Below are positions 1-64,000 of a stretch of DNA of 64,000 nucleotides, piece by piece. Positions within the stretch are counted from its first letter, which is position 1, and each line of letters begins with the position of its first letter. This stretch comes from Cytophagales bacterium CG12_big_fil_rev_8_21_14_0_65_40_12 (GTDB lineage: Bacteria > Bacteroidota > Bacteroidia > Cytophagales > Cyclobacteriaceae): positions 1-64,000 of the forward strand of contig PCUU01000065.1 in assembly GCA_002786855.1 (NCBI GenBank), written 5' to 3'. The position numbers and the translations under genes were made by a program. The notes under the pieces were generated by a model. It was not told where the DNA came from. It saw only the letters and a list, made by a program, of their open reading frames with translations, and did no database searches.

Positions 1-1
1 A

Positions 2-37
2 ATTGAAATTACGGATGATAAAGAAAAATTGAGCTGA
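2..37 (+). CDS. Possible 3' end of a CDS entering from the left edge (…IEITDDKEKLS*)
   Basis: Open frame from base 2 to TGA at 35-37, too short to identify. Confidence 0.3.
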   Translation: MEITDDKEKLS

Positions 38-154
38 TTTCAAAAAAAAGTGCCTCGCTTTAGGGCGCAGAGAACATCCTTTCGCGAAGGAAGACACAAA
101 TCCTCGAGTGTCTGTAAATGTTCGGGGCAATTTTAGTTAATAAATTTTACAATT

Positions 155-412
155 ATGTTAAACAACATTTTAAACATTGAAGGAGCCAGCGTGCTCCCAA
201 AAGAAAAACAAAAAGCTATTAACGGAGGTGGTGGATGTGGAGTCAAGGTGGAGGGTGTTTGGCATCCTGTACCAGACTTAAATGGTAATGGCGCTACAAT
301 AGATGAGGCGTCAGATAGCTTAGGCACCTACGTAAACTTCCCAACATTTGCCGGTGTTCAGGTAGTTGGGACAGTTACAAACTGGTGTTGCGACAGTTGC
401 CCTTGGAATTGA
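155..412 (+). CDS. Double-glycine leader precursor peptide (bacteriocin/RiPP-like), 85 aa
   Basis: Leader MLNNILNIEGASVLPKEKQKAINGGGGC resembles Bacteroidetes 'L.K.EQK.I.GG' leaders. Cys at 28, 78, 79, 82 (C-terminal WCCDSCPWN). A C39-ABC exporter and HlyD gene lie downstream on the same strand. Confidence 0.85.
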   Translation: MLNNILNIEGASVLPKEKQKAINGGGGCGVKVEGVWHPVPDLNGNGATIDEASDSLGTYVNFPTFAGVQVVGTVTNWCCDSCPWN

Positions 413-426
413 ATTCAATAATTTTA

Positions 427-453
427 TTGGCCTTGTGTTTCTGACAAGGCCAA
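427..453 (+). terminator. Intergenic hairpin (10-bp stem, 7-nt loop) between precursor and downstream genes; possible attenuator
   Basis: TTGGCCTTGT-GTTTCTG-ACAAGGCCAA, perfect 10-bp inverted repeat followed by aattttaaaa. Confidence 0.6.
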
Positions 454-470
454 ATTTTAAAACTCAAGAT

Positions 471-2018
471 ATGAAAGCACTACGCCTAATTATATCAGTG
501 TTGATTTTCTTTTTTGTATTTAGTTGCGGTTCAAAAAATAAAGAAGAAGCTCTTGTCATTACAGAGCCAATTATACCACAATCATCTGTGACGCTCATAT
601 TCAATAATCCAGTAAACTCTTCAATGCTAGTCAAAACCATGGGAGATGACTCTAAAACCTATACGGCAAATCTCTCATACGATACCATTCGTATTTTTAC
701 TGATACGCCCAAGATGCTGTATATAGAGCAGAGCATGTTCATTTGGCACAAAATGACCGTTGAGCCAAATGACACGATCACGATTAGGACAGAGAAAGAT
801 GCATTTAGAATCTTGGCCGATCAACAAAAGCGCGCTTGGGCTGATATTCATTTTTTTGACTTAGCTGATAGCTTAGCTAGATTAAAATTTAAGGATAAAG
901 AAAATGTGGAATACTTATTTTCTGAACCTTTCCCCAATACAAAACCAATAAAACAAGAGGAGGGGCTAATTAATCTTGAATCAAAAAGATTTACTGGGAG
1001 AATGAAGCAAAAAAGTACTGCTGAGATTCTTGAAAATAAAGATGAGTATAGGGAGCTGTTTGATTCGCAGAAAGAAATCTATCAATTCAAAATTAATTTA
1101 CTTGATTCTCTAAACGCACTAGATCAATTAAGGGTTAGCTCATATAACTATTACAATGACGAATTATTCTTTCAAGTATTATACCAGTCACTTCTCAAAC
1201 ATATACGATCAGGCGACCCCTATTTTGAAACCTTTCTTCTCAATAATTTAAATGATGAATTATTATCAAGAAACGGTTATGGCTTGTTAGATAATTTCTT
1301 GTCTACTTTTATCTCTGGCTATATCCTTAAAGGCAAATTTGAAAGGAAAGGAAACTCCGCTGTTTTAGACTATGAAAAAGCCTTAGAAGAAATGCCCAAT
1401 TATTTCTCAGGAGACATTTTGAGAAAGCTGAATTCCGTGGCAATTAAAAAGCTCATTGAACAGAGCCCTGATATCGATTTGTTCCAGGATTTAGTTCAAA
1501 ACATAAAACTAGATTCTGGATCCAAAGCCTTGCTTACTCGACAAATTGAGGACATGATAGATGCCGACAAGTTTCAAAACTTGTCAGAAGATTCACTCTA
1601 CTTAACCTCGCTCAATAATGATTTACTTCCTTTACAAAATGTTATTGAATCCAGCAAAACGGAACTTGTCTTAGTCGATTTATGGGCCAGTTGGTGCGGC
1701 CCTTGTTTCCAGCAGTTTGATGCCACAACGGAACTCGAAAAAGAGTATTCGGAAAAACTCAGTGTTATTTACATTTCCATAGATGACTATAAAAGCAAAT
1801 GGCTCCAAGGCGTAGAAAGAGCTGGCTTAAAGGATAAAAGCAGCTTCCTTAGCGTAAACCCAAGGAAATCAAAAATTCTGACAGATGAATGGAAAGTAAC
1901 CGAGATACCTAGGTTTATCTTAATGGATAGAAAAGGTAACATTCTTTCGGAAAACACATCAGCACCCGGTTCTGATCAAATAAGGACTTTAATCAATCAA
2001 CATATTGCTAATGATTAA
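471..2018 (+). CDS. Lipoprotein with C-terminal TlpA/thioredoxin-like domain
   Basis: ORF is open from 366, but ATG 471 gives MKALRLIISVLIFFFVFSCGSK, a lipoprotein signal. C-terminal DLWASWCGPCFQQF is a thioredoxin CGPC motif. Confidence 0.85.
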   Translation: MKALRLIISVLIFFFVFSCGSKNKEEALVITEPIIPQSSVTLIFNNPVNSSMLVKTMGDDSKTYTANLSYDTIRIFTDTPKMLYIEQSMFIWHKMTVEPNDTITIRTEKDAFRILADQQKRAWADIHFFDLADSLARLKFKDKENVEYLFSEPFPNTKPIKQEEGLINLESKRFTGRMKQKSTAEILENKDEYRELFDSQKEIYQFKINLLDSLNALDQLRVSSYNYYNDELFFQVLYQSLLKHIRSGDPYFETFLLNNLNDELLSRNGYGLLDNFLSTFISGYILKGKFERKGNSAVLDYEKALEEMPNYFSGDILRKLNSVAIKKLIEQSPDIDLFQDLVQNIKLDSGSKALLTRQIEDMIDADKFQNLSEDSLYLTSLNNDLLPLQNVIESSKTELVLVDLWASWCGPCFQQFDATTELEKEYSEKLSVIYISIDDYKSKWLQGVERAGLKDKSSFLSVNPRKSKILTDEWKVTEIPRFILMDRKGNILSENTSAPGSDQIRTLINQHIAND

Positions 2019-4200
2019 CTTTCCTCATTTTACTCAGCAGGATCAAAAAGATTGCGGTCCTACCTGCATTAAAATTGTAGCCAAGCATTACAAAAAAACA
2101 ATTCCAATCCAGAAGCTGCGCGACCTGTGTGAAACCACAAGAGAGGGGAGTACTATGATGGGATTGAGTGATGCTGCAGAAGCCATTGGTTTTAGAACCA
2201 TTGGGGTAAAAATGAATTTTGAAGTGCTCCAAAAGGAAACACCATTCCCCTGCATAGTCCATTGGAACAAAAACCACTTCGCAGTGGTCTACAAAATCAA
2301 AAGAGGCACAGTCTATATCTCGGACCCGGCCATTGGACTACTTGAATACTCAAAAGAGGAATTCTTAACCCACTGGATTGGGAACAATGCAAAAGAAAGT
2401 AGTCAAGAAGGGGTTGCCCTCTTGTTAGAACCCACTCCAAAATTTTATCAAGAGAACTATGAGGAAGAAAAAGGCTATGGAATCCAGTTTGTATCAAAGT
2501 ATCTCTTTCAGTATAAGCGATTATTAATACAACTGGTCATTGGACTGGGGGCAGCCAGTTTATTACAGCTGGTTTTTCCTTTTCTTACACAGAGTATTGT
2601 AGATGTGGGTATCCAAAATCAGGACATCCAGTTTGTCTATTTAATACTGATTGCCCAGTTGTTCTTGTTTTTTGGGAAAACAGCATTAGAGGTAATCCGC
2701 AGTTGGATATTACTCCATATCAGTGCAAGAATCAATATTTCATTGATTTCTGATTTTTTCATCAAACTTATGAACCTACCGATTTCATTCTTTGATGTGA
2801 GAATGACAGGAGATATTCTTCAGCGGATCAATGATCATAAAAGGATAGAGCGGATTTTGACTACCTCTTCACTTAACGTTCTTTTCTCATTCTTAAACCT
2901 ATTCATATTCGGCTTTGTATTGGCCTACTATAGCATTCAAATCTTTTTAGTCTTTCTTGCTGGAAGCGTTTTCTACTTTTTATGGATCGTAATCTTTCTT
3001 AAAAAAAGAAAAGACCTTGATTACAAAAGATTCAGCCAAGTAAGCAGTGAACAAAGCAAGGTCATTGAACTGATCAATGGCATGCAGGAAATCAAACTGC
3101 ACAATGCCGAAAAGAAAAAACGTTGGGCATGGGAACACTTGCAGGCGAGGCTTTTTAAACTTTCAATCAAAGGGCTGGCCTTGGAACAGTACCAAAGTGT
3201 AGGTTCCTCCTTTATCAATGAATTCAAAAACATTTTGATCAGCGTGCTTTCTGCCTCATTGGTCATTCAAGGAGAGATTACTTTAGGTATGATGATGGCC
3301 ATAAGCTATATAGTTGGTCAATTGAATTCGCCAGTGGCACAATTGATCGGATTTATCAGGGAAGTTCAAGATGCCAAAATCTCTTTAGACAGACTAGGTG
3401 AAATCCATAACAAAGAAGATGAAAAGCAACATGACAGGGAAAAGAACTTACCTGTGCCTATTGATCAAGACATTCACTTATCCAAGCTCAGTTTTAGATA
3501 TACAGGTTCTGATGTCAACGTTTTAAAAGAGCTTGACCTTACCATACCCGCCAATAAAATAACAGCTGTTGTTGGAGTAAGCGGCAGTGGCAAAACTACT
3601 TTGATGAAATTACTGCTCAAGTTTTATGAACTCGGTGAAGGGTCAATATATATCGGGAAAAGTGATCTCAGCACAATTTCCCAGCATGCCTGGAGGGACA
3701 AGTGTGGAGTGGTGATGCAAGAGGGCTACATTTTTAATGATACCATTGCCAGTAATGTAGCGGTTGGAGATGAGGTGATTGACAAGGACAAACTATTGCA
3801 CTCCCTTGAAGTGGCCAATCTTTTAGATTTCGTAGAATCGCTGCCCTTGAGTTTCAATACCAAAATAGGTATGGAAGGCACTGGACTGAGCACTGGCCAA
3901 AAACAAAGGCTCTTAATTGCAAGGGCAGTTTACAAAGACCCAAAATTTCTGTTCTTTGATGAGGCAACATCATCACTTGATGCCAACAATGAAAAAACCA
4001 TAATGGAAAACTTGGACAAGTTCTTTCAAAATAAAACTGTACTGGTGATTGCACACCGATTAAGCACTGTAAAAAATGCAGACCAGATTGTTGTTTTGGA
4101 CAAGGGAAGAATTGTTGAAACTGGTACGCACAAAGAATTGGTTGATCAGGAAGGTGCATATTTTGAATTGGTCAAAAATCAATTAGAACTAGGGAATTAA
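2005..4200 (+). CDS. Peptidase C39-containing ABC transporter (bacteriocin/GG-peptide exporter); start may be 2011
   Basis: N-terminal C39 signature QQDQKDCGPTC…HWNKNHFAVV…DPA, then ABC transmembrane region, Walker A GVSGSGKTT, LSTGQKQR signature, FFDEATSSLD. Confidence 0.95.
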   Translation: MLMINFPHFTQQDQKDCGPTCIKIVAKHYKKTIPIQKLRDLCETTREGSTMMGLSDAAEAIGFRTIGVKMNFEVLQKETPFPCIVHWNKNHFAVVYKIKRGTVYISDPAIGLLEYSKEEFLTHWIGNNAKESSQEGVALLLEPTPKFYQENYEEEKGYGIQFVSKYLFQYKRLLIQLVIGLGAASLLQLVFPFLTQSIVDVGIQNQDIQFVYLILIAQLFLFFGKTALEVIRSWILLHISARINISLISDFFIKLMNLPISFFDVRMTGDILQRINDHKRIERILTTSSLNVLFSFLNLFIFGFVLAYYSIQIFLVFLAGSVFYFLWIVIFLKKRKDLDYKRFSQVSSEQSKVIELINGMQEIKLHNAEKKKRWAWEHLQARLFKLSIKGLALEQYQSVGSSFINEFKNILISVLSASLVIQGEITLGMMMAISYIVGQLNSPVAQLIGFIREVQDAKISLDRLGEIHNKEDEKQHDREKNLPVPIDQDIHLSKLSFRYTGSDVNVLKELDLTIPANKITAVVGVSGSGKTTLMKLLLKFYELGEGSIYIGKSDLSTISQHAWRDKCGVVMQEGYIFNDTIASNVAVGDEVIDKDKLLHSLEVANLLDFVESLPLSFNTKIGMEGTGLSTGQKQRLLIARAVYKDPKFLFFDEATSSLDANNEKTIMENLDKFFQNKTVLVIAHRLSTVKNADQIVVLDKGRIVETGTHKELVDQEGAYFELVKNQLELGN

Positions 4201-5495
4201 TGACTAAAGAAAGTAAGCATTCAAATATAGAACTCCGGTCAGAGGAAGTTCAAGACATCCTCAACAGGCCTCCCAACTGGATGATCAAATGGGGAAATAC
4301 CGTTCTTATTGCTATGGTGATTATGGCCCTACTCTTAAGCTATTTTATAAAGTATCCAGATGTGATCATTGGTAAAGCCACCATTTCAACCGATATCCCT
4401 CCTGCCTTTGTGGTAAGCAATGTAAATGGAAGAATCGGTAAAGTCTTAAAAGAAAATGGTGAGACTGTGCTTTCTGGGGAAATATTGGCCGAACTGATTA
4501 ACCCTATTCCAACTTCATCAATTGACTACCTCGATTCCTTGCTTTCCAGTGCTTCGGCATTCGTCTCAGATTCATTGAATCAGACTTACAAAGATTTTGA
4601 GGCCATCGACTTCTATGAAGCGACAGGAGATGTTATTAACTTATTGGGGGCTTTGGAAGAATATCATTTCTTTTTATTCAATGAAAGCTCATTTAATAAT
4701 CTCCATGATTTGGAAAGTAAGCTTAACGCCAATCTGAGGCTCGAAACAATTTTAAAAAGGGAAGTTGAATTGAGCAAAATAGACATTGAAAATGCACGCG
4801 AAAAGTTTAAAATGGAGGAGCAGGAATATAAATTAGGCTATGTGACTAAACTAAATTTCCTTAATGCCCAATCCACCTTTAACCAATCGCTCAAAACAGA
4901 AGAGAATATAAAAAGGAGCATCATTCAAATGGAGATCACTATTAATGATTTAAAGAGTCAAATCAGCAATTTTAGAACTGAACGTCAGGCACAGAAAATG
5001 ACCTTCCTAGCAAAAATCCGTGAACTTATTGTCAATCTGGAAAACTACATCGTAAGGTGGAAAACGGAGTTTACCATTAAAGCCCCTATTTCTGGTAGGG
5101 TTGATTATTCAGGCCGTATTAAAACAAATCAGCTTATCAGTTCAGGTGATCGATTATTTGCTATAATACCGCCAACAGGAAACTATGAAACTGTTCTAGA
5201 CCTTCCAGCACAAGGGTTCGGAAAAGTGGAGGTGGGTCAAGAGGTCAAACTTAAGCTTGACAACTACCCCTATAATGAATATGGATTTGTGAATGGCAGG
5301 GTAAGCAAAATGGCATCGTTGCCAAAAGAAGACACTTATCAAGTAGAAGTAATACTGGAGAATGCCCTTACTAGCTCATATAATATCGATTTAGAGTATA
5401 GCCCTGAAATGACTGCAACAGCAGAAGTAATTACCAAAGATCTCCGACTGATTGAAAGACTCTTTAATTCACTTAGGTCAATTTTTGACAATTGA
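4200..5495 (+). CDS. HlyD family secretion/membrane fusion protein
   Basis: Single N-terminal TM, biotinyl-lipoyl-like segment (VVSNVNGRIGKVLKENGETV), coiled coil, C-terminal APISGRVDYSG barrel. Directly follows the exporter. Confidence 0.9.
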   Translation: MTKESKHSNIELRSEEVQDILNRPPNWMIKWGNTVLIAMVIMALLLSYFIKYPDVIIGKATISTDIPPAFVVSNVNGRIGKVLKENGETVLSGEILAELINPIPTSSIDYLDSLLSSASAFVSDSLNQTYKDFEAIDFYEATGDVINLLGALEEYHFFLFNESSFNNLHDLESKLNANLRLETILKREVELSKIDIENAREKFKMEEQEYKLGYVTKLNFLNAQSTFNQSLKTEENIKRSIIQMEITINDLKSQISNFRTERQAQKMTFLAKIRELIVNLENYIVRWKTEFTIKAPISGRVDYSGRIKTNQLISSGDRLFAIIPPTGNYETVLDLPAQGFGKVEVGQEVKLKLDNYPYNEYGFVNGRVSKMASLPKEDTYQVEVILENALTSSYNIDLEYSPEMTATAEVITKDLRLIERLFNSLRSIFDN

Positions 5496-5496
5496 T

Positions 5497-6768
5497 TTAC
5501 CTAGTCAACACCTGAGAACGATGCATATCCATTTTGAGGAGCACAAAAAGCATTACGGTAAAGGACCAGAGTGATGAACCTCCATAGCTAAAAAAAGGAA
5601 GTGGAATACCCACAACGGGGAATAACCCGATCGTCATGGCGATATTGATGGTGAAGTGGAAAAAAAGGATAGAGGCTACCGCATAGCCATAAAACCGAGC
5701 AAATTTGAACTTCTGCCGCTCCGCAATAGATATGATCCTGATCATTAAAATTAGGAACAAAACGATCACAACAGCGCTTCCAATCCAACCGTGTTCTTCG
5801 GCCAAAGTGCTAAAGATAAAGTCCGTGCTTTGTTCGGGTACATAACCGTACTTGGTCTGCGTTCCTTCCAGAAAGCCTTTACCGGCAAAGCCACCAGAGC
5901 CAATGGCAATTTTTGATTGTTCTAAATTCCAACCCTCTGCTTTCGGGTTAACCAATTCAGGCCTGAAAATGGCTTCAATCCGGCTCTTTTGGTATCCCTT
6001 GAGCACATTATTTAAGAGATAATCCGTAGTAAAGACAAAGCCCACACAGAGTATGGCTCCTACGATAATCAATATGATTCTACCTTTGGTCTTTTCAGTA
6101 AGCGCAATGGCAATAGCCGCCAATACCGCCAAGCCAATGATGATATAGATTTGAGGCAGCAGCAGCGTGAGTATAAACAGCCCAGCAGCCGTAAAGCCCA
6201 AAACCAAATAGCTTGCGGGGAATCCCTCGCGATAAAGTGGAATGATCAAGGCGGCAAAAACCATGGCGGAACCTGTATCGGGCTGCAATAATATAAGGCC
6301 AACAGGCAAAGCGATCATGGCCAAAACAATCAATTGATGCTTGAATTCATTGAGTTTGACGCCCGTGGTGGAAATGTACCTTGCCAGTAGCAGTGCCGTG
6401 GCCAACTTGGTAAACTCAGCCGGTTGAAACCGAAAAATGCCTAAATCAAACCAAGCCCTTGCCCCATTGATTTTAGTCCCAAAAACTAATACGCCAATTA
6501 ACAAGCATAAAAACAGTACATAGAGCGCAGGGGCAAAGGACTCGTAAATGCGAAAATCCAAAAGCAGGATAATAATAATCAGAAAGACAGCCCCGCCAAT
6601 GAACAAAAGCTGTCTTCCTGAATTGAGGCTTAAATCGAAAATATTTGAAGCGGATTCTGGATCGTAAACTGATGCAAAAATATTGAACCAGCCCATTATT
6701 ACTAAAATCACGTAAAGCAATACAATGGACCAATCAAGGTGCTTTAATATGGATTCTCCTTTTCTCAA
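5497..6768 (-). CDS. rodA: Rod shape-determining protein RodA (SEDS)
   Basis: SEDS polytopic protein with PLPFFSYGGSS motif, in rod cluster context. Confidence 0.93.
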   Translation of the reverse strand: MRKGESILKHLDWSIVLLYVILVIMGWFNIFASVYDPESASNIFDLSLNSGRQLLFIGGAVFLIIIILLLDFRIYESFAPALYVLFLCLLIGVLVFGTKINGARAWFDLGIFRFQPAEFTKLATALLLARYISTTGVKLNEFKHQLIVLAMIALPVGLILLQPDTGSAMVFAALIIPLYREGFPASYLVLGFTAAGLFILTLLLPQIYIIIGLAVLAAIAIALTEKTKGRIILIIVGAILCVGFVFTTDYLLNNVLKGYQKSRIEAIFRPELVNPKAEGWNLEQSKIAIGSGGFAGKGFLEGTQTKYGYVPEQSTDFIFSTLAEEHGWIGSAVVIVLFLILMIRIISIAERQKFKFARFYGYAVASILFFHFTINIAMTIGLFPVVGIPLPFFSYGGSSLWSFTVMLFVLLKMDMHRSQVLTR

Positions 6769-8648
6769 TTAGTTTGGGCTTCCTTCTTCTTACGCTCCTT
6801 TTCCAAACGCTTCTGCTCGATTGCTTTCCTTTGAATTTCATCTAAAAAGTCGCCTTTTAAGACATACTCTTCTCTATTTCTCCAATCTTTTTCGACATAA
6901 CCTTTTAAATATTTTTCCATTATCAAACCTGCGGTTGTCGCTGCTGCACGGCTACCCCAACCTGCATTCTCTACATAAACAGAAATGGCTATTTGTGGAT
7001 TTTCTATCGGAGCAAAGGACATAAATACCGAGTGATCAAGAGTTTCATCTTTAGCTCCATTTTCTGCAGTGCCAGTCTTACTGGCAATTGGAATATCTTT
7101 GATCAAAGCCCTATAAGTACCTTGCGCTGACCTAGTCATTCCTTCGATAATAGCTGGATAGTAATCTGTCCCATTTCCAGTGTAATTCTTCTCTAAGATG
7201 TTCGGAGTTGTAACCCCATCCTTTTCAAACGCCTTTACCAAATGCGGTTTTACATAATATCCCCTATTGGCAATGATTGCAGCAAGGTTAGCTACCTGCA
7301 AGGGTGTCACTAAGATTTCTCCTTGCCCAATTGATATTGACTGGATATTACTGTATGCCCAACGTCTTTCTCCAATTAAGCTGTTATAATACTTAACATC
7401 TGGTATTAGACCTCTCGCCTCTCCAGGAACATCAAGACCTAGCGGAGATCCAAATCCAAACTTTCGTACAGCCGTTGCCCATTTGGCCAAACCTATGGGC
7501 GTATCTATGAAAATATTTGGGTCTTCCTTTTGATTTACAACCCTTCTCATAACCTCTAGGAAGTAGTTATTTGAAGACTTTTCAATTCCCCTAGCTACAT
7601 CATAATAACCTGCCGGAGCGTGATCACCAATTTTCGTTATATCACAGTAAATCTGTTCATTAGCCCCAATTACCCCTGCATCCAAAGCAATTAATGCCTG
7701 TACTGTTTTAAAAACTGATCCTGCAGGGTATTGACCCATATAAGCTCTATTATATAGGGGTTTGGTGGTGTCTGAGGCAAGCTTTTGGTAATTATCCCCA
7801 AACTGTCTTCCAGTTAATAAGTTTGGGTCGTAGGAAGGTGCAGTAGCCAACACTAAAATTTCACCTGTGGCAGGTTCAATCGCAACGATACTTCCCACTT
7901 TTCCTTCTAGCAATTTTTCAGCGTATGCCTGCAAATCTTTTTTAATGGTTGTGATCAGGTTAATGCCTGGTACAGAAGTAGTGTCGTAAGCGCCATCTTT
8001 AAAAGAGCCTTTTTCAATTCCCCTTACATTCACCTTTTTATAACTGACCCCTCGCTGACCCCGCAATTGTTTTTCGTAATATTCTTCCAGGCCTGTAATT
8101 CCCTTGTTGTCTCCAGATTGATAATAGCCCGTAGTATCTCTCTCCAATTGCCTTTGGCTAATCTCTCCAGTGTATCCCACTTCACTGGCGAGTATTGGAG
8201 CGGTATAACCACGAACGGTCCTAGGATTCACGAAAAAGCCCTGGTAATTATAAAGCATGTCTTGGATCCGGGCGTATTCCTCTTGTGAAATTTTCTTTAG
8301 AAATGCCGAGGGCTTGACTGCGGAATACTTTTTCGCGGCCTTCATATTGGTCATGAAGGTTTCTTTGTCAATGCCCAATAAATCACAAAAAGCAGTTGTA
8401 TCTGGAATCCTTACATCTTTTGGGATGACCATTAAATCATAAATTGGCTCGTTGTAAACCAGAAGCTCCCCATCTCTGTCGTAAATCAAACCACGGAAAG
8501 GATATTCAACAATGCGTTGAACGATATTTCGCTCAGCCTTCGTGGCGTAATTTTCGTCCAAAACCTGAAGTGCAAATAACTTGATGAGAAAAATGACTCC
8601 GATTAAAATGAAAATTCCCTGAATAATAAACCTTCTACTCTCCCACAT
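6765..8648 (-). CDS. mrdA: Penicillin-binding protein 2
   Basis: Transpeptidase motifs (PAGSVFKT, SSNNYF, SKTGTAENG). Between mreD and rodA. Confidence 0.93.
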   Translation of the reverse strand: MWESRRFIIQGIFILIGVIFLIKLFALQVLDENYATKAERNIVQRIVEYPFRGLIYDRDGELLVYNEPIYDLMVIPKDVRIPDTTAFCDLLGIDKETFMTNMKAAKKYSAVKPSAFLKKISQEEYARIQDMLYNYQGFFVNPRTVRGYTAPILASEVGYTGEISQRQLERDTTGYYQSGDNKGITGLEEYYEKQLRGQRGVSYKKVNVRGIEKGSFKDGAYDTTSVPGINLITTIKKDLQAYAEKLLEGKVGSIVAIEPATGEILVLATAPSYDPNLLTGRQFGDNYQKLASDTTKPLYNRAYMGQYPAGSVFKTVQALIALDAGVIGANEQIYCDITKIGDHAPAGYYDVARGIEKSSNNYFLEVMRRVVNQKEDPNIFIDTPIGLAKWATAVRKFGFGSPLGLDVPGEARGLIPDVKYYNSLIGERRWAYSNIQSISIGQGEILVTPLQVANLAAIIANRGYYVKPHLVKAFEKDGVTTPNILEKNYTGNGTDYYPAIIEGMTRSAQGTYRALIKDIPIASKTGTAENGAKDETLDHSVFMSFAPIENPQIAISVYVENAGWGSRAAATTAGLIMEKYLKGYVEKDWRNREEYVLKGDFLDEIQRKAIEQKRLEKERKKKEAQTN

Positions 8649-9160
8649 TATAATTTTGACTTAGCATAAAAAAGGTACTGAATAGCGAGCATAAAAACCA
8701 GCGAAATTATACTTGTAACGAACATTTTGAGTAAAGAAAGCCCAATAAGTTGGCCTCCACTTTCGAGTAAAAAAACAGCTAGCGAATGCAAGGCAATTAA
8801 GGGTAAGGCGTAAATAATGAACCATGTCAGGCCATAGCTTGAGATCATTGGCAAATCATTCACTTCATAACCACTGCGAGGTTTGTTTATCGCCATCCAA
8901 TAAGGGCGGATGAACATAATGAGTACACTGGCCGCAGCATGAATTCCTGTGGTGCTATAAAAGAGGTCCACGGTCAGGCCCAGTAATAAACCTGTGATCA
9001 TCGCACCTGCAAAGCCCATTTCCAAAGGCAAAAACAATAGCGCCATTAGGTACAAAAAGCAAAAACCAACGCCAAAAAGCACGAGGTATTTGAGCACGAA
9101 AACCTGAACGAGTGCCAACACTAGAAAAGTGAAGATTAACAAGATCAAGTTTCTACTCAT
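8648..9160 (-). CDS. mreD: Rod shape-determining protein MreD
   Basis: Small polytopic protein between mreC and mrdA. Confidence 0.85.
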   Translation of the reverse strand: MSRNLILLIFTFLVLALVQVFVLKYLVLFGVGFCFLYLMALLFLPLEMGFAGAMITGLLLGLTVDLFYSTTGIHAAASVLIMFIRPYWMAINKPRSGYEVNDLPMISSYGLTWFIIYALPLIALHSLAVFLLESGGQLIGLSLLKMFVTSIISLVFMLAIQYLFYAKSKL

Positions 9161-10007
9161 TGTCTTTTATCGGGTTTTTGGCGGCCAAAGAATCAATTTC
9201 TTGACGATCCACATTTTCGATTACATATACATAGGCCAGTTTACCAAAGTCTACACTTAAAGCTACATCTACTTTCAAGTCTCTTTGATTTGGATCGGGA
9301 GCAACCGAAGCCACAGTGCCAATGAGCAAATCTTTTGGATAGAGCGTACTAAAACCAGAGGTTAAAACGGAGTCTCCAACCGCAATATTCACCTCTCTGG
9401 TGACATACAAAAGTTGGGCGTGCCTAGGGTCTCTACTATCGCCATCCCATTGAATGGTTGCGAAGCGGCCAGAGTTTTTATGCTTGGCAGAAACCTGATT
9501 CTGGGCATTCAACAAAGAAATACCCACCGAAAAATTTGCAGACACCGACCTTATTTTACCAACGATTCCCCGCTGATTAATGACTCCCATGCCCGGCTGA
9601 ATACCATCCTTCTCTCCTTTATTGATCATAAAGAAGTTGTGGCTTTGCCGAATAGAATTATTGATAATCTCAGCTGCCCGAAGTATGTATTGAACTGAAT
9701 CGGTAGAATCTGCCTCGATGGCAAAGACTTCTGTAGAATCAAGCATGGCTTTAGGCCTTTGCAGCAACAATTGCCTAAGTCTGGCATTTTCTTGGGCCAG
9801 CTCAGTATTTACCTGTTTTAGCCCAAAATAATCGCCCACATTATCGGCTGTCTGATTTACCCTACCCACCAAACCTGCCGTGGTTTTAAAGTAGGCATTT
9901 CTCTGGTAGTCATTATTGCCTACAATCAACCACAAGCAAAAAAGCTCCAGAATCAAAAATGTGAAAAAGGCTCTGTATTTATAAAGAAAAGCAAATAATT
10001 GGCCCAT
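9153..10007 (-). CDS. mreC: Rod shape-determining protein MreC
   Basis: N-terminal TM, coiled coil and MreC-type GVINQRGIVGKI…DSVLTSGFSTLYPKDLLIGTV. Confidence 0.93.
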   Translation of the reverse strand: MGQLFAFLYKYRAFFTFLILELFCLWLIVGNNDYQRNAYFKTTAGLVGRVNQTADNVGDYFGLKQVNTELAQENARLRQLLLQRPKAMLDSTEVFAIEADSTDSVQYILRAAEIINNSIRQSHNFFMINKGEKDGIQPGMGVINQRGIVGKIRSVSANFSVGISLLNAQNQVSAKHKNSGRFATIQWDGDSRDPRHAQLLYVTREVNIAVGDSVLTSGFSTLYPKDLLIGTVASVAPDPNQRDLKVDVALSVDFGKLAYVYVIENVDRQEIDSLAAKNPIKDNE

Positions 10008-10013
10008 TCATCA

Positions 10014-11042
10014 TTAGGTCATTAGCACCGCTCTATATGAATTGATGTTTTTCAAAGCCTCACCTGTTCCTCTCACTACAGCCCTTAATGGATCGTCTGC
10101 AATGTGAATTGGAAGTTTGGTTTTTAAGGCCAAACGTTTGTCAAGGCCCTTCAACATTGCCCCGCCACCCGTGAGGTGAATGCCTCGGTCATAAATATCA
10201 GCAGAAAGTTCTGGAGGAGAAATTTCCAGGGCTTTCAATACGGCTTCTTCAATTTTTGAAACCGATTTATCGAGCGCGAAGGCAATTTCGGAATACGAAA
10301 TCTTAATTACTTTAGGAATCCCAGTCATTAAATCACGACCTCTGATTTCATAATCATCTGGTGCATCATCTAATTCCGTCAAAGCTGAACCAATGGCAAT
10401 TTTCACCTTTTCGGCTGACCTTTCACCTATCAAAAGGTTGTGCTGCCTTCTCATGTAATCCAAAATATCTTTGGTAAAGGTATCTCCAGCAACTCTTATG
10501 GATTGATCGCAAACAATACCAGAAAGGGCAATTACCGCGATTTCGGTGGTTCCGCCCCCTATATCTACAATCATAGAACCCATGGGCTCGTCAATCTTGA
10601 TTCCAGTACCAATGGCTGCAGCGATGGGCTCATAAATCATATAAACTTCCTTGGCATTGGCATGCTCAGCAGAGTCACGCACTGCACGTTTTTCTACCTC
10701 TGTAATCCCAGAAGGAATACAAATGACCATGCGATGAGAAGATGGCATAAAGCTTCTGCGCTTTAAGTCTATCATTTTGATCATTCCTTTGATCATCAAC
10801 TCCGCGGCCTCAAAATCGGCAATCACCCCGTCTTTCAATGGCCTAATGGTTTTGATGTTCTCATGCGTCTTTTCGTGCATGTTCATGGCATCTCTTCCAA
10901 TGGCCAAAACCTTATTTGTATTCCTGTCAATAGCAATGATGGACGGCTCGTCCACCACAATTTTGTCTTTGTGTATGATCAGAGTATTTGCTGTACCCAA
11001 GTCGATGGCAATGTCACTTGTCAGAAAATCGAAAAACCCCAT
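10014..11042 (-). CDS. mreB: Rod shape-determining protein MreB
   Basis: Actin-like: DLGTANTLI, VDIGGGTTEIAVI, LTGGGAMLKGL. Confidence 0.97.
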   Translation of the reverse strand: MGFFDFLTSDIAIDLGTANTLIIHKDKIVVDEPSIIAIDRNTNKVLAIGRDAMNMHEKTHENIKTIRPLKDGVIADFEAAELMIKGMIKMIDLKRRSFMPSSHRMVICIPSGITEVEKRAVRDSAEHANAKEVYMIYEPIAAAIGTGIKIDEPMGSMIVDIGGGTTEIAVIALSGIVCDQSIRVAGDTFTKDILDYMRRQHNLLIGERSAEKVKIAIGSALTELDDAPDDYEIRGRDLMTGIPKVIKISYSEIAFALDKSVSKIEEAVLKALEISPPELSADIYDRGIHLTGGGAMLKGLDKRLALKTKLPIHIADDPLRAVVRGTGEALKNINSYRAVLMT

Positions 11043-11118
11043 ATTTAGTCAGTCTCCTATATTTATGTTCTTTGAAAGTTACAAATAACTCTCAACTATC
11101 AGTGTTGAAAAAAATCTT

Positions 11119-12648
11119 TTAATGTTTAAAATGTCGAGTTCCTGTAAATACCATCGCCATGTCGTTTTGGTCACAGTAATCGATCGACAAATCGTCCTTT
11201 ATTGAGCCTCCTGGTTGAATTACCGCAGCAATTCCCTCGCCCTTTGCAATCTCTACGCAATCTGGGAAAGGAAAGAAGGCATCCGAAGCCATTACCGCTC
11301 CATTCAAATCAAACCCAAAAGCCTTTGCCTTTTCAATGGCTTGCTTCAAGGCATCCACTCTTGAGGTTTGGCCCACTCCGCTCGACAGCATTTGTCCTTC
11401 TTTTGCCAATATGATCGTATTGGATTTTGTGTGCTTACAAATCTTGCTTGCAAACACCAAGGCGCGATCCTGAGCAGCTGTGGTATGTTTTTTTGTTACT
11501 TGTTTGAACTCAGAAGAATGATCGGTGGCCAAATCTCTATCCTGAACAATGATTCCGTTCAATAGGCTCTTGTATTGTTGGGTTGAGGTCAAGTGCTGTT
11601 TTTTCACCAAAAGAATTCTGTTCTTCTTTGAGGTTAAGAGGGCCAATGCATCGCTATGAAATGAAGGAGCAATCAAAACTTCGAAAAACAAAGAATTCAA
11701 TTCTTCTGCTGCTGCTAAGTCTATGGTTTGATTCGAAACCAAAACCCCACCAAAAGCACTTACAGTATCCGCTTCGAATGCCTTGAGATATGCCTCACGA
11801 ACATCCTTTCCAATGCCCACACCGCAAGCATTGGTGTGTTTTAAAATAGCAAAGGCGTTTTCATCTTCACCAAATTCCTCAATCAAACTAACCGCAGCAT
11901 CTATATCCACCAAATTATTGTAGGATAATTCTTTACCATTCAATTGCTCAAAAAGCTCGTCTAATGGACCAAAAAATTGACCTTTTTGATGTGGATTTTC
12001 GCCATATCTCAATGTTCTGCCTTCCTTTTCGCTTACTTTGAAACTTTCAATTCCCTCGGTTTGATTGAAATAATTGAAAATGGCTGTGTCATAGTGAGAC
12101 GAAACATCAAAAGCTTGGGCAGCAAACCTTTTTCTATCGGCTAATTCAGAAAAACCTGCCTTTTCATCCAATAAGCTTTCTAAAGCTGGATATTGTTCTC
12201 TTGAAGCAACGATGATCACATCCTTGAAATTCTTTGCAGCAGCCCTGATCAAAGAAATACCGCCAATGTCAATCTTTTCAATGATCTCTTGTTCCGAGGC
12301 TCCTGAAGCCACTGTCGCCTCAAAAGGGTATAAATCTACAATTACCAAATCAATCGATGGAATTTCGAATTGACTTGCTTGCTCTAAATCACCAGCATTG
12401 TCTCTTCTATGAAGAATGCCACCAAAAACCTTTGGATGAAGCGTTTTCACTCTTCCTCCAAATATGGAAGGATAGCTTGTTAAATCTTCTACTGCAGTAA
12501 CGGCAACGCCTAACTCTTCAATAAAAGATTGGGTGCCTCCCGTAGAATAAATTTCTACGCCTAGCGATGCTAACTTCTGCACAATCGAAGCGAGGTTATC
12601 TTTACGGTAAACGGATATTAAAGCGGATTTTATCTTAACCTGAGACAT
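11119..12648 (-). CDS. purH: Bifunctional AICAR transformylase/IMP cyclohydrolase
   Basis: IMP cyclohydrolase start (STGGTQSFIEELG…GGRVKTLHPKVFGGIL) and C-terminal AICARFT (SDAFFPFPD, AAVIQPGGSIKD). Confidence 0.97.
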   Translation of the reverse strand: MSQVKIKSALISVYRKDNLASIVQKLASLGVEIYSTGGTQSFIEELGVAVTAVEDLTSYPSIFGGRVKTLHPKVFGGILHRRDNAGDLEQASQFEIPSIDLVIVDLYPFEATVASGASEQEIIEKIDIGGISLIRAAAKNFKDVIIVASREQYPALESLLDEKAGFSELADRKRFAAQAFDVSSHYDTAIFNYFNQTEGIESFKVSEKEGRTLRYGENPHQKGQFFGPLDELFEQLNGKELSYNNLVDIDAAVSLIEEFGEDENAFAILKHTNACGVGIGKDVREAYLKAFEADTVSAFGGVLVSNQTIDLAAAEELNSLFFEVLIAPSFHSDALALLTSKKNRILLVKKQHLTSTQQYKSLLNGIIVQDRDLATDHSSEFKQVTKKHTTAAQDRALVFASKICKHTKSNTIILAKEGQMLSSGVGQTSRVDALKQAIEKAKAFGFDLNGAVMASDAFFPFPDCVEIAKGEGIAAVIQPGGSIKDDLSIDYCDQNDMAMVFTGTRHFKH

Positions 12649-12686
12649 TAAGGCGGATTTTTAATGAATTTGCAAAAGTAGTGATT

Positions 12687-13268
12687 TTAGACCTGATTAA
12701 GAACTAGTTCTTCGATCACTTTAGGATAATTTTCATGCTCTAAACGCTGAACTTTCTTGGCAATTTCTGCAGCACTATCTGAGTGCTCAATCTGGCAGGA
12801 GTATTGAGCGATAATGCTTCCTTCATCATATTGCTGGTTTACAAAATGTATTGAAATTCCAGAAATCGTTTCGTTGGCCGCCTTTACAGCTTCATGCACA
12901 TGCATTCCGTACATTCCTTTGCCTCCAAATTTTGGTAAAAGTGCGGGGTGAATATTGATTATTTTGTTCGGAAAGGCATTCACCAATGATTCAGGAACTA
13001 ACCACATGAAGCCTGCCAACACAATCCATTCTATTTCCTCCCGAACAAGTCGGTTCAAAATGGCATTGGAGTCATAAAATTCCGATCTGTTGAATACAAC
13101 GGTAGGTATTTTATAGTGCTTTGCGATATTTAAAACACCCGCAGAGGCATTATTAGAAAAGAGCAAAGCCACTTCGATTTGAGGGTGCTCCTTAAAATGT
13201 TCAAAAATTCTCTCTGCGTTGGTCCCAGTGCCCGATGCAAAAACTGCTATTTTTTTCTTCAAATCCAT
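12687..13268 (-). CDS. purN: Phosphoribosylglycinamide formyltransferase
   Basis: VFASGTGTN…NIHPALLPKFGGKGMYG…GISIHFV. Confidence 0.94.
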   Translation of the reverse strand: MDLKKKIAVFASGTGTNAERIFEHFKEHPQIEVALLFSNNASAGVLNIAKHYKIPTVVFNRSEFYDSNAILNRLVREEIEWIVLAGFMWLVPESLVNAFPNKIINIHPALLPKFGGKGMYGMHVHEAVKAANETISGISIHFVNQQYDEGSIIAQYSCQIEHSDSAAEIAKKVQRLEHENYPKVIEELVLNQV

Positions 13269-14101
13269 ATCATACTAACAATACCCGCGAGCATAATCCA
13301 TTTACAAAAAGTACTCAACTGATGATAACCCTTTTTGGTATCGGCCTGTAAAAGGGCAAATATGAGGAAAATCAAAACAATTGAAAGCGTAATGGGCAGA
13401 ATCAAATTGATATGCGACATCAACAAAAAAACAGTCAGGCCAAAAAACACAGCGATCAAACTGATTACTTTCTTCGTTCGAAGGGTGCCAATAACGATAG
13501 GCAAAGTACGGCAACCGAATTTTTCATCTCCTTTCATGTCCTCCATGTCCTTAATAATCTCTCTGATTAAGGTGATAAAGGCACCAAAAACGGCATAGCA
13601 GAAAACCAAATAAACCCGCTCCTGAAAATATTGCCCGACCAGAAAAAGAGTGGTACCAGTGAGAAGCGCTATGGCTAAATTTCCTATCAAAGGCAGCCGC
13701 TTGAGTTGATTGGAATATAGCCACAACAAAAAAGCGGCAGAGAAATTTATTAAGCCAATAGTGGTTGAAAGCCAAAAACCAATGGCAATACCCAAAATAT
13801 TCAGGAAAGTATGTGAGATAATGATCCACCTTCTTTTTAGGGTCTTTCCAACAATCACGCGATCGGGGCGATTAACAAAATCAATTTTTATGTCATAATA
13901 ATCATTGATCAAATAACCTGCGCTCGTGATGATGACAGTAGATGAAACCAACAGAAGGAAATTGACATCAAGAAATACAGCTGATCCATCTCCGTTCCTG
14001 AGCAAAAAGATCGCAGTAAAATACTGCGTCAAACCTACGATCAATAAGTTGATGCCGCGGATCATTTTAAGATAATTCGATATAAAAGCCCTGACTCCCA
14101 A
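13259..14101 (-). CDS. UbiA-family prenyltransferase (GGGP geranylgeranyltransferase-like)
   Basis: UbiA motif NDYYDIKIDFVNRPDR in a polytopic membrane protein. Confidence 0.85.
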   Translation of the reverse strand: MGVRAFISNYLKMIRGINLLIVGLTQYFTAIFLLRNGDGSAVFLDVNFLLLVSSTVIITSAGYLINDYYDIKIDFVNRPDRVIVGKTLKRRWIIISHTFLNILGIAIGFWLSTTIGLINFSAAFLLWLYSNQLKRLPLIGNLAIALLTGTTLFLVGQYFQERVYLVFCYAVFGAFITLIREIIKDMEDMKGDEKFGCRTLPIVIGTLRTKKVISLIAVFFGLTVFLLMSHINLILPITLSIVLIFLIFALLQADTKKGYHQLSTFCKWIMLAGIVSMIWI

Positions 14102-14374
14102 GTACGCTGAAATTTGATATTACTACGTTTCAAAGTTAGGAGAGTTGAATTTAAAATAGGTTTGATGCGCGAACTATATCGGAAGCATAAAAACATTCCC
14201 AAATCGGGAATTCACTCCAGAAAATGCATTTTTCTTCAACTCATATTATTGTTTTATAATAAATAAAGCCCCTAATTTGCCAATACTAACGAACAACTCA
14301 GGTTGGACTAGTTATTGTCAAATATTCAGTAGGGGAAATTCCCCCAAGAGAGTAAATGATATAACTAGAAAACC

Positions 14375-17300
14375 ATGTTGTTTTCACTTAAACACTTGAT
14401 ACCATTGCCGAGGCTACTAAAAATACTTGCAGTATTTTCTGTGTTGTGTCTTGCTATATTCCCCATGCAAGGCCAAACAGGGATTAGCACAATCACTACC
14501 TCCACTGTTGGCGGAACACCAAGTTCCAATGTTGCGGTAGCCCCAAGTGACGCGGGTAACTCAATCTCAGACGATGCAGGAGAAACCTTTACCATCAATT
14601 ACGGCCAAGGAAATAACCTCAAAGTAGTATCCTATGTAGTTTCTTCCGTTACTTACGACCGCTTTTTAGCTCCCGATACACTTGTACTCAATAGAACTAC
14701 TGCTTCCGATCGACTTGTGAATATCTGGTTTACGCTCAATAGCGCCATAACTGACAATACCCCCCCGACCAATGATATTGTCAATTTAGATGCTAACGAA
14801 GTGGACGATGCCGATGCTATTTACCTATCAGGAAACTTAAATGCGGGCTATGATAATATCCTTGTGAATATTGATGACGCTGCCTCTGGTAGTATCGAGG
14901 TAGAAACGGAAAGGGTTGACGTAATTTGGTACCAGGGCATTCAAACATCGAGCCCATCCACGGCAGTATTTCCAATTATCGAAAGGGGCGGAAATGATAA
15001 TATAGCTGTAGCGGCTATTACAAGTCTCAATGTAGATGGCACGCCAGCCTCTTACAGCACATTGATTGGTATTCCAGAAAATGGTTGGCCGGGTACAGGT
15101 TCATCTTTCAACAATTATCTGGTTTTAAGAAGAGAATTGGCAGGAAGCATTCCATTGCCACTCTTGCCCATCGGTACCTTCGAAGGTCAAAGTGCACAAG
15201 TAATCCAAGGTGTAGCGATCTCTTTCAGCACCTTTGGCATTGCCGCCAATACACCCGTTTATGGTTACTCTATATTTTCTGCCGATGTGGTCGATGGATT
15301 TGTTACGAATACAAATGATATCGTAGGCAGCGGAGCTGTTACTATAAAGGCAGGAATTGATCTAACAGATATCACTACCTTCCCAACAGATAGCCGATCA
15401 AACGACTCAGGATTGGATTTGGTAGCAGGGGTATCGGCTGCTGTGGCCAGTGATGACAATTTAATTGAAGTAAAAGGGCCTGGAGGTTATAAAGCCGCTT
15501 TGTCTACTTGGCTAAAAGCCAATGCCGATGTAACCACAGCCACTGATGGTAGTCCTGTTACTGATTGGCAAGACCAATGGCTCGGTAATCATGATGCCAC
15601 TACAGGTGTTGCTTCGCCAACTTTCAGAAGCACCACTAGCAGAATTAACTTTAACCCTACTGTTGATTTTACAAGTGGAAGCACCAGTCTCAACATTACC
15701 AACAATTCAGACTTTAATACTCCTGGCCCATTTACTAAAAAGGGCATTAACCTATCATTCAGAACAAGCACAACTGATATTAATACCAGACAAGTACTAT
15801 TCGAACAAGGAGGAAATGTAAGAGGCATAAACATCTATATCAGGAACGGAAACCTACATTTAACTGCTTGGAATAGGAATAATGACGGTGCTGGCTCGCC
15901 TTGGAATAACGTAGGTAATGTAACAACAATTAGTACAGCAGTAACCACCAATACGGAGTACATTGTTACCCTCGAGGAAGACGGTAACTCCAGTGCTACA
16001 GGAACAATAACAGGTTACCTTAATGGACAGAGCTTTGGCTCAATTCCAAACGTTGGTATTCTCTACAACCACACAGGGGGAATCGAATTTGGGGGTTCAG
16101 ACGGATCCACACAGTATGATGACGGTACCAATGGAGGAACGAACTCTTATTGGGGCGAAATTTCGGAGCTCATTTATTGCAATGAACCTGGTAGTTTCCC
16201 TTTGACACAACGCCAGAGAATTGAAAGCTACTTAGCCATTAAATATGGAATCACACTTAACCAAAGCACGCCTATAAATTACTATAATGCCGATGGGAAT
16301 ATTATTTTTAATACAACCCTCAATGCAAGTTTAGGGGGATTTCTTGAGTACAATCGAGATATCGCAGGCATTGGTCGGGATGATGCCTCAGAATTGGACC
16401 AACCTGCGTCAAGAAGTGAAAATACTGGCAGTGTGGTCACCATGGATCGTGGAGCCACTATCAGCAGCGATGATACTTGGCTGATATGGGGTAATAACGG
16501 TGCCGCGCTGACTGAGACCAGCCTATTGACCATGCCTGATACAATTGAATCAAGGCTAAATCGCGTTTGGAGGGTAGCCGAGCGAAATGAAGTGTTTTCA
16601 ACTTCTGTTTCCTTCGATCTGACCGGATTAGGGCTGAGTGCCAATCAAAATGATTTCAGTTTGTTAGTTGCTGGCAATGGCAGCGCAGCTGACTTTAGCG
16701 CAGCGACAGTAATTTCAGGAGGTGTACTTTCGGGCAACACGCTCACCTTCAGTGGGGTGAATTTAAGCGATGGACAGTATTTCACTTTAGGCACAGCCTA
16801 TTTCCAGTGTTCCCCAGGGGGAGTTCAAACGAATTTAACGCTTTGGTTAAGGGCCAACAATGGAACAAGCACTTCGATCAACGGTGCAAATGTTGGCACT
16901 TGGTCCGACAGATCAGGCTTTGCTAATGACGCGACTGCTGTTGTTAATGATGAACCTAGCTTTTTAAGCAATTCTATCAATTACAATCCTGCCTTAGATT
17001 TTGATGCATTGAACACAGAGGAAATTTCTGGTTCGGCTGGATTTAACTCGGCTGCATACTATGCTGTTATTAATACTGATTTAGCATATACCTCAGCGTC
17101 AGCTATTGAAACTATTCTTGAATTCAATGCAATCCCAGCTGGGGCAACCAACCAATTCGGAAGTTTACAGTTAGGCTCGGTTACAAGTGCTATAACTGGT
17201 GAAATCATTACCCATTCAATGGGTGGTACAGGCACGCGTTGGAGAAGAGGTACAAGCCAGGCCGCTTTTGGAACTATTGCTACTAACGCCACCCTAATGT

Positions 17301-20300
17301 TTGGTATTAAAAACAATGCCGCGGCCAATAGCACAGAGATATTTGTGAATGGACGTGACCAAGCCAACCTACAATCAGACGCGCTTTTAACATCGACAAA
17401 TGTGAACTACAGGATAGGCGGCAACTTAGCTTCCAACACCTTTGCAAATGACAATTTTGATGGTCAAATTGCCGAGATTATTTCATATTCGGCCCGTCCA
17501 AGCGATGCAGAACATAACAGAATTCAATCATACCTTGCCATTAAATATGGAATTACTCTAAGTAATAATGGAGGAGGAACAGCAGGTGATTACACCAGTG
17601 CAGGTTCTACCCTTATTTGGGATGCCTCAGACTACAGCACTTATCACAACGATGTTGCGGGTATCGGCCGCGATGATCTTTCTTGCTTAGATCAAAAACA
17701 ATCCCGAAGCGTCAACACAGGCTCTATAGTCGCCATTGGTTTGGGCGAAATTTCTGCAAACAACGCTGCCAACCCTAATTCCTTTGGTACGGATGATACC
17801 TTTATGATGTGGGGAAATGATGCTGACTTTGCTAATCAGGCCAATGCCAACACTGTAGATGTACCAGGTATTGTAACCGAACGTATGGAGCGCATATGGA
17901 GAATAAATGAAACCAATACCGTAGGCAATACCACCGTTCAATTCGATATAAATGGTTTGGGATACAGTTCAAATGTAAGTGATTTTAATTTGATCGTTTC
18001 CAGCACAGCCACCATGGCCAGCGGCTCGCTTACGCCTGCAGCTTCTTTGGTAGGAGGAATCTTGACCTTCAACAACGTGAATTTCGCAGATGGTGACTTC
18101 TTTACCATTGGCACAGCTCGTACAGCTTGCGGCCCTGGTGGAGTTGAAACTAACCTTCTGTTATGGTTAAGAGCTGATGCCGGTACAAACACCACTACTA
18201 ATGGTGCTGATGTCACATTATGGGGAGATCAATCTGCCGCAGGAAATGATGCTAATGATAACTTTAATGGAAATTCGGATCCACCTGCCTATATTTCCAA
18301 TGGAACCAATTTCAATCCTCTTTTAGGATTTAATCGAACAGACCTGAATTTTTTAACAGTCCCTCATGACGTAGCCTTTAACTCCGTAAGTCAAGCAATT
18401 TTCGTAGCCGGCACAATGAATGCTGCATCGGATGACTATTCTACTTTTATTAGTAAAACACAAGATTATGATTGGCAAGAAGGTTGGGCCTTGGCTCATG
18501 AAGGAGCTAACATAATCTATGCAAAAGACGATTCGAATGATGCTGCAAACGCGGCCAAAACACCTTTCCTTGATGGAGTCCCAACAATATACTTGGGTTA
18601 TTCAGATGGTAGTAATGATTTTATCAATATTAATTTTGAGAATAAGAATAGCATTAGTTCAAATACTGCAGCCCAAACAAACCAACCTATAATCATTGGT
18701 GCCACATTGAATGGATCTAATACCAATGTAAGGCAAGGCTTAGATGGCAATATTGGTGATGTTATTGTGTTCGGTGATGACCTAAACTCTACTCAAAGAC
18801 AACAAATTGCGACATATCTTGCTGTAAAGTATGGCATTACATTAAACCAAGCCACAGCGACCAATTACATTTGGTCTGATGGATCAACTGTTTTATGGAA
18901 TGCTACCACAAACGCTAGCCACAACCAAGATATCGCGGGCATTGGCAGGGATGATGCCAGCTGCTTCAGTCAAAAACAATCAGCAAGTGTAAATTCTGAT
19001 GATATCTTGGCCATAGGCTTGGGTACGGTTGCGGCCAGCAATGCCGAAAACTCAAACTCGTTTGTTGATAATGGTGATTATTTGATTTGGGGCAATGATG
19101 GTGGAGCTACAGCGCAAGCGAGTGCCAATACCGTAGACTTGCCAGGCACATTATCCGAAAGAATGACCCGGGTTTGGAAGGTGCAAGATACTGGACTTGT
19201 TGGGGATACTGAATTAGAATTTGACCTGACTGGGCTTGGTTATAGCGTGGCCGATGCTGAGGCATTTTCTCTACTGGTGAGCAACTCCCCTACCATGGCT
19301 TCTGCAAGCATCATCACGGGAGGAACACTGAACGGTAATATTCTTTCTTTCTCAGGAATCAACCTAACTAATGCACAATACTTTACCATTGGTACTGGTT
19401 ATGTGACTTGCGGCCCAGGCGGAGTAAATACAAATATCGCTCTATGGCTTAGGGCTGATTTAGAAGTATTTTCCGATGCAGGAACCACCCCAGCGGTAGA
19501 TGGCAATAATGCCTTGCAATGGAATGACCAAAGTTCCCCAGCCGACAATGGTTCAGAAGTTAACTTAGGCGGAGGAAGCCCTATTGAACCTACGCTCCAA
19601 ACCAGTGAAATCAACTTTAATCCAGTGTTGCGCTTCACAGATCCTAACTCTAGTAACGCATCTTATATTGAAACCAGCTCAAATTCTGTGTCTGGCAATA
19701 TGACTTTGATTTCTGTTTTCAAAACGGGTTCAACGTCTGGAACTGCCAATGACTTTGTCAACTCACCAGCTTTGATTGGCGCAAGCGAAACCTCAAGTGC
19801 GGCTGACTATGGCTTAGGAATGGACAACGGTACCATCTGGATGAAGGCTAGTGATAATGGGGATGCCTTTGATGTTGAAACCACAACCACATTCAATAAT
19901 AATCGGGTTCACTTTACTACTGCTACCAGAACTGCTGCCGGAGCGATAGCAATTTATGTGGATGGGAATAGCGAAGCAACCGGCACAGGTCATACTGGAA
20001 CACTTACAGGGCCGTCATCCTTCGGTATTGGTAACCATAGCGATGCGGATCTTGATGCCCAATATGCTGGTGATATTGCCGAAACTATAGTATTTTCTGC
20101 TGTACTGAACTCAGACCAACGCAACCGGGTAGAAAGTTATCTTGCTCTCAAATACGGATTGACCATGAATGCCAGCGATGATGGTACTACTGGCGCTGTA
20201 GATGAAAGAGATTATCGCGCTGCAGATGGAGGAGTAATCTGGGACTATACAGGACAATCAACGACTTACTATAACGATATCTTTGGCATCGGTCGAGATG

Positions 20301-21310
20301 ACTTATCATGCTTCGATCAAAGACAGTCGAAAAGTGAAAACTTGGATGCCATTGTAACCTTCAATCTACCAGCAGGATTCGGAACAGATGATTCGTTTAT
20401 TATTTCAGGAAACGATAATGCCGTAATTGAGCAAGTGGGCAACAAAGAAAGACCCGCAGAAATCAATAGTAGATTGAACCGAGAATGGAGGGTGCAAGAA
20501 ACTGGTACAGTAGGCAGCATTCAGGTAATCTATGATTTGGATGATGTGACAGGCCCATTGGGAGTTGGTACCAATAACTTAAGCTTATTAAGACTGATGG
20601 TGGATGACGATGGTGATTTTAGCTCTGGGGCAACTCTGATTACTCCAACTTCCTTTAATGGTACTAACAATACAGCCACATTTACTGTAGACTTTACCAA
20701 TGGCCAGTATTATACGCTCGGCTCTACAGAAGTGGCAGCATTGCCAATTACCCTTTTGTCCTTTGAGGCGAAAAAGATCAATGAAAATAAAGTGAGATTA
20801 AACTGGACTACTGTTGACGAAACCAACAACGCCTTCTTTACCATTGAAAGAAGCACCGATGGCAAGAAGTTCGAGCCAATCGCCAATCTTCAAGGTGCTG
20901 GCAACAGCGAGAACGCAAACACTTATCAATGGTTAGATGAGAACCCAACAAGTGGAAATAATTTCTATAGATTGAAGCAAACTGATTTTAATGGAGAATT
21001 CTCAGTTTCGGAAATGGTGAGAGTATTCATCGAGTTCGATGCCAAAACCATCCAATTCAACGTTTATCCAAACCCAATACAAATTGGGGAAAGCCTGAAT
21101 ATAAAATATGAAGTAAGCTTGGAAAGCATGCTAGAAATTAAGTTTGTGTCTACTTCAGGTCAGGTGTTGCTCAAACAAAATGAAACGGCATTTCCTGAAA
21201 GCGGCACCATCAGCCTTTCCACCGACAAATTACAGCGAGGGCTGGTATTGGTAATGATCACAGATTTGACCACACACCAAAAACAAACCTTTAAAATTCT
21301 TGTTCGCTAG
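14375..21310 (+). CDS. Giant modular secreted protein with four ~430-aa repeats (LamG/concanavalin-like plus DUF8202-like) and T9SS type A sorting domain
   Basis: Signal peptide; repeated CGPGGVxTNxxLWLRAD … RxESYLAIKYGITLN … IAGIGRDDxSCxxQKQSxSxNT blocks; C-terminal VYPNP…TFKILVR tail. Confidence 0.9.
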   Translation: MLFSLKHLIPLPRLLKILAVFSVLCLAIFPMQGQTGISTITTSTVGGTPSSNVAVAPSDAGNSISDDAGETFTINYGQGNNLKVVSYVVSSVTYDRFLAPDTLVLNRTTASDRLVNIWFTLNSAITDNTPPTNDIVNLDANEVDDADAIYLSGNLNAGYDNILVNIDDAASGSIEVETERVDVIWYQGIQTSSPSTAVFPIIERGGNDNIAVAAITSLNVDGTPASYSTLIGIPENGWPGTGSSFNNYLVLRRELAGSIPLPLLPIGTFEGQSAQVIQGVAISFSTFGIAANTPVYGYSIFSADVVDGFVTNTNDIVGSGAVTIKAGIDLTDITTFPTDSRSNDSGLDLVAGVSAAVASDDNLIEVKGPGGYKAALSTWLKANADVTTATDGSPVTDWQDQWLGNHDATTGVASPTFRSTTSRINFNPTVDFTSGSTSLNITNNSDFNTPGPFTKKGINLSFRTSTTDINTRQVLFEQGGNVRGINIYIRNGNLHLTAWNRNNDGAGSPWNNVGNVTTISTAVTTNTEYIVTLEEDGNSSATGTITGYLNGQSFGSIPNVGILYNHTGGIEFGGSDGSTQYDDGTNGGTNSYWGEISELIYCNEPGSFPLTQRQRIESYLAIKYGITLNQSTPINYYNADGNIIFNTTLNASLGGFLEYNRDIAGIGRDDASELDQPASRSENTGSVVTMDRGATISSDDTWLIWGNNGAALTETSLLTMPDTIESRLNRVWRVAERNEVFSTSVSFDLTGLGLSANQNDFSLLVAGNGSAADFSAATVISGGVLSGNTLTFSGVNLSDGQYFTLGTAYFQCSPGGVQTNLTLWLRANNGTSTSINGANVGTWSDRSGFANDATAVVNDEPSFLSNSINYNPALDFDALNTEEISGSAGFNSAAYYAVINTDLAYTSASAIETILEFNAIPAGATNQFGSLQLGSVTSAITGEIITHSMGGTGTRWRRGTSQAAFGTIATNATLMFGIKNNAAANSTEIFVNGRDQANLQSDALLTSTNVNYRIGGNLASNTFANDNFDGQIAEIISYSARPSDAEHNRIQSYLAIKYGITLSNNGGGTAGDYTSAGSTLIWDASDYSTYHNDVAGIGRDDLSCLDQKQSRSVNTGSIVAIGLGEISANNAANPNSFGTDDTFMMWGNDADFANQANANTVDVPGIVTERMERIWRINETNTVGNTTVQFDINGLGYSSNVSDFNLIVSSTATMASGSLTPAASLVGGILTFNNVNFADGDFFTIGTARTACGPGGVETNLLLWLRADAGTNTTTNGADVTLWGDQSAAGNDANDNFNGNSDPPAYISNGTNFNPLLGFNRTDLNFLTVPHDVAFNSVSQAIFVAGTMNAASDDYSTFISKTQDYDWQEGWALAHEGANIIYAKDDSNDAANAAKTPFLDGVPTIYLGYSDGSNDFININFENKNSISSNTAAQTNQPIIIGATLNGSNTNVRQGLDGNIGDVIVFGDDLNSTQRQQIATYLAVKYGITLNQATATNYIWSDGSTVLWNATTNASHNQDIAGIGRDDASCFSQKQSASVNSDDILAIGLGTVAASNAENSNSFVDNGDYLIWGNDGGATAQASANTVDLPGTLSERMTRVWKVQDTGLVGDTELEFDLTGLGYSVADAEAFSLLVSNSPTMASASIITGGTLNGNILSFSGINLTNAQYFTIGTGYVTCGPGGVNTNIALWLRADLEVFSDAGTTPAVDGNNALQWNDQSSPADNGSEVNLGGGSPIEPTLQTSEINFNPVLRFTDPNSSNASYIETSSNSVSGNMTLISVFKTGSTSGTANDFVNSPALIGASETSSAADYGLGMDNGTIWMKASDNGDAFDVETTTTFNNNRVHFTTATRTAAGAIAIYVDGNSEATGTGHTGTLTGPSSFGIGNHSDADLDAQYAGDIAETIVFSAVLNSDQRNRVESYLALKYGLTMNASDDGTTGAVDERDYRAADGGVIWDYTGQSTTYYNDIFGIGRDDLSCFDQRQSKSENLDAIVTFNLPAGFGTDDSFIISGNDNAVIEQVGNKERPAEINSRLNREWRVQETGTVGSIQVIYDLDDVTGPLGVGTNNLSLLRLMVDDDGDFSSGATLITPTSFNGTNNTATFTVDFTNGQYYTLGSTEVAALPITLLSFEAKKINENKVRLNWTTVDETNNAFFTIERSTDGKKFEPIANLQGAGNSENANTYQWLDENPTSGNNFYRLKQTDFNGEFSVSEMVRVFIEFDAKTIQFNVYPNPIQIGESLNIKYEVSLESMLEIKFVSTSGQVLLKQNETAFPESGTISLSTDKLQRGLVLVMITDLTTHQKQTFKILVR

Positions 21311-21923
21311 GTTGTTTCTGATAGACACTAGAAAAAATCAGCCCATTACTGAAAGTGGAATGCTCAATGCAATGCAAGGGCAGGGCTTTGAAATAAAAGG
21401 CGAAATCTAGCAGTTGCCCAGCTTCAAGTTGGGTAGTTAATCGAAAAAATTGAAGCATAGACCAGATGATGAGTTTATGTTTCAATCTATTTGTATGTCG
21501 AAAATCCGTACAAAACCATAGACCCCGATGTGACAATCTATCCGAAAGTGTTGCCATTATATCTTTGAGTTTGTCTGAGCTGAAAACGTCAAGAAAAAAA
21601 TTTGTAATTATCACGTCATAAAACTCCTTTGGAATTGCCTTTTCATCGCCACAAATAAGAGACACATTCCAACTAGGCTGAAGCCTTTTCTCTGTCATCT
21701 TTATCATTTTGGTTGAAGCTTCTACATAAGTAACACTGCCTCGAAAGCCAGTTTTAAAGATTTCATCCAAAAGCCAGCCGGTTCCACCACCTAGAATCAA
21801 TACATTCGAATCTTGAGAAATCAGATGCAAAAAGTGACATTGAGCCCTTTTAAGCTTATTCCCAAATACCAATTTTGCCAAAGCATCATAAACAGGCGCT
21901 ATGAAATTGAAATTATTCTTCAT
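21291..21923 (-). CDS. Class I SAM-dependent methyltransferase
   Basis: SAM-binding motif VLILGGGTGWLLDEI; UbiE-like layout. 3' end overlaps the giant ORF by 20 bp. Confidence 0.8.
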   Translation of the reverse strand: MKNNFNFIAPVYDALAKLVFGNKLKRAQCHFLHLISQDSNVLILGGGTGWLLDEIFKTGFRGSVTYVEASTKMIKMTEKRLQPSWNVSLICGDEKAIPKEFYDVIITNFFLDVFSSDKLKDIMATLSDRLSHRGLWFCTDFRHTNRLKHKLIIWSMLQFFRLTTQLEAGQLLDFAFYFKALPLHCIEHSTFSNGLIFSSVYQKQPSEQEF

Positions 21924-22777
21924 AGCAGCAGATAGATTAATGGAAGGAAGAAAATTCCATCGCCTAAGAACCTATAGCGATCATTGATTTGAAAAACAAA
22001 AGGCCATTTCCATAAAATGAAAAGGGTAAGATTCATTGCAAATAAAACCATGGTTGCTTCATAGGATTGCCCATTCAATACAGCAAAGCCTATTAACGCA
22101 GAGTTCATTAGCACTAGAACCAAAATCAATGATCGTACAAAACGCTTTCCCTTAATGGTTACAATCGACTGAAGTTTGTCTTCGCAATCCGTGGTAAATT
22201 CAAACAATGGGAATAAGAACAGGTTGCTAAGCACCAATAAAAAGAATTGTATTAGAAAAAGGATTTCAACTGCTCCAATAAGCGCCATTTGACTGAAGGG
22301 AGCAGCAAAAACACCAACAGTATAGATCACAGCGGCCAAAATCTCCTTATGCCAAGTTTTACTGATCTTAAGTAAATGTAATGAGCCAAAGTAAAACAGC
22401 ACAAAAGCAGCCAAAACCAAACCGAACTTTATGGTCGTAAATGGCAAATAGGTTAAGTTAATTAACCCAACTAGAAAGATTATAGCTCCGAGGATGAGTA
22501 ATTTATTCTTATGACGCTGATGAAACGCGTGTCGCCTGTTTTTCGGTTGATCAGAAGCAAAATGCGCATCTAAAAGGTGATCAATCGTATAGATCAACCA
22601 GATGGCGATGCCCAAACCGAATAGCATATTTGACGAAAGCAGAACACTAAATACTTTGGCCACATAAAGACTAGAGATTACCGCGCCTGCCGTAATGTCT
22701 AAACTTAAGTTTTGTATGAGAGTCCAAAATCTTTTGATCATGCTGCGACAATTTAAGTCAAGCATTGGACTATACAT
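21920..22777 (-). CDS. Divergent UbiA-like prenyltransferase/membrane protein
   Basis: Polytopic; YTIDHLLDAHFASDQPKNRRHAFH resembles a UbiA DxxxD region. 4-bp overlap with the methyltransferase gene. Start could be internal. Confidence 0.55.
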   Translation of the reverse strand: MYSPMLDLNCRSMIKRFWTLIQNLSLDITAGAVISSLYVAKVFSVLLSSNMLFGLGIAIWLIYTIDHLLDAHFASDQPKNRRHAFHQRHKNKLLILGAIIFLVGLINLTYLPFTTIKFGLVLAAFVLFYFGSLHLLKISKTWHKEILAAVIYTVGVFAAPFSQMALIGAVEILFLIQFFLLVLSNLFLFPLFEFTTDCEDKLQSIVTIKGKRFVRSLILVLVLMNSALIGFAVLNGQSYEATMVLFAMNLTLFILWKWPFVFQINDRYRFLGDGIFFLPLIYLLL

Positions 22778-22813
22778 AAAAAAAAGAGCCCTTCTGATTA
22801 ATCAAAAGGGCTC
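22778..22813 (-). terminator. Rho-independent terminator of the atp operon
   Basis: 8-bp inverted repeat GAGCCCTT…AAGGGCTC with a T8 tract on the minus strand, just after the atpG stop. Confidence 0.88.
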
Positions 22814-22835
22814 TCGGACTTATTACAAATAAATA

Positions 22836-23711
22836 TTATTTATCAGCAGCGAGTGCCTCTGCACCACCAACGATCTCTAGGATCTCTTTGGTGATCGCTG
22901 CCTGACGTGTTCTGTTATACATTAATTTCAACTCCTTAAGCAATTCGCCAGCATTATCCGTTGCTTTGCCCATCGCTGTCATTCTAGCGCCATGCTCGGA
23001 AGCATTAGACTCTAAAACTGCTTTGTAGAATTGAATTTTTAAAGACTTAGGAATTAAATCCTCAACAATAAAGTCCTTTGATGGTTCAAAAATATAGTCA
23101 GTTGAAGTTAAAGCTGCTTTACCTGCGTCTACCTTTTGCACTACCGGTAAAAACTGCTCAGCCACCACAACCTGTGTCGCTACATTTTTGAATTCATTGT
23201 ACACCAAAACAACCTTATCGAATTTTCCGCTTTCATAGCCTGCCATGGCAAACTCTGCAGCTTCACGCACCTTTTCGAAACTCAGGTTTCCAAATACATC
23301 CCAAAAATCACCAATGACAGTAAAAGACTGTTTTTTGAAAAAGTCATTGGCCTTCTTTCCAATGGGCATCATGTGGAATTTGGCGCCTTGATAAGCTGCC
23401 ATACTCTGCTTTACCGCCTTATTGATATTCGAGTTAAAGGCTCCGCAAAGACCTCTGTCCGAAGATACTGCAACGATCAAAACATTCTTTACTTCACGCT
23501 CTACAGCGTAAGTATTCATTGCTTCGTCAGAGTTACCTGAAGATACGTTGGCCAGAATAGCGGTCAATTTTTCAGAATAAGGACGTAGTTGAACGATCCT
23601 GTCCTGCGCTCTTCTCAGCTTTGCCGCAGCCACCATTTTCATGGCCCTGGTGATTTGCTGAGTCGAACTTACCGACTTAATTCTTTCCTTTACTTCTTTT
23701 AAATTCGCCAT
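22836..23711 (-). CDS. atpG: F1 ATP synthase gamma subunit
   Basis: ANLKEVKERIKSVSSTQQITRAMKMVAAAKLRRAQ…YNRTRQAAITKEILEIVGGAEAL. Confidence 0.97.
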   Translation of the reverse strand: MANLKEVKERIKSVSSTQQITRAMKMVAAAKLRRAQDRIVQLRPYSEKLTAILANVSSGNSDEAMNTYAVEREVKNVLIVAVSSDRGLCGAFNSNINKAVKQSMAAYQGAKFHMMPIGKKANDFFKKQSFTVIGDFWDVFGNLSFEKVREAAEFAMAGYESGKFDKVVLVYNEFKNVATQVVVAEQFLPVVQKVDAGKAALTSTDYIFEPSKDFIVEDLIPKSLKIQFYKAVLESNASEHGARMTAMGKATDNAGELLKELKLMYNRTRQAAITKEILEIVGGAEALAADK

Positions 23712-23735
23712 CTATCAAGCGTTAGGGCTTTTCAA

Positions 23736-25307
23736 TTAATATTTGCTCGCTAAATCTTTCACTGTTTTCTCGATGGCAGGCACTGCATCATCAAGTTTAC
23801 CAGCCTTCAATAAATCTAAAGCAGCTTTTTGCGTTGTTCTCATCAAAGTCAAGAATTCCTTTTCGAATTCTCTTACTTTTTCAACAGGCACTTTATCCAA
23901 TAGACCTTTAACCGAAGCATAAATGATTGCCACTTGCTCTTCTACAGGTACTGGAGAAAATTGCGCTTGCTTCAAAATCTCTTGGTTTCTTCTACCTCTA
24001 TCGATTGTAAGTTTAGTAGACGCATCAAGGTCTGAACCAAACTTAGCGAAAGCTTCCAATTCACGGAATTGAGCTTGGTCAAGCTTCAAGGTTCCCGAAA
24101 CTTTCTTCATTGATTTGATCTGAGCGTTACCACCCACACGAGATACTGAAATACCTACGTTAATCGCGGGACGAATACCAGAGTTAAACAAGTTAGTTTC
24201 TAAGAAAATCTGACCATCTGTAATTGAAATTACGTTGGTTGGAATATAAGCAGAAACGTCACCAGCTTGAGTTTCGATAATCGGAAGGGCTGTTAATGAA
24301 CCCCCACCTTTCACTTTCCCTACCAAAGAAGGAGGAAGATCGTTCATCGCTGCTGCGATATCATCGTTATCATTGATTTTTGCCGCTCTTTCAAGTAATC
24401 TTGAGTGCAAATAGAATACGTCACCTGGGTAAGCTTCACGTCCTGGAGGTCTTCTTAAAAGAAGAGAAACCTCACGATAAGCTACCGCTTGTTTAGAAAG
24501 ATCATCATAAATAACCAAAGCTGGTCTTCCTGTATCTCTAAAGTACTCGCCAATTGCAGCACCTGTCATTGGAGAGAAGAACTGCATTGGAGCAGGATCT
24601 GAAGCAGAAGCCAAAACAACTACTGTATAGTCCATAGCACCACCCTTTTCAAGGGCAGCTACAACTCCAGCAACGGTAGAAGCTTTCTGTCCAACTGCAA
24701 CGTAGATACAGAATACAGGCTCTCCTTTTTCGAAAAATTCTCTTTGGTTAAGAATGGTATCTATAACAACAGCAGTTTTACCTGTCTGACGGTCACCAAT
24801 AACTAATTCTCTTTGGCCTCTTCCGATTGGAATCATGGCATCAATAGATTTGATACCTGTTTGAAGAGGTTCTGTAACTGGCTGTCTGTAAATTACCCCC
24901 GGAGCTTTTCTTTCCAAAGGCATTTCAAACGTTTCGCCAGAGATAGGGCCTTTGCCATCAATTGGGTTACCAAGGGTGTCAACCACACGGCCAACCAAAC
25001 CTTCACCCACTTGAACTGAGGCAATTCTTCCTGTTCTCTTAACAGTGTCGCCTTCTTTAATTTCAGCAGACTCACCTAACAATACAGCACCAACATTGTC
25101 CTCTTCAAGGTTCAATACTAGGGCTTTCAATCCGTTTTCAAATTCAAGAAGCTCTCCTGATTGCGCCTTAGAAAGGCCGTAGATTCTGGCTACACCATCA
25201 CCTACTTGCAATACAGTACCTACTTCTTCTAATTCAGCTTCTGATTTAAAGTTAGAGAGCTGCTCTCTCAAAATTGCTGAAACCTCATCAGGTCTTACAT
25301 CTGCCAT
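23736..25307 (-). CDS. atpA: F1 ATP synthase alpha subunit
   Basis: [10 protein letters not shown] Walker A; [26 protein letters not shown]. Confidence 0.98.
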
Positions 25308-25333
25308 TTTATGATACAGTTATGTTAATTATT

Positions 25334-25891
25334 TTAAAACACCTTTACGTAAGGGTTTTGACTAAATTTCAATTTCAAGGCTTTCAATCTAGAATTGATT
25401 GAATCGTCAATTTGACGATCGCCAATTTTTAAGATGAACCCACCAATAAGGTTCTCATCCAGTTTTTCAGTAAGCTGTACTTCCTTACCTGATATTTTCT
25501 TTACCAAGGCCATGAACTCCGCTCTCAATTTATCGTCAATTGGATACATCGTTGTGACAGTTGCCTCCTCAATGTATTTTTTGGCGTTGTATTGGTGATG
25601 AAATTCTTTCGCGATAGCGGGTAAAAAAGCCTCACGATGTTTTTTAGTAATGAGGTTGAACATGCTCAAAGTGAGCGCATTCACCTTACCCTTAAAAACA
25701 AGGTTAAGCACATTCAATTTTTTGTCATGGCCAATCACCGGGTTTTTCAACATTAGTTGAAAATCTCTGTTTCCCTGAATTACCTCAGTGAAAAGCAACA
25801 TGTCTTTATTCACTTCTTCCAATAGTTTTTTTTCATCTGCTAGTTGTAGCAATGACTTGGCGTATCGGGAAGCAATTCTGAATTCTGACAT
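25334..25891 (-). CDS. atpH: F1 ATP synthase delta subunit
   Basis: RYAKSLLQLA…ENLIGGFILKIGDRQIDDSINSRLKAL; operon position. Confidence 0.93.
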   Translation of the reverse strand: MSEFRIASRYAKSLLQLADEKKLLEEVNKDMLLFTEVIQGNRDFQLMLKNPVIGHDKKLNVLNLVFKGKVNALTLSMFNLITKKHREAFLPAIAKEFHHQYNAKKYIEEATVTTMYPIDDKLRAEFMALVKKISGKEVQLTEKLDENLIGGFILKIGDRQIDDSINSRLKALKLKFSQNPYVKVF

Positions 25892-25900
25892 TTTTACCTA

Positions 25901-26395
25901 TTAATTAAGGTTCAAATCTTTTACATAACTATCAATCAATTCTCGCTGCCCTTTTTGGTCAGCCAATTGTTTTCTCAATAGTTTTTCTGTGATTTCAAGC
26001 GAAAGCATTGCTACCTGATTTTTAACGTCAGTTAAAGCTGCTTTTTTCTCTGTTTCGATCGCTGCTTTAGCATCTTCGATCATTCTTGCGGTGATCTTAG
26101 AAGTTTCTTCTCTCGCCTCTTCTTTAATTGCATTAGCGGCAGAGATGGCATCTTTCAACAAAGCATCTCTTTCTGCTCTAGCCTCGGCCAAAAGCTTTTG
26201 ATTGTCCGCCTGTAATGCTTGCATTTCATTTTTAGCTTGTTCGGCAGAAAGCAACGCACTTTCGATAGTTTGCTCTCTTTCTTTCAAGCCACTCAATATT
26301 GGCTTCCAAGCAAACTTGCCCAATACGAACAATAAGATCGTAAAGGCCACTACTTGGAAAATGAGTAATCCAAAATCTGGTATTAATAAGTCCAT
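25901..26395 (-). CDS. atpF: F0 ATP synthase b subunit
   Basis: N-terminal TM and charged helix; operon position. Confidence 0.94.
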   Translation of the reverse strand: MDLLIPDFGLLIFQVVAFTILLFVLGKFAWKPILSGLKEREQTIESALLSAEQAKNEMQALQADNQKLLAEARAERDALLKDAISAANAIKEEAREETSKITARMIEDAKAAIETEKKAALTDVKNQVAMLSLEITEKLLRKQLADQKGQRELIDSYVKDLNLN

Positions 26396-26469
26396 ATTGC
26401 TTTGTTTTAAATTGAATTCAGGCCTTGCCTAATGCAAAAGCCTGAATCCATAATGACTATTAGCCTTAA

Positions 26470-26730
26470 TTATAGTTTTGCAACGATATCTCCGTTGGTA
26501 GCCAACAAGAAACAAGCAACAACACCAAACAATGCGATTACCTCAATAAGGGCAGCAATGATCAACATACCAGACTGCAATTTACCAGCAGCTTCTGGTT
26601 GTCTAGCCATACCTTCCATAGCGGCAGCACCAATTTTTCCAATACCAAGACCTGCGCCTATCGCAACAAGACCAGCACCAATACCAGCACCCATTAGGGC
26701 ATAACCAGCAGTTAATAAAATAGCGAACAT
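26470..26730 (-). CDS. atpE: F0 ATP synthase c subunit
   Basis: Hairpin membrane protein GAGIGAGLVAIGAGLGIGKIGAAAMEGMARQPEA. Confidence 0.96.
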   Translation of the reverse strand: MFAILLTAGYALMGAGIGAGLVAIGAGLGIGKIGAAAMEGMARQPEAAGKLQSGMLIIAALIEVIALFGVVACFLLATNGDIVAKL

Positions 26731-26766
26731 AAATTGTCTATTTATAAATGAAACAAAGATTCAAAA

Positions 26767-27804
26767 TTAATGATGTCCGTCATCAACGGCTTGGCCGATG
26801 TACATAGATGAGAACAAAGTAAACACGTAGGCCTGAATTAAGGCTACTACAATTTCAATCAATGAAATAACAGTAGAGAAAAGTGTTCCCACGATTCCTA
26901 CAGTCAAACTTTGAAGAATAAAACCTAAACCCACAATACTTAGCACCACAATATGGCCTGCCGTTATACTGGCAAACAAACGAAGCGTAAGCGAGATTGG
27001 CTTAGTGAAAATACCAATGACTTCTACAATCAAAATTACTGGGCGAATTGGTAGCGGAACTCCCGGAGTCCAAAGGATATGCATCCAGTAGGCTTTGCCA
27101 CCATTAAAATTGGTAATAAAGAAAGTGAACAAGGCCAAAGTCATGGTAACCGCAATGTTTCCAGACAGGTTAGCGGCACCAGGCGTAAGCCCTAATAAGT
27201 TATTGAATAAGATAAAGAAGAAAAGGGTCAACAAATAAGGCATAAAACGCTCGTATTTATGACCGATGTTTACTTTAGCTATATCGTCTCTGATGAAAAC
27301 GATGATCGGTTCGAAGAATGACTGGATGCCCTTTGGTGCAGAAACGCCCTTTTTATAACCCTTGGCAACCGCTAGGAAAACGAAGACCAAAATAATAACA
27401 CTCAAAAACAAAGAAGCCACGTTTTTGGTGATGGATAAGTCTAAGAATTCTGCATGATGTGTAGAGTGAAGTTCGCCATGCTCTAGCATATAACCATCAA
27501 CTTCAACCGGGTTATGATCTGCATCTACAAATTCTGATGACATGTGCATTTTGAATCCGTACTCATAATCATAAATAATTACTGGAAGGGGAATGGTAAC
27601 GTGAGTATGACCAATCGTAATTAAATGCCATTCGTGGGCATCAGCAATGTGATGCATGATGAATTCAGTGTCACCACCCTTTTTCTCTTCACCTTCGCTT
27701 CCGCTCGAAGCCCTCAAATTTGTTAGGTTTGTGATACTGAAAAGTGCGATTAAGCAGCTAATTATCAGTATTTTGGGTGTGTTAATTCTTGGTAGTTTCA
27801 TCAT
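26767..27804 (-). CDS. atpB: F0 ATP synthase a subunit
   Basis: LTLRLFASITAGHIVVLSI a-subunit signature; operon position. Confidence 0.95.
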   Translation of the reverse strand: MMKLPRINTPKILIISCLIALFSITNLTNLRASSGSEGEEKKGGDTEFIMHHIADAHEWHLITIGHTHVTIPLPVIIYDYEYGFKMHMSSEFVDADHNPVEVDGYMLEHGELHSTHHAEFLDLSITKNVASLFLSVIILVFVFLAVAKGYKKGVSAPKGIQSFFEPIIVFIRDDIAKVNIGHKYERFMPYLLTLFFFILFNNLLGLTPGAANLSGNIAVTMTLALFTFFITNFNGGKAYWMHILWTPGVPLPIRPVILIVEVIGIFTKPISLTLRLFASITAGHIVVLSIVGLGFILQSLTVGIVGTLFSTVISLIEIVVALIQAYVFTLFSSMYIGQAVDDGHH

Positions 27805-27816
27805 GGTTTTTAACCC

Positions 27817-28209
27817 CTAGCTCGAAATTTGGCGCAAGTTAGACAGAATGGTATATATTTCAAACACTAGGTAGAATAAATAGATGGCAAAGAAATTGGC
27901 CACCCAAAGAATTTGGTTTTCAATTCCTAAGAAAAGCGTGATACCAATAAAGCCCATACTTAAGAGTAGCCTCAAAACTGTTGTCCCTAAAAAGAGATTT
28001 GTTCTGCTTTGTGGATCCAAATTTTTAAGTCCCCAGTTGTTCATCGCCACAATGATCAAGGCCAAAATCACTGAGAATATCATAATACCCCAAACTTGGG
28101 CATGTATTAATCTTTCTGCTCCTTCTAATTGTTGAAGTATAAAAATCAATGCTGCTAAAAGCCCTGAGATTATGAGGGTGATGGCGATCTGTTTACCCAA
28201 TTTTTGCAT
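27817..28209 (-). CDS. Small membrane protein at the head of the atp operon, possibly AtpI-like
   Basis: Four predicted TM segments; 12 bp upstream of atpB. Confidence 0.65.
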   Translation of the reverse strand: MQKLGKQIAITLIISGLLAALIFILQQLEGAERLIHAQVWGIMIFSVILALIIVAMNNWGLKNLDPQSRTNLFLGTTVLRLLLSMGFIGITLFLGIENQILWVANFFAIYLFYLVFEIYTILSNLRQISS

Positions 28210-28267
28210 GGGCGCAAAGATAGGGGATTTAGTTTATTGGTAGATGGAGAAAATTTAACTATTGCTG

Positions 28268-28470
28268 GGCAAAGCCGAGCGACTAGTAGCCCCTGAGCCT
28301 AAAAACTTCCAATCGTGAAAAGATCTCTACGAGATGACTTGTAAAACGTAAATCATTGAAGTCACTCGTTGAAAACGAACGACTAAGGACAGTTGTGGTT
28401 TACGAACAGTCGCTCGGCTTTGGCCGAGTGAAAGTCCGCTTTATCTTGCGGACTCTTTCGGTTTCGTTTT
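28268..28470. repeat. Intergenic palindrome-rich element
   Basis: GCAAAGCCGAGCGACT at 28269-28284 with a near-complete inverted copy AGTCGCTCGGCTTTG at 28409-28423; local hairpins CTCGG-CTTTGG-CCGAG and AGTCCGC…GCGGACT. The 16-mer recurs at 43295-43310. Confidence 0.5.
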
Positions 28471-28504
28471 TCAAACTCGACCTCAGAGTGACGATGATAT
28501 TAAA

Positions 28505-30154
28505 TCAACCCTTCCCTTTGATTGACATTGATTGGGCCAATTTCACTGCTTCGTAGGCATTGATGATTCCGCCTGATTTAGAAAGCTTGGTAAAATTTAC
28601 ATTTTGATCGATGCTGCCTGGCTGCGTTACTTTCAAACCATCCAATCTTCGGACAGAACGCATCATGATATCTTTCACCTGTTCAGCATTCAATTCTGGA
28701 AAATACGAAAACAGCATGGCGGCAACCCCTGCAGTGACCGGAGATGCCATACTCGTTCCTTGGGCATCTTGATAATCATTGCCAGGGGCAGTTGAATAAA
28801 TGGCCACACCTGGTGCAAAAAGATCTACCGTTTTATCACCATAATTGGTGAAGCTTCCAATATAATCACCTTCTTTTCCCCAAGACGATGCTCCAACTTC
28901 GATCCAGTTGGCCCAATCTCCTTGTTTACCAAAGCCATCATTCGGAAAATTAGGTACTTCGTCATTATCTGAGCTGCCATTGCCAGCGGCATGTACCAAA
29001 AGCACCCCTTTAGAGGCGGCATATTCTATAGCCGATCTAACATAGTCTATATTTGGGGAATAAGCCTTTCCAAAACTCATGTTGATGACTTGAGCGCCAT
29101 TGTCTACAGCATAACGAATAGCATTAGCTACATCTTTGTCATGCTCATCGCCATCGGGAACGGCCCTTAAGGCCATAATGCTCACATTGTTGGCTACTCC
29201 ATCGGTGCCAATGCCATTGCCTCTTTTGGCCGCAATAATTCCAGCCACGTGGGTGCCATGAAAGTTATCTGTGTTTTTACCGATCACATCATTGTTGCCA
29301 TAGCCCTTTTCGTCTAAAATTTCAGGATTATCGCCTACAATTTCACGTGCATCCCAATCCAGACTATAGGAGAATTTAGCATCGCCCTCCAATTGTTCTA
29401 CATCCAAATTGATGAGTTTAGAGATGCTGTCTAAGCTAATATCATCCGCCACTGCATCAAAAATCTGTAGCATATAACTTTTGCCCATGTCAATGATGGC
29501 GTCTTTTGATTCCAGTTCCTTCAGTTTTTCCATAGTAACCTCATCAGTATCAAGGTAGGCTTCGAAAAGCTTATTGAAACGTTCAATTTGATGTCCAATG
29601 CCAGCGTATTGATTGTATTCGCCTTGCGCTTTGGTATACGCTTCTTCAAATTGTATTTTCACTTTTTCCCAAGTCGCAAACTCGATTCGATCTTTCTTAT
29701 CAATGTCTTTTACAGTTTTGCCTTCGTATTTAGGTCGAAGCATTTTATACATTCTAGTTACCTCGTAGCTGTCTTTGTTGACATTTCTACCATCTTTTCC
29801 GCCTAAAAAATTCCATCCATGAATGTCATCGATGAAGCCGTTGTTATCATCGTCAATCCCATTGTTTGGGATTTCATTAGGGTTGGTCCAAATGACGTCC
29901 TTAAGGTCTTCATGCTCGATATCGATACCCGAATCGATGACCGCGACAATCACTTTCTTGCCCTTTTTGTCTTTCAACAATTCCTTATAGGCCTTTTCTG
30001 TACTCACACCATTGACTTGATTTTCTACCGGATCGAGGTTAAACCAGTTTTTTGGTGGGGTTTTAATTGTATCATTCTGCGCGAAAACTAGGTTCGCTAA
30101 CAAGATCAACAGCGCTATTAGGTTATATTTTCTCATAATGAATTTTCTTTTCAA
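28505..30154 (-). CDS. S8 (subtilisin-like) serine peptidase; start probably 30136
   Basis: Catalytic motifs AVIDSGIDIEHEDL, NFHGTHVAGIIAA, GTSMASPVTAGVAA; signal peptide. Confidence 0.93.
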   Translation of the reverse strand: MKRKFIMRKYNLIALLILLANLVFAQNDTIKTPPKNWFNLDPVENQVNGVSTEKAYKELLKDKKGKKVIVAVIDSGIDIEHEDLKDVIWTNPNEIPNNGIDDDNNGFIDDIHGWNFLGGKDGRNVNKDSYEVTRMYKMLRPKYEGKTVKDIDKKDRIEFATWEKVKIQFEEAYTKAQGEYNQYAGIGHQIERFNKLFEAYLDTDEVTMEKLKELESKDAIIDMGKSYMLQIFDAVADDISLDSISKLINLDVEQLEGDAKFSYSLDWDAREIVGDNPEILDEKGYGNNDVIGKNTDNFHGTHVAGIIAAKRGNGIGTDGVANNVSIMALRAVPDGDEHDKDVANAIRYAVDNGAQVINMSFGKAYSPNIDYVRSAIEYAASKGVLLVHAAGNGSSDNDEVPNFPNDGFGKQGDWANWIEVGASSWGKEGDYIGSFTNYGDKTVDLFAPGVAIYSTAPGNDYQDAQGTSMASPVTAGVAAMLFSYFPELNAEQVKDIMMRSVRRLDGLKVTQPGSIDQNVNFTKLSKSGGIINAYEAVKLAQSMSIKGKG

Positions 30155-30160
30155 ATAAGT

Positions 30161-30649
30161 TTAGAAGGACTCGAAGCGACCCGTTTCAGGATTTTTTCTT
30201 GCATGGGCTGGATCAAGTATAATTCCGTTCATGGCAATAAACGTACCTTCGGCCTTGGTATTGAGTGCGCCAATGGCGGTGCCCAAATTGAAGTCGGCAT
30301 CCGAATTGGCAAATCTTTCAGGTCGATACGAGGCCGTAAGGATGATGGTTTTGTTTTTTATGTTGCCAATGGCTTTGGCTGTTTCAACCAGCGTATCGGA
30401 GCCATGGGTTATGATAATTTTACTAAAGTCTGACCTTTGGCAATATGCCTTGATCTCGTTCCTGTCTTCGTCCGTCAAATCCAAACTGTCCTTTTTGAAT
30501 AAGGAAACCACTTTGTATTCGAAGGCCAATTCTGCCCTTGCCAAAATCCGTTCTGCTGCGGGTTGATCTATTTCGAAAGCATAGCCATTGTTCCTTTTAG
30601 GATAGTCTTTGTCAATTGTGCCGCCAGTTTGAATAAAAAGTACTTTCAT
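30161..30649 (-). CDS. Short asparaginase-like protein (N-terminal domain only)
   Basis: MKVLFIQTGGTIDKDY … IIITHGSDTLVETA. The ORF extends to 30685, but MKVLF at 30649 fits better. Confidence 0.82.
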   Translation of the reverse strand: MKVLFIQTGGTIDKDYPKRNNGYAFEIDQPAAERILARAELAFEYKVVSLFKKDSLDLTDEDRNEIKAYCQRSDFSKIIITHGSDTLVETAKAIGNIKNKTIILTASYRPERFANSDADFNLGTAIGALNTKAEGTFIAMNGIILDPAHARKNPETGRFESF

Positions 30650-30684
30650 AAAAAAGTTGAAATGAATTTTTTCGCAATGAAGCA

Positions 30685-32337
30685 TTAATCATGCACCCTG
30701 AAAACTTTAGCTTCCCAAGGCCTCATTAAAAAGTCCTCTGTTGCATCACCGTAATTATAAATGAGCAATTCCAAGCCCGTAATAATTGCATTGAAATCAA
30801 CCGTTTGATCAGAGAAATTAAGCACCACCAGAAACTCATGGGTTTCGTCCCATCTGCGGTAAGCATAAATCTGTTCGTGCCTATTCTCAATAGATTCATA
30901 ATCGCCATAAACCAAGGTTGAATTCTCTTTTCTGAATTGAATCACTTTTCTATAAAAATTCAGAATGGAATATTTTCCCCTCTCAGCGTCCTCCACATTG
31001 ATGAATTCATAATTTGGGTTGGCTTGAATCCAAGGCTCCGCCTCAGAAAACCCAGCGTTTGCAGTCTTATTCCATTGCATTGGCGTTCGGGCATTATCGC
31101 GTCCCATTTTATGCACATTGTGCAAATGATCTTGTGGGTTTTTGCCTTGGCTTTCTAAGCTTTTGAAATAATTGAGCGTTTCAATGTCTCTGTAATATTC
31201 TGGCGAAGGAAAAGCCACATTGGTCATTCCGATTTCATCTCCTTGGTAGACATAAGGCGTGCCTCGCATGGTCATCAAGAGCGTTGCCAACAACTTGGCT
31301 GATTGATCATGGTATTTGTCATCATTCGCGTAGCGCGAAACCATTCTTGGAAAGTCGTGATTATCCAAGAAAATGCTTCCCCAACCTTTCCCTTTTAGTT
31401 TTTCGTCCCAACGATTGAAAATGTTTTTGAATTCAACCAAAGAATAAGGCTGTGGATCGAATTTGCCGCCAGGCCCCATATCTAGGAACATATGATCGAA
31501 GTGAAAAACCATGTTGAGCTCAGCTCGATCTTCACCTACATAGTCAAGGCCATGATCTAGCGTAATTCCTGGACCTTCACCCACCGTCATGATGTCGTAT
31601 TTACTGAGTACTTCTGTATTTAATTCTTTTAGAAATTCATGGATTCGTGGCCCATTGGCATATTGCTCTTGAATCACCTCTTCGAACACGTTCGAAACCA
31701 TATCGCTGTATTCTGGCCCTTTAGAAATGAGTGAAATCACATCCATTCTAAAACCATCAATTCCTTTATCGAACCAAAATTTGACTACATCCCGAACTTC
31801 TTTTCTCACCTTCGGATTTTCCCAATTGAGATCGGGCTGTTTGGTGGTGAAAAGATGGAGATAATACTCCTCGGTAGTTGCATCATATTGCCAGGCGCTT
31901 CCTCCAAAAAATGCTTCCCAGTCATTAGGTGGCCCATTATTCTTACCTGACTTCCAGATATAATAATCTCTGTATGGGTTGTCTTTTGATTTCCTTGATT
32001 CCTCAAACCATTCATGCTCATCTGAAGAATGATTGACTACCAAGTCCATCAAAAGTTTCATTCCGCGTTGGTGAATTCCTGCTAAGAGCTCGTCAAAATC
32101 AGCCATAGTACCGAATTCATCCATGATATCTCGATAATCCGAAATATCATAACCGTTGTCGTCATTCGGTGATTTATAAACAGGACAAAGCCAAATGACA
32201 TCAACACCCAAGGACTTTATATAGTCCAACTTTTGAATGATGCCCTGGAGGTCTCCAACACCGTCATTGTTCGAGTCCTTAAAACTTCGTGGGTAGATTT
32301 GATAAACTACCGCTTCTTTCCACCAGGTTTTTGTCAT
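30685..32337 (-). CDS. GH13 alpha-glucosidase / oligo-1,6-glucosidase-like
   Basis: WWKEAVVYQIYPRSFKDSNNDGVGDLQGI; GFRMDVIS, TVGEGPG, LDNHDFPR. Confidence 0.92.
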   Translation of the reverse strand: MTKTWWKEAVVYQIYPRSFKDSNNDGVGDLQGIIQKLDYIKSLGVDVIWLCPVYKSPNDDNGYDISDYRDIMDEFGTMADFDELLAGIHQRGMKLLMDLVVNHSSDEHEWFEESRKSKDNPYRDYYIWKSGKNNGPPNDWEAFFGGSAWQYDATTEEYYLHLFTTKQPDLNWENPKVRKEVRDVVKFWFDKGIDGFRMDVISLISKGPEYSDMVSNVFEEVIQEQYANGPRIHEFLKELNTEVLSKYDIMTVGEGPGITLDHGLDYVGEDRAELNMVFHFDHMFLDMGPGGKFDPQPYSLVEFKNIFNRWDEKLKGKGWGSIFLDNHDFPRMVSRYANDDKYHDQSAKLLATLLMTMRGTPYVYQGDEIGMTNVAFPSPEYYRDIETLNYFKSLESQGKNPQDHLHNVHKMGRDNARTPMQWNKTANAGFSEAEPWIQANPNYEFINVEDAERGKYSILNFYRKVIQFRKENSTLVYGDYESIENRHEQIYAYRRWDETHEFLVVLNFSDQTVDFNAIITGLELLIYNYGDATEDFLMRPWEAKVFRVHD

Positions 32338-32338
32338 G

Positions 32339-34288
32339 CTAAATTTCGTTTGTGAGCCAATAGAATTGGTAAGGTTTAAGTCGTAATCGGCCGTCCGTAA
32401 TCGGCACTTTTTTACCAGTAATTTTATCGATCAATCTACCGTGTTGCATTCCGGTTTGCGGGAAAAGTACATGAGCATACACTTCTTGATCGGTATCTTT
32501 AAAGTTAGCGATCACTAAAGTTGATTTATATCCTTTGAATCTTAAGAAAGCGAGGGTTTCATCATTTCCAGTTTCTACGAGCCTAATGTTATTGTCATCT
32601 TCAAATTCTGGTGAATCCTTCCGTACCGCAATCATTTTTTGCAGGGTCGAAAAGAGTTCATGTTCCACAGTGCCCTTTTTCTTTCTCAATGCTACTTTCT
32701 CCCAATTGATGATCGGTCGGTGCATCCAGCGGTTATCATCCATTTTCGTTGGATCAAGCGTAAAACTATAATCGTTGAGCGTTCCAATTTCATCACCATA
32801 ATAGATCATCGGAATTCCACCATAAGCCAAAATGAGTCCGTGCAACATGTTGATCCGGTCGATGGCCCTCCGCTTTGCCAATTCATTATGCTCTTCCAAA
32901 GCGACTTCTAAGCCACTTAAAGAAGCTAAGGAACCCGAAACACGTGCATCTTCATTGATTGGGTTATACATAAAAGGCAAGCCCTTGGCGAAGGAACCTT
33001 CGAATTTTCCAGTTAAAAACTGGGTAATAAATTTTCTATGTAGAAAAGGGTTGAAGCCTGCCTCGGCAATATGGTTGTCGCCAAAACCTAGCCCAATGTC
33101 GTCATGACAACGGATGTAATTGATCCAAGTCGTGCCTTTGGGTTTATCAGGAAAATCACGAAGGCCTGCTTTTAAAATTTTCGCACTTCGGGTACTGATT
33201 GAGTTCCAAAGTAGCGCCATCAAAGTAGCATTATAGGCTATATCATGCTCGTTACTCCATATTTCAGATTCACCAAAATACTTTACAATTTCCTCAGGAG
33301 CCACAATCGCTTCGGCCAAAAAGGCAACCCCAGGAGCGACCACCTGCGCACATTGCTTAATTAATTGATGGATGATGTGGGCTTGATCCAGATTTTGAGA
33401 AGAAGTGCCTAGTTGTTTCCAAACAAAGGCTACAGCATCCATTCTAAATACATCGACCCCAAGATTTGCCAAGAAAAGCACCACTTCGATCATTTCTGTG
33501 AGCACTTTTGGATTGGTATAATTCAAATCCCATTGGTAGGTATTGAAAACCGTCATTACCCATTTTTGCATTTCCTCACTGTAAGTGAAGTTCCCTGGTG
33601 CTGTTTCTGGGAAAACCTGAGGCATGGTTTGCTCAAAAATATCGGGAATTGTACGATCTGTAAACGTGTAGTAATAATCCTGAAATTCCTTTTCGCCAGC
33701 CTTGGCACGCTGCGCCCATTCGTGCTCGTCCGAAGTGTGATTGACGACTAAATCAATCATCAGCAACATGTCCTTTTTCTTGAGTGCCTTGACTACATTT
33801 TTAAAGTCTGTATTGGTTCCGAATTTAGGGTCTATGGTTCTGTAGTCACTGACCGCATAGCCGCCATCATTTTTCAATACTGGGCTTTTCAACACGGGCA
33901 TCATGTGAATGTAATTGATGCCTAGCTCTTCTAAATAGTCGAGTTTATCAGGAAAATGCTTTAAGTCTTTGTTGAAGCGATCGACATACAGCTGCATACC
34001 CGTCAACTTTTCGCTTCGGAACCAGCCTGTGTCTGTCTCTCGTGTCTCGTCTAATTTTCTGAGTGCAGCTGGCCTTTGCAAATAACTTTGCAAAAGACTT
34101 GATAGCAATCTTTGCAGATGCTCATCGACATTGGTTTTACTTCCATAAAGCTTTAAAAAACGGCTATAAATGCCTGGGAAAATGGCATGCAATCGCGCTT
34201 CGAACTCTGCTATATTTTTGGTACCCGCTTCTTTTCTAAGTTGCGGAAGAATTCCTTTTAGGAATTGATGGGCCTTCGGATTATACAT
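32339..34288 (-). CDS. Amylosucrase-family GH13 enzyme
   Basis: Amylosucrase-like GMQLYVDRF…YIHMMPVLKSP…NDGGYAVSDYR, VFRMDAVAF, YIRCHDDIGLGF, GSFAKGLPFMYNP, YYGDEIGTLNDYSF. Confidence 0.88.
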   Translation of the reverse strand: MYNPKAHQFLKGILPQLRKEAGTKNIAEFEARLHAIFPGIYSRFLKLYGSKTNVDEHLQRLLSSLLQSYLQRPAALRKLDETRETDTGWFRSEKLTGMQLYVDRFNKDLKHFPDKLDYLEELGINYIHMMPVLKSPVLKNDGGYAVSDYRTIDPKFGTNTDFKNVVKALKKKDMLLMIDLVVNHTSDEHEWAQRAKAGEKEFQDYYYTFTDRTIPDIFEQTMPQVFPETAPGNFTYSEEMQKWVMTVFNTYQWDLNYTNPKVLTEMIEVVLFLANLGVDVFRMDAVAFVWKQLGTSSQNLDQAHIIHQLIKQCAQVVAPGVAFLAEAIVAPEEIVKYFGESEIWSNEHDIAYNATLMALLWNSISTRSAKILKAGLRDFPDKPKGTTWINYIRCHDDIGLGFGDNHIAEAGFNPFLHRKFITQFLTGKFEGSFAKGLPFMYNPINEDARVSGSLASLSGLEVALEEHNELAKRRAIDRINMLHGLILAYGGIPMIYYGDEIGTLNDYSFTLDPTKMDDNRWMHRPIINWEKVALRKKKGTVEHELFSTLQKMIAVRKDSPEFEDDNNIRLVETGNDETLAFLRFKGYKSTLVIANFKDTDQEVYAHVLFPQTGMQHGRLIDKITGKKVPITDGRLRLKPYQFYWLTNEI

Positions 34289-34290
34289 GC

Positions 34291-35937
34291 TTATTCAAAA
34301 ACAGAAACTTCGCGAATTGCCTCCTCCATGGCTTCTTTTTCCATTTTGGTCTTTTCTTTGGACCAACCGAAGTAGGATTCGAAATCTTTTAAAATGAGGT
34401 CAAATGTATTTCTTACACTGTGAATGTCAAAATACAATCGGCCGGTTCTGCGAATGAAAAAATCCTTGAGCGAAAAGACCATTTCGTTTTCAATGCAATA
34501 TTTTAATTCGGATCGAATGAGACGATGCTCCGTAGACTTATCCTTGAATTCGGCCATTCCCGCAATGATTTTATCGGTAGCGATGCCGTAATTGCTTACT
34601 AAATAGAGCGCAAAATATTTTTCAAGGCCTATTGATTCAAGTTGGGCACGAATCTCTTTTCGATAAGCTTTCACTTCTTTGGCATCTGCAAATGCACCCG
34701 CATCCAAGTCAATATGTTCCGTTTTCGTATGAACGAATTCTAGGCCTTCTTCATCGTGAAGTCTTTTCATGAGTTTATCCAGTACCTTTTCGGCCATTTT
34801 ACGATAACCCGTAAGCTTACCACCAGCAATCGACAAAAGCCCTGTTTCAGATTCGAATATTTCGTCCTTGCGCGAAATTTCAGAAGCTGATTTTCCATCC
34901 TCATGGATCAAAGGACGAACCCCAGCCCAGCTTGATTCTACATCTTCTAGCTTCAGACCTAGTTTAGGGAAAGCATGGTTGGTGCCGTTCACTAGATATT
35001 CTACATCCTTCTTCTCCGTCAAGATTTTATCCTTGTCGCCAAAATAGTCGGTATCAGTTGTCCCGATATAGGTGATTCTTCCCCTAGGGATGGCAAAGAC
35101 CATTCGTTTATCAGGGAAGTCGAAATAGATGGCTTGGTTCAATGGAAATTTCTCGTGAGGCACCACAATGTGTACGCCCTTGGTCAGGTGCAAATGCTTG
35201 GCGGTCATGGAGTGATTCAAAGCCCTGAGCTCATCTACCCAAGGACCTGCTGCGCTAATGGTCGATTTGGCTTTGATTTCGACAGATTCACCAGAAATAA
35301 AATCGGTTCCCATAATGCCCGCCACTTTGCCTTCTTCATAAATGAACTCATCGGCTTGAAGGTAATTGATGCAATGAGCGCCATGCTCAGAAGCTGTTTT
35401 GATAATCTCTATGGTTAAGCGAGCGTCATCTGTTCTGTATTCAGCATAAATACCTCCACCTTCAATATTATCGGCACTAAGAAGTGGTTCTTTGGCCAAG
35501 GTTTTTTTAATGCTCAGCATTTTTCGTTGGTCTACCTTTTCAACCCCTGCCAAAACATCGTAGACCATAAGGCCAATGGAAGTCATGAGTTTGCCGAAAG
35601 TACCATCTTTGATCAAGGGAAGGAGCATTTTTTCGGAAGTCACGAGATTGGGAATAAGCTTGTGCACCGTTGCCCTTTCTCTGCCCACCTCGCGCACCAG
35701 CGCAATCTCAAATTGCTTGAGGTAGCGCAATCCGCCATGGATCAATTTGGTGGACTTACTGCTCGTACCTGACGCAAAATCGTTCTTTTCAATCAGCACA
35801 GTTTTTAATCCACGCGAGGCTGCGTCAAGCGCAATTCCTGCACCTGTTATGCCTCCTCCGATCACCAAAAGATCGTAAGTTGTAGAAGTAACGTTATTGA
35901 TAAGTTCTGCCCTTTTGAAGGACGATAGCAAAGCCAT
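34291..35937 (-). CDS. glpD: Glycerol-3-phosphate dehydrogenase (FAD)
   Basis: VIGGGITGAGIALDAASRGLKTVLIEKNDFASGTSSKSTKLIHGGLRYL. Confidence 0.95.
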   Translation of the reverse strand: MALLSSFKRAELINNVTSTTYDLLVIGGGITGAGIALDAASRGLKTVLIEKNDFASGTSSKSTKLIHGGLRYLKQFEIALVREVGRERATVHKLIPNLVTSEKMLLPLIKDGTFGKLMTSIGLMVYDVLAGVEKVDQRKMLSIKKTLAKEPLLSADNIEGGGIYAEYRTDDARLTIEIIKTASEHGAHCINYLQADEFIYEEGKVAGIMGTDFISGESVEIKAKSTISAAGPWVDELRALNHSMTAKHLHLTKGVHIVVPHEKFPLNQAIYFDFPDKRMVFAIPRGRITYIGTTDTDYFGDKDKILTEKKDVEYLVNGTNHAFPKLGLKLEDVESSWAGVRPLIHEDGKSASEISRKDEIFESETGLLSIAGGKLTGYRKMAEKVLDKLMKRLHDEEGLEFVHTKTEHIDLDAGAFADAKEVKAYRKEIRAQLESIGLEKYFALYLVSNYGIATDKIIAGMAEFKDKSTEHRLIRSELKYCIENEMVFSLKDFFIRRTGRLYFDIHSVRNTFDLILKDFESYFGWSKEKTKMEKEAMEEAIREVSVFE

Positions 35938-35942
35938 AGTAT

Positions 35943-39136
<3,194 letters not shown>

Positions 39137-39238
39137 ATTTGTTCAGTTAAGGTTGGTGTGAAGGGCATAAGTTGATAGCATTTGATCTAACCTTGAGGAT
39201 TAGACAAAGGAATCCACTCATACTTCAGCGCGTTTCAT

Positions 39239-39268
39239 ACAATCGATTGTCAGAAGTCCAATTGGACT
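39239..39268. promoter_or_regulatory. Two palindromes upstream of the symporter operon
   Basis: ACAATCGATTGT (39239-39250, perfect 12-bp palindrome) and AGTCCAATTGGACT (39255-39268, perfect 14-bp palindrome), ~100-130 bp upstream of the 39136 start. Confidence 0.5.
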
Positions 39269-39304
39269 CACCGACAGACCTATAATAATAAGAAGTCTGT
39301 AGCG

Positions 39305-39336
39305 GAAATCATAGTTTTTGATAGGCTGATGTATGC
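39305..39336 (+). repeat. 32-bp direct repeat, copy 1
   Basis: gaaatcatagtttttgataggctgatgtatgc, identical to 43186-43217. Confidence 0.9.
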
Positions 39337-39606
39337 TTCGGCACCATGGAAATCTCTGTCTTTAGTTGAAGTAATAAAGCTTTGAGCAATTGAATCGGAA
39401 CAAACTCGGCCTCCTTCGTTGAAGTAATTGACATTTAATTTCACACAAAAAAGGCATGTCTTTCGAGCCTTTGGTACTATTGATCAATTATTTACTAATA
39501 AATTCCTGCTCAGAATTACTCTTATAAAACGGAGTTCTTATTGAATCTTTGCCATCTATTAAAATTGAAAACTAAATAAGGAATTCAACTGACTAGCAGT
39601 GAGTTA

Positions 39607-40800
39607 CTATTTCCATTCAGCACTGTTTTTAAAAGTAAGCCAGAGCAGTGCTGCATTTTTATTTGTAGAAATGACTGTGTTCTTCGATTTGAATGAGAAC
39701 TTACCTTCTGGTAAGGCATCAACAAATCCTTTGATTTTATCTGATTCAATTGTAAACACCAAACTATCCCCAATCCATTTTAATGGTACAAAGGATCTGT
39801 TTTCTAAAATTCCTTGATTGGACGACAATTTTTGATACTTACCGTTTCTTCTGTCAATCAATATAGAATGAAAGCCACCATATTGTTCAAATCTCAGAAA
39901 AATATAATTTTCTCCTACAGTATTCTTCATCTTAACTATTTTTTCACCGCTAGATTCTAGCTGCTTTGCCAGTGCTTTGTTACTGTAATATTCTTCTTTA
40001 TCCCAAACCCAGTCTTCACCTAAATCAATGGTAAATAAAGCATCGAAACTATGAGAAACCTCATTCCATTTAAACATTGTCTTGTTCAAAGGGTCTTGAT
40101 AAAGTATAGTTTCGCCATAGGGAACGAAGTTATTTGGCTGCCAACTTGTTCTGAAGGGCTCAGGGATTTTATAGGGTAATAAGCCAAACTGATATTCCAA
40201 ATCACTGTTCAACACAACAACACTCACAGAATCTTCTCCATTGTAAAGCCTGTCACTTGTGTCGAAAAAGAGTTGATCATTAAATGAATACATACCTGTA
40301 GTAGGATAGCCAATCGGTAAAGTTTTAACGAATTCTGCGTATGAGTTATAGTAGTTGATTCTTCTATTTGTCGCATCATAGACGGCAATATTCTGCCTAT
40401 CTAACCAGAAATACCATAGTGCATAGTAGTTTTCATCGGATTCCCCCATTCTTTTAAAGTTTCTGATCAAGTTACCTTGTGGATCGAAAAGGTGAATATT
40501 GCCAAAACCAAAGGGCGACACTACTATATTACCATTCCAGACATCAAAAAAAAGAATATGAGGAAGGTCAGTATCCTCAGTGTCTTGAAACAGGAATAGT
40601 TCCGCATTGCCAATTATCTCATTAATGGGTTGAACTTCACTATGTCCATCTATTTTATAGACCGTTTGTGATTCCTGCACTGACCACACACTGGGTGATG
40701 CCGTCCTTCTGGTATTACAAGATACTGACAGAATTAACATTAACCCGCATAAGGAGAAGCCGTAGTTGAGTTGAGTGATAAATTGTCTATTTTTATTCAT
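39607..40800 (-). CDS. Lipoprotein, probable 6-bladed beta-propeller protein
   Basis: Lipobox LSVSCNT; blade-like repeats (GNIHLFDPQGNLIRNFKR…RQNIAVYDATNRRINYYNSY). Confidence 0.7.
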   Translation of the reverse strand: MNKNRQFITQLNYGFSLCGLMLILSVSCNTRRTASPSVWSVQESQTVYKIDGHSEVQPINEIIGNAELFLFQDTEDTDLPHILFFDVWNGNIVVSPFGFGNIHLFDPQGNLIRNFKRMGESDENYYALWYFWLDRQNIAVYDATNRRINYYNSYAEFVKTLPIGYPTTGMYSFNDQLFFDTSDRLYNGEDSVSVVVLNSDLEYQFGLLPYKIPEPFRTSWQPNNFVPYGETILYQDPLNKTMFKWNEVSHSFDALFTIDLGEDWVWDKEEYYSNKALAKQLESSGEKIVKMKNTVGENYIFLRFEQYGGFHSILIDRRNGKYQKLSSNQGILENRSFVPLKWIGDSLVFTIESDKIKGFVDALPEGKFSFKSKNTVISTNKNAALLWLTFKNSAEWK

Positions 40801-41245
40801 CCAAAAGACGATTCAGAACATCCTTATTCTCAGGGCTAACATACTCGAATTTAATTGCCTTCCCATCCTTGAGATAAAAAACTGTCGGGTAAAATGAATA
40901 TATGTTACCAGCATTAAATTCATTGTCTTTGTCCAAGTAAACATTTTGTCGATTCAGGTCAATCCCCAATTTCATCTTTAACATTTTTTGTGAAGGTATT
41001 GCAGTAAAAATGACCAGTATTCGGTCAATTCGCTCAAAGTTCTCCATTACAAAATTCTCTGCACTTGAAACACACCCTGTGCATCCAGCCCCAGGGATTA
41101 TTAAAACTTTGTCAAACTCACTAATAACTAATTCATCTTTCGAAATTGACATTAACTTTCTCTGGAAATCGTTTATTGTATTACTCTTAATTGAGCACGA
41201 AGCCGAGACTGTCGCAACAAGAAGTATATACTTAAGCTTCATCAT
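40793..41245 (-). CDS. Small lipoprotein with GCTGC (CxxC) motif, thioredoxin-like
   Basis: Lipobox TVSASCS; VLIIPGAGCTGCVSSAENFV; later FYPTVFYLKDGK resembles thioredoxin cis-Pro region. Confidence 0.65.
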   Translation of the reverse strand: MMKLKYILLVATVSASCSIKSNTINDFQRKLMSISKDELVISEFDKVLIIPGAGCTGCVSSAENFVMENFERIDRILVIFTAIPSQKMLKMKLGIDLNRQNVYLDKDNEFNAGNIYSFYPTVFYLKDGKAIKFEYVSPENKDVLNRLLDE

Positions 41246-41247
41246 GT

Positions 41248-42399
41248 CTATCTTTCTTTAATGTTATAAATATCAAAGGTTAGATTATTTTCATCTTGGG
41301 AATCAACCAAAACATAAATCCCATCTTCCTGAAAAAACACAACCCATTCAATCATTAAGTCATTTTGTAATTCGCCTATTAGATTTACGGCCTCATCTCC
41401 TATCACTAAGACCTTGTTAAAATTGGTGGTGTCTCCAAAAGGGTTATTAATATCGACATTGTCTTCGTTCATTCCAGAGTAACCGGCCCTCAAAAAGAGT
41501 TTTCTGAACGGATCGTAATAAACATGACCATACCTCCCTTGACTAAAATAATATTTTCCTGATGCTTGAATGTCTTGGGCTATTTTAACAGATCCAATTG
41601 GAGTTATGGCTTTAACCAACCTACTACCAAAATACTTACTTCCGAAACTGCCATCCAACTTTTTAAATTGAACCTGAGGGTCGATAGGATAGCTATAGAT
41701 TCTAACCTTATCGTTTTCAGCTCTGTGGTATCGCAATTGTTCTAGCATCCACATTTCATTCTTATAAGCGATTGGAAGAGGACTATATTCTTTCTTGATC
41801 TTTTGTGTTTTTAGCGAAAACTCAAACTCCAAGGAATCAGGCAGATTATCTAATTTGACATACGGTGTTTGTGCAATTGTGCTAAAATTGAAGCCAGTGC
41901 CAGAATTAAAAAACCATCCTCTAGTCATGCCATATGGGGCTGTTTTGCCTTCCTTTCCAAAGTTATATCTGAATACTACATTTTTTTTAGAATCGACAAT
42001 AATCATTTCAAGTCTGCTTCGTGAATAGAACATCATAGAATCTCCTAAAAACTCATACTTAATGGTGCTATCAAATTTACCCAATCCATTTGGCCCATCT
42101 TTAACAAAATGCTGGATGGAATCATACATTCTCGTATCCAAATTGTAATAATAAATTGAGTTTGTATGATGATTTAAAAAAGTGAAATAATCGATTCCAT
42201 TCTTGGTTAATTTTTGAAACGCAACAGGTCTATTCGTGCTCAACGAATCCAACGGGATCCGGAGAACACCTACTTTTACAGCATCTATTTTGAACTCTAT
42301 CTCTGGAGCTGCTTGTAATACAATTGATTTATCTCCTTGACAAGAGATAATAATAACAATGAATAGAGCCGTAGCTGCAATTGGAATTAATTTTTTCAT
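41248..42399 (-). CDS. DUF4221-like lipoprotein
   Basis: Lipobox IIISCQG; beta-rich repetitive protein; gene context with propeller and NVEAL-like genes. Confidence 0.6.
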   Translation of the reverse strand: MKKLIPIAATALFIVIIISCQGDKSIVLQAAPEIEFKIDAVKVGVLRIPLDSLSTNRPVAFQKLTKNGIDYFTFLNHHTNSIYYYNLDTRMYDSIQHFVKDGPNGLGKFDSTIKYEFLGDSMMFYSRSRLEMIIVDSKKNVVFRYNFGKEGKTAPYGMTRGWFFNSGTGFNFSTIAQTPYVKLDNLPDSLEFEFSLKTQKIKKEYSPLPIAYKNEMWMLEQLRYHRAENDKVRIYSYPIDPQVQFKKLDGSFGSKYFGSRLVKAITPIGSVKIAQDIQASGKYYFSQGRYGHVYYDPFRKLFLRAGYSGMNEDNVDINNPFGDTTNFNKVLVIGDEAVNLIGELQNDLMIEWVVFFQEDGIYVLVDSQDENNLTFDIYNIKER

Positions 42400-42404
42400 G
42401 ATTT

Positions 42405-42433
42405 GAAAAAATCTGAGGCTTCTGACCTCAGAT
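42405..42433 (-). terminator. Hairpin plus T-tract between small peptide gene and DUF4221-like gene
   Basis: Minus strand: ATCTGAGG-TCAGAAG-CCTCAGAT followed by TTTTTT; perfect 8-bp stem, 7-nt loop. Confidence 0.75.
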
Positions 42434-42482
42434 CTTTAGGTTAAAAATGCGAGAATAAAAAGTCTTTCCTAATTTAGTAGAA

Positions 42483-42668
42483 TTAGGCAGAACAGTTTTC
42501 AAACACAACTACCTCAGTTTCACAATAGTGACCCTCCTCACCCCAAGTACAAGTACCAGACTTTCCGTTAGCTACTTGACCGCAACTTGCATTTATTTGA
42601 AGCGCAATTGCTGAACCAATCAACATTAGACTAAATACTGAAATTACTCTTTTACGTACATTTTTCAT
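42483..42668 (-). CDS. Small exported cysteine-rich peptide (NVEAL-like), 61 aa
   Basis: MKNVRKRVISVFSLMLIGSAIALQINASC… hydrophobic leader, Cys at 29, 40, 49, 59. The ORF extends to 42719 but the internal Met at 42668 is the natural start. Confidence 0.65.
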   Translation of the reverse strand: MKNVRKRVISVFSLMLIGSAIALQINASCGQVANGKSGTCTWGEEGHYCETEVVVFENCSA

Positions 42669-42950
42669 AAGACCAATTTTATTGTTACTAATTATATTGG
42701 AGTTACTTGTATCGTTCAAGCCAAATTACCAGAGATTATATGCTTGATCTCAACTGTCACACATGAGTCGAAGCCGTTAAATCTGACCCATCCAGCTTAA
42801 ATTCGTAAATCCATTTACTTTAAATATTCCCAAGGGACAAACCACTTTTTAAGAAAGTGTACCGAGTGCTTATCATTTGCAAATGACTTTTGAATTCTGA
42901 TCAGTTATAATGTAAGATTAATAAAGTATAATAAAAGAAACAAATAATTG

Positions 42951-42959
42951 GGGGGGGGG
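42951..42959 (+). repeat. Homopolymeric G9 tract
   Basis: Nine consecutive G in an intergenic region, ~280 bp upstream of the small peptide gene. Confidence 0.9.
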
Positions 42960-43185
42960 TATTTTCCAAATTTGCTGTACAGAACATTTTTCTATATATG
43001 AAATTCGAAAGTTATATTTGTTTTCTTAAGCTTTTTTGTCGGCTAAGGCATTATCAATGATGTCAGCCAAATTTGAAACAAGGGTTTTTAGAATGGCTGA
43101 AAGTAATAATTCTGTGCCTTTCACTAACGTCTGCCAATAGCCATAAAGCTCATAAGACAGAACGATCTTAAAAAATATTGAGGCA

Positions 43186-43217
43186 GAAATCATAGTTTTT
43201 GATAGGCTGATGTATGC
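43186..43217 (+). repeat. 32-bp direct repeat, copy 2
   Basis: gaaatcatagtttttgataggctgatgtatgc, identical to 39305-39336. Confidence 0.9.
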
Positions 43218-43294
43218 CTGTGATCGTAAAAATGAAGATGAATACTTACGTTTCTGAGGCGTTGGCAGGATGCCAAAAAGCTATTGGTCACGCG

Positions 43295-43470
43295 GCAAAG
43301 CCGAGCGACTGGGGAAGGTCACTGAAAAAGGTCGCTCCTATGGAGCTTGTGATCTTTGGTTACTATAGATTTCTATTAACAGAATACCCCTCTGGGGTTT
43401 TCCGTCCCATAGGGACGATCTGTTAATAGAAAGCGTGAATCCTTATTTCAATTAGCCCTGTTGGGGCGAC
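43295..43470. repeat. Intergenic palindromic element with nested inverted repeats
   Basis: TTTCTATTAACAG (43370-43382) / CTGTTAATAGAAA (43420-43432) enclosing CCCC-TCT-GGGG and CGTCCC-ATA-GGGACG; flanked by GCTCC-TAT-GGAGC and the GCAAAGCCGAGCGACT 16-mer. Confidence 0.75.
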
Positions 43471-43620
43471 CTGTTTCTTGCCGTACAAAGAAAGATGATC
43501 TGAGAATGTATTCATGAAAAATCCCCCTCCGCTTGCGACACTTCCCTCCTCGCTTAGCCAAAGCTTTGCGAAGGTAAGAAGGGGAGGACATGAGCATGGC
43601 GGCAAATTGGTTTTTAGAGT

Positions 43621-45240
43621 TTACTCTCTTTTCATCTCTTGAATCTGGTCGGCTTCTTCGAAGATTTTGAGGAAGGCGATCGCAACGCCATTCGTCCAAC
43701 CAAAGCCATCTTGCAAGGCATACTCTCCACCACCCGCCAAAAGTGAAACGTCCATTACATTGTACTTTTCAACCATTTTACCAGTAGACTTGTATACTGC
43801 CTTATTCCTTTCTAACCAGCGGATTGCACCTTCATTACCCAATTCGTCAAAATCATAGAAGTATAATCCGTTGACTGTTATCCACTGAAGAGGCGCCCAA
43901 GCATTTGGTGCGTCCCATTGCTGACCAGTCGGGTTATTTGTAGTGATAAATCCACCAGGTTTTAAGAATTCGCTTTCCAAAATTGCCGCCACTTTTTTGG
44001 CTTGCGCCTTATCAGCCATTTTGAAAAAGAGAGGATAAGCACCTGCTAAAGAAAGTACACCAGTCGGTGATTTAGCCACAAAGTCGTAATCCACGAAAAA
44101 ACCAGCTTGTTCGTCCCAAAGGTATTTCATGATGGCTGCCTTGCGAGAAGCCGCTTTGTCTAAGTACTCTTGCGCCTTAGTCAGTTCCTCTGTCCAGTTA
44201 TAGCCTTGGGCTATTTTAAGTTCTAAATGGTAAAGCAGCGTATTCAAATCGACAGGTATGATTTCTGTAGTGTGAATGGTCGCTAAAGTCTGGGCATCTT
44301 TGAACCAACGGCTTGAATAATCCCAACCAGATTCTGCGCCTGCACGCAAATCCCTAAAGATTTTTTCCTTGTCACCACCTACTTTCTCAGCGAGTTCATA
44401 ATCTTCACGATAAGATTCAGGACGCGGTAAGGGATAATTATCCCAGTAGCGGTTCAGGAGACTTCCATCCTCCATCATTACAACACGATTATTGGCTTCA
44501 TCCGCTTTAAGCGTTTCAGCACCCTTCATCCAGAAGTCATATTCTTTTTGCAAGGCTGGTAAGAAGGATTCGAAAAGAGTACGGTCGTTTTTAGCAACAC
44601 GATCTACCATCACCGAGAAAAACGGAGGCTGCGAACGACCACCGTAATAAGCACGATTCCCATTCGGCACGAAACCAATTGAATCAATTAAGAAAGCAAA
44701 ATTCTTAGTCATGTTGATGGCCATATCCTCTTGGCCAGAAATCATTAATCCTTCCAAGGTGAAATAGCTATCCCAATAATAAATTTCCCTGAAACGGCCA
44801 CCAGGCACTATAAAGTCGTTAGGTAGTGGAATTAAAGAAGAGCGAGAAGACACATCGCCAGCTTTTCTTGTCAATACTGGCCAAAGGTCAATGATGTGCT
44901 GCTTCATTGTTTTCGAAGTATCCGAAGCAAAGTCTTTAGAGAAGGTATATGGCATATCAAAATTTGCCTCCACAAATGCCTTTATACTGAAACCATCTTG
45001 CTCTTTCTGGGCATTGTAATCTTTTTCAATAGCGGCTATATCGCGCTTGGCTGTACAATCCACAAAGGTTTTAGAGTCTTCGAAAATCTGCGCCATTTGA
45101 ATGTCGTGAAACATCTCTGAAGCATAGAACTTCTGAAAATCGACAGCACCTTCCTGCTTAGGGCTACAAGAAAAAAAGGCCAGCGAAATCAGCGCTAGCC
45201 CTAAAATAAGTTTGGTTTGATTACTTTTCATTTGCTGCAA
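43621..45240 (-). CDS. GH37 trehalase (lipoprotein)
   Basis: GH37 signatures PGGRFREIYYWDSYFTLEGL and QWDAPNAWAPLQ; lipobox LAFFSCS. Confidence 0.94.
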   Translation of the reverse strand: MQQMKSNQTKLILGLALISLAFFSCSPKQEGAVDFQKFYASEMFHDIQMAQIFEDSKTFVDCTAKRDIAAIEKDYNAQKEQDGFSIKAFVEANFDMPYTFSKDFASDTSKTMKQHIIDLWPVLTRKAGDVSSRSSLIPLPNDFIVPGGRFREIYYWDSYFTLEGLMISGQEDMAINMTKNFAFLIDSIGFVPNGNRAYYGGRSQPPFFSVMVDRVAKNDRTLFESFLPALQKEYDFWMKGAETLKADEANNRVVMMEDGSLLNRYWDNYPLPRPESYREDYELAEKVGGDKEKIFRDLRAGAESGWDYSSRWFKDAQTLATIHTTEIIPVDLNTLLYHLELKIAQGYNWTEELTKAQEYLDKAASRKAAIMKYLWDEQAGFFVDYDFVAKSPTGVLSLAGAYPLFFKMADKAQAKKVAAILESEFLKPGGFITTNNPTGQQWDAPNAWAPLQWITVNGLYFYDFDELGNEGAIRWLERNKAVYKSTGKMVEKYNVMDVSLLAGGGEYALQDGFGWTNGVAIAFLKIFEEADQIQEMKRE

Positions 45241-46549
45241 GTTCAGACTTGGTCATTTTGATTTTGTCTACTACATATCGGCCTAAGGCCCTGCCTTGAG
45301 TCACGCCATTGTCAATCGCTGGGCGGTAGTGAATGCCTCCGTAAAGTCGACTTATCGCGGCCTCTTCGGATGCCTGAAGGAACGAAATAAAATCGCGAGG
45401 TGGCAATCCGTATTTTTCTTCAGAATCGTCATGAAAACTAAAATTGTCGCCAAAAATTGAAGTCAAAGCCATAGCGGCTGCATTAGAGATCACACTATGC
45501 CCGCTGGTATATTCTGGAAAGGGCGGTGTTTGCAGTTTTGGCAACCACTCATCATCGATGTATTGATTGATTACTGTTTCAGGCCTTATCAAATTACTCC
45601 TGTACTTTTCGTCCCAGCAACTGATGAAGCCATCGGCCAAAGCAATTGAGGTAAGTGCATAAGCGTAGGTACTTTTGGCCAAGTCTGCATTTGATTTTTG
45701 GGATACAATTTTCACAATGCCAATCCAATGCCCACCTGGAGTGACCTTTTTTGCCGCAACCATCACATGTCCGATTTGATTGACGACATACGGATTACAA
45801 TCCCAAAATTTTGCAATCTCCAATTGTTCATCGTTAAGGTTGTTCCCCACATTGTAAACTTCCATTACCTCATTATAAAACTGACTTCCTTTGGACATAT
45901 CAAAGTTTGTTGGCCTTTCTGGGGTAAATTGAGAGGAAGAATCAATGGCAAATGTTCTGATCTGGCTCCAGCTTGGCTCAATGGCTTCCATATAACCGGG
46001 AGGTGTCGGTTGCCAACGACCTACTTCATCGCGCACTGTAAATTTCTGAAAAGTTCTGGTTTGCTTGTAATTATCGCCATCTGCCCATTTCATAATGTGC
46101 GCAGCCACTGCCTTTCCATACTCAAGTGAAGCTTCGAAATAATCCTTATCCACCCCTTTGCGAAGTTCTGCATAAAGCTCATCGCGAAAACTTTCCATTT
46201 TTTCTTCTGAAAAAATCAAGGTAGTACCCACTGTGAGTGTGGCCTGAATGGCCGCAAGGTCATAGCTAATTTCTTTATCAGGCTTTGGGACTTCTGTAAG
46301 TCCTTTCAATTGACCTGCCAATGAAATGTATTGAGGATTGTTTTGGGCCAATACTTCGTAAGCTGCAATACTTGAATAAGCATAAATTCTACTGGCTACT
46401 GGGGGTGAAAAAATATCATGCACAATAACATCTGTTATTTGCTGCATGGTATTGTGCATCACAGATGGATCAATGATCAACTCCTTTTTTCCAGATTCAC
46501 AACCAGAAATCGCCAATAGCGTGATTAGTCCAAATAATACCTTTTTCAT
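45221..46549 (-). CDS. Vanadium-dependent haloperoxidase-like / PAP2 lipoprotein
   Basis: PEYTSGHSVISNAAAMALTSIFG and RLYGGIHYRPAIDNG. The ORF extends to 46582; start MKKVLFG at 46549. Confidence 0.87.
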   Translation of the reverse strand: MKKVLFGLITLLAISGCESGKKELIIDPSVMHNTMQQITDVIVHDIFSPPVASRIYAYSSIAAYEVLAQNNPQYISLAGQLKGLTEVPKPDKEISYDLAAIQATLTVGTTLIFSEEKMESFRDELYAELRKGVDKDYFEASLEYGKAVAAHIMKWADGDNYKQTRTFQKFTVRDEVGRWQPTPPGYMEAIEPSWSQIRTFAIDSSSQFTPERPTNFDMSKGSQFYNEVMEVYNVGNNLNDEQLEIAKFWDCNPYVVNQIGHVMVAAKKVTPGGHWIGIVKIVSQKSNADLAKSTYAYALTSIALADGFISCWDEKYRSNLIRPETVINQYIDDEWLPKLQTPPFPEYTSGHSVISNAAAMALTSIFGDNFSFHDDSEEKYGLPPRDFISFLQASEEAAISRLYGGIHYRPAIDNGVTQGRALGRYVVDKIKMTKSELAANEK

Positions 46550-46643
46550 TTTCTTTCTTCTCCTTTGATCAATCAGATTCAAATTTCAGTGTTAAGGACG
46601 TAAAGAACAAGCTAAACCCCTTGAATTACACCTACTTAAATTT

Positions 46644-49600
46644 TTAATTAGCAGCCTTTGCCGTTTGGCTTGGCCATTGTAAAATTATTGGTTTGTCATT
46701 ATTGCGCACAGCCACAATGCCCTTTGTAATACCTAAATTAATAGGCCTTGCTTGTCGGTACTCTCCCCATGTGTTTTGAGTATTGAGAAAAGCATCATTT
46801 GTGGGCATAAAATGACCTTCGCCTTTGCCTAAAAGTAAAGTGATTGGCTTGGCATCGGCCCTTCCATAATCGTTTCTAAATGTATAGTTATTTCCAAAAA
46901 GTAAAAGATCAGTAATGTTGTCTCCATTAAAATCTTCGGCAACAATATCCATAGTTGGAGAATGCTGGGCCTCTAGCGGCAAATCTATGGCTTCGAACTT
47001 ACCCTTCCCCAAATTTATAAATGCCTTGCTGCTCATGGTGAAGGCACGTTTTACTGCACCTTTTTTATCGTAATCCTCACCCAGTAAATCTGCCGGGCCT
47101 TTGAGGTCCGCATAAGAGGTGTAGTTTTTATGTTTCTTTTTTATTGATGGAATTTGCTTGATTAAATCATCTCGGGTAGCAAAGGGAGACTCAACTCCTT
47201 CTAAATAATGAAAAACGACTGGATCAACTTGTCCATTATTATCGAAGTCTCCTGCATAAAGGCTCACTGGCTCTTGAATGGATGCTTTGAGTTTCGTATT
47301 TAGGCCAAGGTTTCCGGCTACTAAATCGGGTTTACCATCATTATTGAGGTCTGCTACATGAAGTGAATACCACCAGCCATTGGTATTCTCGAAGGCTTTG
47401 ATAGCCGCCTTTTTGAATCTGCCTTTACCATCATTTTCGAAAATCGTGATCGGCATCCATTCTCCTACTAACACTAAATCCTGATCACCGTCTTGATCAT
47501 AATCGAACCATTCTGAATCATTGACCATACCGATACTTTCTTCTAATTCGAAACGCCTATCGAATTGATTTTGAAAGAAGCCTTTACCATTATTGATCAA
47601 AAGAAATTGTTCGGGATAAGTACCGAACGCACCAGAAACCACATTAGCACCTACAAAAACATCCAAATCACCGTCACCATCAATATCTGCTACCGACACA
47701 GTTTTGCCTTGCGAACCCACTTTGTTTAATGCTTGTGGAGAAAATTGAAAAAGGCCATTGCCTTGATTGATGTACAGTTTATCATAACTGAAAATCATAG
47801 TTTCGCTGTTTTCGTTGCCCGCACTGGTGACGTATAAATCTAAATCCTGATCGCCATCGGCATCGAAAAAGGTAGCGCTTACATCTTCGGCAATGGAGAG
47901 TAAATCGAAGAATCTAGATTCGCCCTTTTCAAAATTACCCTCCGTTTTTTGAAGCCATAATTCACCTGACTGGCCTTTGGCTCCTCCGAAGAAAATATCA
48001 TCAAGGCCATTTCCATCAACATCGCCAGCAGCAAGGGCAGGCCCTTCATGATTGAACAGTCTGGGAATAATGTATTCGCGACCGAGGTCAGAAAAGTCAT
48101 CTTCTTGATGAGTATAGCCAATATTAGTGTCCAGAAGAGAAAGCAAGGTAGGTTTATCCTCTGCCAGCAATTCGTTCACGGTGACTAAATCTGAGGGAGA
48201 AATCGTGAGTACTTGGTTGGGCTGAATATTCTCCAATGTTTGGCTTTGTCCTTCAGGCCAGGTGATTTCAATCTTATCAATTTGCTGTGCTATTCCTAAA
48301 CCAAAATACAAATCGGTGGGTACGGAAGATTCGAAACCCTTGGTGGGATTATTCTCTCTCGTAAATTCTCTTCCGCCAGCAGTGACGGTAACTTTAGCCC
48401 CTACAGCATTTTTATTGAATCCCTCTGACTTTAGTCGAACTGTCAAGTAGCTATTTTCAGACTTAGATAGGTTTTCATAAACAAAGGCCTCCTGCTCGAT
48501 ATTATTAACGATCAAGTCCAAATCACCATCATTGTCTAAATCCGCATAGGCAGAGCCATTTGAATAAGAGGCTTGATCTAATCCCCAGCCGATTGCTTTG
48601 GGTTCAAATCGAAAATCTCCTGCTCCTTTTCCCGCATAATTGGCAATTTTGAGGGTGGGCAAAGTATTGATCAAATCAGCCTCTTTCACGTCCGCATCTG
48701 GATCAGAAGTAAGTGAGGAATAATTGATAAAATCGAGGTCGTTTGGCCTTTTGAAGATTCCATTGGTAATATGAATATCTTGAAAGCCATCATTGTCCAT
48801 ATCAAAAATCAAGGGCGACCAAGACCAATCCGTTGCAAAAGTATTGGCCAACAAACTAAGGTCTGAAAACTGTCCGTTGCCTAAATTCTTCTGTAGCGTA
48901 TTTCTAACGTACTGATGATTGTAGCCATAATTGAGCTTGATTTTATAAACTTCCGATTTATCCTCGCCCAATGATTTTTTCCAAATTTGAGGATCGGAGG
49001 GAAGCATGTCTGTGGTAATGATTTCGTTGAAACCATCGTTGTTCAAATCGCCCAGTACGTTGCCCATAGAGTATCGGCTAGTATGCTGAATGCTGCTTTC
49101 CAATTGTTCGGTAAAAGTGCCGTTTTGATTGTTGAGATAGAGGTAATCGTTCTCTGTAAAATCATTGGAGATATAAATATCTGGCCAGCCATCGTTATTC
49201 AAATCGCCTATGCCAAGGCCCAGGCCAAAGCCCAAAGCGCTTGAGTAGATTCCTGCCTCTTCGGTAACATCCATGAAAGTTTCTTTGCCCTGTGCCAGTT
49301 GACTTTGGTAAAGTTTATCACCTTTTTCACTTGGAATGAAGCGCGCACGAGAAAAAGCAAAAGCTTCTGGATTTTTGATGGAGTGATTGAGCAGGTACAT
49401 ATCTAAATCACCATCCCTGTCATAGTCAAAAAAGGCCGTTTGGGTAGAAAAACCTTCGAAATCTAAACCATAAGCTTGCGCGGATTCTGTAAAGGTATTG
49501 TCACCATTATTGATGAAAAGTTCGTTCTTGCCTTGAGCGTTTTTATAATTTCCGACCCTGCTTACATAGATGTCTAAAAAGCCATCGGCATTTACATCTG

Positions 49601-50027
49601 CCATGGTTACACCAGTTGCCCAAGTACCCGAGCCTGCTACCTTTGCCTGACTGGTAATATCCTCGAAAATAAGTCCTCCTTTATTTAAGTAAAGTTTGTT
49701 TTCGCCTTGGTTTGAAGTAAAATAAAGATCGATTAAGCCATCATTATTGATATCGCCAGCGGCAACTCCTCCACCATTGTAGAAATATGGATATTCCAGA
49801 ATATTGAAATCAGGGGATTCTTTCAATTGATTAATGAAGTCAATCCCAGAAGTGGCAGCAGGCACTAATCTGAAAATTGGCGCTTCCACTTTTTCATTCA
49901 TAAATCCTTGACAACCGACTATAGAAAGTAGCAAAAAAGGAACAAGCCCTTTCCACTTAAAAGCTTCCCCAAACTGGAGACTTGCAAGTCGCTGTCTTGT
50001 CAAAAATGATTTAAAAATGAACTTCAA
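46644..50027 (-). CDS. FG-GAP/VCBS repeat protein with ASPIC/UnbV domain (CRTAC1-like), 1127 aa
   Basis: Multiple DxNxDGxxD repeats; GFESSVPTDLYFGLG…IEITWPEGQSQTL ASPIC/UnbV segment. Confidence 0.92.
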   Translation of the reverse strand: MKFIFKSFLTRQRLASLQFGEAFKWKGLVPFLLLSIVGCQGFMNEKVEAPIFRLVPAATSGIDFINQLKESPDFNILEYPYFYNGGGVAAGDINNDGLIDLYFTSNQGENKLYLNKGGLIFEDITSQAKVAGSGTWATGVTMADVNADGFLDIYVSRVGNYKNAQGKNELFINNGDNTFTESAQAYGLDFEGFSTQTAFFDYDRDGDLDMYLLNHSIKNPEAFAFSRARFIPSEKGDKLYQSQLAQGKETFMDVTEEAGIYSSALGFGLGLGIGDLNNDGWPDIYISNDFTENDYLYLNNQNGTFTEQLESSIQHTSRYSMGNVLGDLNNDGFNEIITTDMLPSDPQIWKKSLGEDKSEVYKIKLNYGYNHQYVRNTLQKNLGNGQFSDLSLLANTFATDWSWSPLIFDMDNDGFQDIHITNGIFKRPNDLDFINYSSLTSDPDADVKEADLINTLPTLKIANYAGKGAGDFRFEPKAIGWGLDQASYSNGSAYADLDNDGDLDLIVNNIEQEAFVYENLSKSENSYLTVRLKSEGFNKNAVGAKVTVTAGGREFTRENNPTKGFESSVPTDLYFGLGIAQQIDKIEITWPEGQSQTLENIQPNQVLTISPSDLVTVNELLAEDKPTLLSLLDTNIGYTHQEDDFSDLGREYIIPRLFNHEGPALAAGDVDGNGLDDIFFGGAKGQSGELWLQKTEGNFEKGESRFFDLLSIAEDVSATFFDADGDQDLDLYVTSAGNENSETMIFSYDKLYINQGNGLFQFSPQALNKVGSQGKTVSVADIDGDGDLDVFVGANVVSGAFGTYPEQFLLINNGKGFFQNQFDRRFELEESIGMVNDSEWFDYDQDGDQDLVLVGEWMPITIFENDGKGRFKKAAIKAFENTNGWWYSLHVADLNNDGKPDLVAGNLGLNTKLKASIQEPVSLYAGDFDNNGQVDPVVFHYLEGVESPFATRDDLIKQIPSIKKKHKNYTSYADLKGPADLLGEDYDKKGAVKRAFTMSSKAFINLGKGKFEAIDLPLEAQHSPTMDIVAEDFNGDNITDLLLFGNNYTFRNDYGRADAKPITLLLGKGEGHFMPTNDAFLNTQNTWGEYRQARPINLGITKGIVAVRNNDKPIILQWPSQTAKAAN

Positions 50028-50038
50028 GTCTTTGGGGT

Positions 50039-53000
50039 TTAATATTGAAAAATGGCGAGTGAATCTTGGTTTCTAGCGACCATGATCGAATTCTTGAACA
50101 CAAGAATATCCCTGACTTCACCATCCACAAAAAATCCTTGACCGAAAGGCTGGGCTTCAAAATTACCCTTGCCATCATTCTTTAGATATACCCCGCGGCC
50201 TGCGTCAAAACGGCCAATCTCTGGCTTCACACCATACAAATTACCTCCCATGATCAGATCTATATCACCGTCCTTATCGAAATCTCCAGTGCCAATGGCA
50301 TAAATGGGCGCCATTTGAACTTGTGCCGGTAATTGGGCGATGGTAAAATTAAAATTGCCTTGATTGATCAAAACGACAGAAGCAAGTTGAGTAACCTTGG
50401 CCTCAATAGCGTCAGAAAGTGCCTTCACACCAAAAATATCTTGAACCGAGGCGTTTTCGAACGACTTATAATCGGGCAATACTTTCTTTAATGACTTGAT
50501 TTGATCAATCAAGTTATGGCGCAAACCGTATGGATAGGCTTCTCCATCTGCATGATAGCTGGCGAGAATGGGATCCACCAATCCGTTATTATCAAAATCC
50601 TTCACAAAAAGCGCAATTGGTTGTTCCGCTGACGCCTTGAATCGGCTGTTCAAGCCGTGATTACCAACGATGAAATCTATATCGCCATCACCGTCAAGAT
50701 CCGCTGCTTTGATTTTATTCCACCAGCCTTTGGCATCGCTTAAATTTTGTGGTGATTTTTTGGTGAATTTGCCGTTTTGATTTTCAAAAATTTCAATCCC
50801 CATGTATTCGCCAACCATGACCAAGTCGAGGTCGCCATCGCCATCTACATCTTGAAACAAGCTGCTGGTAATGATTCCGATTACTTTTAATCCTGGGGCC
50901 GAAGCCGCAGTTATATCAGTGAAATTTCCCTTTCCATCATTTTCAAGAATAAAACCATCTCCTGGAATTCCGTTTTTCAAAGGTTTGGAACCTTCCCCTA
51001 CAAACAAATCTATGTCACCATCACCATCAATGTCGCCTGACACCACCGTGGCAGAACTAATAAAGCGTTTTGTTTCTGGCAACATTTGGTTGCTTAAAGT
51101 AAAATTGCCCTTTCCGTCATTGAAGTACAACCGATCATTGAGCGCTGAAGAATTTTCGGAATATTCTATTCCGCCACTGCAAACGTAAAGGTCTAAATCA
51201 CCGTCACCGTCCGCATCGAATATGACGCTTTCGGTATCTTCAGAAATTTTATCCTTCTGGAAAGCCGCCTGACTCGTTGGTTTGTAACCGTTCTGAGTTG
51301 CAATCAAAATCGTACCCTCTGTATCGCGACTGCCTCCAATATAAATGTCGTCCAAACCATCATTATTCACATCGCCAATCGACATTTTCGGGCCACCGGT
51401 ACTTTTCATCATAAACAGCGACCTGTCCAAATCGAAATCACTGAATTCATTTTCCTTATGCAGGTAATTTGGTACCGTGTTGACTCGACTAAAAGTGGTA
51501 GTTGAGTTGGTGTTTGAAGGCACCTGAGCCTCTTTCATTGCTGTATTGTAATCAATAGTGACGGTGCGATTGACTGGAACAGAATTCAAAACTGTAACAT
51601 CACCTAAAGGCCAAACAACTTTGATATTCACATCTGCACTGGAGTTTAGCCCGAGGAAAGGGCGCGGATCCATGCTCGATTGGAAACCACGTACAGGCTG
51701 ATTTTCGATGTAATAAGTGGTTTTTCCCGAGGTGACATATATTTTACTGCCGATGGCAAATTTGTTCTTTTCACCACCTTTGAGCACTAGCCTGATATAA
51801 TTGCTTTCTGGCGATGCTGATGCGGAGTTTCTGTAAACAAAAGAGGGCATGTTTACATTGTTCACCACCAAATCCAAGTCGCCATCATTGTCCAAGTCGC
51901 CATAAGCCGATCCATTCGAAAAGCTTTTTTGGTTTAGCCCAAACTCGGCAGATCTATCCTCGAACTTAAGCCCACCTGTATTCTTATAGGCAAAATTAGC
52001 AATTGGGTTAGAAGGAATTATTTCAATGAGTTTCTCATAATTAACTTTCTCTTCAGTAACCATTGATTTTACAATTTCTTCACTAGAGGCATATTGTAGA
52101 TAATCTTGATCAGTAAGGTCTTGGTATATTCCGTTGGCAACATAAAGGTCTTTGAAGCCATCGTTATCCATATCAAAAATCAAAGCACCCCAACTCCAAT
52201 CAGTGGCTTCGACTCCCGCAAATCTACCAACTTCAGAAAAGGTGTTATTGCCATTATTACTTTGGAAACTGTTGCGCGTAAACTGGTGATAGTAGCCATT
52301 TTTAACGCCATATTGATATCGGTTCCAATCTTCAAAAGTGGTCACCGTTTTTAGTCGTTTATAATCATTTGGCAGCATTTCTGTGACGAAGATATCGTTG
52401 CTTGCATCGTTGTTCACATCTGCCATATCCGCCCCCATCGAGGCTCCACTGATCGATTCCATTTGATCGGTGAGTGATTCTTTGAAAGTGCCATTCTGAT
52501 TATTGATATAGAGGTAATCCCTCTCAAAAAAGTCATTGGAAACGTAAATATCGTCCCAACCGTCACTGTTCACATCGCCAACGGTTACGCCCAATCCAAA
52601 ACCAATGATACTACCATAAATTCCTGCCTCTTGGCTCACGTCTACAAATTTACCATCTTGGTTTTGCAGCAGTTTGTCTCCTCCTAAGGCATCGCGCTTT
52701 GGCCTTTCATTTCGTCTTAGATCAAAACTTCCGATGGCCTGATATGAGTTATTCAGTATGTATACATCCAGGTCCCCGTCATGGTCATAATCAAAGAAAG
52801 AGGCGTGGGTAGTAAAACCGGGATCGGCCAAACCATATGCTTCTGCGCTTTCGGTAAAAGTGAGGTCACCATTATTGATGAAGAGTTCATTTTGCTTGTT
52901 GTCGCCTTGAACGTCTCCAGAATTACAAACATAGATATCCAAAAGGCCATCAGCATTAACATCTGCCATGGTTACGCCTGTTGACCAAGCCCTGTTTCCT

Positions 53001-53347
53001 TCAACGCCTGCGCTCACAGAAATATCTTCGAACTTAAAATCACCTTTGTTCAAATAGAGTTTATTCTTTTTAAGATTGGCAGTAAAGTAAATATCGGGTA
53101 AACCGTCATTATTGATATCGCCAATGGCCACTCCACCGCCATTATAGAAATTGCGGTATTTATAAATATTGAACTCGCGATCGAAAGCCAAATCGTTTCT
53201 AAAATCGATGCCCGTTTGGGTACTGTCTAGCAGTTCAAACAAAGGTGGGCTTGATGGCTTTTCGGGTGTGCACGACCAGCACCCCATACCTATAATGAAT
53301 AAGATGAGGCTCAGTTTAATTACCGGCAAACTATTTCTTCTTAACAT
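50039..53347 (-). CDS. FG-GAP/VCBS repeat lipoprotein with ASPIC/UnbV domain, 1102 aa
   Basis: As above; lipobox GCWSCTPE. Confidence 0.92.
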   Translation of the reverse strand: MLRRNSLPVIKLSLILFIIGMGCWSCTPEKPSSPPLFELLDSTQTGIDFRNDLAFDREFNIYKYRNFYNGGGVAIGDINNDGLPDIYFTANLKKNKLYLNKGDFKFEDISVSAGVEGNRAWSTGVTMADVNADGLLDIYVCNSGDVQGDNKQNELFINNGDLTFTESAEAYGLADPGFTTHASFFDYDHDGDLDVYILNNSYQAIGSFDLRRNERPKRDALGGDKLLQNQDGKFVDVSQEAGIYGSIIGFGLGVTVGDVNSDGWDDIYVSNDFFERDYLYINNQNGTFKESLTDQMESISGASMGADMADVNNDASNDIFVTEMLPNDYKRLKTVTTFEDWNRYQYGVKNGYYHQFTRNSFQSNNGNNTFSEVGRFAGVEATDWSWGALIFDMDNDGFKDLYVANGIYQDLTDQDYLQYASSEEIVKSMVTEEKVNYEKLIEIIPSNPIANFAYKNTGGLKFEDRSAEFGLNQKSFSNGSAYGDLDNDGDLDLVVNNVNMPSFVYRNSASASPESNYIRLVLKGGEKNKFAIGSKIYVTSGKTTYYIENQPVRGFQSSMDPRPFLGLNSSADVNIKVVWPLGDVTVLNSVPVNRTVTIDYNTAMKEAQVPSNTNSTTTFSRVNTVPNYLHKENEFSDFDLDRSLFMMKSTGGPKMSIGDVNNDGLDDIYIGGSRDTEGTILIATQNGYKPTSQAAFQKDKISEDTESVIFDADGDGDLDLYVCSGGIEYSENSSALNDRLYFNDGKGNFTLSNQMLPETKRFISSATVVSGDIDGDGDIDLFVGEGSKPLKNGIPGDGFILENDGKGNFTDITAASAPGLKVIGIITSSLFQDVDGDGDLDLVMVGEYMGIEIFENQNGKFTKKSPQNLSDAKGWWNKIKAADLDGDGDIDFIVGNHGLNSRFKASAEQPIALFVKDFDNNGLVDPILASYHADGEAYPYGLRHNLIDQIKSLKKVLPDYKSFENASVQDIFGVKALSDAIEAKVTQLASVVLINQGNFNFTIAQLPAQVQMAPIYAIGTGDFDKDGDIDLIMGGNLYGVKPEIGRFDAGRGVYLKNDGKGNFEAQPFGQGFFVDGEVRDILVFKNSIMVARNQDSLAIFQY

Positions 53348-53915
53348 TTTTATTTTGGTCTAATAAATTGGTGATTTTCATTTCTAAAAATCTATCGTCT
53401 TCTTTTCGAATGGCCATTCTACGATTGCCATCCACCTTAACCCAAATTTCGTTGGGCTCCTTTTCGAAAGTAAGCTTCATAAATGGATTTTTGCCATACC
53501 AATTTTGAAGCGTATCAATAATTGGTTGAACAAGCCTATCCGAACTATGTAAATCATTGAAAATATTCCAGCGTGAGTATGAGAACTTAAGGTCCATTCC
53601 ATTAATTCTTTCCTCCTTATCAAAGGTAGGATAGAAATGCATTTTAATGGGTGACGGCTCTTCTGACGGAGGAGTCAAAACAAATTCAAGTAGATTCCCA
53701 TTTCCTGGTTGCAAACCAATTGATTTATTCAGTTTCCAGGAGAGATCAAAAAATTCCTGTCTGGTTTGGCCAAATTTTAGCCCTAAAAACAGCGAGTCAT
53801 ACTTCACCCCGCTTTCAAGTTCAGTTTCAACCAATTGCTCATACTCAGATTTACAGGCACTGAACATAAGTGCAAAGACACTTATTACTAACGCAATTCT
53901 AATTTTGTGTTTCAT
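53331..53915 (-). CDS. Uncharacterised lipoprotein
   Basis: MKHKIRIALVISVFALMFSACKSEYEQL. The ORF extends to 53945; internal Met at 53915 fits. Confidence 0.75.
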   Translation of the reverse strand: MKHKIRIALVISVFALMFSACKSEYEQLVETELESGVKYDSLFLGLKFGQTRQEFFDLSWKLNKSIGLQPGNGNLLEFVLTPPSEEPSPIKMHFYPTFDKEERINGMDLKFSYSRWNIFNDLHSSDRLVQPIIDTLQNWYGKNPFMKLTFEKEPNEIWVKVDGNRRMAIRKEDDRFLEMKITNLLDQNKNVKKK

Positions 53916-56900
53916 ATACCTCGATCGGACCATTGTTAATTGCAAACAAGATCAGTTTTTTATCTCCAACTGAGATGGTTTTGATGTCTCTAATTTGACC
54001 ATCTGTTGAAAGAAAAAAGGCATTGTTAGTCGCAAAGCCGTCTTTCGATCCTAATAAAACCAATCCTTTTGACCCATCAAACCTACCAAATTGAGGCTTG
54101 ACTAAAAACTGGTTTCCTCCCAATATTAAATCTTTATATCCATCTCCATTTAAATCCTCCGCAGCTATGGCATAAGTGGGACTATATTGCGCTTCATTTG
54201 GCAAGTCAACTTTGTTAAACTTACCCTTTTCATTCAAAAACAACGAAGTTAGCAGCAGGTCTACCTCTGTCATTTGTGCTTTTGAAAGCACCTCTGAACT
54301 AAATAATTCATCAATGCTCAGCTTTGCAAATTCCTTATAAAAGAGCGCCTTCTTTTTCAGTATTGGCATTTGCTTTACCAATTCATCAATCTCGGCAATG
54401 GGATAAAATTTTCCATTTATCTCTTCGCAAATGATTTGTTCTGTCATGCCATTGCCATCAAAATCGTTGATGTACATTCTCAGTCTCGGTTTCAGTAGGC
54501 TGTTCTTCCCGTGATTGCCCGCAACGAAATCTAAATCTCCATCATTATCCACATCCAAAACCGCGAGGCTATTCCAGAAACCACTCGTTTTTGGCAGCAC
54601 GTCTCGTTGAAATCCTTCCGCACCATTATTGATAAAAATATTGATTGGTTGCCAATCACCAACGACAATTAAATCTGGTTGGCCATCCCCATTAATATCT
54701 GCCCATTGCGCATCTGTCACCATTCCAATAGATAATAGGCTTGGGGCAACCGCCTCAGTAACATCGGTAAACTCTCCCTTTCCGTTGTTCTGGAATACAA
54801 AGCCTCTGCCGTCTCTTCCATAATTGAAAGGATGGAACCGCTCGCCAACAAAAAGATCCAAATCTCCATCCAGGTCAAAATCGGCCGCTTTCACCACGCT
54901 AGTACTTACAAATTCTTTAAAAGGGAGTGCTGTTGCAGATTTGGTGAAGTTTCCTTCTCCATCATTAACATAGAGCCTGTCCATAAGTGCCGAAGAACTT
55001 GTGCTGAACGCCCTACCGCCACTGGCTACATAGAGGTCTTGATCGCCATCGTTATCACAATCAAAAAATAAGACGCTTGTATCTTCAGATATGCTATCAC
55101 GCTCAAATGCTAGATTGCTACTTTTCGTGAAATTCAAATTATCTCCTAAAAAGAGCGCACTCGTTTGTTCCTTGGCTCCTCCCACAAATACATCCTGGAC
55201 ACCGTCTCCATTCACATCAGCAATGGCAAGGCTAGGACCATCATTATCATACATTTGAAACAAAAGTCTTTCTCTGTCAAAGTCGACAAAATCGTTCTCT
55301 TTATGAGTAAAATTTAACCCATAGACAGCGCTAGATTTCTTTAAAATAGGGGTGACTTTCGCTTTAAATCCACTTTCTGGTAAAACCTCCATTTTGCTTT
55401 GATCAAAAGTATAAGTCTTATTCGAAGTCAGCGCATTGACCTTTGACAAGCCACCGGTTGGCCAGTAGATGTAAAGAGAATCGACCGAATTAATATTGCC
55501 AAGGCCTAAGTGGAGAACAGGATCAACCGAACTTTGAAAGCCTTTTGAAGGAAAGTTTTCGGCCGTTACAATCCCTTGCGATGTAAATGCCACCACCTTT
55601 GCGCCTATTGCAAAAGTGTTTTGCTCACTTCCCTTTAACCTCAATCGAATACTTTTATGCGTGGCAGAATCTGAGTTATTCTTATAAACAAAAGAGGCCA
55701 TGTTGACATTATTCACAATCAGGTCCAAGTCACCATCGTTGTCCAAATCTCCATAAGCACTGCCATTGCTAAAGCTCGGTTTACCCAAGCCCAATGCTGA
55801 AGACGATGCTTGGAAATTGAGATTTCCCTGATTTAAATAAGCTGCGTTCACCACGGGTGCAGAAGGCATGATATCAATGAGTTTTTTTATGGCTTGCCCT
55901 TCTTCCTTGATCATGGACCTTACCTTTTCATCATTGGCCATAAAGTTCAAGTAATCCCGATCGAGCAAGTCTTTGTAAATGCCATTGGAAATAAAGATGT
56001 CCTTCATGCCATCATTGTCCATGTCGAAAATCAAAGCTCCCCAACTCCATTCGGTAGCCGACAGCCCAGATAATCTGCCTACCTCAGTAAATTGATTGCC
56101 ATCCAAACTCGTTTGAAGGACATTTCTTGAAAACTGATGGTAGTAGCCCTTCGATACATTGAGTTGATATTTATCCCAAGTTTCGTGAAAAGTCTTTGTC
56201 TTTTTTCGCTGTCTGTCTTGAGGCAGCATTTCAGTAACCATCAGTTCTGGACGGCCATCATTGTTGAGATCGGAGGCATCGGCACCCATGGAGCCCATGC
56301 TCAAACTTTGAAAATAACTTTCTCCATCCTCCACAAAGCCACCATTTTGGTTGTTGATATAGAGATAATCCTTCTCGAAAAAATCATTGGAGATAAAAAT
56401 GTCTGTCCAGCCGTCTGAATTGAAATCGTTCAAGGTAATTCCTAAACCATATCCTATGCTACTGCTAAAAATCCCTGCCTCTAGGGTAATATCGATGAAA
56501 ACACCGTTGTCATTTCGCAAAAATTTATTGCCGTTGCCATTCTCGTCAGGAATTTCTCTTCTGCCTTCAACAACATCTTGCCCAACGCCCACAGAACGAA
56601 TAGAATTATTCAAGAGATAGCAATCTAAATCGCCATCCTTATCAAAGTCAAAGAATGCGGCATGGGTAGAAAGGCCCATAAAATTGAGCCCATATTCAGC
56701 GGATTGCTCCTTAAAAGTGCCATCCTTTTGGTTAATAAAAAGTTCATTGTGCCGATTTTCTCCAGAAGGTGGCCCAGATTTACAGACATATAGGTCTAGC
56801 CAGCCATCGGCATTAATATCAACAAAAGTAGCACCTGATGACCAAATATTGGGGCAATTTACCCCGGCCTTCACGGCAACTTCTTCAAATTGCCAATTTC

Positions 56901-57168
56901 CTTGATTGATAAACAGCTTGTTGTCTACGAGGTTGCCCGTCATGTAAACATCAAGAAGTCCATCATTATTTACATCTCCCAAAGCGACACCTGCGCCATT
57001 GTAAAAATTTCTATACGTATAAGGATTGAGATTTTCGGTGTATTCCAGTTCATTCAGGAATGATAAACCAGAAGTTTCAGACACTTCCTCGAAGAGTTGC
57101 TTGTCTGTTTTATTAGAGCAGGCAGATAAGAATAAAGCCGTTGATAGAAAAAATAGGAGTGCCCTCAT
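53899..57168 (-). CDS. FG-GAP/VCBS repeat lipoprotein with ASPIC/UnbV domain
   Basis: Paralog of the two downstream genes; lipobox LFLSACSN. The ORF extends to 57189; start MRALLFF at 57168. Confidence 0.92.
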   Translation of the reverse strand: MRALLFFLSTALFLSACSNKTDKQLFEEVSETSGLSFLNELEYTENLNPYTYRNFYNGAGVALGDVNNDGLLDVYMTGNLVDNKLFINQGNWQFEEVAVKAGVNCPNIWSSGATFVDINADGWLDLYVCKSGPPSGENRHNELFINQKDGTFKEQSAEYGLNFMGLSTHAAFFDFDKDGDLDCYLLNNSIRSVGVGQDVVEGRREIPDENGNGNKFLRNDNGVFIDITLEAGIFSSSIGYGLGITLNDFNSDGWTDIFISNDFFEKDYLYINNQNGGFVEDGESYFQSLSMGSMGADASDLNNDGRPELMVTEMLPQDRQRKKTKTFHETWDKYQLNVSKGYYHQFSRNVLQTSLDGNQFTEVGRLSGLSATEWSWGALIFDMDNDGMKDIFISNGIYKDLLDRDYLNFMANDEKVRSMIKEEGQAIKKLIDIMPSAPVVNAAYLNQGNLNFQASSSALGLGKPSFSNGSAYGDLDNDGDLDLIVNNVNMASFVYKNNSDSATHKSIRLRLKGSEQNTFAIGAKVVAFTSQGIVTAENFPSKGFQSSVDPVLHLGLGNINSVDSLYIYWPTGGLSKVNALTSNKTYTFDQSKMEVLPESGFKAKVTPILKKSSAVYGLNFTHKENDFVDFDRERLLFQMYDNDGPSLAIADVNGDGVQDVFVGGAKEQTSALFLGDNLNFTKSSNLAFERDSISEDTSVLFFDCDNDGDQDLYVASGGRAFSTSSSALMDRLYVNDGEGNFTKSATALPFKEFVSTSVVKAADFDLDGDLDLFVGERFHPFNYGRDGRGFVFQNNGKGEFTDVTEAVAPSLLSIGMVTDAQWADINGDGQPDLIVVGDWQPINIFINNGAEGFQRDVLPKTSGFWNSLAVLDVDNDGDLDFVAGNHGKNSLLKPRLRMYINDFDGNGMTEQIICEEINGKFYPIAEIDELVKQMPILKKKALFYKEFAKLSIDELFSSEVLSKAQMTEVDLLLTSLFLNEKGKFNKVDLPNEAQYSPTYAIAAEDLNGDGYKDLILGGNQFLVKPQFGRFDGSKGLVLLGSKDGFATNNAFFLSTDGQIRDIKTISVGDKKLILFAINNGPIEVYETQN

Positions 57169-57173
57169 AATGA

Positions 57174-57207
57174 AAAAATGGATTACCATTAAAGGTAATC
57201 CATTTTT
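57174..57207 (-). terminator. Strong hairpin between susD and the first FG-GAP gene
   Basis: AAAAATGGATTACC-ATTAAA-GGTAATCCATTTTT, perfect 14-bp inverted repeat with flanking A/T tracts. Confidence 0.85.
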
Positions 57208-57227
57208 AAATATGTCAAATGTATGAA

Positions 57228-58751
57228 TTAGTAACCAGCATTTTGGGTAAGTGTACCCGCAGCAGCTTGAATTTGATCATTAGGAATAGGGAAGATTGTT
57301 CTGAAAGCAGCACTAGCAGGTTTTTCCCACCATGCAATACCCCATTTGTTAAATCTGATCAAGTCAGTTCTACGAATAGACTCTTGGAACATTTCACGAC
57401 CTCTTTCTGCCAAGAACTGATCCTCAGTCATAGAAGAAAATGCCGCAACTCCAGCTCTTGATCTCAATTGGTTCACAAGCGCTAATGTTCCAGGATCACT
57501 CCAGTTTCCATTTAGTCTAGCTATGGCCTCAGCTTTGATCAATAAAACTTGTCCATAACGGAACAGCGTATAATCGTTATCCATTTCAGGCAACTGACCT
57601 ACTTTGAAGCTATATTTACCTAATCTTGCTCCAGCTTGTCTACTTCCGCTCGGTGCAAGTTCGTTAATCGCAGGAGTGTAATTGATTGCCGCACCATCAG
57701 CATCCGCTGGATCGAAAGCCAAATCCAAAATTGGGTTACCATCTAAATCCGTTTGTGGACCGACAATAAAGTTGTTTGCTTTTCTAGCGTCTCCATTCTC
57801 ATAAGAATTATAGAATTCCTCAAGTGTAGAGTAACCATTCCAAGGCTGTTGCTGTAAACGGTAAGTCAATTGGCTTGGGTAGTGTAAAGTCATTTGGGCA
57901 AAGTTCATTCCAGTTGCTGTTGCTTCATCATAAGGAATTACCCAAATGTGCTCTACGTTTTCAACGTTATCAGGAGCAAATACAGCAGCGTAGCTATCAG
58001 ATAAGCTGTAGAAACCAGAGTTGATTACTGCATCAGCAGCATCAATGGCATCTTGCCATCTTGGAGTACCTGTGTAAACTTCAGCATTAAGATAAAGTCT
58101 AGCCAAAAGTGAATAAGCTCCACCTTTGCTCACTCTACCATAAGCAGGTCTGCCATCGATCAAATTAGGAATAGCAGCTAGTAATTCTGATTCAATGAAT
58201 TCAAAAGCTTGAACTCTAGTGGCTTGTGGAGCATCAACACCTGGTACAGTTACCAATTTGATTCTGCCAAAAGCATCCATTAATCTCCAATAGTAAAGTG
58301 CTCTAAGTGTTCTTAGTTGTGCAATACCTTCAGCCCCAACTGTGTTTTCTTGGATCAAACGATTACACTCAGAAATACCACCGTAGTTATCATTCCACAT
58401 ACCATTCAAGGCTGGGTGAGTTGATTGCCATACGTGGCGGTGCATATCTAACCAGATACCCCCATCGAACCAGTCACCACCTTTTTGAGTGATTACCGCC
58501 TCATCAGAAGAAATTTCAACTACTGAGAAGTAGTTTCCGTGGTTAGCAGAACCATTCCTTAATCTTTGGAAAGCTCCTCCTAGACCATCTGCAGGAGTGG
58601 CTTTGTTGACGTTCTCACTTTGACCTAAACCAGGGTTAATTGGATCGAAATCTTCGGTGAAAGTGTCTTTAAGTTCCTCTTCTAGGTTCGTACACGCTCC
58701 TACTAAGAAAAGCGAGACGAACATTAATGTAATTTTAAATATGTTTTTCAT
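57228..58751 (-). CDS. SusD/RagB family nutrient-binding outer membrane lipoprotein
   Basis: Lipobox VGACTNLE; SusD-type LRALYYWRLMDAFG and C-terminal region (FLAERGREMFQESIRRTDLIRF). Confidence 0.94.
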   Translation of the reverse strand: MKNIFKITLMFVSLFLVGACTNLEEELKDTFTEDFDPINPGLGQSENVNKATPADGLGGAFQRLRNGSANHGNYFSVVEISSDEAVITQKGGDWFDGGIWLDMHRHVWQSTHPALNGMWNDNYGGISECNRLIQENTVGAEGIAQLRTLRALYYWRLMDAFGRIKLVTVPGVDAPQATRVQAFEFIESELLAAIPNLIDGRPAYGRVSKGGAYSLLARLYLNAEVYTGTPRWQDAIDAADAVINSGFYSLSDSYAAVFAPDNVENVEHIWVIPYDEATATGMNFAQMTLHYPSQLTYRLQQQPWNGYSTLEEFYNSYENGDARKANNFIVGPQTDLDGNPILDLAFDPADADGAAINYTPAINELAPSGSRQAGARLGKYSFKVGQLPEMDNDYTLFRYGQVLLIKAEAIARLNGNWSDPGTLALVNQLRSRAGVAAFSSMTEDQFLAERGREMFQESIRRTDLIRFNKWGIAWWEKPASAAFRTIFPIPNDQIQAAAGTLTQNAGY

Positions 58752-58763
58752 TTTATAGTGATT

Positions 58764-61691
58764 TTAGAAACCTACGTTAACACCAAATGTGAAGGTCCTT
58801 GCGGTAAAATAGTTATATCTTCTATCAATACCAGGCGCAAGCACATTTGGATTTCCTGGAGAACCTCCGTTATCTACAGCTCCTCTGTCTTGTAAAGAAG
58901 GCTCTGGATCAATTCCTGTGTAGTTTGTGATAGTGAACACATTCTGAGCGTTAAAATAAACTCTGATGTTTTTGAAATTAGCATTATTGCTCATGTCAAA
59001 GTTGTAACCCAAAGTAACGTTATCCAATCTCAAGAAATCTGCTTTTTCAACATACAATGAGCTGAATTGAGCAACCTCCAATGAAGGTACTTGAAGATCA
59101 GTTTTTGTTCTGTTGTAAGAGTTAATTGCTCCTGGATCGATTGGCTCATAGAATGCTCTGAAAGTATTCACTAAGCTGTGACCGAAAGCTCCTCTGAAGA
59201 ACAAGTTCAAATCCCAGTTTTTGTAAGTCATCGCGTTGGTCCAACCTAATTCTAAGCTAGGAACACCTTGACCTAATTCTTGGAAGTCACCATTGTCTGC
59301 AAGTGCATTACCTTGGTCAGTAATCAATTGACCGTCACCATTGAGGTCAGCGAAGATAGGAGAACCAGTATCACTAACACCTGTGTAAACAGGTCCCCAA
59401 ATCTGACCGATTTGCTCACCTACTTTAATACGGATTACGTTTGTACCATTTTGACCTGGAGCACCAAGCTCAGCAATAGTCTGCTCGTCAATCACAAATT
59501 CCTCTAGGGTAGTGCTGTATGAAGATAAAACTAGACCAGGAGTCCAAGTGAAATCTCCAGAACCAATACCAGTGTAGTTCAAAGAAAGTTCAGCACCTTT
59601 AGTATTCAACTTACCAGCGTTTTCAAATCTTCTTGATGCACCGAATACTGCTGGGTCAACTTGTCTTTCCAAGATAAAGTCATTGATATCTCTTGTGTAA
59701 ACATCAACCGTTCCAGATAACTTGTTATCCATTAGAGCGAAATCCACACCAACGTTGATTTCAGATTTTTCCTCCCACTTCAAGTCTGGGTTACCTGCTC
59801 TTGTTAAAGTTACAGATCCATCAAAAGAGTAGTTATATAAATCTTGAGCTAAACCTGATGGACCAGGAAGTGAACCTGTTACACCATAACCAGCTCTGAA
59901 TTTCAATGTATTGAATCCACCTAAATCAGCGTATTTCAAGATGTCAACACCAGCACCTAAGGCCGGGAAAGTACCCCACTGATTGTCAGCTCCTAGTTTA
60001 GTTGAACCCTCTCTTCTGATTGATGCATTTAAGAAGATACCTTCATCAATTGTGAAATTTGCTCTTCCAAAGAATGCAATGATTCTGTTTTCTGGAGATT
60101 CGTAAGAGAATACATTTACTAATTGTGCTCCATTAACTCTATCTGCAGATAATGAAAGTACATTTAGTCCAATTGAATTCGTAGGGAAGTTACCTGCCTC
60201 TAAACCGAAACCTGTGAATTGCTCTTCTTGGAATGAATAACCACCAGTGATAGACATGTTCATGTTATCGTACTTTTTGGCATATGTTCCATAAGCTTCA
60301 AACAAAGTAAACTTTGATTCATCAGTTCTTCTGTTCGCCAAACCAGCTCTGTTCAAACCTCTAAAGAAAGAAGTGCTTGGATAGAATTGGCCTGCTGTGC
60401 TATTGTTCAACTGCTGAGCATAACTTGCTGTTACGTTCATACCATCAAACAATTCGTATGAAGCTTGAACGCTAAAGTTCAAATTTCTAGATTTTCCAAC
60501 ATTTTGGTTTTGCTCAATAATTGCAACAGGGTTGAAGTTATCGAACAAAATTGCTTGGAAGTACTCACCATTGTCGAAACGAACAGGAGCAGTTGGGTTG
60601 TAAAGGGCCGCATATCTGAAAGCTTCGTTGAAAGAGAACTCTTGCTCTCTATTGGTCATTGCCATGTTGAATTTGATATTCAACTTATCGTTCAATGCGT
60701 AGTGATCCAAAGAAGCCCTTGCGTTGATTTGATCAAAACCAGACTTTCTCAATACACCTTCTACATTTCTAAAGTTAGTAGACAAACGGAAAGTGGTATT
60801 CTCAGAACTACCAGAAACCGAAAGGTTATGCACTTGAGTAATGGCTGTTCTGGTAATTTCTTCTTGCCAGTCAGTTTCAGCACCTAGGTCGTTACCACCA
60901 GCAGCAATGTACTCGCTTGGAGTCATTACAGGTTGGAAGTTAGCAACAGAAGCAGCCGCAACATAACCATTGTATTCAGCAGATAGCCCTGAAGCTCCTC
61001 TGCTTCCTTGCTTAGTTGTTACAATGATAACACCAGCAGAACCCCTTGAACCGTAAATCGCAGCAGCTGATCCATCTTTCAATACATCAAATGTTGCAAT
61101 ATCATTCGGGTCTACGTTAGAGAGTGATGCACCAATTACTCCATCGATTACTACTAATGGCTCTACGTTAGAACCTACAGTAGATAGACCTCTTAATCTA
61201 ATAACAGGTCCAGAGTTTGGATCACCACCTTTTTGATACACACTAAGACCTGCTACTTTACCTTGAAGAAGGCCAGAAGCTGAGTTAATGTTACCAATGT
61301 TAAAGTCTTTTGTGTCAAGACTTACCACAGAACTCGTGATCTCTTTCTTTTCTTGAGATCCGTAGCCCACTACTACCACTTCTTCTAACGAAGTTACATC
61401 AGGCTGTAACGTTATATTAATAGAAGTTTGATTTCCAACGGCCACTTCTTGCGAAATGTAGCCAATGAAAGAAAACGACAACACATCCGAGCTAGAAGCT
61501 TGAATGGTGTAGTTACCATCAATATCTGTAGGCACACCTCTTGATGTTCCTTTGATAGTGACGTTTACTCTTGGGATGCCTAATCCATCATCCCCACCCG
61601 TTACTTTACCAGTAACGGTCTTTTCCTGTGCCATTAACGAGCCCTGAAAGCCCACGCATAGTACAAGCAACACTAGTAAAAACTTTTTCAT
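58764..61691 (-). CDS. SusC/RagA family TonB-dependent receptor
   Basis: Carboxypeptidase-like domain, plug VVVGYGSQEKKEITSSV, DGSAAAIYGSRGSAGVIIVTTKQG, C-terminal beta barrel. Confidence 0.96.
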   Translation of the reverse strand: MKKFLLVLLVLCVGFQGSLMAQEKTVTGKVTGGDDGLGIPRVNVTIKGTSRGVPTDIDGNYTIQASSSDVLSFSFIGYISQEVAVGNQTSINITLQPDVTSLEEVVVVGYGSQEKKEITSSVVSLDTKDFNIGNINSASGLLQGKVAGLSVYQKGGDPNSGPVIRLRGLSTVGSNVEPLVVIDGVIGASLSNVDPNDIATFDVLKDGSAAAIYGSRGSAGVIIVTTKQGSRGASGLSAEYNGYVAAASVANFQPVMTPSEYIAAGGNDLGAETDWQEEITRTAITQVHNLSVSGSSENTTFRLSTNFRNVEGVLRKSGFDQINARASLDHYALNDKLNIKFNMAMTNREQEFSFNEAFRYAALYNPTAPVRFDNGEYFQAILFDNFNPVAIIEQNQNVGKSRNLNFSVQASYELFDGMNVTASYAQQLNNSTAGQFYPSTSFFRGLNRAGLANRRTDESKFTLFEAYGTYAKKYDNMNMSITGGYSFQEEQFTGFGLEAGNFPTNSIGLNVLSLSADRVNGAQLVNVFSYESPENRIIAFFGRANFTIDEGIFLNASIRREGSTKLGADNQWGTFPALGAGVDILKYADLGGFNTLKFRAGYGVTGSLPGPSGLAQDLYNYSFDGSVTLTRAGNPDLKWEEKSEINVGVDFALMDNKLSGTVDVYTRDINDFILERQVDPAVFGASRRFENAGKLNTKGAELSLNYTGIGSGDFTWTPGLVLSSYSTTLEEFVIDEQTIAELGAPGQNGTNVIRIKVGEQIGQIWGPVYTGVSDTGSPIFADLNGDGQLITDQGNALADNGDFQELGQGVPSLELGWTNAMTYKNWDLNLFFRGAFGHSLVNTFRAFYEPIDPGAINSYNRTKTDLQVPSLEVAQFSSLYVEKADFLRLDNVTLGYNFDMSNNANFKNIRVYFNAQNVFTITNYTGIDPEPSLQDRGAVDNGGSPGNPNVLAPGIDRRYNYFTARTFTFGVNVGF

Positions 61692-61741
61692 ACAATCATT
61701 TTTAATTTTAACGGTTTAAGACCCTCAGTTAAGGGCAAAAA

Positions 61742-61819
61742 GTGCAATCGAATGCACAAAGTACAATTATTGACATTCATACATAAGTTCAATATTGTAA
61801 AATGTGCGCAATCGTTTGC
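61742..61819. promoter_or_regulatory. Two LacI-family-like operator candidates upstream of susC
   Basis: GTGCAATCGAATGCAC (61742-61757) and GCAATCGTTTGC (61808-61819); both centre on CG, centres 64 bp apart. Confidence 0.5.
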
Positions 61820-62041
61820 AATTAATCACCCTGAACCACCTTTTTCACTGTTTTCTAGGAATTCCATGCTTTAATCTTCTTTAAATAGCAAGAGTTACAA
61901 TCAAATATTCTGTGTATTCATCAAATTGAGCCTTGATGCATTTTCACTCACTTTGTACAGTTTGTTTAACAGAACACCCTTATAAGGTACAATTAAATTT
62001 TTATCTTTCCTCTTAAAAAGTGTATCAGTAGCTTTACGGCA

Positions 62042-63361
62042 ATGAAATGGCTACAAATTCTATCTCTTGATTCTAAAGAAATTAATGATAATCAGACCAG
62101 AACAGTCTTCGATCGGGATTTTGATCGCATTATCTTTTCTCATCCCTTTAGAAAATTGCAAGACAAAACTCAGGTACATCCTTTGCCAGAGCAGGACTTT
62201 GTACACACGCGATTAACTCATAGCCTAGAGGTTTCCAGCGTTGGCCGATCGCTAGGACGTTTAGTTGGAGCACAGCTTTGTGAAAAATACGAGTACTTAA
62301 ATACAACGGTCTCCTCACATGATTTTGGAGCAATTGTCGCTGCGGCCTCATTAGCCCACGATATCGGCAACCCTCCATTCGGGCATTCTGGTGAATCATC
62401 CATTTCTGATTACTTCATTAATAAGGAGGAATCGTGCAAGCCTTTCTTCAATAACAATGAGTGGGCTGACCTTATAAATTTTGAGGGAAATGCTCAAGGT
62501 TTTAGATTGCTCAACAAAACTGGTTACCAAGGACTGAGATTAAGTGCTGCGACACTTGCCACTTTCACAAAATACCCTAGACCTTCATTGGTCGAAAGTC
62601 AAGATAAGAAAAGACGAAGCCAGAAGAAGTTTGGGTTTTTCGAGCCAGAACGCATCACCTTTAGAAATATGGCCACCGAACTAGGTCTGGTCGAAGTGGG
62701 TCCAGATCAATGGTGCAGACATCCTTTAGCTTTTTTGGTTGAAGCAGCTGATGACATTTGTTACCATATAATTGATCTCGAAGACGGGTGCAATTTGGGC
62801 TTAGTCTCTTACGACCAAACCGTTTTACTTTTAGCTAATATTATAGGAGATAGATTTCAGCCTGAAAAACTGAATGCAATACCTAGCATTAAAGAAAGAA
62901 TTGGTGTCTTAAGGGCGCTCGCCATTAATCAACTTATAGAAGAATGTGTTGCGCTATTTATGCAGAAAGAAGAAGAAATTCTTCGCGGTGAATTCGATCA
63001 ATCATTAGCTGATGAAATTCCTTCTAAAGAGGCGATGTCCAAAATAATAGACGTCTCAATTACCAAAATCTATAGAAGCAGAAATGTTCTTGAAACCGAA
63101 TCAGCAGGTTATAAGGTACTCAATGGTTTGCTCGAAATATTTGTGCCTGCTACTCTCGCAAGTCACGACAAAAAAATGTCCAAGAAAGACCAGACCTATT
63201 TTAGGCTGCTTCCTGATGAAACTCAATTAGAAATTAAGGAGGCCGCCACTCCCTATTTAGCCATTAGAGCAATGCTAGACTATGTGGCTGGAATGACCGA
63301 TTCCAATGCTCTTAACCTTTACCGAATCATCATGGGAATTTCGCTTCCGGGTAGAAGGTAA
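62042..63361 (+). CDS. dgt: Deoxyguanosinetriphosphate triphosphohydrolase-like protein (HD domain)
   Basis: N-terminal RTVFDRDFDRIIFSHPFRKLQDKTQV, THSLEVSSVGRSLG, HDIGNPPFGHSGE. Confidence 0.93.
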   Translation: MKWLQILSLDSKEINDNQTRTVFDRDFDRIIFSHPFRKLQDKTQVHPLPEQDFVHTRLTHSLEVSSVGRSLGRLVGAQLCEKYEYLNTTVSSHDFGAIVAAASLAHDIGNPPFGHSGESSISDYFINKEESCKPFFNNNEWADLINFEGNAQGFRLLNKTGYQGLRLSAATLATFTKYPRPSLVESQDKKRRSQKKFGFFEPERITFRNMATELGLVEVGPDQWCRHPLAFLVEAADDICYHIIDLEDGCNLGLVSYDQTVLLLANIIGDRFQPEKLNAIPSIKERIGVLRALAINQLIEECVALFMQKEEEILRGEFDQSLADEIPSKEAMSKIIDVSITKIYRSRNVLETESAGYKVLNGLLEIFVPATLASHDKKMSKKDQTYFRLLPDETQLEIKEAATPYLAIRAMLDYVAGMTDSNALNLYRIIMGISLPGRR

Positions 63362-63444
63362 GTGAGCTGAACTGTTCTTTATAAAATGCTGTTTTTCACG
63401 ACTGTAAGAAAGGATTTCTATTACCTTTGTTGTCTTTGAAAAAA

Positions 63445-64000
63445 ATGTGGTCTAAAATCCCCCATATCGTACTAAAATACAGGTTCGGCCTGATGCTTTT
63501 CCTGCTCATCTTCACGGTGTTCATGGGCTTCATGGCGCGTAATGTAAAAATGGCCTTCAATTTCAATACGGCCGTTCCAGAAACAGATGAAAATTATAAG
63601 TACTTCCAAAATTTCAAAAAGAACTTTGGGGAAGACGGAAACATACTCGTTTTAGGCGTTCGAGACAGCAGTTTATATGAAGTAGAAAACTTCAATAGAT
63701 ACATTGCTCTTAATAAGGAATTGCAAAATGTCGAAGGTATCACCAATGTGATCTCGTTGGCCACACTTCAAAGTATAGTCAAAGACACGGTCAACCAGAG
63801 TTTTGGACTCCAACCACTTATTACCAAAAACCCAAGCAACCAAGTCGAATTAGATTCCTTAATGGCTGCTGCGCTGAACTTAAAATTCTACAGCGGGCAA
63901 ATCATGAATGTAGAAAATGGGGCTACATTGATTTTGATCACCATGGACAGGGAAGTTTTGAATTCAAAGCTTAGAAACGATGTTGTAGGTGACATTCAAA
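63445..64000 (+). CDS. RND/MMPL family transporter, truncated by window end
   Basis: MWSKIPHIVLKYRFGLMLFLLIFTVFMGFMARNVKMAFNFNTAVPETDENYKYFQNFKKNFGEDGNILVLGV…, open to the window end. Confidence 0.75.
   Translation, partial: MWSKIPHIVLKYRFGLMLFLLIFTVFMGFMARNVKMAFNFNTAVPETDENYKYFQNFKKNFGEDGNILVLGVRDSSLYEVENFNRYIALNKELQNVEGITNVISLATLQSIVKDTVNQSFGLQPLITKNPSNQVELDSLMAAALNLKFYSGQIMNVENGATLILITMDREVLNSKLRNDVVGDIQ

Follow-up and report, generated by a model that had tools for sequence, protein, structure and literature searches.

A C39 exporter locus of a Cytophagales bacterium, probably the 3' half of a multi-peptide locus with a VKOR-thioredoxin fusion

The peptide export genes at the left edge of this contig are probably part of a larger secretion locus. 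The window, i.e., the whole stretch of 64,000 nucleotides that was analysed (G000:C43:1-64000), starts at base 1 of contig C43. In the best explanation, which we consider fairly likely, these genes form the 3' half of a multi-peptide locus in which a VKOR-thioredoxin fusion oxidises the peptides, a C39 ABC transporter exports them, and a lipoprotein serves as an accessory. The cluster makes and exports small, cysteine-rich peptides, which by analogy with known systems are probably antibacterial.

A preliminary description of this DNA had reported a minimal export locus of four genes. The precursor, the CGPC lipoprotein, the C39 ABC exporter and the HlyD adaptor were all found as placed there, on one strand (Table 1). 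The overlapping gene ends (2011/2018 and 4200/4200) were borne out, as was the right boundary, where a RodA-type gene lies on the opposite strand (5497-6768). The locus can, however, no longer be called minimal. The contig end truncates its left side, so that the window alone gives no measure of whether further genes are absent; moreover, the precursors on contig C37 of the same genome, and those of both relatives, L041 and L042, come after a VKOR-thioredoxin fusion. Open reading frames were read and the locus proteins scanned for families in the window, L041, L042 and L043 (on contig C37), and no lanthipeptide, radical-SAM or YcaO enzyme was recognised among these locus genes. The preliminary description had said the same of the stretch up to the next operon, and it holds in the two relatives. 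PADLOC returned generic ATPase-type matches only. The short ORF running in from the contig edge is possibly, on weak evidence, the 3' end of the array gene before it, since a lipoprotein gene breaks off at the end of C37.

Table 1 Features of the locus in the window and on contig C37
Feature	Sequence	Position	Strand	Remarks
ORF running in from contig edge	Window	2..37	+	IEITDDKEKLS*; from the sequence
Conserved 5' block	Window	76..187	+	Two hairpins, start codon, first ~11 codons
Precursor leader peptide	Window	155..229	+	Ends ...KAINGG; conserved in homologues
Core peptide and stop	Window	230..412	+	60 aa, 4 Cys, ends NWCCDSCPWN
TlpA-like lipoprotein	Window	471..2018	+	From ATG; lipobox Cys, ~370-aa region, C-terminal thioredoxin domain
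C39 peptidase-containing ABC exporter, PCAT type	Window	2011..4200	+	From ATG; catalytic residues intact
HlyD-type periplasmic adaptor	Window	4200..5495	+	HlyD_3 1.1e-14
VKOR-thioredoxin fusion	L043 (C37)	6141-7715		
Precursor 1	L043 (C37)	7830-8033		Two core Cys
Secreted protein	L043 (C37)	8086-8751		221 aa, unclear family
Precursor 2	L043 (C37)	8845-9084		Ends WCCDSCDEATWLNIQ
Further copies of 5' block	L043 (C37)	7751-7862, 8767-8878		
Further copies of 5' block	L042	6923-7033, 8943-9053, 10693-10803		

The precursor (155-412) has 85 aa and a predicted cleavage site after Gly25, between KAINGG and GGCGV, with Ile at position -4. It thus has the features of a GG-leader precursor, namely a leader of 15-30 aa ending in GG, a hydrophobic residue at -4 and an adjoining C39 exporter. 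Cysteines stand at residues 28, 77, 78 and 81. Other genomes have homologues in the same gene context, and across the remaining 56 kb of the window the leader pattern occurs in only four ORFs, none with core cysteines. The precursor is therefore not a chance reading frame. Its search revealed two paralogues on C37, whereas a plasmid collection yielded no match. The core type CC-x-SC occurs in 11 precursors, among them two of the three in this genome; the exception is precursor 1. The genome's second C39 locus (L044, G000:C33) has a possible GG precursor of 60 aa with four core cysteines, on the minus strand at 9766. Elsewhere, locus L136 combines one VKOR fusion, one C39 ABC and one HlyD with eleven or more different GG precursors. 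L127, L132 and L135 consist of repeating arrays of VKOR fusion, shortened or split C39 ABC frame and precursor, and the leader of these precursors is nearly constant (MKKLSLEMLRLTSDEVLGRSQMKKITGG).

Export of a GG-leader peptide by the C39 ABC transporter, as proposed earlier, is supported. The exporter contains Peptidase_C39 (Pfam, 2.3e-36), ABC_membrane and ABC_tran, keeps the catalytic Gln, Cys, His and Asp of C39 exporters, and appears active from its sequence. It aligns end to end with PCAT1 (E 4e-100) and ComA, and differs from them in being of the Gram-negative type, with an HlyD adaptor.

Contig C37 carries the VKOR fusion, the only VKOR of the genome, next to precursors 1 and 2. Precursor 1 is followed directly by the 221-aa secreted protein, which sits where a TlpA lipoprotein sits behind precursor 2; a second TlpA lipoprotein gene then follows and runs off the contig end. 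In L041 and L042, the order VKOR fusion, [precursor, TlpA]n, C39 ABC is found on single contigs. L041 belongs to a metagenome-assembled genome labelled Chitinophagaceae and has HlyD after the C39 ABC, and L042, labelled Flavobacteriaceae, is cut inside the ABC. Given this joined order in both relatives, C37 most likely adjoins C43, and the window would be the right half of one multi-peptide secretion locus. The two contigs could instead hold separate loci that share paralogous cassettes, and indeed no sequence overlap spans the gap. This is quite improbable, as C37 has no exporter before its contig end, C43 starts at a precursor, the relatives have the joined order, and the 5' block is 96% identical between the contigs. 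The missing left half thus very probably carries a disulfide-making membrane enzyme. Modification enzymes just upstream of base 1 had been named beforehand as evidence against the earlier reading; the one expected there strengthens the case for disulfides instead.

The 5' block comprises two hairpins, CCTTTCGCGAAGG and AGACAC-N10-GTGTCT, and extends over ~110 nt from CCTTTCGCGAAGG to codon 11. It accompanies every one of the three precursors in this genome and three in L042. The untranslated part is 96-97% identical among the three copies of this genome, and the block shares 90% identity with L042, whereas cores and lipoproteins diverge. Searches for a 20-mer of the block, with one mismatch allowed, through 395 genomes of the family and 396 of the phylum gave no hits beyond these two genomes, and an Rfam search matched no family. 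Folding of the single strands gave z-scores between -1.1 and -3.7, and some copies do not keep the outer stem; on these two grounds no regulatory RNA is claimed. The near-identity of the block in two distant genomes could reflect a cis-regulatory RNA or a cassette boundary. Compared with L042, identity is 90% for the exporter (amino acids, over 535 aa), yet 45% for the VKOR fusion and 65% for a helicase. From these unequal identities, the locus looks mosaic, partly exchanged between lineages.

Within the system, the VKOR fusion is of greatest interest. It consists of VKOR and Thioredoxin_4 domains, and both VKOR loop cysteines, the VKOR CxxC and the thioredoxin CxxC are kept in at least 63 of 64 homologues. 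The C37 protein, which lies outside the window, thus has the domains and active-site cysteines of the bacterial disulfide-forming VKOR-thioredoxin fusions. It differs from those known by an additional N-terminal C39-like domain and by gene linkage to GG peptides. Its first ~130 residues align with the C39 domain of the exporter (hhalign probability 98.8, E 1.2e-16), and the N-terminus of the L041 fusion matches Peptidase_C39 in Pfam (1.8e-6). Foldseek matched the domain to the peptidase domains of ComA and PCAT1 and to the C39-like domain of HlyB (3zua), with target TM-scores of 0.63-0.73; the underlying AlphaFold model has a mean pLDDT of 50 and is best within this domain and poor outside it. 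The 64 fusions have not retained the Gln, Cys and His common to 42 of 42 exporters. The N-terminus is a C39 fold that has lost its catalytic Cys and His. The C39-like domain of HlyB, likewise catalytically dead, provides a precedent for docking. It sits on the transporter, while the domain described here sits on an oxidase. By this analogy, the latter is probably a leader-docking domain.

With the fusion as query, matches were obtained in 34 of 197 family genomes and 33 of 297 phylum genomes. Among 64 full-length fusions, several of them in cut loci, 50 lie within 5 kb of a GG precursor and 47 within 9 kb of a C39 ABC on the same strand; for the other 17, no C39 ABC was found nearby. By our own estimate from about three C39 loci in 4 Mb, chance alone would place a C39 gene at such a distance in one or two percent of fusions. 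Disulfide pairing should leave the cores with even numbers of cysteines, and such numbers were counted for 98 of the 109 cores (binomial p 1.3e-18, an optimistic value for a pattern-based list of precursors near such machinery that includes related members). Disulfide-based maturation, proposed earlier from the window alone, is therefore well supported at the sequence level, by the fusion beside the precursors and by the even cysteine counts. Since the fusion usually adjoins cysteine-rich GG precursors and a C39 ABC, and the cores mostly have even cysteine numbers, it is the likely oxidase, rather than the TlpA lipoprotein.

The lipoprotein had been proposed as the partner in maturation. It has a signal peptide with the lipobox FVFSC (Cys19 is invariant in five homologues), a ~370-aa region whose second half is helical, and a C-terminal thioredoxin domain with the motif WASWCGPC (Pfam Thioredoxin_8, 1e-12). 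A role as main disulfide maker for this precursor, in a locus that would then be minimal, is suggested by its intact CGPC motif, its place directly downstream of the precursor, and the occurrence of TlpA behind 7 of the 11 CC-x-SC precursors as compared with 9 of 98 others (Fisher p = 9e-5). This link is weaker (2/5 against 8/96, p = 0.075) in a reduced set that leaves out the genome of the query, loci fetched by similarity to the query, and L163, which meets a contig edge downstream. TlpA/ResA relatives mostly act as reductants, and the lipoprotein has no electron sink such as an oxidase requires. Furthermore, the VKOR fusion of the same genome adjoins the sibling precursors, and the genus-mates G272 and G288 have the system of VKOR, precursor, ABC and HlyD without TlpA. 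We consider it very doubtful that TlpA is the main disulfide maker. The earlier proposal of TlpA as partner is thus supported in part. In view of the weakened link, the genus-mates and the other lipoprotein-like partners, the TlpA lipoprotein is an accessory, associated chiefly with CC-x-SC cores.

Alternatively, the lipoproteins next to precursors could be immunity or peptide-capture proteins, one per peptide, in which the thioredoxin domain is incidental. There is often one partner gene per precursor, and partners are far more divergent than the exporter (54% against 90% aa identity). Their type also varies between TlpA, the 221-aa secreted protein of L043, and the ~410-aa lipoprotein-like proteins without thioredoxin motif that replace TlpA behind CC-x-SC precursors in L158 and L174. 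WCxxC is nevertheless retained in all five aligned TlpA partners. In bacteroidetocins, moreover, the gene for the thiol oxidoreductase did not confer protection, and producers inhibited themselves (PMC6671954). Immunity or capture is thus an unlikely reading, and a disulfide isomerase or reductase is favoured over immunity.

With the fusion as oxidase and TlpA as accessory, maturation might proceed as follows. The precursors would be synthesised with a GG leader. Cleavage after GG would fall to the C39 domain of the ABC transporter, and the core would be exported through the ABC, HlyD and an unlinked outer-membrane channel of TolC type. In the periplasm, the thioredoxin domain of the fusion would oxidise cysteine pairs, and quinone would receive the electrons by way of the VKOR domain. 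The dead C39-like domain probably binds leaders or substrates of the exporter and would thereby recruit the oxidase to where export takes place. Beside the precursor, the lipoprotein may act as a cargo-specific accessory, most likely an isomerase or reductase correcting the vicinal cysteines of CC-x-SC. The mature peptide would most likely be antibacterial, disulfide-bonded and similar to the bacteroidetocins, the activity being judged from its kind. The exported peptides may instead be signals, not toxins. GG-peptide exporters of the ComA type also carry signals, and the core in the window, judged from its sequence, is not strongly cationic. We give this possibility little weight, as no receptor or regulator gene was recognised in the region and a locus with several rather dissimilar cores is easier to reconcile with toxins than with one signal.

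The closest known systems are the bacteroidetocins, class II-like bacteriocins of Bacteroidales (PMC6671954; PMC8546649). Their loci require genes for a TM protein, the peptide and a thiol oxidoreductase, and gel shifts indicate disulfides; the TM protein spans the membrane five times and has no known function (PMC6671954). The leader has 15-16 aa and the mature peptide about 42 aa with at least two cysteines (PMC6671954). Bacteroidetocins kill Bacteroidales through BamA (PMC8546649). Shared features are a Bacteroidota host, a four-Cys peptide whose GG leader is removed by a C39 peptidase/ABC exporter, an adjoining thiol oxidoreductase gene, and probably a multi-TM protein in the locus. As for the gene set, the C39 ABC and a thioredoxin gene are in the window and the VKOR fusion is on the presumed neighbouring contig. 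Unlike bacteroidetocin loci, this locus has three precursors, each with its own secreted or lipoprotein partner, an HlyD, and a VKOR-thioredoxin fusion with a dead C39 domain. The peptide has enough cysteines for the family, but its leader (25 aa) and core (60 aa) fall outside the family lengths, and membership is therefore not claimed. Class IIa bacteriocins of the pediocin type share the double-glycine leader, disulfides and a C39 exporter. This locus differs by a longer core, a Gram-negative host and a dedicated oxidase, and class IIa was rejected as the motif YGNGV/YGNGVxC is absent from the core. The locus is best grouped, as a variant, with the bacteroidetocin-like, class II disulfide-peptide systems.

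Beyond this genome, the fusions may represent a widespread enzyme class of Bacteroidota in which a quinone-linked VKOR-thioredoxin protein joined to a dead copy of the leader protease introduces leader-guided disulfides into GG peptides, either ahead of export or in the course of it; TlpA lipoproteins specific to the cargo would be optional bond editors. This generalisation is tentative, and we hold its chances to be slightly less than even. No paper joining VKOR, C39 and Bacteroidetes was found among the open-access papers searched, although an earlier report of C39-VKOR fusions may exist. Bacteroides was reported to have no general disulfide machinery (PMC6671954). The finding links a large, mostly uncharacterised set of cysteine-rich GG peptides of Bacteroidota to one likely maturation enzyme. 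The VKOR fusion together with the C39 ABC offers a handle for genome mining, and the locus gives a testable idea of how disulfides may be placed on exported peptides in Bacteroidota.

Follow-up and report, generated by a model that had tools for sequence, protein, structure and literature searches.

The window, which is the whole stretch of 64,000 nucleotides that was analysed, carries on its minus strand four closely spaced genes, encoding an exported four-cysteine peptide, a DUF4221 lipoprotein, a CxxC lipoprotein and a DUF5128 lipoprotein. We consider that these genes are best explained, at somewhat less than even confidence, as a horizontally acquired, self-contained cassette that would export a disulfide peptide, which the CxxC protein would fold and the propellers bind. 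More tentatively, we propose that the cassette represents an undescribed class of mobile peptide cassettes, widespread in Bacteroidota, each combining a Sec-exported four-cysteine effector with its own thioredoxin-fold lipoprotein and cognate propellers in 2-4 kb; these units would be recombinase-free, would insert beside genes leaving direct repeats, and would have the NVEALA clusters as their elaborated form. The first-pass annotation had listed the same four genes, and their order and positions, the 2-bp gap between the DUF4221 and CxxC genes, the 8-bp overlap between the CxxC and DUF5128 genes, the cysteine positions of the 61-aa peptide and the 150-aa CxxC lipoprotein all hold in the sequence. 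DUF4221 starts 83 nt after the end of the peptide gene. Simple in-house rules were used throughout to call genes and signal peptides. No dedicated exporter, protease or regulator was found among the cassette genes, and no recombinase inside the units.

Table 1. Features of the cassette and its flanks, in window coordinates.
Feature	Position	Strand	Basis
61-aa exported peptide, Cys 29/40/49/59	42483..42668	-	ORF (ATG at 42668, stop at 42483), Cys alignment, genus-wide profile match E 7e-9
Terminator-like hairpin, peptide/DUF4221 gap	42400..42445	-	-16.2 kcal/mol, z -4.8, T run at end
DUF4221 (PF13970) beta-propeller lipoprotein, 383 aa	41248..42399	-	Pfam E 6e-15; AF2 pLDDT 84.1; top fold match 3s9j, TM 0.77
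CxxC lipoprotein with predicted thioredoxin fold, 150 aa; CTGC = C55/C58; cis-Pro-type P120	40793..41245	-	Homologue alignment, AF2 model, fold matches
DUF5128 (PF17170) 6-bladed beta-propeller lipoprotein, 397 aa	39607..40800	-	Pfam E 2e-16; lipobox LSVSC read from sequence
35-nt direct repeat, left copy	39302..39336	.	34/35 identical to right copy
35-nt direct repeat, right copy	43183..43217	.	Pairs with left copy 39302..39336

The peptide reads MKNVRKRVISVFSLMLIGSAIALQINA-SCGQVANGKSGTCTWGEEGHYCETEVVVFENCSA, where the dash marks the putative cleavage point. Its N-terminus is a 27-residue hydrophobic signal, and cleavage after INA would leave a mature peptide of about residues 28-61. A lack of conservation of the cysteine positions had been named beforehand as a ground for rejecting the proposal; we found instead that all four are shared by 22 highly divergent peptides of related loci (alignment A2), Cys 29, 40 and 49 being invariant and Cys 59 near-invariant, with one misaligned row as the exception. 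A G-x-C at the second cysteine is also kept across the 22. The only close pair of peptides, from loci L029 and L030, has a dN of 0.16-0.29 and saturated dS, which argues that these reading frames are translated and under selection; as judged from the codons, the pair shows purifying selection, the mature part being under stronger constraint than the signal. At both loci (L029, 4265-6668), two genes for Lnb-type membrane proteins (PF13387/PF25221) lie directly upstream of the peptide pair. Three A2 peptides match DUF6520 weakly. Lactococcin 972 was rejected for the window peptide, with 15.4 bits for a cut-off of 32.1 and a weak match lying mostly in the signal region.

The two large lipoproteins, at first described as beta-rich, proved to be propellers, by Pfam in both cases (DUF4221, 56 bits for a cut-off of 23.4; DUF5128, 60.7 bits for a cut-off of 22.9) and by an AF2 model and fold search for the DUF4221 protein. 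The latter is modelled as a beta-propeller, and BtuG/BtuH-like structures are also among its fold matches. No lipoprotein surface-export signal is evident. The CxxC lipoprotein, which carries GAGCTGC, has no match in Pfam, thioredoxin models included. In 16 homologues C17, P51, C55, C58 and K87 are invariant and G54, D105 and P120 near-invariant, and close relatives of the protein are found in Roseivirga spongicola and R. pacifica (contig search with three CxxC sequences). A confident AlphaFold model (pLDDT 91.9) predicts a minimal thioredoxin fold of ResA/TlpA type: the nearest PDB folds are of this type, the ResA matches having E values of 5e-4 to 2e-3, a probability of about 1 and a modest TM of 0.38-0.48. 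The earlier suggestion that this protein handles the peptide gains from the thioredoxin-fold prediction for a CxxC lipoprotein, from which we can soundly infer that it would act on the peptide's thiols.

The gap that follows the peptide gene folds into a hairpin ending in Ts (Table 1). Hairpins at z<=-2 are present in 12/17 peptide-DUF4221 gaps, compared with 26/93 control gaps, a set that includes genuine terminators, so that the excess is an enrichment and not a proof. Given such a strong hairpin behind its gene, the peptide is probably produced in excess over the lipoproteins.

Using the CxxC protein as a probe in 59 relatives, we obtained 17 loci in 11 genomes and inspected 16 of them with wider flanks. 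At least one exported Cys-rich ORF lies beside DUF4221 in 15 of these 16, and six hold two or three peptides; co-occurrence counts of this kind are biased because the CxxC gene itself served to find the loci. The exception is L028, in which a stop interrupts the CxxC gene; in L033 the peptide required a non-ATG reading. In a second set of 31 loci, gathered later by profile, inspection showed a peptide with four or more cysteines at 17, and several of the loci without one have broken genes, contig ends or two-cysteine ORFs. By a mechanical rule, an exported Cys-rich ORF occurs within 700 bp upstream of 30/56 DUF4221 genes, compared with 10/430 other genes (Fisher p 5e-24), the latter being neighbours at loci gathered through the CxxC gene and not a random genome sample. 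Among 73 DUF4221 genes, 13 are accompanied by a peptide but lack a CxxC gene next to them, and for 14 a CxxC gene is present but no peptide was detected. In Prevotella oulorum (L047, 2905-6710) an O-antigen-ligase-like gene is followed by DUF4221, CxxC and then a Cys-rich peptide, whose coding sequence is split over two frames (a frameshift or an assembly error).

In a search with the peptide profile, 19 whole genomes of the genus yielded 23 matches at E<=1e-3, all at DUF4221/CxxC cassettes and distributed over nine genomes, all of them among the ten that have the CxxC gene. The first-pass annotation had held that its proposal would fall if the lipoproteins mostly occurred without the peptide, and for the large lipoproteins the answer is divided: DUF4221 is present in 15/19 of these genomes and the A2-type peptide in nine, while in the genome of the window 6/8 DUF4221 copies adjoin an exported four-cysteine peptide, some of other sequence types. 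An adjacent CxxC gene is found at 4/8 of these copies. Moreover, a well-conserved DUF4221 group of about 385 aa (L190-L192, L196) has no accompanying peptide; some DUF4221 genes thus stand outside the cassette system.

Across 26 cassettes, pairwise similarities are correlated among peptide, DUF4221 and CxxC (r 0.23-0.54), and Mantel tests of peptide-DUF4221, peptide-CxxC and DUF4221-CxxC all give p <= 0.002. That all four genes evolve as a single unit, in keeping with the system first proposed, is supported by these tests of three of them. An independent-pairs test of CxxC against peptide is no more than suggestive (median p 0.07). A strict one-to-one pairing is not favoured, since L031 and L125 have similar peptides (0.54) and dissimilar DUF4221 proteins (0.21). 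Divergence is pronounced: the best match of the DUF4221 protein of the window cassette is 34% identical, whereas the adjacent symporter shows 75-84% identity within the genus, and similar but highly sequence-divergent units recur across Bacteroidota.

The unit has 34.9% GC, compared with 40.6% for the window, and lies between two direct repeats (Table 1) whose 32-nt core occurs exactly twice in the genome and is absent, at up to 3 mismatches, from 18 congeners. In 8/8 relatives the symporter and haloperoxidase genes are adjacent, with neither cassette nor trehalase. Read from these genome comparisons, the cassette as a whole is an AT-rich insert lying between the sole two genomic copies of the 35-nt repeat. 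The trehalase gene beside it (43621-45240) is also missing at the same locus in eight relatives, and an imperfect 27-nt inverted repeat with a 9-nt loop (window 43370-43432) lies between the right repeat and the trehalase. In a circular form, a reading frame would be joined through the repeat; it has no Pfam match. Other cassettes (L026, L031, L037, L038, L120, L129) are flanked by direct repeats of 25-111 nt, and in all of these except L120 one copy falls within or at the 3' portion of a neighbouring gene; the L026 repeat is the end of a gene read as tsf. L117 and L118 are bracketed by larger repeats. Control segments have such repeats in 8/323 cases, of which seven overlap cassettes L117, L118 and L136. 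The repeat pairs in L123, L125 and L046 look like the repeated leader or promoter of tandem peptide genes and not like insertion marks. In L046 (Thermoflexibacter ruber), tandem peptide-DUF4221-CxxC modules have a common leader before several peptides, and two modules are followed by a UDP-glycosyltransferase-like gene. A phage origin was rejected: viral contigs hold no relative of the CxxC protein, and the right flank has no phage DNA match. An integrase acting in trans, homologous capture and a past tandem duplication are the candidate modes of movement.

In the mechanism that we propose, Sec would export the 61-aa precursor and signal peptidase would free a peptide of about 34 aa, whose four cysteines would probably form two disulfides. 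The CxxC lipoprotein, anchored in the periplasm, would form or reshuffle these disulfides, and the DUF4221 and DUF5128 propellers would bind the folded peptide as its cognate carrier, receptor or immunity protein. The hairpin would allow the peptide to exceed the lipoproteins, and the cassette would move between genomes as one unit and diversify quickly. Mobility and fast divergence lead us to lean towards a role of the peptide between strains, in which antagonism seems likelier than signalling.

A stronger and more specific form of this explanation, which we regard as unlikely but as a serious contender, is a bacteriocin-like unit whose peptide kills related strains and whose propeller lipoprotein is the immunity protein. 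The patchy occurrence of the cassette, the extreme divergence of DUF4221 beside its conserved symporter neighbour and the movement as a unit would fit, as would the association of a four-cysteine peptide with a thiol oxidoreductase, known from bacteroidetocins (PMC6671954); however, several loci have two or three peptides per DUF4221, no exporter is present, and bacteroidetocins themselves have no immunity gene (PMC6671954). Patchy presence, mobility and rapid divergence would in turn be unusual for a house-keeping part of the envelope, and make it rather improbable that the unit is structural or adhesive, with a CxxC-matured peptide that would be a subunit or lid of the envelope propellers and have no intercellular role, even though peptide genes adjoin propeller genes throughout and at some loci there is one propeller for each peptide. 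We hold it quite improbable that the peptide is a pheromone which the propeller lipoproteins receive or capture: the cassettes examined have no gene for a sensor kinase, anti-sigma factor or regulator in or beside them, and no propeller lipoprotein of Bacteroidota is known to have a peptide as its ligand, although propeller lipoproteins can be ligand binders at the Bacteroides surface, as in BtuG (PMC6143338), and BtuG/BtuH-like folds are among the matches. Finally, an untranslated chance ORF in an accidental neighbourhood, a notion helped by the window peptide having no close homologue for a selection test, is contradicted by the conserved cysteines of the 22 peptides, the enrichment upstream of DUF4221, the selection in L029/L030 and the cassette-only matches across the genus, and is hardly credible.

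The openly licensed papers searched yielded none on DUF4221 or NVEALA and no reported function for such units. DUF4221, DUF5128 and NVEALA are among many unassigned Bacteroidota families; once the propeller lipoproteins are tied to one particular exported cysteine peptide and one particular redox partner, three unknowns become a single system open to testing. Should the peptides act as antibacterials or signals, the loci would form a large, diverse and untapped set that a simple rule can recognise. The repeat-bounded insertion of a unit that lacks a recombinase raises the separate question of how such short cassettes move.

Compared with known systems, the CxxC protein resembles the ResA/TlpA-type periplasmic thiol-disulfide oxidoreductases in its modelled thioredoxin fold, CxxC, cis-Pro position and membrane anchor, but is smaller, has no Pfam thioredoxin match and lies outside any cytochrome-maturation context. 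The DUF4221 protein has the family and fold of BVU_1028 (PDB 3s9j), with only 16% identity over the structural alignment. The peptide had been called NVEAL-like, and this part of the first reading was lost: PF14055 matches neither the window peptide nor any of the 22 A2 peptides, the NVEAL motif is absent from alignment A2 and nearly invariant in the NVEALA alignment (A5), and in a profile-profile comparison with genuine NVEALA peptides only the signal peptide aligns, which together rule out membership. PF14055 has two weak matches in this genome, one of them inside a DUF4221 reading frame. The neighbourhood described for such peptides in the first-pass annotation was borne out, since true NVEALA loci hold propeller and CxxC redoxin-like lipoproteins. 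In the NVEALA loci sampled (Prevotella family, Parapedobacter), the short exported Cys peptides adjoin PF17170 or PF15869 propellers, and in Bacteroidales and Parapedobacter clusters sometimes DUF4221; several loci also have CxxC lipoproteins near the peptide, an S26 signal peptidase, an O-antigen ligase and a transglutaminase-like protein. The S26 peptidase, the ligase family and a transglutaminase/F5-8C-like protein recur in L071, L074 and L054, and such neighbours suggest that NVEALA peptides receive extra processing or conjugation. The window cassette, in contrast, lacks these three genes and the NVEAL motif, and its cysteines begin right after the signal peptide. Propeller and CxxC neighbours being common to both and not NVEALA-defining, the window cassette is, by its gene content and peptide sequence, an NVEALA kind of neighbourhood and not a member of the family.

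Bacteroidetocins (class IIf bacteriocins) likewise have a four-cysteine peptide, close in mature length to the one described here, and in the same locus a thiol oxidoreductase, the loss of which weakens toxin activity, in Bacteroides that are said to be without general disulfide machinery (PMC6671954). The window peptide fails as a bacteroidetocin, since its signal is of the Sec type, where bacteroidetocins have a 15-aa GG leader, and it has no GG site; the cassette and its direct neighbours have no ABC transporter with a double-glycine peptidase and no 5-TM protein, and the cassette has propeller lipoproteins, unlike the bacteroidetocin loci. As a model of mechanism, the bacteroidetocin locus is still the closest tested precedent for the window cassette.
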